Positions 1-39,759 of a stretch of 39,759 nucleotides of DNA are shown here, piece after piece. Source of the stretch: Candidatus Aminicenantota bacterium (lineage in GTDB: Bacteria; Acidobacteriota; Aminicenantia; S016-38); the NCBI GenBank assembly GCA_027025175.1, contig JALVRF010000023.1:10556-50314 (forward strand). Direction: 5' to 3'. Both the position numbers and the translations under genes were made by a program. The first letter of the stretch is position 1, and the number at the start of each line of letters is the position of its first letter. The notes beneath the pieces were generated by a model. The model ran no database searches. It was not told the origin of the DNA and worked only from the letters and a program-made list of their open reading frames with translations.

Positions 1-1233
1 CTTCTGGTTCTGACTGAATCCCTGAAAAGGAAAAAACTCCTTTCCAAGGTGGGAGGGGCTCAATATGTGGCCTCTTTAGTGGACGGGGTCCTGGAGGGCC
101 AGGACCTGAATCCCTACATAGATATTGTTCTTGAGGACTACAAAAAGAGAAAGGTCATAGAGGAAATAGAAAGGATAAAGGAAAGGATAGGCACAGACTT
201 AGAGAGCGCGGACCTGATAATCAACGAACTTCAGGAAAAACTTTTTTCCATCTCCGGGGAAAAACCCCGGGGTTTTATCCACATAGAGGAAGCCACCGAT
301 GAGGCCTTAGAATTCGCCGAGGCCGCCAAAAACAGCACAAGTTCCATAACAGGGGTAAGGACCGGGCTCAGCGATTTAGACCATCTAACCACCGGATTCC
401 ACAAGGGTGAACTCATCGTCATAGCGGGAAGACCGGGAACCGGAAAAACCGCCCTTGCACTGACCATAGCCCTAAACGCAGCCACCAGGACCGGAAACAA
501 CCCCGACCCCGTCCCGGTGGCCTTTTTCTCCTTAGAAATGTCAAAACTTCAACTGGGCCTCAGAATGCTGTCCATAAAATCTCAGATTCCCATGGAAAGG
601 ATAAGGAGCGGAAGCATAGACCAGAAAGACATGGAAAAACTGGTTAGAATCCAGGCGGAAATATCACAGTTGCCCATATATGTGGACACCACCCCGGCCC
701 TTACCACGGCTGAACTTCTGGCCAGGGCAAGGAGAATAAAAAAGGAAAAAAATATTGGCCTGGTGATAGTGGATTACCTCCAATTGATGAAGGCACCTGG
801 GGCAAGGGACAACAGGGTTATGGAGGTGAGCCTCATATCCAGCAGTTTAAAGGAACTGGCCAAGAGACTGGAGGTGCCAGTGGTGGCCCTGAGCCAGTTG
901 AACAGGGAACCAGAAAAACGCCATTCCCTTCCCAGGCCCAGGCTTTCAGACCTTCGCGAAAGTGGCACCATAGAACAGGACGCCGATACGGTTCTTCTCC
1001 TTTACCGGGACGAATTTTACGACAATGACCCCACCGAGGCCAACAGGAATATAACCGAGGTCATCGTGGCCAAGCAGAGGAGCGGACCCCAGGGAAAGAC
1101 GGTTCTTCTGCTATTTAAATCCGAATATACCCTTTTTGTGAATCTGGTCGATGAGGCCAAGCACAGGTACTGGGAATACATGGAAAATGTGAGGGAAAGC
1201 AAATTCAGAAGGAAAAGGAAAACCCAGGAATGA
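1..1233 (+). CDS. dnaB: Replicative DNA helicase DnaB (5'-truncated by window edge)
   Basis: Hexameric helicase that unwinds DNA at the replication fork. The frame is open to base 1, so the GTG at 49 in the ORF track is not the start. Codons 1-48 read LLVLTESLKRKKLLSK and continue the N-terminal domain; roughly 40-60 residues are missing by comparison with usual DnaB lengths (about 440-470). Visible landmarks are the Walker A motif AGRPGTGKTA, the FFSLEMS motif, Walker B-type VIVDYLQLM, the SQLNR sensor, and the RLSDLRESGTIEQDAD block followed by the AKQRSGPQG arginine-finger region. The RecA-like C-terminal domain is complete. The gene overlaps alr by 4 nt (ATGA), so the two are probably co-transcribed. 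Identity is secure. Confidence 0.96.
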   Translation, partial: LLVLTESLKRKKLLSKVGGAQYVASLVDGVLEGQDLNPYIDIVLEDYKKRKVIEEIERIKERIGTDLESADLIINELQEKLFSISGEKPRGFIHIEEATDEALEFAEAAKNSTSSITGVRTGLSDLDHLTTGFHKGELIVIAGRPGTGKTALALTIALNAATRTGNNPDPVPVAFFSLEMSKLQLGLRMLSIKSQIPMERIRSGSIDQKDMEKLVRIQAEISQLPIYVDTTPALTTAELLARARRIKKEKNIGLVIVDYLQLMKAPGARDNRVMEVSLISSSLKELAKRLEVPVVALSQLNREPEKRHSLPRPRLSDLRESGTIEQDADTVLLLYRDEFYDNDPTEANRNITEVIVAKQRSGPQGKTVLLLFKSEYTLFVNLVDEAKHRYWEYMENVRESKFRRKRKTQE

Positions 1234-2300
1234 GACCCACCATTGCCCACATTTCCCTGAAGAACCTGAGGGAAAACATAAGAAAACTGAGGGAACACTC
1301 CAGGGCTCCCAATCTCATGGCAGTTATAAAGGCTCAGGCCTACGGTCATGGAGCGCTGAGGGTTGCCGAAGCCAGCGAGGATCTGGTGGATTACTTCGGG
1401 GTGGCCACGGTCAGGGAAGGTATAGAAATCAGAAAAGGGGGGATAGAAAAGCCCATAGCCATTCTGGGAGGATTCTTTCCAGGGGAGGAAGAGGCAATAG
1501 TTCATTACCGACTGGAGCCTGCCCTGTATTCCCCGGAGCAGGTAAGGAGACTTTCCATGCTGGGAAGAAGGCTGGGAAGGCCCATCAAAGCCCACCTCAA
1601 AATAGACACCGGTCTGGGAAGACTGGGATTTTCCTGGAAGGAGCCGGATTTCCCCTGGCTGGACGGGATTGAACTGGTTTCCGCCTTCACCACCCTTGCA
1701 GCGGCGGATAACCAGGGAATACCCACCTCTCAGGAACAGCACCGGAGGATGCTCCATGCTTCAGCAGTCCTTGGACTCAGAGAAAAGGGAATACTCATTT
1801 CCATTGCCAATTCCGCAGGGGTGGTCCTTCATCCGGAACTTCACGAGGACATGGTAAGGCCGGGGATTCTCCTTTACGGGGTTCCCCCTTATCCCCAATC
1901 CTTAAAGGAATTTAAACCTGTAATGAGCCTGAGGACCACCATAATAAACCTGAAGGAGGTTGGGGAGGGCACCCCTCTGGGATACGGAGGAAGTTTTATC
2001 ACCAAAAGAAAGAGCCTTATAGCCACTGTTCCCATGGGATATTACGATGGGGTTCTTCGCTCCCTTTCCAACCGCGGATGGATGTGGGTAAACGGTAAAA
2101 GGGCCCCCATAGTTGGCAAAGTAAGCATGGACCTTACCCTGCTTGATGTCACAGACATAAAGAGGGTAAAACCCGGAGACGAGGTAATTTTCTTCTCTAC
2201 CCAGGAGCAAATCTGGGAAGTGGCAAAGACGGCAGGGACAATTCCCTACGAGGTTCTATGCAGAATCGGGGAAAGGGTTCTCAGAATCTATCATGATTAA
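1230..2300 (+). CDS. alr: Alanine racemase
   Basis: PLP-dependent cytoplasmic enzyme converting L-Ala to D-Ala for peptidoglycan. The protein is 356 aa, a typical length. The PLP lysine is K34 in AVIKAQAYGHG. The usual motif is KADAYGHG or KANAYGHG, so Gln at this position is a mild variant. The second catalytic base is Y252 in PLGYGGSF, and the KVSMD motif is present near the C-terminus. The start ATG overlaps the dnaB stop (ATGA) and the end overlaps mlaE by 8 nt, so the gene sits in a coupled dnaB-alr-mlaEFD run. D-Ala supply fits the wall-synthesis genes elsewhere in the window. Confidence 0.95.
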   Translation: MRPTIAHISLKNLRENIRKLREHSRAPNLMAVIKAQAYGHGALRVAEASEDLVDYFGVATVREGIEIRKGGIEKPIAILGGFFPGEEEAIVHYRLEPALYSPEQVRRLSMLGRRLGRPIKAHLKIDTGLGRLGFSWKEPDFPWLDGIELVSAFTTLAAADNQGIPTSQEQHRRMLHASAVLGLREKGILISIANSAGVVLHPELHEDMVRPGILLYGVPPYPQSLKEFKPVMSLRTTIINLKEVGEGTPLGYGGSFITKRKSLIATVPMGYYDGVLRSLSNRGWMWVNGKRAPIVGKVSMDLTLLDVTDIKRVKPGDEVIFFSTQEQIWEVAKTAGTIPYEVLCRIGERVLRIYHD

Positions 2301-3048
2301 ATCCTTCATAGACGAAGTGGGAACAGTGGTTCTCACCGGCGCAAGGGCAATGGCAAGCCTTTTAAGGGGAGAAGCAGACGGTAAGGAAATTCTCAAACAG
2401 ATGGAGGTCATCGGAATAGAAAGCGTGCCGGTTCTTGCCCTGACCTCGGTTTTCGCAGGAATGGTTCTGGCCCTCAATACTTTCATAGGCTTTTCCAGGT
2501 TTGGAGCAGGCCAGTATACAGGTTCGGTGGTGGGGGTGGCCCTGGCCAAGGAATTAGTTCCTGTTCTTGCCGGGATAGTTATTGCGGGAAGGGTTGGGGC
2601 TGCCATGGCTGCGGAACTGGGAACCATGAAGGTAACCGAGCAGATAGACGCCCTTTACACCCTTAATGCAGAGCCCATTTCATACCTGGTGCTTCCCAGG
2701 CTGGTTGCCTCAACCATCATGCTCCCCGTGCTGGTTCTTCTGGGAATAGGAGTAGCCCATCTCGGGGCATATATTGTGGCTGTGGGCCTCATGGGGGTAA
2801 ACCCCAGACTTTATGATTATTACCTGTTTTTATACATGGAGCCCTGGGACATAGCCACAGGACTCATAAAGGCCACCAGTTTCGGAACGATAATAGCCCT
2901 GGTGGGCTGTCATAAGGGCCTTCAGGCCGAGGGAGGGGCTGAGGGGGTTGGAAAGGCCACCACTTCAGCGGTGGTCCATTCCTCCATAGCCATACTGATA
3001 GTGGATTTCATATGGGGAAAAATACTTCCATGGACTCTGAGATTCTAA
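2293..3048 (+). CDS. mlaE: MlaE-type ABC transporter permease
   Basis: Inner-membrane permease of an MCE-type lipid transporter (MlaE/YrbE family, DUF140), 251 aa as expected. It shows the amphipathic N-terminal helix followed by several hydrophobic segments, with the family signature region ELGTMKVTEQIDAL preceded by IAGRVGAAMAAELG. It is followed immediately by the ATPase and the MCE protein, which is the standard mlaE-F-D order. In E. coli this family moves phospholipid between the inner and outer membranes; the direction here cannot be read from sequence. The start overlaps alr by 8 nt. Confidence 0.93.
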   Translation: MIKSFIDEVGTVVLTGARAMASLLRGEADGKEILKQMEVIGIESVPVLALTSVFAGMVLALNTFIGFSRFGAGQYTGSVVGVALAKELVPVLAGIVIAGRVGAAMAAELGTMKVTEQIDALYTLNAEPISYLVLPRLVASTIMLPVLVLLGIGVAHLGAYIVAVGLMGVNPRLYDYYLFLYMEPWDIATGLIKATSFGTIIALVGCHKGLQAEGGAEGVGKATTSAVVHSSIAILIVDFIWGKILPWTLRF

Positions 3049-3773
3049 TAGAAGTAGAGGACCTGAAGAAATTCTTCGGAGAAAACAGGGTTCTTAACGG
3101 AGTGAATCTGAAGATAAGGGAGGGGGAAATTTACATTGTCCTGGGAAGGAGCGGGGCAGGAAAGAGCGTCCTTCTTAAAAACATTGTGGGGCTAATGAGG
3201 CCCGATGCAGGCCGAATACTCTACAGGGGCAGAGACCTGGCAAAGGCAGGAGACGACGAGTGGAAAAGGGTAAGGAGGGATTTCGCCGTGGTTTTCCAGC
3301 ACTCTGCCCTTTTTGATTCCCTGAACGTGGGGGAAAATGTGGCCTTTGGCCTGAGGAGGATGACCAAATTAGGGGAGGAAGAAATAAGAAAGGCAGTCAG
3401 AGAATCCCTGGCCCTGGTAGGACTCAGTGGTATCGAAAACCTCAGGGTTTCCCAGTTGAGCGGGGGCATGAGGAAGAGGGTGGCCATAGCCAGGGCCATT
3501 GCAGTCAGGCCCAGGGTAATATTCTACGATGAACCCACCACAGGGCTTGATCCCATAATGTCTGCAAACATTGAACAGTTAATTCTAAGGATGAACAGGA
3601 AACTGGGCTCAACCACCTTCATAATAACCCACGACCTCAAACTGGCCTTCAGCGTGGGCAATACCCTCTCCATGCTGCATGATGGTAAAATTATTTTAGA
3701 GGCCGGGGTGGAAGAATTCAGAGAGTCCACCCATCCCGTGGTCAGAAAATTCGTGGAGGGAATACCCGATTGA
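3012..3773 (+). CDS. mlaF: MlaF-type ABC transporter ATP-binding protein
   Basis: Cytoplasmic ATPase of the MCE lipid transporter, 253 aa. Motifs seen are Walker A GRSGAGKSVL, Q-loop VFQHSALFDS, signature LSGGMRKRVAIARA, Walker B VIFYDEPTTGLDP and the H-loop IITHDL. The LSGGM form of the signature and the FQHSALFDSL Q-loop are typical of MlaF/Ttg2A. The overlap with mlaE is 37 nt if ATG 3012 is used. An in-frame ATG at 3030, preceded by GGGGA, would cut the overlap to 19 nt and is equally plausible. The stop overlaps the TTG start of mlaD (TTGA). Confidence 0.94.
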   Translation: MGKNTSMDSEILIEVEDLKKFFGENRVLNGVNLKIREGEIYIVLGRSGAGKSVLLKNIVGLMRPDAGRILYRGRDLAKAGDDEWKRVRRDFAVVFQHSALFDSLNVGENVAFGLRRMTKLGEEEIRKAVRESLALVGLSGIENLRVSQLSGGMRKRVAIARAIAVRPRVIFYDEPTTGLDPIMSANIEQLILRMNRKLGSTTFIITHDLKLAFSVGNTLSMLHDGKIILEAGVEEFRESTHPVVRKFVEGIPD

Positions 3774-5023
3774 AAACGGAAACCAAGATAGGCCTTTTGC
3801 TCCTGGCAGCCTTAGGGGTGCTTTTATATTTCCTGGTAAAAATGGGGAATTTATCCTCCCTTTTTGAACCCAGGGGATACGAAATCACCGCCTACTTCCA
3901 GAGCATAGCCGGACTGGAAGAGAGGGCGCCGGTTCGCCTTGCCGGGGTAAAAATAGGTTATGTGGAGAAAATAAAACTTGACCGGGGAAAGGCTCTGGTG
4001 GTCATGAAAATTTACCAGTCCTATAAAATAAGGAAGGGTTCCAGGGCTGCGGTCACTTCCATGGGAATAATGGGGGAGAAGTACATAGAGATTTTTCCAG
4101 GTGAAGGATCGGATTTTTTGAAGCCCGGTGAGAGAATAGAGGGAATACCACCCCTTTCCATAGACCAACTGGGAGCCATGTTCTATTCCATAGCCCAGGA
4201 TGTGAAGAAAATGAGCAGAACCTTCAGCGAGGTTATAGGTGGGGAGAAGGGAAGAGCCAGTCTCAACACCATTCTCCAGAACCTGGACAGAATAACCACG
4301 GAACTGGATAGAATGCTCAGGCTCAACCAGGGAAACATAACCGCAGCCTCCAGGGAACTGATAGATGCCCTGAAGGAAATGAAACAGGCCGTCATAGAAT
4401 TTTCCTCAGCATCCAGACAGGTGGCCTCACTTTCTTCCTCCCTCAATTCCAGGACGGAAAAATTTGACCTGGCCCTGGATCAGATGACCAAGGCAGCCCG
4501 GAGAATTTCAGACCTTGCCAGAAAGATTGAAGGAGAACTGGAGGTAATTGACAGGGGCTCATTGGGCCAGACCTTAAGGGACAGGAAAATTTACGAAAAA
4601 ACCAGGGAAATCCTGGATGGAACTTCAGAGGTAGTAGACAAAATAAACAATAAAATCTCCCTATCCCTATCACCCTACCTTTTTTACTCCTCTGAGGGAA
4701 CGGGAAAGGCCGGGATAAAGATTATCCACGGAAATTCCTGGCTCTCAGCCGGGGTGGTTAATAACGGGGAGGAAACTTCCTATGACCTTCTTTTCGGACG
4801 AACCCTTGGCCCCCTTTCACTTTCAGCAGGAATGATTGAGGGAGGCTTCGGCCTGCGGGGAATCCTCCGTTCCGGGAAGGGAGTTTTCCTGGGGGCAGAG
4901 GCGTTCAGGCCCAATACCTGGAACTACCGCCTGCTCTTCGGTCTGGAGAAAAAGGGTCTTCTTTTCTTCGGTGGTTACGGAAGCCGAAAATCCCTCATTT
5001 TCGGCATAGCCTACGGCTATTAA
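3770..5023 (+). CDS. mlaD: MlaD-like MCE-domain protein with barrel-like C-terminal extension
   Basis: Periplasmic substrate-binding component of the MCE transporter. TTG start overlaps the mlaF stop. There is an N-terminal membrane anchor (about residues 7-24), one MCE domain (about 37-115, containing APVRLAGVKIG), and a helical/coiled-coil stretch (about 130-285) rich in regularly spaced hydrophobics. The last ~115 residues differ from ordinary MlaD: they alternate polar and aromatic/hydrophobic residues with Gly turns (for example YRLLFGLEKKGLLFFGGYGS) and end in IAYGY, which resembles outer-membrane beta-strands with a terminal aromatic. At 417 aa it is far longer than E. coli MlaD (about 180 aa). 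Transporter role is secure; the nature of the C-terminus is inferred from pattern only. Confidence 0.9.
   Translation: MKTETKIGLLLLAALGVLLYFLVKMGNLSSLFEPRGYEITAYFQSIAGLEERAPVRLAGVKIGYVEKIKLDRGKALVVMKIYQSYKIRKGSRAAVTSMGIMGEKYIEIFPGEGSDFLKPGERIEGIPPLSIDQLGAMFYSIAQDVKKMSRTFSEVIGGEKGRASLNTILQNLDRITTELDRMLRLNQGNITAASRELIDALKEMKQAVIEFSSASRQVASLSSSLNSRTEKFDLALDQMTKAARRISDLARKIEGELEVIDRGSLGQTLRDRKIYEKTREILDGTSEVVDKINNKISLSLSPYLFYSSEGTGKAGIKIIHGNSWLSAGVVNNGEETSYDLLFGRTLGPLSLSAGMIEGGFGLRGILRSGKGVFLGAEAFRPNTWNYRLLFGLEKKGLLFFGGYGSRKSLIFGIAYGY
4983..5020. terminator. Tandem perfect hairpins at a convergent gene junction
   Basis: Two adjacent inverted repeats lie in the last codons of mlaD. The first is GCCGAAAA-tccctca-TTTTCGGC (8-bp perfect stem, 4983-5005). 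The second is ATAGCC-tac-GGCTAT (6-bp perfect stem, 5006-5020). mlaD and the opposing outer-membrane gene end only 2 nt apart, so a shared bidirectional terminator would have to be inside coding sequence. Neither side has a clear T-tract, so intrinsic termination is unproven. Confidence 0.45.
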
Positions 5024-5025
5024 AC

Positions 5026-6777
5026 TCAGCGCAGGAAAAATCCCAGAAACAGCCTCCAGCGGGGAAGACGAATAAGCCAGGTATCCTCACCGTTTATCTC
5101 CGCCTTCCAGAGGTGCTCCCTCAGGGAAAAACCCTCCCCCTGGAATATCACCCCTCCCCAGGAAAACTCCTTGGTAAGTCTGAATCCTCCCACCACATTC
5201 CATTCCCCGGCCAATGCTCCCACGGAAACATACTCCTTCCCCTGGGAAAGGCCCGAAATAAGAAGAAATCTACTCGTGCTGAAATTCCTGAAAATCAGGG
5301 AGAAAACCGAAACCTCCACATTGCCCACCCTTCCCCTGACTCCCAAAAATCCGCTCAAACCGTTGATGGAAGGGAGTTCTCCCTCAAGGGCAGAATTTTT
5401 CTCTGGCGACCAGTTGCCGTCCTTCAGGAATGAGGAGGAATACAGGAAGAATTCTCCAGGCTTTAACGAAAGGGGAAGGAAAGGATAGGTTCCCTTGGTG
5501 TAAAAATAGGATGCTCTGAGAAGAAATTTAAAATTACCCCACTTTAAAAGGGCACCAGCATAGGCTGTGGCCATCTGCCTCCACAGGGAGGAAAAATTGC
5601 TGTATTCCAGGGAATTAAGACCCTGACAGTTCCACACCGTGTATTCTTGCCCGTTGAATGTTGCAGTTAAGGAAGTCTGTTTATCACAGATTCCCTTATC
5701 CTCCGCAAGTCTCCAGTCCATCACGAAATAGGCACCGGCGAAAAGGCCCCGGGGGTTTCCTGCCAATAGTCCTATTTTCAACCTGGGAAAAGGGCGAGGA
5801 ATACCGTTCCAGACCGGAGGTTCAATGTTCCCGTCCCTGCTCCAATCCTCCCCATCCCATGTATAAAGAAAAGTTTCCCCACCGCCCCTTGCCAGACCCC
5901 TCAGGTATTCCACTGGAGGGACGACGCCACTGAAGGAGAAAAAGGCGGAAATACTCTTTCTTAAAGAAAAATTCACCTCAGGGAAAACCCAGGGTTTCCC
6001 TTCAAGAATTCCACCCCGGGTTCCCAGAAAAACATCAAAATCACCCCTTCTTCTTACCCCGAGCCTCACCTGAAGGGACCAGGGGAAATAATGGGAATTC
6101 CCAGTTTCTATTTTCAAAAATGGTTCGTCTCCCAGGTAAAATTCCCTTACTCTGCCGTCTTCCCTTCCATAGAAAACCTCGCCCCTGCCTCCTGCCTCCC
6201 ATTCCCACTGGCCTATTAAACTTCCCTCCTTCTCGCCCCAGAGGACCCATTTCACTCCGAAAAACCCGCCGGTTCCCTCTGCCCTGAACCACTGTAAAAA
6301 TCCCCCCCACTTTTCCCCTGAAACCGAAAGGGTGAACCAGTCCTCCCATCTTCCGGTAAAATCCCCCTTTCTTCTCCCCACATCCCAGAAAATCAGTCTC
6401 TTATTCTCCCTGAAACCCATAATCCTGATCTTCCTTCCCCCTTCAAGGGAAAGGGTTCTGAACAAAATCCCATTCCTGTCCCCCATCCATCTTATGGCGA
6501 GGTCCCCGCGGCTTCCTATTAAAACTTCCTTCCTTTCCCTGGTGAGGTTCCAGTAATTTCCCTGAACATCCCTTCTATAGGGAGACGGGAAAAACAGCGG
6601 ATTTATGTGAAAAAGAGGATAGGGAACCCATCGGCCGTTAATGTAAAATCCCCCCTGAGCGGTCTCAGGGTAAAAAAGCAAAGGACTGGTTTCCGCAAAG
6701 GGATAGCGAAAAACAAAGTCAAGGGTTCCGGCTCCCACATAAAAACTGAGAAGAAGGGATAGAAATTTTAGGCCCAT
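5026..6777 (-). CDS. Predicted outer-membrane beta-barrel protein, Trp/aromatic-rich, unknown function
   Basis: I do not recognise a family. The 583-aa product begins with a short hydrophobic signal-like segment (MGLKFLSLLLSFYVGAGTL). It continues with many short alternating hydrophobic/polar stretches separated by Gly, charged and Asn-rich turns, with very high Trp, Phe and Tyr content. The C-terminus (RWRLFLGFFLR) is strand-like, although the last residue is Arg rather than an aromatic. No TonB box or plug domain is evident. Its start overlaps the end of comM by 10 nt, so it is the last gene of the GTPase-transglycosylase-comM operon. It converges on mlaD with 2 nt between the stops. An outer-membrane barrel is the best inference; the substrate is unknown. 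Confidence 0.75.
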   Translation of the reverse strand: MGLKFLSLLLSFYVGAGTLDFVFRYPFAETSPLLFYPETAQGGFYINGRWVPYPLFHINPLFFPSPYRRDVQGNYWNLTRERKEVLIGSRGDLAIRWMGDRNGILFRTLSLEGGRKIRIMGFRENKRLIFWDVGRRKGDFTGRWEDWFTLSVSGEKWGGFLQWFRAEGTGGFFGVKWVLWGEKEGSLIGQWEWEAGGRGEVFYGREDGRVREFYLGDEPFLKIETGNSHYFPWSLQVRLGVRRRGDFDVFLGTRGGILEGKPWVFPEVNFSLRKSISAFFSFSGVVPPVEYLRGLARGGGETFLYTWDGEDWSRDGNIEPPVWNGIPRPFPRLKIGLLAGNPRGLFAGAYFVMDWRLAEDKGICDKQTSLTATFNGQEYTVWNCQGLNSLEYSNFSSLWRQMATAYAGALLKWGNFKFLLRASYFYTKGTYPFLPLSLKPGEFFLYSSSFLKDGNWSPEKNSALEGELPSINGLSGFLGVRGRVGNVEVSVFSLIFRNFSTSRFLLISGLSQGKEYVSVGALAGEWNVVGGFRLTKEFSWGGVIFQGEGFSLREHLWKAEINGEDTWLIRLPRWRLFLGFFLR

Positions 6778-8264
6778 ATTACCCTCTCTATTCTTCTATA
6801 GTTTACCGCTTCCATAAGATGGGAGGTGGAGATTTCCTCCTTCCCTTCCAGGTCAGCGATGGTCCTTGCCAATTTGAGGGTCCTGGTAAGGGAGCGGGCG
6901 GAAAAACCCAGCATTTCTCCGGCACTTTTCAAAAATTCTTCGCCTTCAGGGGAAATCCTGCAGTACTTCTTTATTTCCTTTGGCCCCATCCTGGAGTTAA
7001 GCATACCCTCCCTGCCAAACCTTTCTCGCTGAATTTCCCTGGCCCGGATCACCCTCTCCCTCATGGGCGCTGATTCTCCGGGAAAATTTCCCTTCCTCAG
7101 AAGATCCTTTATCTCCACCCTGGGAACTTCAATCCACATGTCAATCCTGTCCACTAAGGGCTTTGATATTTTGGAATAATACTTCTTCCTTTCCGCAGGG
7201 CTGCACTCGTAATTTTCAATTCCACCATACCTGTCCTCGCACCGGTTCATGGCCGCCACCAGCATAAAATCCGCGGGAAACTCCACAGTATATCCTGCCC
7301 TGGTTATTGTTACCCTGCCTTCCTCCAGGGGTTGACGGAGTCCTTCCAGGGCCTGTTTCTGGAATTCGGTAAACTCGTCCATAAAAAGAACCCCCCTGTG
7401 GGCCAGGGAAATTTCCCCTGGCCTGGGATACCGCCCACCTCCTATGAGCCCCACTGGAGATATGTTATGGTGGGGAGCCCGGAAAGGTCTTGTGGTTATG
7501 TAATTTTTCTTTACAAGCCCCGCTACGCTGTAAATCTTGGTAACTTCCTCTATTTCCCTCCTATTCATGGGAGGGAAAATGGTGGGAAGCCTCCGGGAGA
7601 GCATGGTCTTTCCTGCCCCTGGAGGACCCACCATGGCCATGTTATGCCCTCCGGCCACGGCTATTTCCATGGCCCTCTTGGCCAGTCGCTGTCCCACCAC
7701 TTCCCCGAAGTCCACCTGGTAATCCTGCACCATCTCCCTTTCTTCCTCCTGAGCCCTTTCAAAATCCCCACCCTGAAGATAAAGGATGATGTCCTGAACC
7801 CTGTTGACCTTATATACGGAAATTCCCCTGATCAGGGCCGCCTCCTCAGCATTTGCTTCTGGAAGAACAATTCCATCCAGACCGGCCCTTCGGGCTATAT
7901 CCGCCATGGGAAGGGCTCCCCTTATGGGTTTTATTTCGCCGAAAAGGCCCACTTCCCCGGCAAAGAGGAGTTTTTCTCTGAAGGGCTTTCCCAGGAAACG
8001 GGAGAGAAGGACGGATATTATGGGCAGGTCAAACCAGGCGCCTTCCTTTCGCAGGTCCGCCGGAGATAGACTAACGGTTATCCTCCGGGCCGGAAGAGGA
8101 TGGCCTATGTTCTTCAGGGCTGCCCTGATTCTCTCACTGCTTTCCTTAATGGAGGTATCAGCAAGGCCTATTATTTTGAAATCCGGAAGTCCCCCTGAAA
8201 GGTCAGCCTCCACCTCCACCAGAAACCCGTCAATTCCCATAAGGGAGGCTGCATAAACCTTCAT
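6768..8264 (-). CDS. comM: ComM/YifB family AAA+ ATPase (Mg-chelatase-like)
   Basis: AAA+ helicase family; characterised ComM promotes branch migration during integration of transforming DNA. The product is 498 aa from the ATG at 8264, which overlaps the upstream stop as ATGA. The ORF-track start at 8321 lies inside the upstream gene and adds non-conserved residues. Order seen: the N-terminal ChlI-like fold beginning MKVYAASLMGIDGF, with LPDFKIIGLADTSIKES and the SLSPADLRKEG motif; Walker A GPPGAGKTML; Walker B GVLFMDEFTEF; sensor VAAMNRC; and a C-terminal helical lid with FSARSLTRTLKLART. The gene is coupled to a LysM transglycosylase upstream and an outer-membrane-like protein downstream. 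Family assignment is firm; a role in transformation here is inferred. Confidence 0.93.
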   Translation of the reverse strand: MKVYAASLMGIDGFLVEVEADLSGGLPDFKIIGLADTSIKESSERIRAALKNIGHPLPARRITVSLSPADLRKEGAWFDLPIISVLLSRFLGKPFREKLLFAGEVGLFGEIKPIRGALPMADIARRAGLDGIVLPEANAEEAALIRGISVYKVNRVQDIILYLQGGDFERAQEEEREMVQDYQVDFGEVVGQRLAKRAMEIAVAGGHNMAMVGPPGAGKTMLSRRLPTIFPPMNRREIEEVTKIYSVAGLVKKNYITTRPFRAPHHNISPVGLIGGGRYPRPGEISLAHRGVLFMDEFTEFQKQALEGLRQPLEEGRVTITRAGYTVEFPADFMLVAAMNRCEDRYGGIENYECSPAERKKYYSKISKPLVDRIDMWIEVPRVEIKDLLRKGNFPGESAPMRERVIRAREIQRERFGREGMLNSRMGPKEIKKYCRISPEGEEFLKSAGEMLGFSARSLTRTLKLARTIADLEGKEEISTSHLMEAVNYRRIERVIWA

Positions 8265-9634
8265 CGGTAAATTATGAGTTTCTGTCCGGGCCTTATCAAA
8301 TTCCTTCTCAGCCTGTTCCACCTCTTAAGCCTGCGAACGCTCACGCCGAAACGCCGGGAGATACCATAAAGGGTATCCCCCCGCCTGACCGTGTAAATAA
8401 TTGCTCCCTTTTTCTTTGCCCTGGCAAGTCTCCCTCTGTAACTTGAACCCCTTCTATGTTTTTTCCTGGGGTAAGCATAACTTAAAGGAATGAGGAGCCT
8501 GCGGCCTGGACGGAGTCTGGTGCTTCTCATGTTGTTGGCCTGCATAATGGCGCTTATGGATACGCCGAATTTCCTGGAAATCCTGTAAAGGGAATCCCCC
8601 CTCCTTACCCTGTACCATGTCCATTTAAGCCTCTCCCTTGAGGAAATCTTTGAGAACTCGGATAGAAATCTCTCCTTTGTTCCCTCAGGAAGCCTCACCC
8701 TGTATTTCTTCAGATTTCCCGGAGTCGTAAACCTCAAGATGTGGGGGTTATATTGCCTTATGGTGGAATAACTCACTCCCGCGCAACGGGCAATCACCCG
8801 CAGGTCCGTAGGAGAAGGCACTTCCACCTCATCATAGGTGAAGGGAGGAAGAGGGGTGAAGTTTATCCCGTAATCCGAGGGATTGGTAGCAATTATTACC
8901 GTGGCCATAAAAGCGGGCACATAATTGGCCGTTTGCCTTTTGAGGTATCTTTTAATCTTCCAGAAGTTCCTGCTGCCGGACCTGCGTATGGCCCTCTCCA
9001 CCCTCCTCTCTCCCCCGTTATAGGCTGCCAGGGCCAGGTTCCAGTCTCCGAACCTGTCGTAAAGGTCACGAAGATAGCGGGCCGCGGCATAGGTAGACCT
9101 TATGGGATCAAGCCTTTCGTCCACCCACCAATTCACACTCAAACCGTAAAGTCTTGCAGTGGACCTCATAAATTGCCATATACCCTTGGCCCACATCCAG
9201 CTTCTTGCCTTCTCCCTGTAGCCACTTTCAATTATGGGAAGATATGCTATTTCCCTGGGGATTCCGTATTGTTTTAAAACGCCGCGAATAAAATCAATGT
9301 ATCTTCCTGATCGGGTCAGGGATTCTTCCATGAATTTCTTATATTTTGTGGTATAGGCAAATATATATCTTTTTACCAGGTCGTTTACTTCAATGGGATA
9401 TTCATATTTTACGCCCTCCTGCTTGATCTTCTTCTCAAGAGCCGTCGCCTGAGCCGGGGTTATACGGGGAACCTGCTGAGGGACGGTAGGAGAAAAGTCT
9501 TCGGGTAAAACCGCTGGTTCCGGAAGGTCCTCCACTTCCAGCAAAACCTCAGGGGTGGTTCTTGCCTCCTTTCTGCCACAGAAGGATAATAAAACAACTC
9601 CCAGGATGACAAACAGAAATATTTTTTTATTCAC
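8261..9634 (-). CDS. MltD-like lytic transglycosylase lipoprotein with two LysM domains
   Basis: Cleaves peptidoglycan glycan strands non-hydrolytically. The N-terminus MNKKIFLFVILGVVLLSFCG is a lipoprotein-like signal with Cys19, though Phe at -1 is unusual. The SLT (family 1) domain spans roughly residues 115-235, with the catalytic Glu136 in PIIESGYREKA and the later AYNGGERRV motif. LysM repeats follow at about 341-388 (YRVRRGDSLYRISRKFGVS) and at the extreme C-terminus (YTVRRGDTLYGISRRFGVS), joined by a very basic linker. E. coli MltD has a similar architecture. The start overlaps the GTPase gene (ATGA) and the stop overlaps the comM start (ATGA), so it is tightly coupled to both. Confidence 0.93.
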   Translation of the reverse strand: MNKKIFLFVILGVVLLSFCGRKEARTTPEVLLEVEDLPEPAVLPEDFSPTVPQQVPRITPAQATALEKKIKQEGVKYEYPIEVNDLVKRYIFAYTTKYKKFMEESLTRSGRYIDFIRGVLKQYGIPREIAYLPIIESGYREKARSWMWAKGIWQFMRSTARLYGLSVNWWVDERLDPIRSTYAAARYLRDLYDRFGDWNLALAAYNGGERRVERAIRRSGSRNFWKIKRYLKRQTANYVPAFMATVIIATNPSDYGINFTPLPPFTYDEVEVPSPTDLRVIARCAGVSYSTIRQYNPHILRFTTPGNLKKYRVRLPEGTKERFLSEFSKISSRERLKWTWYRVRRGDSLYRISRKFGVSISAIMQANNMRSTRLRPGRRLLIPLSYAYPRKKHRRGSSYRGRLARAKKKGAIIYTVRRGDTLYGISRRFGVSVRRLKRWNRLRRNLIRPGQKLIIYR

Positions 9635-10833
9635 TTGCCGATGATTTTAAGTAAAAGTTTCAAGTTCAGTATATCAAATCCCTTATCTTTAAGAGGAATT
9701 TTAAATTTCCCTTCCTCTTCTCCACCATCTAATCTCAAAACGATCTCCAGATAACTGGATCTGTCAATTTTCTCTATGGGAATGTCAAATTCCTCCTCCC
9801 TTTTTATGGTTTTTTCCCTTTTAATAACCTCCTTAAAAACCTCGTGGAGTTCCCTTCTCTCCAGACGGCCTATTTTCTTAGGGGTAACCCTGGTCTCCCC
9901 GAGAATGGATTTGACCAGTTCGTCGAGTTGTTCTCCAGCCTCCTCCCTGGAGACCTTTATTTTTCTGAAATAAACCCTTTCCGATGGAGTCTTCTCCTCC
10001 TCTACCGCGAATTTCACCTCTACTTCCTCATCCTCATCCCTGGCATTGCCTTCCTCTGTTTTTTTTTCGGCCTTTTCCTCTTCCATCCTGGATGGCATAA
10101 TCACCACAGTGTTCTCCTCTATTTCTTTTTCCTCTTCCTCCTCTAATTTCTCCTCCACCTCATCCAGGGAAGCCCTGGAGGTTTTTTCTTCCTCTGCTCT
10201 CGTGCCGATTTTAGCGGCAAGTTCTTCCTCCTTTTCCTCATGAATTTCCAGGGTCCTCGCTATCTTGGCAAGGGTAAATTTTGATATACCCTTCAGTGTT
10301 TCAAAAACTCCTATTCCCCTGATGGCTATGGCCTCGTAATAGGGAACCCCCAATTTATTCAGGCGTTTCTGAAGTTCCTCAATGGGAAGAATATTCGGCA
10401 AATCCCTTTTGTTGTACTGAATAACCATGGGTATATCCTCAAGTTTTATGTTGTAAAAGGCCAGGTTCTCGGCGAGGTTCTCCATGCTTTCAAGATTTGA
10501 ATCCAGAATTGCCTTCTGGGAATCCGCCACGAATACGATTCCATCAACCCCCTTTAAAACTAACTTTCTCGTTTCGTTGTAATGAACCTGTCCCGGAACC
10601 GTGTATAGTTGGAACCTGACCCTGTAGTCCTTGAGGGTTCCCACTTCCATGGGAAGAAGGTCAAAAAACAGGGTTCTGTCTGCCCCTGTCTCCAGACTTA
10701 TAAGTTCTCCCCTGACCTTTGGGTGAGTTTTTCTGTAAATTACCTGAAGATTTGTGGTTTTTCCGCTGAGCCCTGGTCCGTAATAAACAATCTTCGCAGC
10801 CAATTGTTTGCTGGCGTAGTTGAAGAAAACCAT
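9631..10833 (-). CDS. MglA-like small GTPase with acidic linker and extra C-terminal domain
   Basis: Residues 1-195 are an MglA-type Ras-like GTPase: P-loop GPGLSGKTTN (19-28), the MglA-type switch II TVPGQVHY (78-85), and the base-specificity motif NKRD (141-144). MglA proteins set cell polarity and control motility or type IV pili in Myxococcus and Thermus. Ordinary MglA is about 195 aa; this product is 400 aa. Residues ~198-285 are a glutamate-rich, probably disordered or coiled linker, and ~290-400 form a separate charged domain I do not recognise, ending DILNLKLLLKIIGK. It heads the operon with a lytic transglycosylase, comM and an outer-membrane protein. A consensus promoter abuts the start codon, predicting a leaderless mRNA. 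Confidence 0.88.
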   Translation of the reverse strand: MVFFNYASKQLAAKIVYYGPGLSGKTTNLQVIYRKTHPKVRGELISLETGADRTLFFDLLPMEVGTLKDYRVRFQLYTVPGQVHYNETRKLVLKGVDGIVFVADSQKAILDSNLESMENLAENLAFYNIKLEDIPMVIQYNKRDLPNILPIEELQKRLNKLGVPYYEAIAIRGIGVFETLKGISKFTLAKIARTLEIHEEKEEELAAKIGTRAEEEKTSRASLDEVEEKLEEEEEKEIEENTVVIMPSRMEEEKAEKKTEEGNARDEDEEVEVKFAVEEEKTPSERVYFRKIKVSREEAGEQLDELVKSILGETRVTPKKIGRLERRELHEVFKEVIKREKTIKREEEFDIPIEKIDRSSYLEIVLRLDGGEEEGKFKIPLKDKGFDILNLKLLLKIIGK

Positions 10834-10839
10834 ACTCTT

Positions 10840-10867
10840 ATTTTAGCACTACCTCGTTGATTTTCAA
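10840..10867 (-). promoter_or_regulatory. Promoter of the GTPase-led operon (leaderless arrangement)
   Basis: Reading the minus strand, TTGAAA (10862-10867) and TAAAAT (10840-10845) are separated by 16 bp. The -10 box ends 6 nt before the ATG at 10833, which would place the transcription start at or next to the start codon. No Shine-Dalgarno sequence lies at the proper distance. Confidence 0.65.
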
Positions 10868-10878
10868 GAAAGAGGGCT

Positions 10879-10901
10879 ATAGGGGGGCAATGCCCCCCTA
10901 T
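10879..10901 (-). terminator. Strong hairpin after glutamate dehydrogenase gene
   Basis: ATAGGGGGGC-aat-GCCCCCCTAT is a perfect 10-bp stem with a 3-nt loop, just 6-28 nt beyond the gdhA stop on the minus strand. The downstream tract (agccctctttctt) is pyrimidine-rich but lacks a clean run of T. It is the most stable hairpin I saw in the window and separates gdhA from the next operon. Confidence 0.7.
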
Positions 10902-10906
10902 TTATA

Positions 10907-12322
<1,416 letters not shown>

Positions 12323-12334
12323 GTTTCTAACATT

Positions 12335-12360
12335 TTGAAATACCCCCCTGGTGGTAAAAT
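12335..12360 (+). promoter_or_regulatory. Promoter of TM-HAMP gene (leaderless arrangement)
   Basis: An extended -10 TGGTAAAAT (12352-12360) ends 6 nt before the ATG at 12367. A TTGAAA at 12335-12340 is only 14 bp upstream of the -10, so the extended -10 may carry recognition. It lies back to back with the gdhA promoter. Confidence 0.55.
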
Positions 12361-12366
12361 AGGATT

Positions 12367-12861
12367 ATGGCAAAAAATCTAACCATTAAGAGGGAACACA
12401 AAAAAATAAGGCGTAGTTTATCCGCCTCCGTTTTCTACGGTATTGCCGGGGCAATAATCCTGTTTATCCTCCTTCTCCTTCTTCTCCTCCGATTCTCTCC
12501 GCTTAACAGGATTTATCTCTACGCTATTGCTGGCTTCGTATCCCTGATAATTACATACGCAATTTCCGTAAGGACTCTGAGACGAAAAATCATGGGCATT
12601 TACTCATCGGCGGAAAAAATATCAGAGGTTCTGGAGTCTATCTCAGAGGGTAATCTGAAACCGGAAATTCAGGAAAGTGAATACCTAAGGGAACTCTGGG
12701 AAAAACTATCCATTCTAACTCAAGGCCAGAGAGAAAGGCTGATTGCTGTGCTCCACTCCCTGAAGACTGCCCGGGAAAACCTGAAAAATTCGCAAAACGA
12801 AAGGGCCAGGGAGGTTCTGGATTCGCTAATTTCCAATCTTGAGCAGGATTTTAAATTCTGA
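12367..12861 (+). CDS. Small membrane protein with HAMP-like segment, unknown function
   Basis: 164 aa. A basic N-terminus is followed by two closely spaced membrane segments (about residues 21-42 and 49-67). Next comes a helical region resembling a HAMP linker (about 77-127, with SEVLESISEGNL followed by a second amphipathic helix), and then a charged helical tail. There is no periplasmic sensor between the membrane helices (only a ~6-residue loop) and no kinase, cyclase or methyl-accepting output domain. It could be a scaffold or partner protein rather than a complete receptor. Its 3' end overlaps that of recO by 36 nt on the opposite strand. The HAMP comparison is by eye and tentative; the gene itself is supported by its promoter and coding pattern. 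Confidence 0.7.
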   Translation: MAKNLTIKREHKKIRRSLSASVFYGIAGAIILFILLLLLLLRFSPLNRIYLYAIAGFVSLIITYAISVRTLRRKIMGIYSSAEKISEVLESISEGNLKPEIQESEYLRELWEKLSILTQGQRERLIAVLHSLKTARENLKNSQNERAREVLDSLISNLEQDFKF

Positions 12862-13437
12862 AAAGGACCTGATCTCAACTTCCAGGTAATCCTGGATTCT
12901 TTCCAGGAGGGACATGAAAACCCTTACAGGAAGTTTTTCCCGGACTATCCGGGAAACGGGTTTTTTAAAGAAATCCCTGTATCCCAGGTGTTTTTCCACC
13001 GGGAATCCCTCCATTTTAACCGCCCAGAAAAGAAAATAAGCAGTGGTCTGAAGGGGGGCCTTTTTCACCAGAGGAAGGCTCAGTTTCAGAAGTTCAAAAA
13101 GTTTTTCCCTGCGGAGGTTTTCCGGAAGAAGGGCCAGGAGCACCTCCTGGACCAGGGAAAGATAGGGGTAAATTTCAGGCCTGGAGATAAGGGGAAATCC
13201 CGGATGGAATATTTCAAAGGTCTCCAAGGTGAGCCCACCCTTCCAACTTTCCCAAACCGTGGCCTCTCCGTAGGTAAAGGGTTCTATGGACGAACCAAAC
13301 CTGTTGGGTATCTTGGCCCCCCCTCTTCCCAGGGTTTTTATTCTTCCCCTCTGGCGGGTAAAAAGCACCACCTCTCTGTCTATCTCAAAAATGTATTGGG
13401 ATTTCAAAACAATGGACTCAAAAATAAGCCTTGGCAT
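12826..13437 (-). CDS. recO: DNA repair protein RecO
   Basis: RecO helps load RecA on SSB-coated DNA in the RecFOR pathway. About 203 aa from the ATG at 13437, which overlaps the mgtE stop as TGATG. A GTG one codon earlier (13440) is an alternative. The N-terminal OB-fold pattern (ESIVLKSQYIFEIDREVVLFTRQRGRIKTLGRGGAK) is the family hallmark, followed by a helical C-terminal domain. It is shorter than the common ~240 aa and contains no cysteine, so the C4 zinc site found in many RecO proteins is absent. The 3' end overlaps an opposing gene by 36 nt. Confidence 0.85.
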   Translation of the reverse strand: MPRLIFESIVLKSQYIFEIDREVVLFTRQRGRIKTLGRGGAKIPNRFGSSIEPFTYGEATVWESWKGGLTLETFEIFHPGFPLISRPEIYPYLSLVQEVLLALLPENLRREKLFELLKLSLPLVKKAPLQTTAYFLFWAVKMEGFPVEKHLGYRDFFKKPVSRIVREKLPVRVFMSLLERIQDYLEVEIRSFSEFKILLKIGN

Positions 13438-14801
13438 CACATAAGGCGATTCATAAGCAATGTGGCCAGGCCAAAGAGAAGAAGATATCCCACCGAATCC
13501 GTGAGCATGGTCAGGAAGGTCCCGGGCCCAAAGGCCGGGTCAAGCCCCACCTTTTTCCATATAAAGGGAATAAGGGTTCCAGCCAGGGCTGCTATTATCA
13601 TGTCCCCCACCAGAACCAGAAAGAGTATCAGCCCGATTACGGGTTTCCCGGTGGTTAAATAACCCAGTATGCTAACCACTATGCCGAGGCCCACGGCATT
13701 TCCCAGGGCCACGGCAATCTCCTTCATGAGGGCTTTCCTGGCATTTTCCCAGGTAAGTTCTCCCAGGGCCAGTTCTCTGACCATTACGGCTATGGATTGG
13801 ATTCCCGCGTTTCCCACGAGGCCTGTAATGGGCATAAAGGCAGCTATTAGGGCGTATTTCTGTATGGTCCCCTTAAACAGGGATATAACCGAAGCAACTA
13901 TGGAAGCGGTTATAAGGTTTACATAAAGCCACGGAAGCCTTCTTTTTATGGACTTGATAGGCGGGGTTGTTATCCTGTCCACCTCCTCCAATCCTGCCAT
14001 TTTTAAAAGATCTTCGGTGGCCTCCTCTTCAATTATGTCTATTATGTCATCAACGGTTATAACTCCCTTGAGCCTTCCTTCGTGGTCCACCACTGGAATG
14101 GCCACAAGATTGTATGCAGAAACCATTCTTGCCACTTCTTCCTGGTCAGTATCCACGGTCACGGATATCACATGGGGATTCATTATGTCCTTCAGTTTGG
14201 TATTGGGGGGATTAAGAATCAGTTGCTTCAGAGAAACCACGCCCACCAATTTACCGTCATCGTCCACCACATAAAGATAAAATCCCGATTCCTTCTCCTG
14301 GGAAAGTTGAATAGCAGTTATTGCATCAGCCACAGTGGTATTCTGGGAAAGGGCGTAAAAATCCGTGGACATGATGTGGCCGGCGGTGTCCTCTTCATAG
14401 GCTAAGAGTTCCCTTACCTCCTGGCTGCGCTTGGGAGCCATGAGTTGGCGAACTTTTTCGGATACTTCCTCGGGCATGTAGTCCAGGATAGAAACCACAT
14501 CGTCGCTGTCCATGTGGCGGAAGAGTTCAACCATTTCCTTGGGGGAAAGTTCAGCATTGAGGAGAAGGTCAGCAGCAATGTCCGGTTCCAGTTCAGCCAC
14601 CACATCCGCCGCCTTTTCCACATCGTGGGAATATATGACCTGGAAAAGGATTATTCTCTCGTTGGGAAAGAGCCGGGACATAACCGCAGCCAGGTCCGCA
14701 GCGTGAACTTTTTTGGTAAGATTCCAGAGCCTGGAGTACGCCCTGCTGCGGATGAACTTGGTTATGCTTCCGAAAAGCACATTGAGTGGCTTCTGATTCA
14801 T
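13437..14801 (-). CDS. mgtE: Magnesium transporter MgtE
   Basis: Inner-membrane Mg2+ channel gated by cytoplasmic Mg2+. Its 454 aa fit the family. Order: a superhelical MgtE N domain (about 20-130, with LNAELSPKEMVELF and DSDDVVSILDYMPEE), two CBS domains (about 140-270, with ESGFYLYVVDDDGKLVG and VVDHEGRLKGVITVDDI), a connecting helix, and about five membrane segments from residue ~285. The motif GLVGNAGIQS corresponds to the conserved P-x-x-x-G-N region lining the pore. First gene of a two-gene unit with recO. A weak -10 (TATCTT) ends 6 nt before the ATG. Confidence 0.95.
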   Translation of the reverse strand: MNQKPLNVLFGSITKFIRSRAYSRLWNLTKKVHAADLAAVMSRLFPNERIILFQVIYSHDVEKAADVVAELEPDIAADLLLNAELSPKEMVELFRHMDSDDVVSILDYMPEEVSEKVRQLMAPKRSQEVRELLAYEEDTAGHIMSTDFYALSQNTTVADAITAIQLSQEKESGFYLYVVDDDGKLVGVVSLKQLILNPPNTKLKDIMNPHVISVTVDTDQEEVARMVSAYNLVAIPVVDHEGRLKGVITVDDIIDIIEEEATEDLLKMAGLEEVDRITTPPIKSIKRRLPWLYVNLITASIVASVISLFKGTIQKYALIAAFMPITGLVGNAGIQSIAVMVRELALGELTWENARKALMKEIAVALGNAVGLGIVVSILGYLTTGKPVIGLILFLVLVGDMIIAALAGTLIPFIWKKVGLDPAFGPGTFLTMLTDSVGYLLLFGLATLLMNRLM

Positions 14802-14807
14802 CCCTAT

Positions 14808-14836
14808 AAGATAACACAGAAGAGGTTTTAAGCAAA
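14808..14836 (-). promoter_or_regulatory. Possible mgtE promoter (leaderless arrangement)
   Basis: Minus strand TATCTT (14808-14813) ends 6 nt before the mgtE ATG at 14801, with TTTGCT (14831-14836) 17 bp upstream. Both boxes are imperfect. The spacing to the start codon matches other operon heads in the window, which is the main reason for reporting it. Confidence 0.4.
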
Positions 14837-14846
14837 GGCTTTTAAA

Positions 14847-14887
14847 TTCAAGCCACGGGGTTAATGTGCTAAAATTCGGGAAGGAGG
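14847..14887 (+). promoter_or_regulatory. Promoter and Shine-Dalgarno of malate/lactate dehydrogenase gene
   Basis: Extended -10 TGCTAAAAT (core 14870-14875) with a weak -35 TTCAAG (14847-14852) 17 bp upstream. A strong GGAAGGAGG Shine-Dalgarno precedes the ATG at 14894. This start is therefore SD-led, unlike the divergent mgtE gene. Confidence 0.6.
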
Positions 14888-14893
14888 TGTGAC

Positions 14894-15979
14894 ATGGCAG
14901 AAGAATGGGTAAAGGTAAAAATTGCGGACCTTTTTGATGTGGTGGTGAATGTTTTTAAAGAACTCGGGGTTCCTGAGGAGGATGCAGGAATAATAGCCGA
15001 TGTTCTTATAGCCGCAGACCGCCGGGGAATATCCTCCCACGGGGTGGCCAGGCTCCGCCGCTATGTGAACGGCATAAAACAGGGGGTAATGATGGCAAAA
15101 ACCGAGATAACCTATGTAAAGGAAACCCCTGTTTCTCTGGTGGTGGACGGCGGAGGAGGAATGGGCCAGGTTGTGGCCTACAGGACCATGGAAAAATGCA
15201 TCAAAAAAGCCAGGGAAAACTTCATCTGCTTAGCCACTATACGAAACTCCAATCATTACGGCATAGCAGGGTATTATTCCATGATGGCCCTGAAGGAAGG
15301 GCTCATCGGGATATCCATGACCAATGCCGCTCCCCTGGTAATACCCACCTTCGGCAAGGATGCGGTGCTGGGAACCAATCCCATATCCGTGGCCGTTCCT
15401 GCCAGGGAGGAGAGGCCCTATGTTCTGGACATGGCAACCTCCACGGTTCCCAGGGGAAAGTTAGAGGTTTACAACAGAATGGGAAAGAAGATTCCCCTCA
15501 TGTGGGCAACGGATGAAAATGGGATTCCCACCGACGACCCGGGTCGGGTGCTTAAGAACCTTTTAGAAAGAAGGGGAGGAGGGCTTCTTCCCTTGGGAGG
15601 GGCCGACGAACTAACCGGGGGGCACAAGGGATACGGTCTTGCCCTTCTGGTGGATATATTCTCCGGGGTCTTCTCGTCGGGAGCCTGGGGAACCGATGTT
15701 TACGGTAAAAAGGGACAGCCTGCCAATGTCTGTCACTTCCTTGGCGCCATCTCACCGGAGGCCTTTGTGGGTATGGAAGAAATTTCCTCCAACATGGACA
15801 ACATAATAAGGATGCTCAAGAACGCCCCCAAGGCTCCTGGAAAGGACAGAATCTACATCCACGGGGAAAAGGAATTTGAGAAGGAGGAGGAAAACAGCGA
15901 GGAAGTTCCCCTTTATTACAAGGTCTATCAGGACATAAAGGAAATCTGTTCGGACTTAGGGGTGAAATTCAAACTCTAA
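14894..15979 (+). CDS. Malate/L-lactate dehydrogenase family oxidoreductase (type 2)
   Basis: NAD(P)-dependent 2-hydroxyacid dehydrogenase of the Ldh_2 family (malate, lactate, ureidoglycolate and sulfolactate dehydrogenases), 361 aa. Seen: DRRGISSHGVARLRRYV near the N-terminus, the NSNHYGIAGYYS motif holding the catalytic His, the nucleotide-site stretch GTNPISVAVP, the RGKLEVYNRMGKKIP region, and GHKGYGLALLVDIFSG. The exact substrate cannot be chosen from these motifs. A monocistronic gene with a strong SD. Its 3' end overlaps the opposing radical SAM gene by 24 nt. Confidence 0.92.
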   Translation: MAEEWVKVKIADLFDVVVNVFKELGVPEEDAGIIADVLIAADRRGISSHGVARLRRYVNGIKQGVMMAKTEITYVKETPVSLVVDGGGGMGQVVAYRTMEKCIKKARENFICLATIRNSNHYGIAGYYSMMALKEGLIGISMTNAAPLVIPTFGKDAVLGTNPISVAVPAREERPYVLDMATSTVPRGKLEVYNRMGKKIPLMWATDENGIPTDDPGRVLKNLLERRGGGLLPLGGADELTGGHKGYGLALLVDIFSGVFSSGAWGTDVYGKKGQPANVCHFLGAISPEAFVGMEEISSNMDNIIRMLKNAPKAPGKDRIYIHGEKEFEKEEENSEEVPLYYKVYQDIKEICSDLGVKFKL

Positions 15980-18310
15980 TCCTGTTCTCCTGATTTTTAT
16001 CTCCATCCCCCTCTCCCTGGCCCTGCGATGGGGAGAGGGAGTTTTAAGGTGGTGGATAAATTCTATCTCCTTATCTTTTTCCTTTACCTCAAACCCTAAT
16101 TTTTCTATCTTCTCCCTTTCCTCTGCCGGCGCCCTGTATATCGCATATTTTAAGTGGGGAATGCCCTTCTGCTCTATCTCCTCCAGGGAAAGGAATATAA
16201 GCCCATCTATGGAGGAGGAATTCCACCTTTGCAGGAATCCCTCTTCCAGCCTCTGGACTGTTTCCAATTCCATGATTTCTTTTTCCCCCTCTACGCCGAT
16301 GGGCAGGGCCGGTCCTAAACTTATCCTGGGCTTTGGGTGGAACCCCCGGGAGAAGGAAAGGGGGGTGGCGGTTCTACGGAAAATTCTCTCCATGGTTTTA
16401 AGAAGTTCTGTCTGGGAAAGAAAACGAGCAATCCCCTTTTTGGTGTAATAAATCCTGTATAAAAATCTTCCCTCCTCCTTCCTTTGAGGAAGGCTTTCTC
16501 TGAGTTCTATTTTCGGCGAGAACCTTTTCCTGGCCACCTTCCAGTAAATGCATCCCTTACACCTTCCGCAGTAAAGCTCAAGGCAGGATGGGGTCCTCTC
16601 CCCTTCCAGGGCCCTTTTCCTCTCTAAAAGGAGATATTCCTTAAGGGGGCCCGCCTCCATGTGGTCCCAGGGAAGGGGTTCCGGTAAAGGGAAGGGGCTG
16701 GTAAAGTCTTCTGGGGAAATACCGGTTTTTGAAAAGGCCTCCTGCCAGAGGGAAAAATCAAAGTGCTCCCTCCAGGCCTCCAGCATCCCTCCCCTCCTTC
16801 GGACCTCCTCCAGAACTTCCCCTGCCCTGAAATCTCCCCGGGCCAGGAAGGCTTCAAGAAGGCTCTGGTGAAGGTCGTGGAAGTTAATTCTTATGTTCCT
16901 GTGCCTTCTTATAAGGCTCAATATGAAACGCTGCTTCTGAGCAAGGGAATTCATGTCCCCAAATCCTTCCCACTGGAAAGGGGTCCAGGGCATGGGAACG
17001 AAGTTGGAAATGGAGGCAACAAGAAGGGGTCTGGCGCCGAGTTTTTCCCTTCCTAAGCGGGAAACTTCCTCTAAAAGGGAAGCGATTCCCCGAAGGTCCT
17101 CCTCCTTTTCCGTGGGAAGTCCTATCATGAAGTAAAACTTAAGCCTCCTCCACCCAAGACTGAAGGCAACCTCCGCTGCCTTAATTATTTCCTCCCCGGT
17201 GGTGGCTTTATTTATAACCCGGCGGAGCCTCTCCGCTCCAGCCTCAGGCACTATGGTAAAGGAAGTCTTCCGCAGGTCGGCTATTATGGAAAGCAACTGG
17301 AGGTCCTGGAGGATGGAGGGCCTGAGGGAGGGCAGAGACACGGAAATTGCCCATTTTTTAAACTCAGGATAAAGGGTTTTAAGAAGAAGGTGGAAATGGG
17401 GAAAATCCGCCGTAGAAAGGGAGGAGAAACTCACCTCCTCGTATCCCGTGTTCCTCAAACTCCTTATAACCCCATTGGCTATTTCGCTCAGGCTCCTGGC
17501 CCTGAAGGGGGAATAGAACTGGGTGGCCTGGCAAAAACGGCATTTCTGAGGGCAGCCCCGGGAAATTTCCCATCCCTGTCGGTCAAATACCGATTCCACA
17601 TGGGGAAGAACCGCTTTTTCAGGGAAGGGAAAATCGTCTAAATTCCTAACAATGGCCTTTTCAACCTTAACTCCCTCAACGAAATAATAACCTACCTTTG
17701 CCCTTTTTCTCCTTGAAGGGTCCGGAACATAAACCCCCTTTATCTCCTTTAAGGCCTCAATCCTCTCCCTGCGATTTCTGATTTTTCGGAAAATCTCCAG
17801 GGCCCCGGGAAAAAACAGTTCCCCGTCCCCGAAAAAGAAAAAGTCAAAAAATTCAGACATGGGCTCAGGATTTATGACATTGGGTCCCCCTGCCCCTATT
17901 ATGGGGTCCTGCACCTTCCTTTCCTCCCTCCTTATGGGAATTCCCCCTAGTTCCAGAATTTTCAAAACATTGGTGTAGTTAAGTTCGTAAAGCAGGGAAA
18001 AGGAAACCATGTCAAAATCCCGGAGGGGACTTTTGGTCTCCAGGGAAAAAAGTGGCATTCCCTTTTCTTTAAGAAGGCTCACCATGTCCGCATCGGGCAT
18101 GAAAACCCTCTCGGCAGCGGCAAAGTCCATGGAATTTATCAGGAAATAAAGGATTCTGAGCCCGAGATAACTCATTCCAATCTCGTAAAGGTCAGGATAA
18201 ACCAAGGCCACCCTCACCTGAGCCTCAGGCTTTGCTACAGAACCGAATTCTCCCCCAACGTATCTTGCGGGTTTTCGGACCCTGTGCAAGACTTCTTCTA
18301 TTATTCCCAT
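15956..18310 (-). CDS. B12-binding-type radical SAM protein with C-terminal DUF2344 domain
   Basis: About 784 aa from the ATG at 18310 (MGIIEEVLHRVRKPARYVGGE), which overlaps the rodA end by 10 nt. The ORF-track start at 18463 lies inside rodA and is rejected. The N-terminal part resembles a cobalamin-binding Rossmann region (ALVYPDLYEIGMSYLGL), followed by a radical SAM core with the cluster motif C253-x3-C257-x2-C260 (RGCPQKCRFCQ). The C-terminal ~210 residues match the TIGR03936/DUF2344 type (YYTKKGIARFLSQ, SRGFHPKPRISLGPALPIG), so both halves are fused. The reaction is unknown for this family; relatives often sit near cell-division, RNase or ribosomal-protein genes. It is the last gene of the shape operon. 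Confidence 0.9.
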   Translation of the reverse strand: MGIIEEVLHRVRKPARYVGGEFGSVAKPEAQVRVALVYPDLYEIGMSYLGLRILYFLINSMDFAAAERVFMPDADMVSLLKEKGMPLFSLETKSPLRDFDMVSFSLLYELNYTNVLKILELGGIPIRREERKVQDPIIGAGGPNVINPEPMSEFFDFFFFGDGELFFPGALEIFRKIRNRRERIEALKEIKGVYVPDPSRRKRAKVGYYFVEGVKVEKAIVRNLDDFPFPEKAVLPHVESVFDRQGWEISRGCPQKCRFCQATQFYSPFRARSLSEIANGVIRSLRNTGYEEVSFSSLSTADFPHFHLLLKTLYPEFKKWAISVSLPSLRPSILQDLQLLSIIADLRKTSFTIVPEAGAERLRRVINKATTGEEIIKAAEVAFSLGWRRLKFYFMIGLPTEKEEDLRGIASLLEEVSRLGREKLGARPLLVASISNFVPMPWTPFQWEGFGDMNSLAQKQRFILSLIRRHRNIRINFHDLHQSLLEAFLARGDFRAGEVLEEVRRRGGMLEAWREHFDFSLWQEAFSKTGISPEDFTSPFPLPEPLPWDHMEAGPLKEYLLLERKRALEGERTPSCLELYCGRCKGCIYWKVARKRFSPKIELRESLPQRKEEGRFLYRIYYTKKGIARFLSQTELLKTMERIFRRTATPLSFSRGFHPKPRISLGPALPIGVEGEKEIMELETVQRLEEGFLQRWNSSSIDGLIFLSLEEIEQKGIPHLKYAIYRAPAEEREKIEKLGFEVKEKDKEIEFIHHLKTPSPHRRARERGMEIKIRRTGLEFEFHP

Positions 18311-19359
18311 CTCCACGCCAGGGTGCTGTTTATTATTCCCAAGGAGATATAGGAAGCCAGCAGGTTGGAACCACCGTAACTGAGAAATGGAAGGGGAAAT
18401 CCTGTCACCGGGAAAAGGCCCACAGCGATAAGGAGGTTGAAAACCGTCTGAAAGGCGAGCCATCCTCCCAGGAGAAGCACCAGGAGAACCGCCTCCTCCT
18501 CTGCCAGATATTCAACAGAAGAGAAAATTCTGAAAAAGAGCATGGCATATAAAAGAAGAACCACGAGAACTCCCAGAAAACCGAAACTTTCCCCCACTAC
18601 TGCGAAGATAAAATCGGTATGGGCTGCAGGGAGAAACCTGAGTTTTGCCTGGGTCATTTCCCTGAGGCCCTTTCCCTTGAGTCCCCCGGAACCTATGGAT
18701 ATTTTTGCCTGATAGACCTGGTATGCAGAGCCCTTGGGGTCAGAGGAAGGGTGGAGAAAGGAGGTAATTCTTTTTTTCTGATAATCCTCCAGAAAATAAA
18801 ACCATCCTACCACTGCTACCACAATGGCAGAGATAGCAATGAGCCTCCTCATCCACTTTTTAATTCCAAAGACCATGTAAAGGGCCAGGGGGAAGGCCAG
18901 ATAAACGAAGGCAGTCCCAAGGTCCGGCTGAAGGGCCACCAGGCCCATGGGAAGAAAAACTATAGCCCCGGAAATTACGAAATTTTTAAAGGAAACGGGA
19001 AACTGATACTTTCGGCGTAAGAACCATACCAGAAAAAGGGGTATTATGAATTTTCCCGCCTCAGAGGGCTGAAACCAGAAGGTGCCCAATTTCAACCAAC
19101 TGGATACCCCGCCACGGAAAGCAAGGGGAAGAAGAACCGCCAGGAGACCGGCATAAAGCCATGGGGAGAGATTTATCAATTTCCTGTAATTGAACATGGA
19201 GAAAAGGAAAAAGGCACCTAAGGAAAGAAAAATCCTGAGCACCTGTCCCCTTATCAGGAAAGGCCCGGCCCTGGATGCCCATATTCCCAGAAGTCCCATA
19301 CCGTTAAGGCCCAGGGCTACGGCAAGCATCCACCTGTCAATTTCCCTTAATCTTCTCAC
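18301..19359 (-). CDS. rodA: Rod-shape-determining protein RodA (SEDS glycosyltransferase)
   Basis: Polytopic SEDS-family peptidoglycan polymerase acting with PBP2 in cell elongation. 352 aa with about ten hydrophobic segments. Characteristic stretches include LQPDLGTAFVYLAFP (containing the conserved Asp region), the AKISIGSGGLKGKGLREMTQAKLRFLPAAHTDFIFAVVGE loop, and VTGFPLPFLSYGGSNLLASY near the C-terminus. The start overlaps mrdA by 23 nt and the end overlaps the radical SAM gene. The order mreB-mreC-mreD-mrdA-rodA is the standard bacterial shape cluster. Confidence 0.95.
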   Translation of the reverse strand: MRRLREIDRWMLAVALGLNGMGLLGIWASRAGPFLIRGQVLRIFLSLGAFFLFSMFNYRKLINLSPWLYAGLLAVLLPLAFRGGVSSWLKLGTFWFQPSEAGKFIIPLFLVWFLRRKYQFPVSFKNFVISGAIVFLPMGLVALQPDLGTAFVYLAFPLALYMVFGIKKWMRRLIAISAIVVAVVGWFYFLEDYQKKRITSFLHPSSDPKGSAYQVYQAKISIGSGGLKGKGLREMTQAKLRFLPAAHTDFIFAVVGESFGFLGVLVVLLLYAMLFFRIFSSVEYLAEEEAVLLVLLLGGWLAFQTVFNLLIAVGLFPVTGFPLPFLSYGGSNLLASYISLGIINSTLAWRWE

Positions 19360-21076
19360 CTAAAATCCTCCTGAGGAGCCTCCCTGCCACAGGGGCTGCC
19401 GTCTCTCCCCCGGCTCCCCCGTGTTCCACCAAGACGAATATGGAAATTTCTGGGTTATCGCAGGGGGCAATTGCTGCGAAAAGGGAATGGGGTTTTATTT
19501 TCTTGCTCTTTTCCAGTTTAACCACCTGGGCGGTTCCCGTCTTACCGCAAACACTTATCCCTGGCACAGAGGCTGCTCGCCCGGTTCCCTCCTTCACCAC
19601 CAGCCTCATTCCCTTAATAACCGCCTCAAATATCCAGGGGGAAATTTCCATGCTCACCTTTTCTGTTTTCTCCCCCTTGATAACATGGGGAACCGGATAC
19701 CAGCCCCTGTTTCCTATGGCAGCAACGAAGGTGGCCACCTGAAGGGGGGTAGCGGTGAAATAACCCTGACCTATGGAAAGGGAAATGGTCTCCCCTGGAT
19801 ACCAGCCCACACCCAGGTGTTTCCTTTTCCACTGAGGACTGGGCAGGATTCCCTCCTTTTCCCCGGGAAGGTCTATCCCGGTTTTCCTCCCAAATGGAAA
19901 ATCCTTCACCACATCAACTATGTTTTCAATCCCCAATCTATCCCCCATCTTGTAAAAATAAACATTGCATGAGTCCCTTATAGCATGGGCAAGGTCCTCC
20001 CATCCGTGGCCACCGGCTCTCCAGCAGCGGAAGTTCCTGCCGCCGAAGGGGAAAAAACCCGGACAGAAAATCTTCTCCCTCGGGCTGACCACCCCCTTCT
20101 TCAGGGCCGCCACCGCCATGGCCAGTTTAAATATGGAGCCTATGGGGTATGTCCCCTGGATGGCCCTGTTGAAAAGGGGCTTTCCCGGGTCGGTCATTAT
20201 TTTAAGTTTAGCCCTTCCAGCAAACCTTGAGGACATCAGATTGGGCTCAAAGGAAGGGGATGATACCATGGCAAGAACCTCCCCGGTTTTTGGGGAAAGA
20301 ATCACCACCGCCCCGGATTTTCCCTGAAGTTCCTCCCGGGCCCATTTTTGAATATCCAGGTCAAGGGCAAGAACAAGTTTTCTTCCCGGATGGGGTGGGG
20401 TTCTTTTTATGATTTTAATAGGATTCCCCATGCTGTCCCTCAGAAGATAAAGGGCCCCGTCCTTTCCCCTTAAAACCGCATCGTATGACCTTTCCACCCC
20501 CTTTTTTCCCACCAGGGCTCCGGGTTTTAGGCCCAGTGCCTTCACCTCCCTCCCGTTGGCTTCCCCCACATATCCAACCACATGAGCCGCAAGTTCTCCA
20601 AAGGGATAAAACCTCATGGGCTCTGCTTCCACCAGGAACTCCGGAAATTTATCCCTTATGGCCTCAAGCCTGGAAATCTGAGCCATGTTCAGGTTTTCAG
20701 CGATTACCACCGGGAGCAGTCTCGGAAAATCCCTGTAATTGTCCAGCCTGTGGCGAAGTTCCTGCACCGGAATTGAAAGTATACCGGAAACCTCAGAAAG
20801 GGCTGAATCCGGGTCCCGGGAGAGTCCCCGCACAAAGGAAAGGGAAAAGGACGCCCTGGTCTCTGCCAGGACCCTTCCCTCCCGGTCCGTGATGAGACCC
20901 CGCGGGGCCTTTACGGGAAAAACAAGGGTTCTATTCCTCTCTGCAAGGCGCAGGTATTTCTCCCTCTGCAAAATCTGAAGTTGAAAACATCTTACGGCTA
21001 TCAACAGAAAAATCCCGGCCAGAGCCAGGATAAATTTAAACCTGGAAGATTTAAGTTTCTCTAAACTTTCTCGCAT
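19337..21076 (-). CDS. mrdA: Penicillin-binding protein 2 (elongation transpeptidase)
   Basis: Class B PBP that cross-links peptidoglycan during elongation. 579 aa. One N-terminal membrane anchor (about 14-34), then a dimerisation/pedestal region with APRGLITDREGRVLAE. The transpeptidase domain has all three active-site motifs: S314-x-x-K317 (PIGSIFK), S369-C-N371 and K512-T-G514 (CGKTGTAQ). The start overlaps mreD by 26 nt and the end overlaps rodA by 23 nt, matching its partnership with RodA. No missing catalytic residue. Confidence 0.96.
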   Translation of the reverse strand: MRESLEKLKSSRFKFILALAGIFLLIAVRCFQLQILQREKYLRLAERNRTLVFPVKAPRGLITDREGRVLAETRASFSLSFVRGLSRDPDSALSEVSGILSIPVQELRHRLDNYRDFPRLLPVVIAENLNMAQISRLEAIRDKFPEFLVEAEPMRFYPFGELAAHVVGYVGEANGREVKALGLKPGALVGKKGVERSYDAVLRGKDGALYLLRDSMGNPIKIIKRTPPHPGRKLVLALDLDIQKWAREELQGKSGAVVILSPKTGEVLAMVSSPSFEPNLMSSRFAGRAKLKIMTDPGKPLFNRAIQGTYPIGSIFKLAMAVAALKKGVVSPREKIFCPGFFPFGGRNFRCWRAGGHGWEDLAHAIRDSCNVYFYKMGDRLGIENIVDVVKDFPFGRKTGIDLPGEKEGILPSPQWKRKHLGVGWYPGETISLSIGQGYFTATPLQVATFVAAIGNRGWYPVPHVIKGEKTEKVSMEISPWIFEAVIKGMRLVVKEGTGRAASVPGISVCGKTGTAQVVKLEKSKKIKPHSLFAAIAPCDNPEISIFVLVEHGGAGGETAAPVAGRLLRRILGEKIKGN

Positions 21077-21485
21077 TTCTTATGTATATGGGATAATAGG
21101 CCAAAAGGGTAAGAACATACGATTTTATGGAAAGGGAATACCCTGTGGAAAAAAGGGAAAGGAGCCCCATGGCCACCAGGTCTTTGATCAGGAGGAAAAC
21201 CAGAAGGAGAAAAATCATGGTTCTCGGAGTGGGCAAAATTTTGCCGGTTATCCAGTGAAGGAAAAGGGCGCTCAGGGTGAAGGAAAAGGCGAAAACCCCT
21301 AAGGGCGTGCCCGAGGCCAGGTCTGCAAGAAAACCCGCAAGCGTAGCCCAGTAAGCCCCGTCGGGATGTCTCGCCATCAAAAAGGCAAGCATTGCCAGAA
21401 ATTGAAAGGGCAAAGGACCACTTATGGGGGAGGCCTCCCACAGAAAAGAAAACAAAAGGGCAACGACAAGGAAAAGCCTTACCAT
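21051..21485 (-). CDS. mreD: Rod-shape-determining protein MreD
   Basis: Small inner-membrane protein of the elongasome, 144 aa, with about five hydrophobic helices. Sequence is weakly conserved in this family, but the ATLAGFLADLASGTPLGVFAFSFTLSA stretch is typical: a small loop with D-L-x-S-G-x-P-L-G. Position between mreC and mrdA confirms the call. Start overlaps mreC by 7 nt. Confidence 0.92.
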   Translation of the reverse strand: MVRLFLVVALLFSFLWEASPISGPLPFQFLAMLAFLMARHPDGAYWATLAGFLADLASGTPLGVFAFSFTLSALFLHWITGKILPTPRTMIFLLLVFLLIKDLVAMGLLSLFSTGYSLSIKSYVLTLLAYYPIYIRNARKFRET

Positions 21486-22255
21486 TTTCTTATTATCCCT
21501 ACAAATTCAAGGGTGTCCACGGAAAAATACGGCCTTACCTCCACGGAAAGAAAAATTCCAGAGGCTTTCCTCACCCTCTCAATCCTGCCCACAGGTAGAC
21601 CCGGAGGAAATATACCATCCAGTCCTGAGGTAAAAACTTCATCCCCCTCCTTAATTCCGGAGGTTGGATAAATGTAATCCAGCACCAGTAAATTTTCTCC
21701 CCTTCCCCTCAGAACCCCGTATTCCCCTCTTACCTTCACACCTATAGCGGACATGGGAGAAGTTATGGGTTTAACCCAGCACCGGGAATAGGAGATAGGG
21801 GGAACTACCTTACCAACGGCATTGCCCTTCTGGTCCACCACCGCCATTCCCTCTTTTATTCCCTGTCCCCAACCCGCCTCCACCGAAAAATTGAGATTCA
21901 CGTTTCTGGGGTTTAGCAGCACCGTTCTGGCGTAAAAAACCGAGGGCAAAGGCGGGGACTTCTCAAGGGATGACCTGTAAATCTCCTGGCGTAATCTCAG
22001 GTTTTCCAGCCTGAGTTTCAGAATTTCCTCCCTGAGTTTCTTATCTCCTTTAAGAACTTCCCTGGCCCTGGCTACAGCCATCCAGTTATCGTCCAGGGAG
22101 TAGACCAGGGAAGATAAACCCAGAGCGGCACTGTCCACCGCTGAAATTACCGAATAGAAAAATTTCTGCACTGGCATGGAAAAAATCCCGTGGGAAATGA
22201 TTATTAAAAGATCCAGGACCAGGAGCAAAATATAAGTTTTGGTCCCCCCTTTCAA
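21479..22255 (-). CDS. mreC: Rod-shape-determining protein MreC
   Basis: Periplasmic scaffold of the elongation machinery, 258 aa. An N-terminal membrane helix (about 7-25) leads into a coiled coil (about 60-95, LREEILKLRLENLRLRQEI) and the two-barrel MreC domain (VLLNPRNVNLNFSVEAGWGQGIKEGMAVVDQKGNAVGKV, then SGIKEGDEVFTSGLDGIFPPGLPVGRI), which is diagnostic. The start is TTG, 3 nt after the mreB stop, with no convincing SD. Translational coupling to mreB is likely. Confidence 0.94.
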   Translation of the reverse strand: MKGGTKTYILLLVLDLLIIISHGIFSMPVQKFFYSVISAVDSAALGLSSLVYSLDDNWMAVARAREVLKGDKKLREEILKLRLENLRLRQEIYRSSLEKSPPLPSVFYARTVLLNPRNVNLNFSVEAGWGQGIKEGMAVVDQKGNAVGKVVPPISYSRCWVKPITSPMSAIGVKVRGEYGVLRGRGENLLVLDYIYPTSGIKEGDEVFTSGLDGIFPPGLPVGRIERVRKASGIFLSVEVRPYFSVDTLEFVGIIRKW

Positions 22256-22258
22256 TTT

Positions 22259-23293
22259 TTAATCCACGGAGACTTTCCTCAGCAGGTCCAGGTCGTCCAG
22301 AATTTTTCCTACCCCCTCGGCCACACTTGATAGGGGATCCCTGGCCAGTTCTACGGGAAGTTTAAGTTCCTTTTCTATCCTCTTATCAAGGTTTTTAAGG
22401 AGGGCCCCCCCGCCGCTGAGCACTATTCCCCTCTCAAAAATGTCGGCGGAAAGTTCAGGAGGGGTGGTCTCCAGGGTATCCCTTATGGCATTTATTATCA
22501 TGGTCACTACCGGATCCAGGGCCTCCTTGATGTCCAGTTCGTTCACCACTATGTTCCTGGGGAGTCCCTCCCGCAGGTCCCTGCCCTTTACCTCCTTTTC
22601 TCTGGGTTCCTCGGCTTCAATAACATTTCCTATTTCAATTTTTATCTCCTCGGCGGTCCTTTCGCCCACCAGGAGGTTAAATTTATTCTTGAGGTAATTT
22701 CTAATAGCCTCGTCCATCTCGTTTCCAGCCACCCTTATGGTTTTCCCCTTAACCACCCCGGCAAGGGAAATCACGGAAATGTCCGTGGTGCCTCCGCCTA
22801 TATCCACTATCATGCTCCCAGTGGGCTCCTGAACAGACAGGCCCGCACCTATGGCCGCTGCCATGGCCTGCTCCACCATGAATACCTCCTTGGCCCTTAC
22901 CCTCAGAGCGACATCCTTAACCGCCCTTTTTTCTACAGGGGTTATCCCTGAGGGAATACCTATCACCACCCTGGGCCTTACCCAGGAAGCCCCTCTCATG
23001 GCTTTTTTCAGGAAGGTCTCCAGCATCTTTTCTGCAGCCTCAAAATCGGCAATGACACCGTCGCGCAGGGGTTTTACTGATCTTACCCTGTCCGGGGTTT
23101 TGCCCAGCATCCTTTTGGCCTCACTTCCTGTAGCAAGCACCTTTCCGGTTTTAACATCAATGGCCACGATGGAAGGCTCACGGAGAATTATCCCTTCACC
23201 CTTCTTATATATAAGGGTATTGGCCGTGCCCAGGTCAATCCCCAGGCTGGTCCCTTCAAATAGTCCGAAAAATTTTCTCAAAAAATTAGTCAC
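22259..23293 (-). CDS. mreB: Rod-shape-determining protein MreB (bacterial actin)
   Basis: Cytoplasmic actin homologue that orients wall synthesis. 344 aa. Phosphate-1 motif GIDLGTANTLIY, connecting and phosphate-2 motif VDIGGGTTDISV, adenosine motif IVLSGGGALLKNL. The N-terminal MTNFLRKFFGLFEG segment is amphipathic and suited to membrane binding, as in Gram-negative MreB. The start overlaps the end of the FecR/Ig-like gene by 8 nt, so that protein is translationally coupled to mreB. Confidence 0.97.
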   Translation of the reverse strand: MTNFLRKFFGLFEGTSLGIDLGTANTLIYKKGEGIILREPSIVAIDVKTGKVLATGSEAKRMLGKTPDRVRSVKPLRDGVIADFEAAEKMLETFLKKAMRGASWVRPRVVIGIPSGITPVEKRAVKDVALRVRAKEVFMVEQAMAAAIGAGLSVQEPTGSMIVDIGGGTTDISVISLAGVVKGKTIRVAGNEMDEAIRNYLKNKFNLLVGERTAEEIKIEIGNVIEAEEPREKEVKGRDLREGLPRNIVVNELDIKEALDPVVTMIINAIRDTLETTPPELSADIFERGIVLSGGGALLKNLDKRIEKELKLPVELARDPLSSVAEGVGKILDDLDLLRKVSVD

Positions 23294-24233
23294 CGTAAAC
23301 CACCACCTGTTTTACTTTTCTACTAACATTGCCCGCAGAGTCCATGGCCTCCACAACCACGGTTTTTATTCCCGGAGTATTGAACTCCAGGGTATGGAAA
23401 AATTTCCCCGAGGTCTCCACAGGGACCCGGGCCCCGTTTATGAACACTTTGACCCCCACCTCAGTGGTCCCCCTGATTATCACCACCTTCCCCTTGGGGG
23501 TTATGGAGACATCTAACTGAGGAGGAGTTTTGTCAAGGCTCCTGAGTTGAGACCTGAAATCTTTAAAAATTACGGGATGAGATGAACTACAAATAAGACC
23601 GGAGGACAGACAGGCCCTTATATGAAAACTTCCATTTCCGGGTCTTATAAGCCTGGAGGACGAAACATTAACCGAGAGAATCGGGCGAACGAAAAATGGC
23701 CCCCTGCTGACTTCCACCAGGGCTGGAGAGGAAACCTTAACAAGGATGCCGTTCCCGGTGGATTTAACGCTAAGGGACGGAATAGAAATTTTCCTTCTTT
23801 TCTTGCCGGTAAAAATCTGCCCGGAAGAGGCCTCGCAGGCCCTTCCCTTTATTACGGAAACCGCCCTATCAGAAATCATCCCTTCCCCTTCAAAACTGCA
23901 GGAGAAGGCTGAATTCTCAATTTTACCTTTACCGTAAAACTCGGCCATCCCCTTTAAAATTTTTATTCCTGAGATGGAAAACTTCGCAGAGGAATTTTCC
24001 TTCAGGAGAAAAAGCCCCTGCCCTGTGGATACCAGGACCCTTCCCCCACCGGTCTTAACTATAAGGCCATTCTCTTCTGACCGGGTGGACACCTTACCGT
24101 TGTAATCCAGAACCGAAACTTTGCCTTCCTGGACATAAACGGGTTTATTTCCGTACTTCAGGTAAATTTCAAGAAAAACCCACCCAAATATTAAAAATAG
24201 AAGGATAACCAGGCCTGCAATAAGTCTTTTCAC
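23286..24233 (-). CDS. Membrane-anchored FecR/Ig-like protein heading the shape operon, unknown function
   Basis: 315 aa with a GTG start. A single N-terminal membrane segment (about 4-25) anchors a periplasmic part. Residues ~33-105 look like a FecR-type beta fold (VQEGKVSVLDYNGKVS, later LLKENSSAKFSISGIKILKG). The middle is Ser-rich and basic. Residues ~238-312 form an Ig-like fold of the type seen in many surface proteins (RGTTEVGVKVFINGARVPV, GIKTVVVEAMDSAGNVS). The gene overlaps mreB by 8 nt and carries the operon promoter, so a role at the cell wall or in envelope sensing is plausible. Domain calls are by pattern, without a search. Confidence 0.75.
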   Translation of the reverse strand: MKRLIAGLVILLFLIFGWVFLEIYLKYGNKPVYVQEGKVSVLDYNGKVSTRSEENGLIVKTGGGRVLVSTGQGLFLLKENSSAKFSISGIKILKGMAEFYGKGKIENSAFSCSFEGEGMISDRAVSVIKGRACEASSGQIFTGKKRRKISIPSLSVKSTGNGILVKVSSPALVEVSRGPFFVRPILSVNVSSSRLIRPGNGSFHIRACLSSGLICSSSHPVIFKDFRSQLRSLDKTPPQLDVSITPKGKVVIIRGTTEVGVKVFINGARVPVETSGKFFHTLEFNTPGIKTVVVEAMDSAGNVSRKVKQVVVYGD

Positions 24234-24239
24234 AGGGAT

Positions 24240-24268
24240 AATTTACCAGAAAAATTCACTTTTGTGAA
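24240..24268 (-). promoter_or_regulatory. Promoter of the mre shape operon (leaderless arrangement)
   Basis: Minus strand TTCACA (24263-24268), 17-bp spacer, and TAAATT (24240-24245) preceded by TGG (extended -10). The -10 box ends exactly 6 nt before the GTG at 24233. No SD is present. This predicts leaderless translation from GTG. Confidence 0.65.
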
Positions 24269-24296
24269 CAGTAAAACCGATTAAATTCTCGCCCCC

Positions 24297-25280
24297 CTAA
24301 AATTCCCCGGGCAGCCTGTAAACCCTGAACCCCGTATCATCAGGGTTAATGTAAAAAAGATAGCCCTTCCTTATCTTAAACCTGTATCCTATGTACTCGT
24401 ATTTCAGGGGAAGTATGTAGGACCTCAGATATTCCCCCTGGCTGGTAAAGACATCAAACCTGGGATGGTTCTTTCTGTAATATCCGGTAATCAAGCATAG
24501 CTTCCCTCCGCATGCGGCAGCGTAGAGCACTGAGAAAGGCTCAACATTCCTTGCATTTTTAATTTTCCGGAGAATAGGCACCGTGGGAGCCGGGGCTTTA
24601 AATTTTACGGTCTTAAGTTTCCTGCCCTTCAAATCATAGAAGGAAAATTGATAACTGGGCGAGGCAGAGGCAAAAATCCTGTCCCCTATCAAAGCGTAAA
24701 CAGGGCGGGAAATGATGAATATTTCAATGCGCTTCCCTCTTCTCTGGCTAAAGGTAGCCACAGGGAGCTGGAGAATTTCAGTAAGGGGAGCATCCTTTCC
24801 CCAGAGGTAAAGATCTCCCTTTCCTCCCTTTTCAGAAAAAAAGGTCCCTGAAAGAAGGAGCCTGTCCCCTATTTCCCCCACTATGCGGTCCAGATCCGCT
24901 GGAAGCCTTCTCTGCCAGAGAACCTTTCCGTCCAGGGAATAGACGATAATCTTGTCCTCCACATGAAGGGTGTAAATCTTGCCGCCTTCCACCCAGAGGC
25001 TGGTAATGTAAGTGTATTCTCCAGGTCCCTGCCCGAATCCCCCGATGGTCCTTAAGGAATCCCCTTCTACAACTTCAAGCCCCTTCCGGGCATCAAAGAA
25101 GACCAGTTTCCCATCATCGGTAATGTCGGCATCGCTAACCCTTCCCACATCCTCCCTGGAGGTAAAATCCGCCACCGGCTGAAGGTCCAACTCCTTGAGA
25201 TTTTCCAGAGGAGGGAGTTTCTTGCCGCAGAAAGCCACCATAAAGGAAGCGAGGATGAGAATTAAAATCTTCCTGCTCAT
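24297..25280 (-). CDS. Six-bladed beta-propeller lipoprotein, unknown function
   Basis: Predicted secreted lipoprotein of about 327 aa. I start it at ATG 25280 (MSRKILILILASFMVAFCG), which gives a compact signal peptide and sits 6 nt after a TATTAT box. ATG 25298 and TTG 25304 are in-frame alternatives. The lipidated Cys follows V-A-F, with Phe at -1. The rest has repeating propeller blades; GGFGQGPGEYTYITSLWVEGG carries the G-x-G-P-G-E-[YF] signature of the 6-bladed beta-propeller family common in Bacteroidetes and some uncultured lineages. Blades continue with VYSLDGKVLWQRRLP and FDVFTSQGEYLRSYILP. Monocistronic, upstream of the shape operon. Ligand unknown. Confidence 0.82.
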   Translation of the reverse strand: MSRKILILILASFMVAFCGKKLPPLENLKELDLQPVADFTSREDVGRVSDADITDDGKLVFFDARKGLEVVEGDSLRTIGGFGQGPGEYTYITSLWVEGGKIYTLHVEDKIIVYSLDGKVLWQRRLPADLDRIVGEIGDRLLLSGTFFSEKGGKGDLYLWGKDAPLTEILQLPVATFSQRRGKRIEIFIISRPVYALIGDRIFASASPSYQFSFYDLKGRKLKTVKFKAPAPTVPILRKIKNARNVEPFSVLYAAACGGKLCLITGYYRKNHPRFDVFTSQGEYLRSYILPLKYEYIGYRFKIRKGYLFYINPDDTGFRVYRLPGEF

Positions 25281-25286
25281 GGAAAA

Positions 25287-25292
25287 ATAATA
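25287..25292 (-). promoter_or_regulatory. -10 box of beta-propeller lipoprotein gene (leaderless arrangement)
   Basis: TATTAT on the minus strand ends 6 nt before ATG 25280, the spacing seen at other operon heads here. No good -35 is visible at 16-18 bp. It supports ATG 25280 over the upstream alternatives. Confidence 0.45.
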
Positions 25293-25334
25293 CTTCATTT
25301 TCAATTTTGCTGAAACTTTCTCAGGAGGCCTTCT

Positions 25335-25363
25335 TTGAAAAATTCAGCACCTCAGCTTAGAAT
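25335..25363 (+). promoter_or_regulatory. Promoter of pentapeptide-repeat channel gene
   Basis: TTGAAA (25335-25340), 17-bp spacer, TAGAAT (25358-25363). A leader of about 20 nt follows with a purine-rich SD (GGGGGAGGGAG) before ATG 25390. Confidence 0.65.
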
Positions 25364-25389
25364 AAACATAGAACAGGGGGGAGGGAGAA

Positions 25390-26775
25390 ATGGCTAAATG
25401 CAAATTCAGAACTAAAGACGGCTGGGAGTGCCCTTTAGAGGCAGAACCCGGAGAAGATTACTGCTACTGGCACAAAAGAGAGGACGGGAAAAGCCCGACC
25501 AAGGAACAACTGGAAGTTTTAAAGAAGGAAAAAATAATAGGGGTTTACCTGAGAAGAGCAAATCTTGAGGGGACTGAGCTTCAAGGAGCTATCCTCAGAA
25601 AGGCAGACCTTCAAGGAGCTAACCTTGAAGGGACGAATCTTGTGGCGGCTGACCTCCAAGGAGGGGTCCTTTTCTTGGCAAACCTTCAAGGAGCCATTTT
25701 TATATCGGCAAACCTTAAAGAAGCTATACTCAGGAAGACAAATCTTCAAGGAAGTTACTTTATAGGAGCAAAGCTTCAAGGAGCTGACCTTATGGGGGCA
25801 AGTCTTGAGGGAGCAAACCTTGAGGGGGTGAAAACCGACAGAGAAACGGACCTCACCGGAACTTTACTCGATTATTCAAACCTCCTCTTTTCGTATATAG
25901 ACGAGACGAAAACCCTGAGAAATGCAAGATTCAACAGTAAAACCGAAATTAACGAAATCGTAGCAGACCTTCTGAGAAAGAGAAATTTTAAAACAGTAGT
26001 CCTGGACGCGAGTAAGATAAAAAAAGAGCATCCGTTTGTTTATAAATTACTCAGAAGAGAGGGATTTCTGAAATATGTTTATGTCTTAAATGGAATCTTT
26101 TTCTTTGATAGAGAGAGAAATTGTTTCGTTAGTCATCCAGGTGATTATTGCATTAAGATTGAAAATACGCATGAAGCAGAAATAAAAGAAATAGCCGAAA
26201 ACCTGGACAAATACCTCTTACAAAATCCTCCAGAAGGACACACAGAAGACCCTAAAAAGTATAAAAAAGACTTAATAATCCAACTTTACGAAGCGTCTTA
26301 TGAAGTTTTCAATATGCTTTATTACTTCTACATCCAGAATGGGAAACTGGACGAAGCCCTTGAGATGCACAGAAGAAGGAGCGATGTGAGAAGGAAACTT
26401 CTAATGGTGAAGGGAGGGTGGAACAGAGTACGGGCCATCTTCTATGATTGGTTTATATTAAAGTTCCTTACCGGCTACGGATTGAATGTCCTCAAGCCCA
26501 TTCTTTTTTCCCTTATAACCATCATCACTTTTGCCTTTCTCTTCTGGATTACTGGAGGGATCGTGAAAATAGTAAACGGCATTCCCTACAAGCCGGATTT
26601 CTGGGATCACCTTTACCACAGCGTTATTACCTTCACCAGTCTGGGGTACTCCAACATAGTTCCCAACCTGGAAATAGGCCACTTGGCCCAGTTTCTGGTT
26701 GCTGCAGAATCCATCCTGGGCGTTTTGCTCATAGCACTGATAATATTCACCATAACCTATCGTATTTCCAAGTAG
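25390..26775 (+). CDS. Pentapeptide-repeat protein with N-terminal zinc-knuckle-like motif and C-terminal ion-channel domain
   Basis: 461 aa in three parts. Residues 1-30 hold C4-x9-C14-x10-C25-x2-H28, a likely zinc knuckle. Residues ~56-147 are about 18 tandem pentapeptides of the A[ND]LxG type (LQGANLEGTNL), expected to fold as a right-handed beta-helix. After a ~215-residue charged helical region come two membrane segments (about 368-389 and 433-457) flanking a pore loop, as in two-TM K+ channels. The filter position reads T416-SLGYSN instead of the canonical TVGYGD, so K+ selectivity is doubtful. The middle of the gene is more AT-rich, with different arginine codons (AGA-heavy), suggesting acquisition. 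Flanked by unrelated transcription units; function unknown. Confidence 0.88.
   Translation: MAKCKFRTKDGWECPLEAEPGEDYCYWHKREDGKSPTKEQLEVLKKEKIIGVYLRRANLEGTELQGAILRKADLQGANLEGTNLVAADLQGGVLFLANLQGAIFISANLKEAILRKTNLQGSYFIGAKLQGADLMGASLEGANLEGVKTDRETDLTGTLLDYSNLLFSYIDETKTLRNARFNSKTEINEIVADLLRKRNFKTVVLDASKIKKEHPFVYKLLRREGFLKYVYVLNGIFFFDRERNCFVSHPGDYCIKIENTHEAEIKEIAENLDKYLLQNPPEGHTEDPKKYKKDLIIQLYEASYEVFNMLYYFYIQNGKLDEALEMHRRRSDVRRKLLMVKGGWNRVRAIFYDWFILKFLTGYGLNVLKPILFSLITIITFAFLFWITGGIVKIVNGIPYKPDFWDHLYHSVITFTSLGYSNIVPNLEIGHLAQFLVAAESILGVLLIALIIFTITYRISK
25555..25830 (+). repeat. 15-nt periodic coding repeat (pentapeptide repeats)
   Basis: Imperfect 15-nt units such as CTTCAAGGAGCTAAC recur through this stretch and encode the AxLxG pentapeptides. 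They are in frame throughout, so this is a protein repeat and not a CRISPR or noncoding satellite. Confidence 0.9.
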
Positions 26776-26812
26776 CATCCCGGCGGATATCCTTCAAAGG
26801 CCATTTCTAAAG

Positions 26813-26818
26813 TATAAT
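26813..26818 (+). promoter_or_regulatory. -10 box of DUF72-led operon (leaderless arrangement)
   Basis: Consensus TATAAT ends 6 nt before the ATG at 26825. No -35 match or SD is evident. It heads the DUF72-nucleotidyltransferase-M16-M16 unit. Confidence 0.6.
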
Positions 26819-26824
26819 TAAACC

Positions 26825-27511
26825 ATGAAAATAGGCTGTGCAGGATTCGGGGAAGCCAAGGGAAAATACTTCAGGGAGTTCAATGTGGTGGAGGTGCAGC
26901 AGACCTTTTACAGACCTGTTCCCTTAGACACCCTGAAAAGGTGGAGGGAGGAGGCGCCGGTGGGCTTTGAGTTTACCCTGAAGGCCCTCCAGGTCATAAC
27001 CCATCCCCCCCATTCCCCCACATACCGAAGATACAGGGGCCCCAGGCCCGGGGATGCCGGTTTTTTCAGGCCCGTAAAACCGGTTATGGAAGCCTGGGAA
27101 ACCACCCTCAAGGAGGCAGAGGCCCTGGAGGCTAAAATCATCATTTTTCAACTTCCCCCCAGTTTCTGTCCAGAATCCCAAAACCTGGAAAACATGGCCA
27201 GGTTTTTCTCCTCGGTTAAAACCGATGGGCTTTCCCTGGGGATTGAGCTCAGGTGTAAAGAGTGGAAGGGGAAGGTTGAGGAGCTCTGCCGGGAATTCGG
27301 GCTTTTCCATGTGGTTGACCCCTTCTCCTGGGAAAGGGAATGCGGGGAGGTAAAATATTTCCGCCTTCACGGGAAGGGCGGTTATCGTTACAGGTTCACT
27401 GAGGAGGATTTCTCCTTCCTCAAGGAAATTTCCGACCGGGATACCTACATAATTTTCAACAACATTTATGCCTTAGAAGATGCGAGAAGATTTAAGGACT
27501 TTATTATCTAA
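26825..27511 (+). CDS. DUF72 family protein
   Basis: 228-aa TIM-barrel-like protein of the DUF72/YecE family, whose biochemical role is unknown. Seen: the N-terminal IGCAGFGE strand (usually IGTSGW), FNVVEVQQTFYRPVP (the conserved E-x-N/Q-x-T/S-F-Y segment), FEFTLKALQVITH (usually F-x-V-K-x-x-x-x-I-T-H), ILFQLPPSF-type IIFQLPPSF, and the late KYFRLHGKGGYRYRF motif. It is a little shorter than common members (about 240-290 aa). The gene overlaps the next one by 32 nt and is probably leaderless. Confidence 0.9.
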   Translation: MKIGCAGFGEAKGKYFREFNVVEVQQTFYRPVPLDTLKRWREEAPVGFEFTLKALQVITHPPHSPTYRRYRGPRPGDAGFFRPVKPVMEAWETTLKEAEALEAKIIIFQLPPSFCPESQNLENMARFFSSVKTDGLSLGIELRCKEWKGKVEELCREFGLFHVVDPFSWERECGEVKYFRLHGKGGYRYRFTEEDFSFLKEISDRDTYIIFNNIYALEDARRFKDFII

Positions 27512-28943
27512 AATTCCCCACAGGGAATTTTTCGTCTCCCTCTTTGGGGACAGGGTCTGGCTGGTGGGAGGAGGGGTAAGGGACCTTCTCTTAGGAAAAC
27601 CCCTGAAGGAAATAGACCTTCTTGTGGTAAAGCATCCCTTAGAGGAGATAATAGAAAAACTCAGGCCCTACGGTAAGATAAGCCTTGTGGGGAAAAGTTT
27701 TGCTGTTTTGAAGTTTCACTACCGGGGGGAAATCATAGAAATATCCATACCGAGAAAGGAAAGGCGGGCCTCCTCCGGGTCCTGGTCCCACAAAAATTTT
27801 CTGGTCTTCGCTGACCCAAGCCTTCCCATAGAGGAGGACCTCAAAAGAAGGGACTTTACCGTAAACAGCATGGCCTTAAACCTTAAAACAGGCCAACTCA
27901 AGGACCCCTTGGGGGGAAGGGAGGACCTAAAAAGGAAAATAATACGCATGACCAATCCTGAAGCCTTTGCCGACGACCCCCTGAGGGTTTTAAGGGCAGG
28001 AAGATTTGCCGCCAAGTTGAATTTTAAAATAGACCCTGAAATTTACCTCAGGGCAAAACCCGTTGTTTTTGACGAAATTCCTAAGGAAAGGATTCTTGAG
28101 GAACTCTACAAGATAAACCTCACCGAGCATCCCCACCGGGCATGGGAGGAATTCCTTCCCCTGACGGTGCTTGAAAAACTATTCCCCTGCCTTTACAAAC
28201 TGAGTTTCTGGGTTCAGGACGGGGTTTTTCACCCGGAGACCGACGCCTACGGGAACCACACCATCTGGCCTCATGTCCTTCTCACCATTATGCAGGCAGC
28301 AAGGCTCGCCGCAGCCTATTCCCTGAAGGAACCCCAGCGCCATGCCCTTCTTTTCGCCGCCCTTCTCCACGACGTGGAAAAACCCTCATGCAGCCGCTGG
28401 GAATGGAGGGACGGGAGGCTGGTGGTAAGGAGTTCAGGCCACGATGTGGAGGGGGAGAAAACCGCAGAGGAATTCTGCGAGAGGCTGGGCATTTACACCT
28501 ACAGGGGCTATCCCCTCAGGGAAAGAATAAAAAAACTGGTCAGGGTTCATCACAGGCCCTCGGAAATCTACAATCACAGGGAGGAGGTGACCCGCAGGGC
28601 CTTCAACCGTCTTGCCAAGGAACTGGACGGGGAGTATATCCTGGCCATACTGCTTGATGCTGCGGACAGAAACGCCAGGGGACAGCCCCCCATGGATGAA
28701 CTGGACCAGGAGGGGAAGTGGCTCCTTTCCAAATTTGAGGAGTTTAAAGCCTCCGAGGCCATAAAACCTTTAATTATGGGTAGGGACCTTCTGGTCTTAG
28801 GATACAAACCTGGCCCATTCATGGGAAGAATTTTAAAGAAACTTTACGAACTTCAGTTGGATGGGGTTTTCACCACAAAGGAGGAGGGATTGAAACTGCT
28901 CCCAAAAATTACCGAGGAAATTTCCGCAAAGGAGGGCAAGTGA
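27480..28943 (+). CDS. tRNA nucleotidyltransferase/poly(A) polymerase family protein with HD domain
   Basis: Class II nucleotidyltransferase, 487 aa; members add CCA to tRNA 3' ends or act as poly(A) polymerases, and the two cannot be separated here. GGGVRDLLLGK (30-40) is the nucleotide-binding motif, followed by E44-I-D46 where the metal-binding pair is normally D-x-D. RRDFTVNSMAL (about 123-133) and the DPLRVLRAGRFAAKL block are the family's template-recognition motifs. An HD phosphohydrolase-type domain follows (H297-D298 in LLHDVEKP), as in many CCA enzymes. It overlaps DUF72 by 32 nt and the M16 gene by 1 nt (TGATG). Confidence 0.92.
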   Translation: MREDLRTLLSKIPHREFFVSLFGDRVWLVGGGVRDLLLGKPLKEIDLLVVKHPLEEIIEKLRPYGKISLVGKSFAVLKFHYRGEIIEISIPRKERRASSGSWSHKNFLVFADPSLPIEEDLKRRDFTVNSMALNLKTGQLKDPLGGREDLKRKIIRMTNPEAFADDPLRVLRAGRFAAKLNFKIDPEIYLRAKPVVFDEIPKERILEELYKINLTEHPHRAWEEFLPLTVLEKLFPCLYKLSFWVQDGVFHPETDAYGNHTIWPHVLLTIMQAARLAAAYSLKEPQRHALLFAALLHDVEKPSCSRWEWRDGRLVVRSSGHDVEGEKTAEEFCERLGIYTYRGYPLRERIKKLVRVHHRPSEIYNHREEVTRRAFNRLAKELDGEYILAILLDAADRNARGQPPMDELDQEGKWLLSKFEEFKASEAIKPLIMGRDLLVLGYKPGPFMGRILKKLYELQLDGVFTTKEEGLKLLPKITEEISAKEGK

Positions 28944-30175
28944 TGGAGTTCAATTATCGCCTTGAAAAGACCGCTTTCTCAAGCCAGGTTCTTCTTATCC
29001 CCAAGGAAGCTCCCTTGGTGAGTTTTCAGATATGGGTAAGGGCCGGCTCCAGGTATGAAAGGCCTGGAATTACTGGCATATCCCACATGCTTGAACACAT
29101 GATGTTCAAGGGCTCGGAGAACTACGGGCCCCAGGAACACGCAAGGAGGATCCAGGAGATGGGCGGGGAATACAACGCCTTCACCGCCCACGACAAGACC
29201 GTCTATTTTGAAAACATAGCCCCGGAATACTTAGAAGAAGTGATAAAAATGGAGGCAGACCGCTTCCTCAGGCCCAGGTTTGACCCTGAGGAGTTCCTCC
29301 GGGAAAGGGAAGTGGTCATGGAGGAGAGGAAACTCAGGACCGACAATTCCCCTTACGGAAAGGCGGAAGAGGAGCTTTTCTCCTTGGTCTTTCAGGCCCA
29401 TCCCTACCACTGGCCAATAATAGGCTGGAGCAGCGACATAGAGAACTTCAGCAGGGATGTCCTGGTAGAGTATTTCACCCTGAGGTACACCCCGGAAAAT
29501 TCCTTTTTCGTCCTTTCTGGAAAAATCCCGGAAAATGCCCTGGAACTTCTGGAAAAATACTTCGGTCCCTGGAAAGGGAAAAGGCCCAGGGATCTTCCCC
29601 TTCCTGAGGAGGAGGAACAGAAAGGGCCCCGCAGGTCAGAGATGGAAATGCAGGTCCAGGCGCCCTTTGTTTTCCTTGGCTATCTTGCCCCGGGATATTG
29701 CCATAGGGACTTCCCCCTGCTTTCCATAATAGACAGGGTCCTTACCGAGGGAGAAAGTTCAAGACTCTGGCAGAAACTGGTCCACGAAAAGGGACTGGCA
29801 TCCAGGGCCGGAGGGGGGCTCTATCCCATGGCCGACTACAGTCTTTTCTTCTTTTACGGGGTCTCCGCCGCCGGAAAGGACATAAGAGCCCTGGAGGAAG
29901 AATTAACCCGGCAGGTAGAAAGGGCATTCCTCAGAGAAAGGGAACTATACAAGGCCAGGAACCAGGTGCTGGCTGAAACCGTATCCTCCTTAGAAAGGGC
30001 CTATTATACGGGCCTTTCCGCCGGGGAAGGATATTTGAACTGCGCTGCCCCCTCAACCTTCGTAAAACACCTGGAAGCCATAAAAGGTGCAAAACCTGAA
30101 GATGTAATGGGATGCTGGGAGAGAATTTTGGACCACAGGAAGAGAAACATTGTCCTCATCAGGAGTATAAAATGA
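28943..30175 (+). CDS. M16 family zinc protease, catalytic subunit
   Basis: Pitrilysin/processing-peptidase-type protease, about 410 aa. The inverted zinc motif H48-x-x-E51-H52 (SHMLEHMMFKG) is intact, with EREVVMEERKLR downstream supplying the third ligand region. The length fits a two-domain M16B half-enzyme. I place the start at ATG 28943 because AAGGAGGG lies 6 nt upstream; the GTG at 28940 would leave only 3 nt. The following gene encodes a second M16 fold lacking the zinc motif, so the pair probably forms a heterodimer. Localisation is uncertain: no signal peptide is visible. Confidence 0.93.
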   Translation: MEFNYRLEKTAFSSQVLLIPKEAPLVSFQIWVRAGSRYERPGITGISHMLEHMMFKGSENYGPQEHARRIQEMGGEYNAFTAHDKTVYFENIAPEYLEEVIKMEADRFLRPRFDPEEFLREREVVMEERKLRTDNSPYGKAEEELFSLVFQAHPYHWPIIGWSSDIENFSRDVLVEYFTLRYTPENSFFVLSGKIPENALELLEKYFGPWKGKRPRDLPLPEEEEQKGPRRSEMEMQVQAPFVFLGYLAPGYCHRDFPLLSIIDRVLTEGESSRLWQKLVHEKGLASRAGGGLYPMADYSLFFFYGVSAAGKDIRALEEELTRQVERAFLRERELYKARNQVLAETVSSLERAYYTGLSAGEGYLNCAAPSTFVKHLEAIKGAKPEDVMGCWERILDHRKRNIVLIRSIK

Positions 30176-31455
30176 TTTTTTCGAGAAAATTCATAAAAAG
30201 AAAGGGGGTGAAAATAGCCATCCATCCCAGAAAGGGTGAATCCTTCTCCATGAGGCTTATTACCCTGGGAGGAAAGGGGGAGGATCCCCGGGGAATGGAA
30301 GGACTGACGGGCCTTACCGCCTCCCTTATCCTTCACGGATGTATGGGTAAACCCTATTCCCGGATCGTGGAAAGCCTGGAGTCCACAGGAACCTCCCTGT
30401 ATTTCTCAGCGGGTCTGGAGTCGGTTCAGGCCTCATTCTGGTCCCTGAGGGATTTTGCCGAAGATGGTCTGGCCATTCTCAGGGATTGCTTATCCCATCC
30501 TGATTTTCCAGAGGAAGAACTGGAAAAGGAGAAAAACAGGGCCATATCCGAACTAAGAAGAATTTGGGACGAACCCGAGGAGGCAGCCTCAAGGATATTC
30601 GCCGGGAAAATTTTCCCCTCTCACCCCTATTCGAGGCTGGAAACCCCGTCTTCCCTCTCCAGAATTGAAAGGGAAAACCTGGTAAAAAGAATGGAGGATA
30701 TTTTCTTAGCCTCCTCAACCTTCGTTGCCCTGGCCGGGGAGGAATCCTTAGTGGAAAAAGCCCTGGATCTTCTTCTTGACGCCCTTAAAGAGGGGGAAAG
30801 AAATTTCAACATCCCATTCCCCCAGCCTGGCCCGGCGAAATATTATTTCTACCTCAAGGAGAAGGCTGAACAGGTCCAGATAAGGATGGGTCATCCCTCC
30901 TTTCCCAGGAACTTCCCCTATTACGAGGAGGCTGTTTTGATGAACTACATACTGGGGGGCGGGGGATTTTCATCAAGGCTCATGGAAAGGATAAGGGCCA
31001 GGGAGGGTCTCACCTATTCCATAAGGTCCTCCTTCTCCCCCATGCTCAGGGCAGGACTCTTTTCCATATCCACCTTCACCAGACCGGAAAACACAGCAAG
31101 GGCCATTGAGGCCATTGTGGACGAGGTAAGGAGGATTGTTAGGGAAGGGGTAAGTGAAGAGGAAGTGGAAAAGGCAAAATCCTATTACATAGGCCATTTC
31201 CCCCTGAGCCTGGAAACCCCCTCCCAGGTATCCTCCCTTTTGGCCAGCATGCTATTTTACGGACTTGGGGAGGACTATCCCGAAAAATTCCTGGATAAAA
31301 TGAAAAAACTCACCGCAGAAAAAATCAATCCGGTAATTGGACAGGTTCTTTTCCCTGAAAAAATCATAACCGTGGTGGTGGGAAACGGTGAGGCTCTCCA
31401 TCAACTAAAAAAAATAGGAGAGGTAGAACAGGTGTTGACTGACAAGGAGAAATAA
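30172..31455 (+). CDS. M16 family protein, non-catalytic partner subunit
   Basis: About 427 aa from ATG 30172, which overlaps the upstream stop (ATGA). The ORF-track start at 30112 lies within the upstream gene. The fold pattern is M16, but the zinc site is lost: GLTASLILHGCMGK replaces the H-x-x-E-H block. It keeps the glycine-rich loop LGGGGFSSRLMERIRAREGLTYSI, with the Arg/Tyr pair that in heterodimeric M16B enzymes is supplied by the inactive subunit. The arrangement is typical of paired M16B genes. Confidence 0.92.
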   Translation: MIFSRKFIKRKGVKIAIHPRKGESFSMRLITLGGKGEDPRGMEGLTGLTASLILHGCMGKPYSRIVESLESTGTSLYFSAGLESVQASFWSLRDFAEDGLAILRDCLSHPDFPEEELEKEKNRAISELRRIWDEPEEAASRIFAGKIFPSHPYSRLETPSSLSRIERENLVKRMEDIFLASSTFVALAGEESLVEKALDLLLDALKEGERNFNIPFPQPGPAKYYFYLKEKAEQVQIRMGHPSFPRNFPYYEEAVLMNYILGGGGFSSRLMERIRAREGLTYSIRSSFSPMLRAGLFSISTFTRPENTARAIEAIVDEVRRIVREGVSEEEVEKAKSYYIGHFPLSLETPSQVSSLLASMLFYGLGEDYPEKFLDKMKKLTAEKINPVIGQVLFPEKIITVVVGNGEALHQLKKIGEVEQVLTDKEK

Positions 31456-31463
31456 ATTAAAAT
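31435..31463 (+). promoter_or_regulatory. Promoter of saccharopine-dehydrogenase-like gene
   Basis: TTGACT (31435-31440), exactly 17 bp, TAAAAT (31458-31463). The -35 overlaps the end of the upstream M16 gene. The leader is about 32 nt with an AAGGGAGGTCAGGA Shine-Dalgarno region before ATG 31502. Confidence 0.7.
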
Positions 31464-31474
31464 TGTAAAAAAAG

Positions 31475-31487
31475 TGTAAGCCTTACA
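31475..31487. promoter_or_regulatory. Operator-like inverted repeat in the 5' leader
   Basis: TGTAAG-c-CTTACA is a perfect 6-bp dyad just downstream of the predicted transcription start and upstream of the SD. An overlapping outer pair, TTGTAA (31463-31468) and TTACAA (31483-31488), shares the site. Position suits a repressor operator; as an RNA hairpin it would have an impossibly small loop, so a DNA dyad is more likely. Confidence 0.45.
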
Positions 31488-31501
31488 AGGGAGGTCAGGA
31501 A

Positions 31502-32608
31502 ATGGGGAAGGTGCTGGTTTTGGGAGGGGGAAGGCAGGGAAGTTTTGTGGGTAGGAAACTGAGGAAGGAGGGACATGAGGTAGTAATCTGGGACATAAGG
31601 GAAGAACTCAGGGGGCCACTGGAGGAAGCAGGAATAAAATTAGAAAGAAAAAACCTGTTTATTATACAGGACCCTGAAAAGGAACTTGCTCCGTTCCATG
31701 TAATTATTGACGCCCTGCCCGGGAGTATAGGATTTAAAGCCCTTGAAAAACTGGTGGACCTGGGGAAAAGGGTTGTGAGCATATCCTTCGGCTCGGAAGA
31801 TTACCTGCTCCTTTCCAGAAGAACGGATCAAACCGGAGCCTTAGTTATTCCCGATGCAGGAATAGCCCCCGGGCTTACCAATATGCTTGCAGGTTACGGA
31901 TTTTACAAAATGGGCAGGGCTGAATCCCTCAAAATATGGATGGGAGGCATCCCAAATGAGCCCCTGCCACCCTTTTACCACAATATAACCTGGTCGGTGG
32001 AAGATTTAATTGAAGAATACACAAGACCTGCAAGATTGAAGGAATATGGAATACTGAAAACCGTAATCCCTCTGAATCACATACAGAGCGAACTCAATTT
32101 CCCGGTGAAACCACTATCTTCATTTCCCACCGATGGTCTGAGAAGTTTGCTTTATACCTTGCCTATCCCCAATATGGAGGAAAGGACTCTCAGATATACC
32201 CAGCACCTTCAGGCTATGAAGACCATATATTCCTTCGGATTTTTTGACGAAAATCTCACCATAGAATTTGCCAGTTTTTCCATACCTGTAAAATCCGTAA
32301 CTGAGAAGGTTTTCAGAGAGAGGTTTTCTTCCTTTCCTGAAGAGGATCTGGTGGTAGGTAGGGTGGAAATAAAGGCGGACAGAACCATCATCTTTGATAT
32401 ATACGGGGAATACGATTACGAAAGGAAAATCACTGCCATGAGTCGGGGAACGGGCACCGTAGCCGCCTGCCTGGCCATTATGTTAATGGAAGGGTTAATA
32501 AAAGCAAGGGGAGTTTATCCTCCTGAAAACCTGGGGAAAAATCCCGAAATAGTAACCAGAGTTCTCAACACTCTATCCCGGGAGGGCATCAGGGTAAGAC
32601 CCGGATAA
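31502..32608 (+). CDS. Saccharopine dehydrogenase family oxidoreductase
   Basis: NAD(P)-dependent oxidoreductase of the saccharopine dehydrogenase-like fold, 368 aa. The N-terminal Rossmann motif is VLVLGGGRQGSFVGRKL. PDAGIAPGLTNMLAGYG is the conserved segment of the lysine/saccharopine dehydrogenase group, and the C-terminal domain contains MSRGTGTVAACLAIML. Possible activities include saccharopine, lysine or related amino-acid dehydrogenation; none can be chosen here because no lysine-pathway genes are adjacent. Own promoter and operator-like dyad; its stop faces the PATAN-SPOR gene only 7 nt away. Confidence 0.85.
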   Translation: MGKVLVLGGGRQGSFVGRKLRKEGHEVVIWDIREELRGPLEEAGIKLERKNLFIIQDPEKELAPFHVIIDALPGSIGFKALEKLVDLGKRVVSISFGSEDYLLLSRRTDQTGALVIPDAGIAPGLTNMLAGYGFYKMGRAESLKIWMGGIPNEPLPPFYHNITWSVEDLIEEYTRPARLKEYGILKTVIPLNHIQSELNFPVKPLSSFPTDGLRSLLYTLPIPNMEERTLRYTQHLQAMKTIYSFGFFDENLTIEFASFSIPVKSVTEKVFRERFSSFPEEDLVVGRVEIKADRTIIFDIYGEYDYERKITAMSRGTGTVAACLAIMLMEGLIKARGVYPPENLGKNPEIVTRVLNTLSREGIRVRPG

Positions 32609-32626
32609 GGTCTCCTTATAATCCGG
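32601..32626. terminator. Possible bidirectional terminator spanning both stop codons
   Basis: CCGGATAAGG-tct-CCTTAT-(aat)-CCGG forms a 6-bp inner stem and a 4-bp outer stem with a 3-nt bulge. Both convergent stop codons (TAA at 32606-32608 on plus, 32616-32618 on minus) lie inside the stem. Part of the symmetry is forced by two facing TAA codons, and there is no T-tract. Confidence 0.35.
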
Positions 32627-33860
32627 AAAGGGAATAAGGAACCCAGTGGTTTTTCCTGTGCTTTAAGGCTTCTTCCCTGGTGGGAAACACCCCATAGCAT
32701 AGACGATAACAGGTTTTTCCGTGGTAATTGAAGGGAACCACGAAATACTTCCTTCCTCCCTTTATCAACCCCTTGAGGGCATATTCCTCCACGCAGTTCA
32801 ATTGAACAAGAAGGGTATAGCCCTTCTGTTTTCGGGCCCAGTCCCTCCATATGCGGGCCGCTTCCAGGAGATTTCCTTTTCTGACCAGATCCCATGGCTG
32901 AGCCGGAGGGGATTTAATTTCAGTTTTCCTGGAAACAACAGGGGTTTTCTTCTTCTGGAGTTTATCTTTGGGAGAACTTTTTTTTCCGGGAGAGGACAAA
33001 TCTGGCCTTTTCTTCTCTCGGGTCACAGAGGAAACCCTTGCGTTTTTTTTCTCATGGGGCTTTGCCGAAATCTTAAGATAGGCGAATAGACCTGCCCCGG
33101 CAAGTATGACCAATATCATGGCTATAAGGATTACTCTTGTTCCGAAGGAGGAATCCTCCTCGTGGAATTTCCTGGTGTCTTTAACCTCCTCTATTTCCTC
33201 CAGGTGTTCTTCAACAAAGGGCTTTAGAAATCCAAAAATGTAAAGATAGGAGATGGTTTTAAGGGCGGGAAATTCGCCTAAGGGGCTGCTTCTTACCACA
33301 TCCCATACATGCTTTCCCTGGGAAAAATCCTTAAGAATCCGCTTTTCCTGAGGTGTAACTCTTTCAGGGAAACCGGAGGTTATCAATCTGGCCCCAACGG
33401 GGAAGAGTCTCTTAAAAAATATCCTATCCCTTGTGGAAAATATCGCTTCTTTTAAGGCTAAGGAAATCTCCACTGGAGGAAGTTCACAGTCCACTTCCCA
33501 TTCCTGAAAGGAGAATTCCGGTTCCTTCCAGGAAAACACATCCTTAAGGGCCTCCACCACCCTTTTTCTGTTTCCCTCTCTTAACTCGCTCAGGGTAAGT
33601 ATCCCCCTTTCCACGAGGAATTCCACCGGCAACTTCTTCTCCCTGGCAGCCTTTTCCAGAAGTTCCAGGGGAATCTCATATTGCCTTTTAACAAACTCCT
33701 CAATGGATTCCTCAGCCCTGTTGGAGAGCAGGTCACAAATTTTGCCCTTCTTAATAATAAAACTCTTGAACATCCCACCCCAACTCACATTCAAAATTCC
33801 GGTGAGGGCCTGGGAGGAAGCCGAGGCGAGAAAAAGAGGAAGGGTTTTTCGGCTCTGCAT
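32616..33860 (-). CDS. PATAN (DUF4388)-TM-SPOR-like protein, last gene of the nuo operon
   Basis: 414 aa. Residues ~14-110 resemble a PATAN/DUF4388 domain (ALTGILNVSWGGMFKSFIIKKGKICDL, then VEFLVERGILTLSEL), with a further predicted helical part to ~235. A membrane helix spans ~242-263. A Lys/Ser/Pro-rich linker (~265-320) leads to a SPOR-like domain (~348-408, YTLLVQLNCVEEYALKGL then YRLCYGVFPTREEALKHR). SPOR domains bind glycan stripped of stem peptides, so the C-terminus should be periplasmic and the PATAN part cytoplasmic. The ATG overlaps the nuoN stop by 1 nt (TAATG). Domain assignments are by eye; function unknown. Confidence 0.78.
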   Translation of the reverse strand: MQSRKTLPLFLASASSQALTGILNVSWGGMFKSFIIKKGKICDLLSNRAEESIEEFVKRQYEIPLELLEKAAREKKLPVEFLVERGILTLSELREGNRKRVVEALKDVFSWKEPEFSFQEWEVDCELPPVEISLALKEAIFSTRDRIFFKRLFPVGARLITSGFPERVTPQEKRILKDFSQGKHVWDVVRSSPLGEFPALKTISYLYIFGFLKPFVEEHLEEIEEVKDTRKFHEEDSSFGTRVILIAMILVILAGAGLFAYLKISAKPHEKKNARVSSVTREKKRPDLSSPGKKSSPKDKLQKKKTPVVSRKTEIKSPPAQPWDLVRKGNLLEAARIWRDWARKQKGYTLLVQLNCVEEYALKGLIKGGRKYFVVPFNYHGKTCYRLCYGVFPTREEALKHRKNHWVPYSLSGL

Positions 33861-35212
33861 TATCCTACGAAGACCTTAAGAAAAGATAGTATGGTAGAAG
33901 GAAAAATCCCCAGTTCCAGAACGAAAAACAGTGAAATGAACATGGCGAGGATGGATGTGGAGAAATAATATCCCCCTTCTTCCCCCTGCTTCATATACAT
34001 GTAAAGCACCACCCTGAGGTAGTAATAGACGCTTACCAGGGTGGCAAGCACCGCTACAACCACCAGGGACCAGTAGCCCGCCCCTCCTGCTTCGGAAAAC
34101 AGGAGAAATTTACCTAAAAATCCGGCGGTGGGTGGAAAACCTGCCAGGGAAATAAGGAAAAACGCTAAGAAAGCAGCCAGGGGAGGATTAAGCCTTGAAA
34201 GTCCCCGGTAATCCTCAAGGGAATTTTTCTCGGCCATGGAGGAGATGACAGCAAAGGCCCCTAAGTTCATGAATCCGTAAACTGCTAAGTAGAAAAGGAG
34301 GACCCATCCCCCCTGTTTTCCAAGAAGGAGGGCAAGGGCCATATAACCTGCGTGGGAAATGCTGGAATAGGCCATGAGCCTTTTTATGTCCGTCTGTTTC
34401 AGGGCAACGAAGTTTCCATAAATCATGGAAAGAACGGCAGAGGCGACCAGGAACCAGCGAAATTCAGGACGGATTATGAAATCCGAGAGCCTCAGCAAAA
34501 GCACGAAGGCGGCGATCTTCGTCACCACGGAAAAATAACCTGTCACCGGGGAAGGACTGCCCTGATATACATCCGGGGTCCAGAAGTGAAAGGGGAAAAG
34601 CGAAACTTTAAACATCAGGGCAGAGACCAGAAGAAGACCTGCCCCTAAGGCCAGGGGTGAGGGGTTAGCCGCCACCTTTGCATCTATGAACAGGCTTCCC
34701 CCTGCCCCGTAATAAAAACCTATTCCAAGAACGAAAAAGGATGAGGCGAAAACCCCCAGAAGGGCATATTTAACCGAAGCCTCCCTGGAAAGGTTGTCCC
34801 TGCGAAGCCCTGCCAGGGCATAATTGGCCACCGAGAGAATCTCCATGCCCAGGAAGGCCACAAGAAGGTGGCGGGTGGTAACCATAACTAAGGCCCCTGC
34901 AGTGGAAAGGGCAAGGAGAATGTAAAGTTCTCCCTCCCTTATCCCGGACTTGAGGTCATAACCGTCGGCGGTTAGAAAAACTATAAAGGTGAAAATTAGA
35001 ATAAGGGCCGCAGAGAAAATTCCCACAGGGTCCTGGAGAAGAAGACCGGATAGAAATTTTCCCCTGGGGCTCCAGGCCATAACCTCCCCTCCCGTGGCCA
35101 GGGCCACTCCAATATAGGAAAATATCTTGGCCCACCATCTTCCCAGAAAGAGGTCAAAAATTATGGCCAGTACAGCAAATCCCACGAGAATCAACAGGGG
35201 AATAAGGCCCAT
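33860..35212 (-). CDS. nuoN: NADH-quinone oxidoreductase subunit N
   Basis: Antiporter-like, proton-pumping membrane subunit of complex I, 450 aa from ATG 35212 (TGATG overlap with the nuoM stop; GTG 35215 is an alternative). About 13-14 hydrophobic helices. The key Glu is in LGMEILSVANYAL and the key Lys in MFKVSLFPFHFWTPDVYQGSP. Translationally coupled on both sides. Confidence 0.96.
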   Translation of the reverse strand: MGLIPLLILVGFAVLAIIFDLFLGRWWAKIFSYIGVALATGGEVMAWSPRGKFLSGLLLQDPVGIFSAALILIFTFIVFLTADGYDLKSGIREGELYILLALSTAGALVMVTTRHLLVAFLGMEILSVANYALAGLRRDNLSREASVKYALLGVFASSFFVLGIGFYYGAGGSLFIDAKVAANPSPLALGAGLLLVSALMFKVSLFPFHFWTPDVYQGSPSPVTGYFSVVTKIAAFVLLLRLSDFIIRPEFRWFLVASAVLSMIYGNFVALKQTDIKRLMAYSSISHAGYMALALLLGKQGGWVLLFYLAVYGFMNLGAFAVISSMAEKNSLEDYRGLSRLNPPLAAFLAFFLISLAGFPPTAGFLGKFLLFSEAGGAGYWSLVVVAVLATLVSVYYYLRVVLYMYMKQGEEGGYYFSTSILAMFISLFFVLELGIFPSTILSFLKVFVG

Positions 35213-36708
35213 CACTTTGCACCCCCCTGCTCTACTATGGAAACAATTTTATACTTCTGCTGGGTTATCTCCATCATAAACCTGGCGGACTTCTCAAACT
35301 TACCCATGAAAAACCTGGGATAAATCCCCATCCAGAAAAACAGAATAACTATGGGAACCATTATCAAAATTTCCCTGAGACTCATCCCGGGAAGGTCCAT
35401 GTAGGCCGGGTTTTTCACCGGTCCCTGCATCACCCTGCGATACATCCATAGGAGATAAACCGCAGAGAGTATTACACCTAAGGCAGCAAAGGCTCCGGCG
35501 GTTTTGCTTACCTGAAAACTTCCGAGAAAAACCAGAAATTCCCCCACGAAACCGTTAAGTCCCGGAAGCCCAATGGAGGAAAAAACCGTAACCGAAAGGA
35601 AGGCTGCAAGGGCGGGAAGGGGCTTTGCCAGACCGCCGAGTTTTCCCATGTCCCTGGTATGGGTTCTCTCGTAGAGCATCCCTATCAAAAGGAACAGGGC
35701 TCCGGTGGAGAGACCGTGGTTCAGCATCTGATAAATTCCTCCCATGTAGGACTTAAAGGAAAGGAGGAAGAGCCCCAGCATAACCACCCCAAGATGGCTC
35801 ACGCTGGAATAGGCCACGAGCCTCTTGGCATCCTCCTGGACAAAGGCCATGGCAGCCCCGTAGATTATGCTCACTATGGCCAGGACCACCAGGTAGGGTA
35901 AAAAGAGCCTGAAGGCGTACGGAAAAAGGGGCATGGCCAGGCGGAGGAATCCGTATCCCCCCATTTTCAGCAAAACGCCGGCCAGAAGCACGGAGCCTGC
36001 TGTGGGAGCCTCAGTATGGGCATCTGGAAGCCATGTGTGAAAGGGGAAGAGGGGAACCTTTATGGCAAAGGCCAAGGCAAAGGCAAGAAACAGCAAAATC
36101 TGCGTTCCCGGCGGTATATTGAGGGAATAAAGATTATAGAAGTAAAGGGAATGGCCAGGGGAAGTCTTCCAGAAGTAGATTATTCCCACCAGCATTAGCA
36201 AACTTCCCACCATGGTATAAAGCACGAACTTCACCGTGGCGTAAAGCTTCCTCTCCCCTCCCCATATTCCTATCAGGAAATACATGGGAATGAGCATGGC
36301 CTCCCAGAATATGTAGAACAAAAACAGGTTCTGGGCTGCGAAAACTCCGGCCATCCCGGTCTGAAGAAGAAGCAGCATTATGTAATATTCCTTCTGCCTC
36401 TCTTTTATGTAATTGAAGGAGGAAGCCACCGCTAAGGGGGAAAGAAAACTTGTAAGCAGGAGGAGCATCAGGCTTATGCCATCGGCTCCCACATGGTAAA
36501 AAAGGCCTGAACCTATCCACCTTGCCACTTCGGCAAACTGGGGAAGGGGATAGGTGGGGTCAAAACGGGCCAGAAGCCAGAGCCCCAAAAACAGAGGAAG
36601 AGAGGAAAAAATAAGAGAAAAGCCCTTTATAAACCGGTTTTTTTCCTCAGGTACGAAGAGGAGGAAAATTGCTGCCGCTGCAGGAAGAAAAATCAGGGCG
36701 CTTATCAT
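35212..36708 (-). CDS. nuoM: NADH-quinone oxidoreductase subunit M
   Basis: Antiporter-like subunit of the complex I membrane arm, 498 aa with about 14 membrane helices. The conserved Glu is in IFWEAMLIPMYFLIGIWGG and the Lys in IKVPLFPFHTWLPDAHTEAPT. ATG overlaps the nuoL stop (ATGA). Confidence 0.97.
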   Translation of the reverse strand: MISALIFLPAAAAIFLLFVPEEKNRFIKGFSLIFSSLPLFLGLWLLARFDPTYPLPQFAEVARWIGSGLFYHVGADGISLMLLLLTSFLSPLAVASSFNYIKERQKEYYIMLLLLQTGMAGVFAAQNLFLFYIFWEAMLIPMYFLIGIWGGERKLYATVKFVLYTMVGSLLMLVGIIYFWKTSPGHSLYFYNLYSLNIPPGTQILLFLAFALAFAIKVPLFPFHTWLPDAHTEAPTAGSVLLAGVLLKMGGYGFLRLAMPLFPYAFRLFLPYLVVLAIVSIIYGAAMAFVQEDAKRLVAYSSVSHLGVVMLGLFLLSFKSYMGGIYQMLNHGLSTGALFLLIGMLYERTHTRDMGKLGGLAKPLPALAAFLSVTVFSSIGLPGLNGFVGEFLVFLGSFQVSKTAGAFAALGVILSAVYLLWMYRRVMQGPVKNPAYMDLPGMSLREILIMVPIVILFFWMGIYPRFFMGKFEKSARFMMEITQQKYKIVSIVEQGGAK

Positions 36709-38528
36709 AACACCCCCCTGATGGCCAGTGTAAGGGCAAGGATTACCCCTGCCGCCATCCAGAGACCGTAGTCCTTTATAAATCCTGTTTGAAGAAGGGA
36801 AAGGAGTTTTCCCCCTTCCATGGTTATTTTTCCACTCCCTTCCACGGCCCCGTCAATTATCCCCTTGTCAAAATAACGATTTATAACCCTGCTCCCCTGG
36901 GTATAGGGAGTAACGAAAAGAATGTCGTAAAACTCGTCCACATAATATTTTCCTGCCAGCACCCTGTAAATTATTCCAAAATTTAAACCCCTCTCCCTTC
37001 TAACATAAACCCACCAGGCAACCCCAATGCCTATAAGGGCTAAGGATACACTAACTGCCACGAGGATGTGCTCAGCCGAAGGGGCGAGTTCCCTGAGACG
37101 CACATATCCCAGGCCTTCTAAGAAGTGGTGAAAGGCAGCGAAAATCCATCCTGCCACCACAGAAAAGAAGGCCAGAATTATCATGGGAACCGTCATAACT
37201 GGAGGGGATTCGTGGGCATGCTGCCAGCCCTTAGGCTTTCCGTAAAAGGTCATAAAAATGAGCCGGAACATGTAAAAGGCAGTAAGGCCAGCGGTTATTA
37301 CACCTATTGCCCAGATAGCCCTGCTCTTTGCAAAGGCCTGGGCCAGAATCTCATCCTTGCTGAAGAATCCCGAAAATCCAGGGATTCCCGAGATGGCCAG
37401 GGCGGCGATGAGAAACACCCAGAAGGTAACGGGCATTTCCTTCCTCAACCCACCCATTTTCCTCATGTCCTGGGTTCCCAAGGCGTGGATTACCGAGCCC
37501 GCAGCCAGGAACAAAAGGCTCTTGAAAAAGGCGTGGGTAAAAAGGTGAAACATGCCAGCGGAGACCGCCCCAACCCCAACCCCGGCGAACATGTAGCCAA
37601 TCTGACTTATGGTGGAATAGGCAAGGACCTTCTTTATGTCGTTCTGAACTAAGGCAATGGTGGCTGCGAAAAATGCGGTTATTATCCCCACCCATGCCAC
37701 CACATCCAGGGCAAATCCTGAACGGGCGTATACGGGAAAAAGCCTGCTCACCATGTAAACCCCTGCGGTTACCATGGTGGCAGCGTGGATCAGGGCAGAT
37801 ACCGGCGTTGGACCCTCCATGGCATCGGGAAGCCATATGTACAGGGGAATCTGGGCCGATTTCCCCGTTGCCCCCAGGAAAAGAAGGAGGGCCACCGCGG
37901 TGGCCATGGCCGGGGAAAGAACCTGGGCATGGGAATTTATGTAGGAAAAATTAAGGTCCTTAAGGATGGTAAAAAGGAGGAAAATACCTAAAAGAAATCC
38001 GAAGTCCCCGATCCTGTTAACTATAAATGCTTTTTTCCCTGCGTTGGCTGCTGTCTCCTTCTCAAACCAGAAACCTATGAGAAGGTAACTGCAGAGACCA
38101 ACCCCTTCCCATCCCACGAACATCATGGGAAGGTTCGGGGAAAGGACAAGAAGAAGCATTGAGAAGGTAAAAAGGTTGAGATAGGCGAAATACCGGGCAA
38201 AGCCTGGGTCCTCCCCCATGTATCCCACCGAATATATGTGTATCAGAAAGGCAACCCCTGAGACCGTAAGGGTCATTATTGCAGAAAGGGGATCCCAGAG
38301 AAGGGCAAAGTCCACATGGAGATTTCCCACGGACAGCCAGGGGAAAAGGTAAAGCATGGAGCCCGATTTGAGGGTTAAAAAGGAAGCCAGGGAGGCAATA
38401 AAGGAAAGGCCCACCAGGGACGGGGAAAGCCAGGAAATGAGTTTTTTAGAAAGGAGCCGGCCAAATAACACGAAAAAAAGGGCTCCGAAGGCAGGAAAAA
38501 GGATTATAAGACCCAGCAGCGCCTTCAT
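36705..38528 (-). CDS. nuoL: NADH-quinone oxidoreductase subunit L
   Basis: Distal antiporter-like subunit of complex I, 607 aa, with the long lateral-helix region at the C-terminus. Conserved Glu in FVGWEGVGLCSYLLIGFW and Lys in GKSAQIPLYIWLPDAMEGPTP. The C-terminal DGAVEGSGK type segment (FDKGIIDGAVEGSGKI) is typical. ATGA junctions with nuoK and nuoM. Confidence 0.97.
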   Translation of the reverse strand: MKALLGLIILFPAFGALFFVLFGRLLSKKLISWLSPSLVGLSFIASLASFLTLKSGSMLYLFPWLSVGNLHVDFALLWDPLSAIMTLTVSGVAFLIHIYSVGYMGEDPGFARYFAYLNLFTFSMLLLVLSPNLPMMFVGWEGVGLCSYLLIGFWFEKETAANAGKKAFIVNRIGDFGFLLGIFLLFTILKDLNFSYINSHAQVLSPAMATAVALLLFLGATGKSAQIPLYIWLPDAMEGPTPVSALIHAATMVTAGVYMVSRLFPVYARSGFALDVVAWVGIITAFFAATIALVQNDIKKVLAYSTISQIGYMFAGVGVGAVSAGMFHLFTHAFFKSLLFLAAGSVIHALGTQDMRKMGGLRKEMPVTFWVFLIAALAISGIPGFSGFFSKDEILAQAFAKSRAIWAIGVITAGLTAFYMFRLIFMTFYGKPKGWQHAHESPPVMTVPMIILAFFSVVAGWIFAAFHHFLEGLGYVRLRELAPSAEHILVAVSVSLALIGIGVAWWVYVRRERGLNFGIIYRVLAGKYYVDEFYDILFVTPYTQGSRVINRYFDKGIIDGAVEGSGKITMEGGKLLSLLQTGFIKDYGLWMAAGVILALTLAIRGVL

Positions 38529-38821
38529 CCCTTCATCTCCGAAACGGTTTTTTCTGTGGCTCTGCCTTTAACTCTGACCACCACCGCCACTGAAGCCAGG
38601 GCCACCGCCACCTCCGCCGCTGCCACCGTAAGAACCGCAATAATCCCTGCCCTGACTTCCGTGGGATTGGAAAGGGCAAAATAAAGCAGGGCAAGGATGG
38701 CTCCGGAAAGGGAAACCTCGGCAGAAAGAAGCATGGTAAGAAGGTCCTTTTTCAGGAAAAATCCCGCAACCCCTCCGGCAAAAAGTAAACTGGCTAAAAT
38801 TAATATTCCGTAGCCGTTCAT
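38525..38821 (-). CDS. nuoK: NADH-quinone oxidoreductase subunit K
   Basis: Small three-helix membrane subunit, 98 aa, part of the proton path between NuoN and NuoH. The two conserved membrane glutamates are seen in LLSAEVSLSG and TVAAAEVAVALA. The first context departs from the usual GIELMLNA. ATGA overlap with nuoJ and nuoL. Confidence 0.95.
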   Translation of the reverse strand: MNGYGILILASLLFAGGVAGFFLKKDLLTMLLSAEVSLSGAILALLYFALSNPTEVRAGIIAVLTVAAAEVAVALASVAVVVRVKGRATEKTVSEMKG

Positions 38822-39285
38822 CCCCTCCTCCTAAGAATAACCAGGGCCGCCACTGCAGATGTGAGAACTAAAAGGGAAGTGAGTTCAAAAATATAGAGAT
38901 AATTGGAGAGGAAAAAATGACCCAAGGCCTTTACTCCGCCCGTAGCCCTGTGGAAAACACCCTTTTCTGAAAAGGCTAAAATTAGAATCTCAAGTCCTAA
39001 GGCCACAAATACCACGGCTGAAGCGCATTTAAGACTCCTTCCGTCCTGGCTCCTTCCGGCAATGAGCCATACCACCATGAGGAATCCCACGATTATAGCC
39101 CCGGCGTAAATCAGGACATAAATGGCTCCCAGAAAGGGATATCCCATGAGTGCGAAAATCCCACCTAAGGGAGCAAAAACCAGGAGCAAACTCACCACCG
39201 CCCGGTCCTCCCTCCGGGAAAACAGGAACAACCCCAACCCTAAAACCACCAGGAAGAAAAGAACCCAGAAGACCATCTGCAGCAT
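38818..39285 (-). CDS. nuoJ: NADH-quinone oxidoreductase subunit J
   Basis: Five-helix membrane subunit of complex I, 155 aa. The segment YPFLGAIYVLIYAGAIIVGFLMVVWL, with its interrupted helix carrying Tyr and Gly, is diagnostic. First gene of the visible nuo operon, with its own promoter. Subunits A-I are not in the window, so the complex I genes appear split. Confidence 0.95.
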   Translation of the reverse strand: MLQMVFWVLFFLVVLGLGLFLFSRREDRAVVSLLLVFAPLGGIFALMGYPFLGAIYVLIYAGAIIVGFLMVVWLIAGRSQDGRSLKCASAVVFVALGLEILILAFSEKGVFHRATGGVKALGHFFLSNYLYIFELTSLLVLTSAVAALVILRRRG

Positions 39286-39294
39286 GACAACGGG

Positions 39295-39324
39295 ATTATA
39301 ACAGGGGAAACGAAATCAAATCAA
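39295..39324 (-). promoter_or_regulatory. nuoJKLMN promoter
   Basis: Minus strand TATAAT (39295-39300) with TTGATT (39319-39324) 18 bp upstream. The -10 ends 9 nt before the nuoJ ATG, so the leader would be 0-3 nt, and no SD is present. Confidence 0.55.
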
Positions 39325-39759
39325 ATTTATCAATTTTCAAAAAGGGACAGGTACAATTTTTTTACTAATGGCTACGGGCTAAAGGCTGAGGGCTGGGCGG
39401 GGTTTTCTTACCTTTTCCTTTTCGAAATTGGGAGAAGGTTCGATTCCATAGGAAAAGTCGGGGTAGTAAATTTGAAAGGGAAGGAGAGGAAAATGGGAGA
39501 AAAACAGTGACTTAAAGAAGAACCCCTCGGATTTTTGGAACATAGGAATTTTCGTAGGGATTTTTCGGGACAGGTCCGAAACTGAAAAACCAACGCTCCT
39601 CACCAAAATTCACCCTGGAATATCTCACACCTCCTCAATTGTCCGCCTCTTTCATCCAAAAACTGACCCTAAGCTCCCCTTCTGGGCTCTACAAATCAGG
39701 TTTTTATCCCGGATTTTCCTGAATTTTCGCAGTCCTTCCCTCTTCCGCTTCCTTAAATC
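39325..39759. other. Gene-poor right edge with short repeats
   Basis: No convincing gene in about 435 bp. Besides the 7-nt repeat, the 9-mer GGGACAGGT occurs twice (39344-39352, followed by ACAATTTTTTT, and 39567-39575, inside CGGGACAGGTCCG). Two overlapping minus ORFs of 61-75 codons lack starts with an SD and have ordinary noncoding composition. On the minus strand the outermost bases stay open for a short distance (17 codons in one frame, 35 in another), so the last part of an unseen gene could enter from the right; this is not demonstrable. Confidence 0.5.
39363..39397. repeat. Degenerate 7-nt tandem repeat (GGCTNNN)
   Basis: Consecutive units tactaat, GGCTACG, GGCTAAA, GGCTGAG, GGCTGGG keep a strict 7-nt period. 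Noncoding in every frame I checked. Confidence 0.6.

Follow-up and report, generated by a model that had tools for sequence, protein, structure and literature searches.

A GTPase-ComM gene neighbourhood conserved across Aminicenantes and its possible link to DNA acquisition

Introduction

Do an MglA-type GTPase, a lytic transglycosylase, the AAA+ ATPase ComM and an orphan barrel-like protein, encoded one after another in the 1.78-Mb genome of an Aminicenantes bacterium (Acidobacteriota), take part in a common process? Type IV pilus (T4P) formation or location is under MglA control in Myxococcus, Bdellovibrio and Thermus, and in Bdellovibrio T4P formation requires MglA (PMC7519303); a Thermus thermophilus study tying MglA/MglB to natural competence is cited by title in the same article. 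ComM acts in strand integration (PMC11612176). The original prediction, made from the 39,759-nucleotide stretch of DNA analysed here (hereafter the window), read the four genes as a polar envelope-crossing module in which the GTPase positions the assembly, the transglycosylase opens the wall, the outer-membrane protein forms the entry or exit and ComM processes incoming DNA.

Results

Layout of the operon

The row runs along the minus strand from window position 10833 to 5026 in the order MglA-type GTPase, SLT-LysM transglycosylase, ComM and orphan beta-barrel protein, with consecutive overlaps of 4, 4 and 10 nt (Table 1). All open reading frames lie where the original prediction placed them, and its gene identities were reproduced. 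An alternative ComM start at GTG 8321 was rejected as an artefact of the longest-ORF rule, the start in relatives matching ATG 8264. The same gene order, with neighbours overlapping or only a few nucleotides apart, is seen again in other families, which argues that the overlaps are not due to chance. The proposal of one promoter likewise holds: the sigma-70-type element sits at the same place in each of the seven members of the family that were examined (the window and L039-L044), and its -10 hexamer ends 6 nt ahead of the GTPase ATG. Given this short gap and the retention of the promoter, the operon mRNA is probably leaderless, beginning at or next to the GTPase start codon. Upstream lies gdhA, which ends at 10907. 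As judged from sequence, the four genes share one promoter as an operon.

Table 1. Features of the locus in the window and the gene row of Zixiibacteriota/Ignavibacterium
Feature	Coordinates	Strand	Remarks
MglA-type (Group 1) small GTPase	9631..10833	-	400 aa; ATG start
SLT-LysM-LysM lytic transglycosylase, probable lipoprotein	8261..9634	-	457 aa; GTG start; 4-nt GTGA overlap with GTPase stop
ComM/YifB AAA+ ATPase	6768..8264	-	498 aa; ATG start; 4-nt ATGA overlap with SLT stop
Orphan signal-peptide-like protein, predicted outer-membrane beta-barrel	5026..6777	-	583 aa; ATG start; 10-nt overlap with ComM
Sigma-70-type promoter TTGAAA-16-TAAAAT, TG before -10	10840..10867	-	position-aligned upstream of GTPase in seven family members
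G/C hairpin, probable gdhA terminator, between gdhA and operon	10882..10899		relatives carry a similar hairpin at this site
comEC...mglA...pilC row	L108:3709-15874	one strand	Zixiibacteriota/Ignavibacterium; also L070, L099, L106, L111, L112

An orphan MglA with a long tail

Residues 1-193 of the GTPase align to the solved MglA 6h17 (E 2e-70) and constitute the G domain, which is followed by an acidic low-complexity linker (residues ~200-340) and a small predicted beta segment (~341-400). The full-length AlphaFold model, with a mean pLDDT of 45, served as no more than a hint; it suggests a Ras-like fold, then a linker without order and, at the C-terminus, a short beta segment. R53-T54, T78-Q82 (TVPGQ) and N141-K142-R143-D144 (NKRD) are invariant in the alignment, V79 nearly so, and the protein carries the motif set by which Group 1 MglA is defined (PMC4316618), namely the TVPGQ G3 motif, an intrinsic Arg beside the G2 Thr and NKxD. 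The G domain, R53, TVPGQ and NKRD are thus shared with the Group 1 MglA proteins of Myxococcus xanthus and T. thermophilus (PDB 6h17, 3t12), from which the Aminicenantes GTPase differs in being uncoupled from MglB, in having SLT and ComM genes as neighbours and in bearing the long acidic tail and small C-terminal beta segment: at 400 aa, with a tail of ~200 residues, it departs from the ~195-aa single-domain form of Group 1 MglA.

No Roadblock (MglB) gene is present at the GTPase locus or at the corresponding loci of relatives. Because the Group 1 listing includes orphan MglA members (PMC4316618), an MglB-less GTPase is an orphan rather than a non-member. Close parallels are the orphan MglA of Bdellovibrio bacteriovorus and SofG of M. 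xanthus, which also belong to Group 1, lack MglB coupling and are functionally important (PMC4316618), although a ComM/SLT neighbourhood is not reported for them; Group 1 neighbourhoods in general are reported to vary widely (PMC4316618). The long tail and the missing MglB, like the restriction of the barrel gene to one family described below, are features that the original prediction did not mention.

A canonical mglBA pair is located on another contig of the same genome, so that the ComM-linked paralog need not be the MglA that governs polarity. Roadblock proteins were not found in families f3, f6, f7, f8, f9 and f10, and one f4 genome has one; in these seven of the ten families, at most one genome encodes any Roadblock protein, which rules out MglB as a hidden partner in most of them. 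The ComM-linked GTPase is the sole MglA found in f3, f4 and f6-f10, except that the f3 genome carries a second copy and one f4 genome gives a weak, distant match. In these families, the GTPase must therefore either do without MglB or rely on a GAP that escaped recognition. A free Roadblock protein of 109 aa is encoded a few genes downstream of pilQ in the window's genome (L207:5999-6328, G000:C33), with similar matches in G001, G002 and G006, and is a possible partner of an orphan MglA. Two further variants were observed: a third MglA-like paralog in the genus (~350-360 aa; L046, on contig G000:C107 of the window's own genome, and L164 and L166), unlinked to MglB, SLT or ComM, and an MglA-type GTPase (L055:169-1479, G008) whose C-terminal extension resembles, by eye, a degenerate GGDEF domain.

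Transglycosylase, ComM and the barrel protein

The second protein is an SLT-type (family 1) lytic transglycosylase, with an SLT domain (PF01464, 2.7e-27, residues 124-227), two LysM matches (1.6e-35) and an IIESGY motif, the Glu of which we take to be the catalytic residue. Like murein transglycosylase D (MltD), it has SLT followed by LysM repeats and a lipoprotein-like N-terminal signal; unlike MltD, it is encoded in an operon with MglA, and its match to the MltD model (8.8e-60, 202 bits) lies under the NF008050 equivalog cut-off of 508. The enzyme is a probable lipoprotein: its lipobox is non-canonical in the window (LLSFC), while relative L043 has AAGC at this site and L048 has GGGC. A wall-cutting enzyme that serves a surface motility machine has been described in M. 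xanthus, where gliding needs the MltG-type transglycosylase AgmT (PMC11444678). However, AgmT belongs to the YceG/MltG family, is an inner-membrane protein and has no motility genes near it, and the remaining 13 lytic transglycosylases (LTGs) of M. xanthus are dispensable for gliding (PMC11444678).

ComM is present as a sole full-length copy in the window's genome. It scores 518 bits against TIGR00368 (cut-off 362), displays the expected order of Lon-like N-terminal domain, AAA+ Mg-chelatase core and Mg-chelatase C-terminal domain (PF13541, PF01078, PF13335), and is collinear with the solved Legionella pneumophila ComM 8rxd over residues 7-491 (E 8.6e-106), with intact Walker motifs. It differs from the ComM of L. 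pneumophila and Vibrio cholerae in the zinc finger embedded in the AAA+ domain, a segment whose resolution in the solved structures was too low for model building (PMC11612176): NRCEDRYGGIENYECS replaces NPCPCG...CxC, so that the C4 finger is down to two Cys. Across the class (the window and loci L047-L154), f1 and f4 have lost two of the Cys and many f5 members all four, whereas other Acidobacteriota ComMs keep the C4 motif. Competence-type activity is therefore not assured for the Aminicenantes proteins, and the loss offers a natural test of the role of the finger.

The fourth protein matches no Pfam or NCBIfam family, including any plug or TonB-box family among these profiles. Its barrel-like, low-confidence model (pTM 0.61) finds its best Foldseek matches among TonB-dependent receptors, with TM-scores of ~0.3-0.5. 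The gene occurs in all seven genomes of the window's family and in none of the 53 other genomes of the class, which places it outside the conserved unit and rules it out as a core component; it is a family-specific rider, probably added in the window's family, that the core would not need.

Conservation of the neighbourhood

The GTPase locus was examined in 44 genomes of the class, in four of which the contig ends before the next genes. In all 40 Aminicenantes genomes with a continuing contig, representing ten families, ComM lies downstream of the GTPase on the same strand; these genomes share descent, and 40/40 does not amount to 40 independent events. The transglycosylase gene is inserted between the two in f1, f2, f6 and most of f5; in families outside these four, ComM follows the GTPase directly, and SLT is missing from half of the Aminicenantes families. 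Conservation of all four genes, which the original prediction proposed as a check, is thus seen in part: the GTPase-ComM pair is class-wide and the transglycosylase spans four families, but the barrel gene is private to one. Adjacency by chance, unique to the window's genome, is ruled out by the class-wide recurrence, and the argument of the original prediction that such tight coupling is not accidental gains from a GTPase-(SLT)-ComM order that appears as an ancestral signature in Acidobacteriota.

Upstream of the GTPase, the representatives display at least seven unrelated contexts, including gdhA (f1), the gene for a large surface protein (f5 g6) and a set of three glycosyltransferase genes (f7, f8 and f10), one of which also occurs in f9. 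The GTPase-SLT-ComM trio recurs in other Acidobacteriota classes (L064/L198, L068, L073, L084 and L197), where SLT-ComM without the GTPase (L180, L189, L190) and GTPase-SLT with no ComM in the available flank (L072) are also found; for many other ComM genes of Acidobacteriota, both partners are missing from the vicinity. In a maximum-likelihood tree, 28 of 28 linked GTPases fall into one clade of 38 rows (support 99/98), the other ten of which are unlinked or at a contig edge; none of the 38 is MglB-coupled, and a larger FastTree phylogeny agrees with the clade (SH 95). Taken together, gene order and phylogeny indicate that the GTPase-ComM core, often with SLT in between, is inherited as a block across Aminicenantes. 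In the simplest account, the block probably dates from early Acidobacteriota and underwent partial losses later.

The literature searched, which took in few subscription journals, yielded no description of an mglA-comM or mglA-comEC operon, and the locus is apparently an undescribed conserved neighbourhood of known protein families. Its junction, kept in ten families and in other classes, suggests concretely which partners orphan MglA proteins might have.

Pilus and competence genes

The check for pilus and competence genes suggested by the original prediction was positive. The window's genome encodes PilB, PilT, PilC and PilQ, the gene for the last, the T4P secretin, being located away from the operon, as well as comEC, an HHH_3 protein of ComEA type and dprA, which is cut by a contig end. 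ComEC was detected in 55 of 60 class genomes and PilT in 12 of 12 tested. Hence, neither finding that the original prediction named as fatal to it was made: the grouping recurs in other genomes, and genes for pili and competence are there. In f5 g6, a pilT-like gene lies a few kb past ComM on the opposite strand. A defence function was also considered and dropped, with no relevant PADLOC match.

Separate evidence comes from Zixiibacteriota/Ignavibacterium genomes, in which a one-strand row reads comEC-DUF4388-...-Roadblock-mglA (long-tailed)-mglB-pilB-pilT-pilC (Table 1); as far as gene order can tell, long-tailed MglA GTPases here travel with DNA-uptake and pilus genes.

The GTPase itself has been lost in G049 and G059, both of which retain ComM, PilT and ComEC; neither pili nor competence thus strictly needs it. 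In G049, ComM now comes immediately after the glycosyltransferase gene that related families have in front of the GTPase. Loss of PilT or ComEC alongside the GTPase was not found, both being retained in all three GTPase-less genomes. ComM is encoded in two of these three, and none was found in the third, an assembly 86% complete.

Discussion

The best functional reading of the block, which we put forward tentatively and by analogy with characterised systems, is that it may co-produce parts of one surface-linked DNA-acquisition programme. The GTP-form GTPase would position or activate type IV pili, the role that MglA has in Myxococcus, Bdellovibrio and Thermus; the transglycosylase would trim peptidoglycan at the site where the envelope machine is built or anchored; and downstream, in the cytoplasm, ComM would extend the strand-exchanged region as imported single-stranded DNA recombines. 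Physical contact among the three proteins would not be required, since shared transcription and translational coupling could keep their amounts in step. The class-wide GTPase-ComM order, the single clade of linked GTPases, the pil and com genes and the Zixiibacteriota row point in this direction. Against it stand the loss of the GTPase in G049 and G059, the absence of SLT from half of the families, the erosion of the finger and the ComMs without partners. In the window's family, moreover, the separate mglBA pair could be the pilus regulator, and the transglycosylase precedent from Myxococcus is an MltG-like enzyme, the other 13 LTGs being dispensable for gliding. A functional link would connect polarity control by a small GTPase with DNA uptake, and the largely uncultured Aminicenantes would then be expected to be competent. 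A bolder version, which we consider doubtful, holds that an ancient MglB-free MglA lineage of Acidobacteriota is dedicated to DNA acquisition, acting as a Ras-like switch that couples pilus positioning and local wall opening to the recombination helicase ComM, with the tail as a docking segment; if true, a single transcript would encode the means by which a small GTPase controls natural transformation in space.

Alternatively, the genes may be kept side by side because all of them serve a single growth state, be it surface growth, envelope remodelling or recombination repair, with the GTPase acting in motility or polarity, the transglycosylase in general wall turnover and ComM in housekeeping recombination. 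Such co-expression without a shared machine fits the many relatives with a partnerless ComM, the individual dispensability of GTPase and SLT and the eroded zinc finger; yet the overlaps and the class-wide order are tighter than loose co-expression requires, and the Zixiibacteriota mglA-comEC-pil row points toward DNA uptake; we regard this explanation as somewhat unlikely. Vertical inheritance, which explains much of the 40/40 count given that genomes of one class are not independent, also invites the idea that GTPase and ComM have stayed neighbours since the Acidobacteriota ancestor with no functional link, transglycosylase and barrel being passengers. The two lineages that lost the GTPase with no effect seen on ComM agree with this, but the flanks were reshuffled many times over the same tree while the GTPase-ComM junction persisted, more than one family shows 4-nt overlaps and the block is retained in several classes; we therefore regard a frozen adjacency as unlikely. 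The trans-envelope DNA channel of the original prediction, in which the fourth protein would be the outer-membrane pore, draws on the overlap of its gene with ComM and on the predicted beta-barrel. This part of the prediction is not supported, and we judge it highly improbable: none of the 53 class relatives beyond the family has the barrel, and most of them share the GTPase-ComM core; the genome already encodes PilQ elsewhere, and the closest folds, in a weak model, are TonB-dependent receptor barrels.

Other features of the window

Convergent with the barrel gene, and 2 nt apart from it, is a gene for an MlaD/MCE protein with a beta-strand-like C-terminal extension (window 3770-5023); the two genes are unlinked in L042. 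Close to the window's start, a segment of a replicative-helicase-like gene appears again across a short N stretch (L038:9864-11788, G000:C23), a probable scaffolding artefact.
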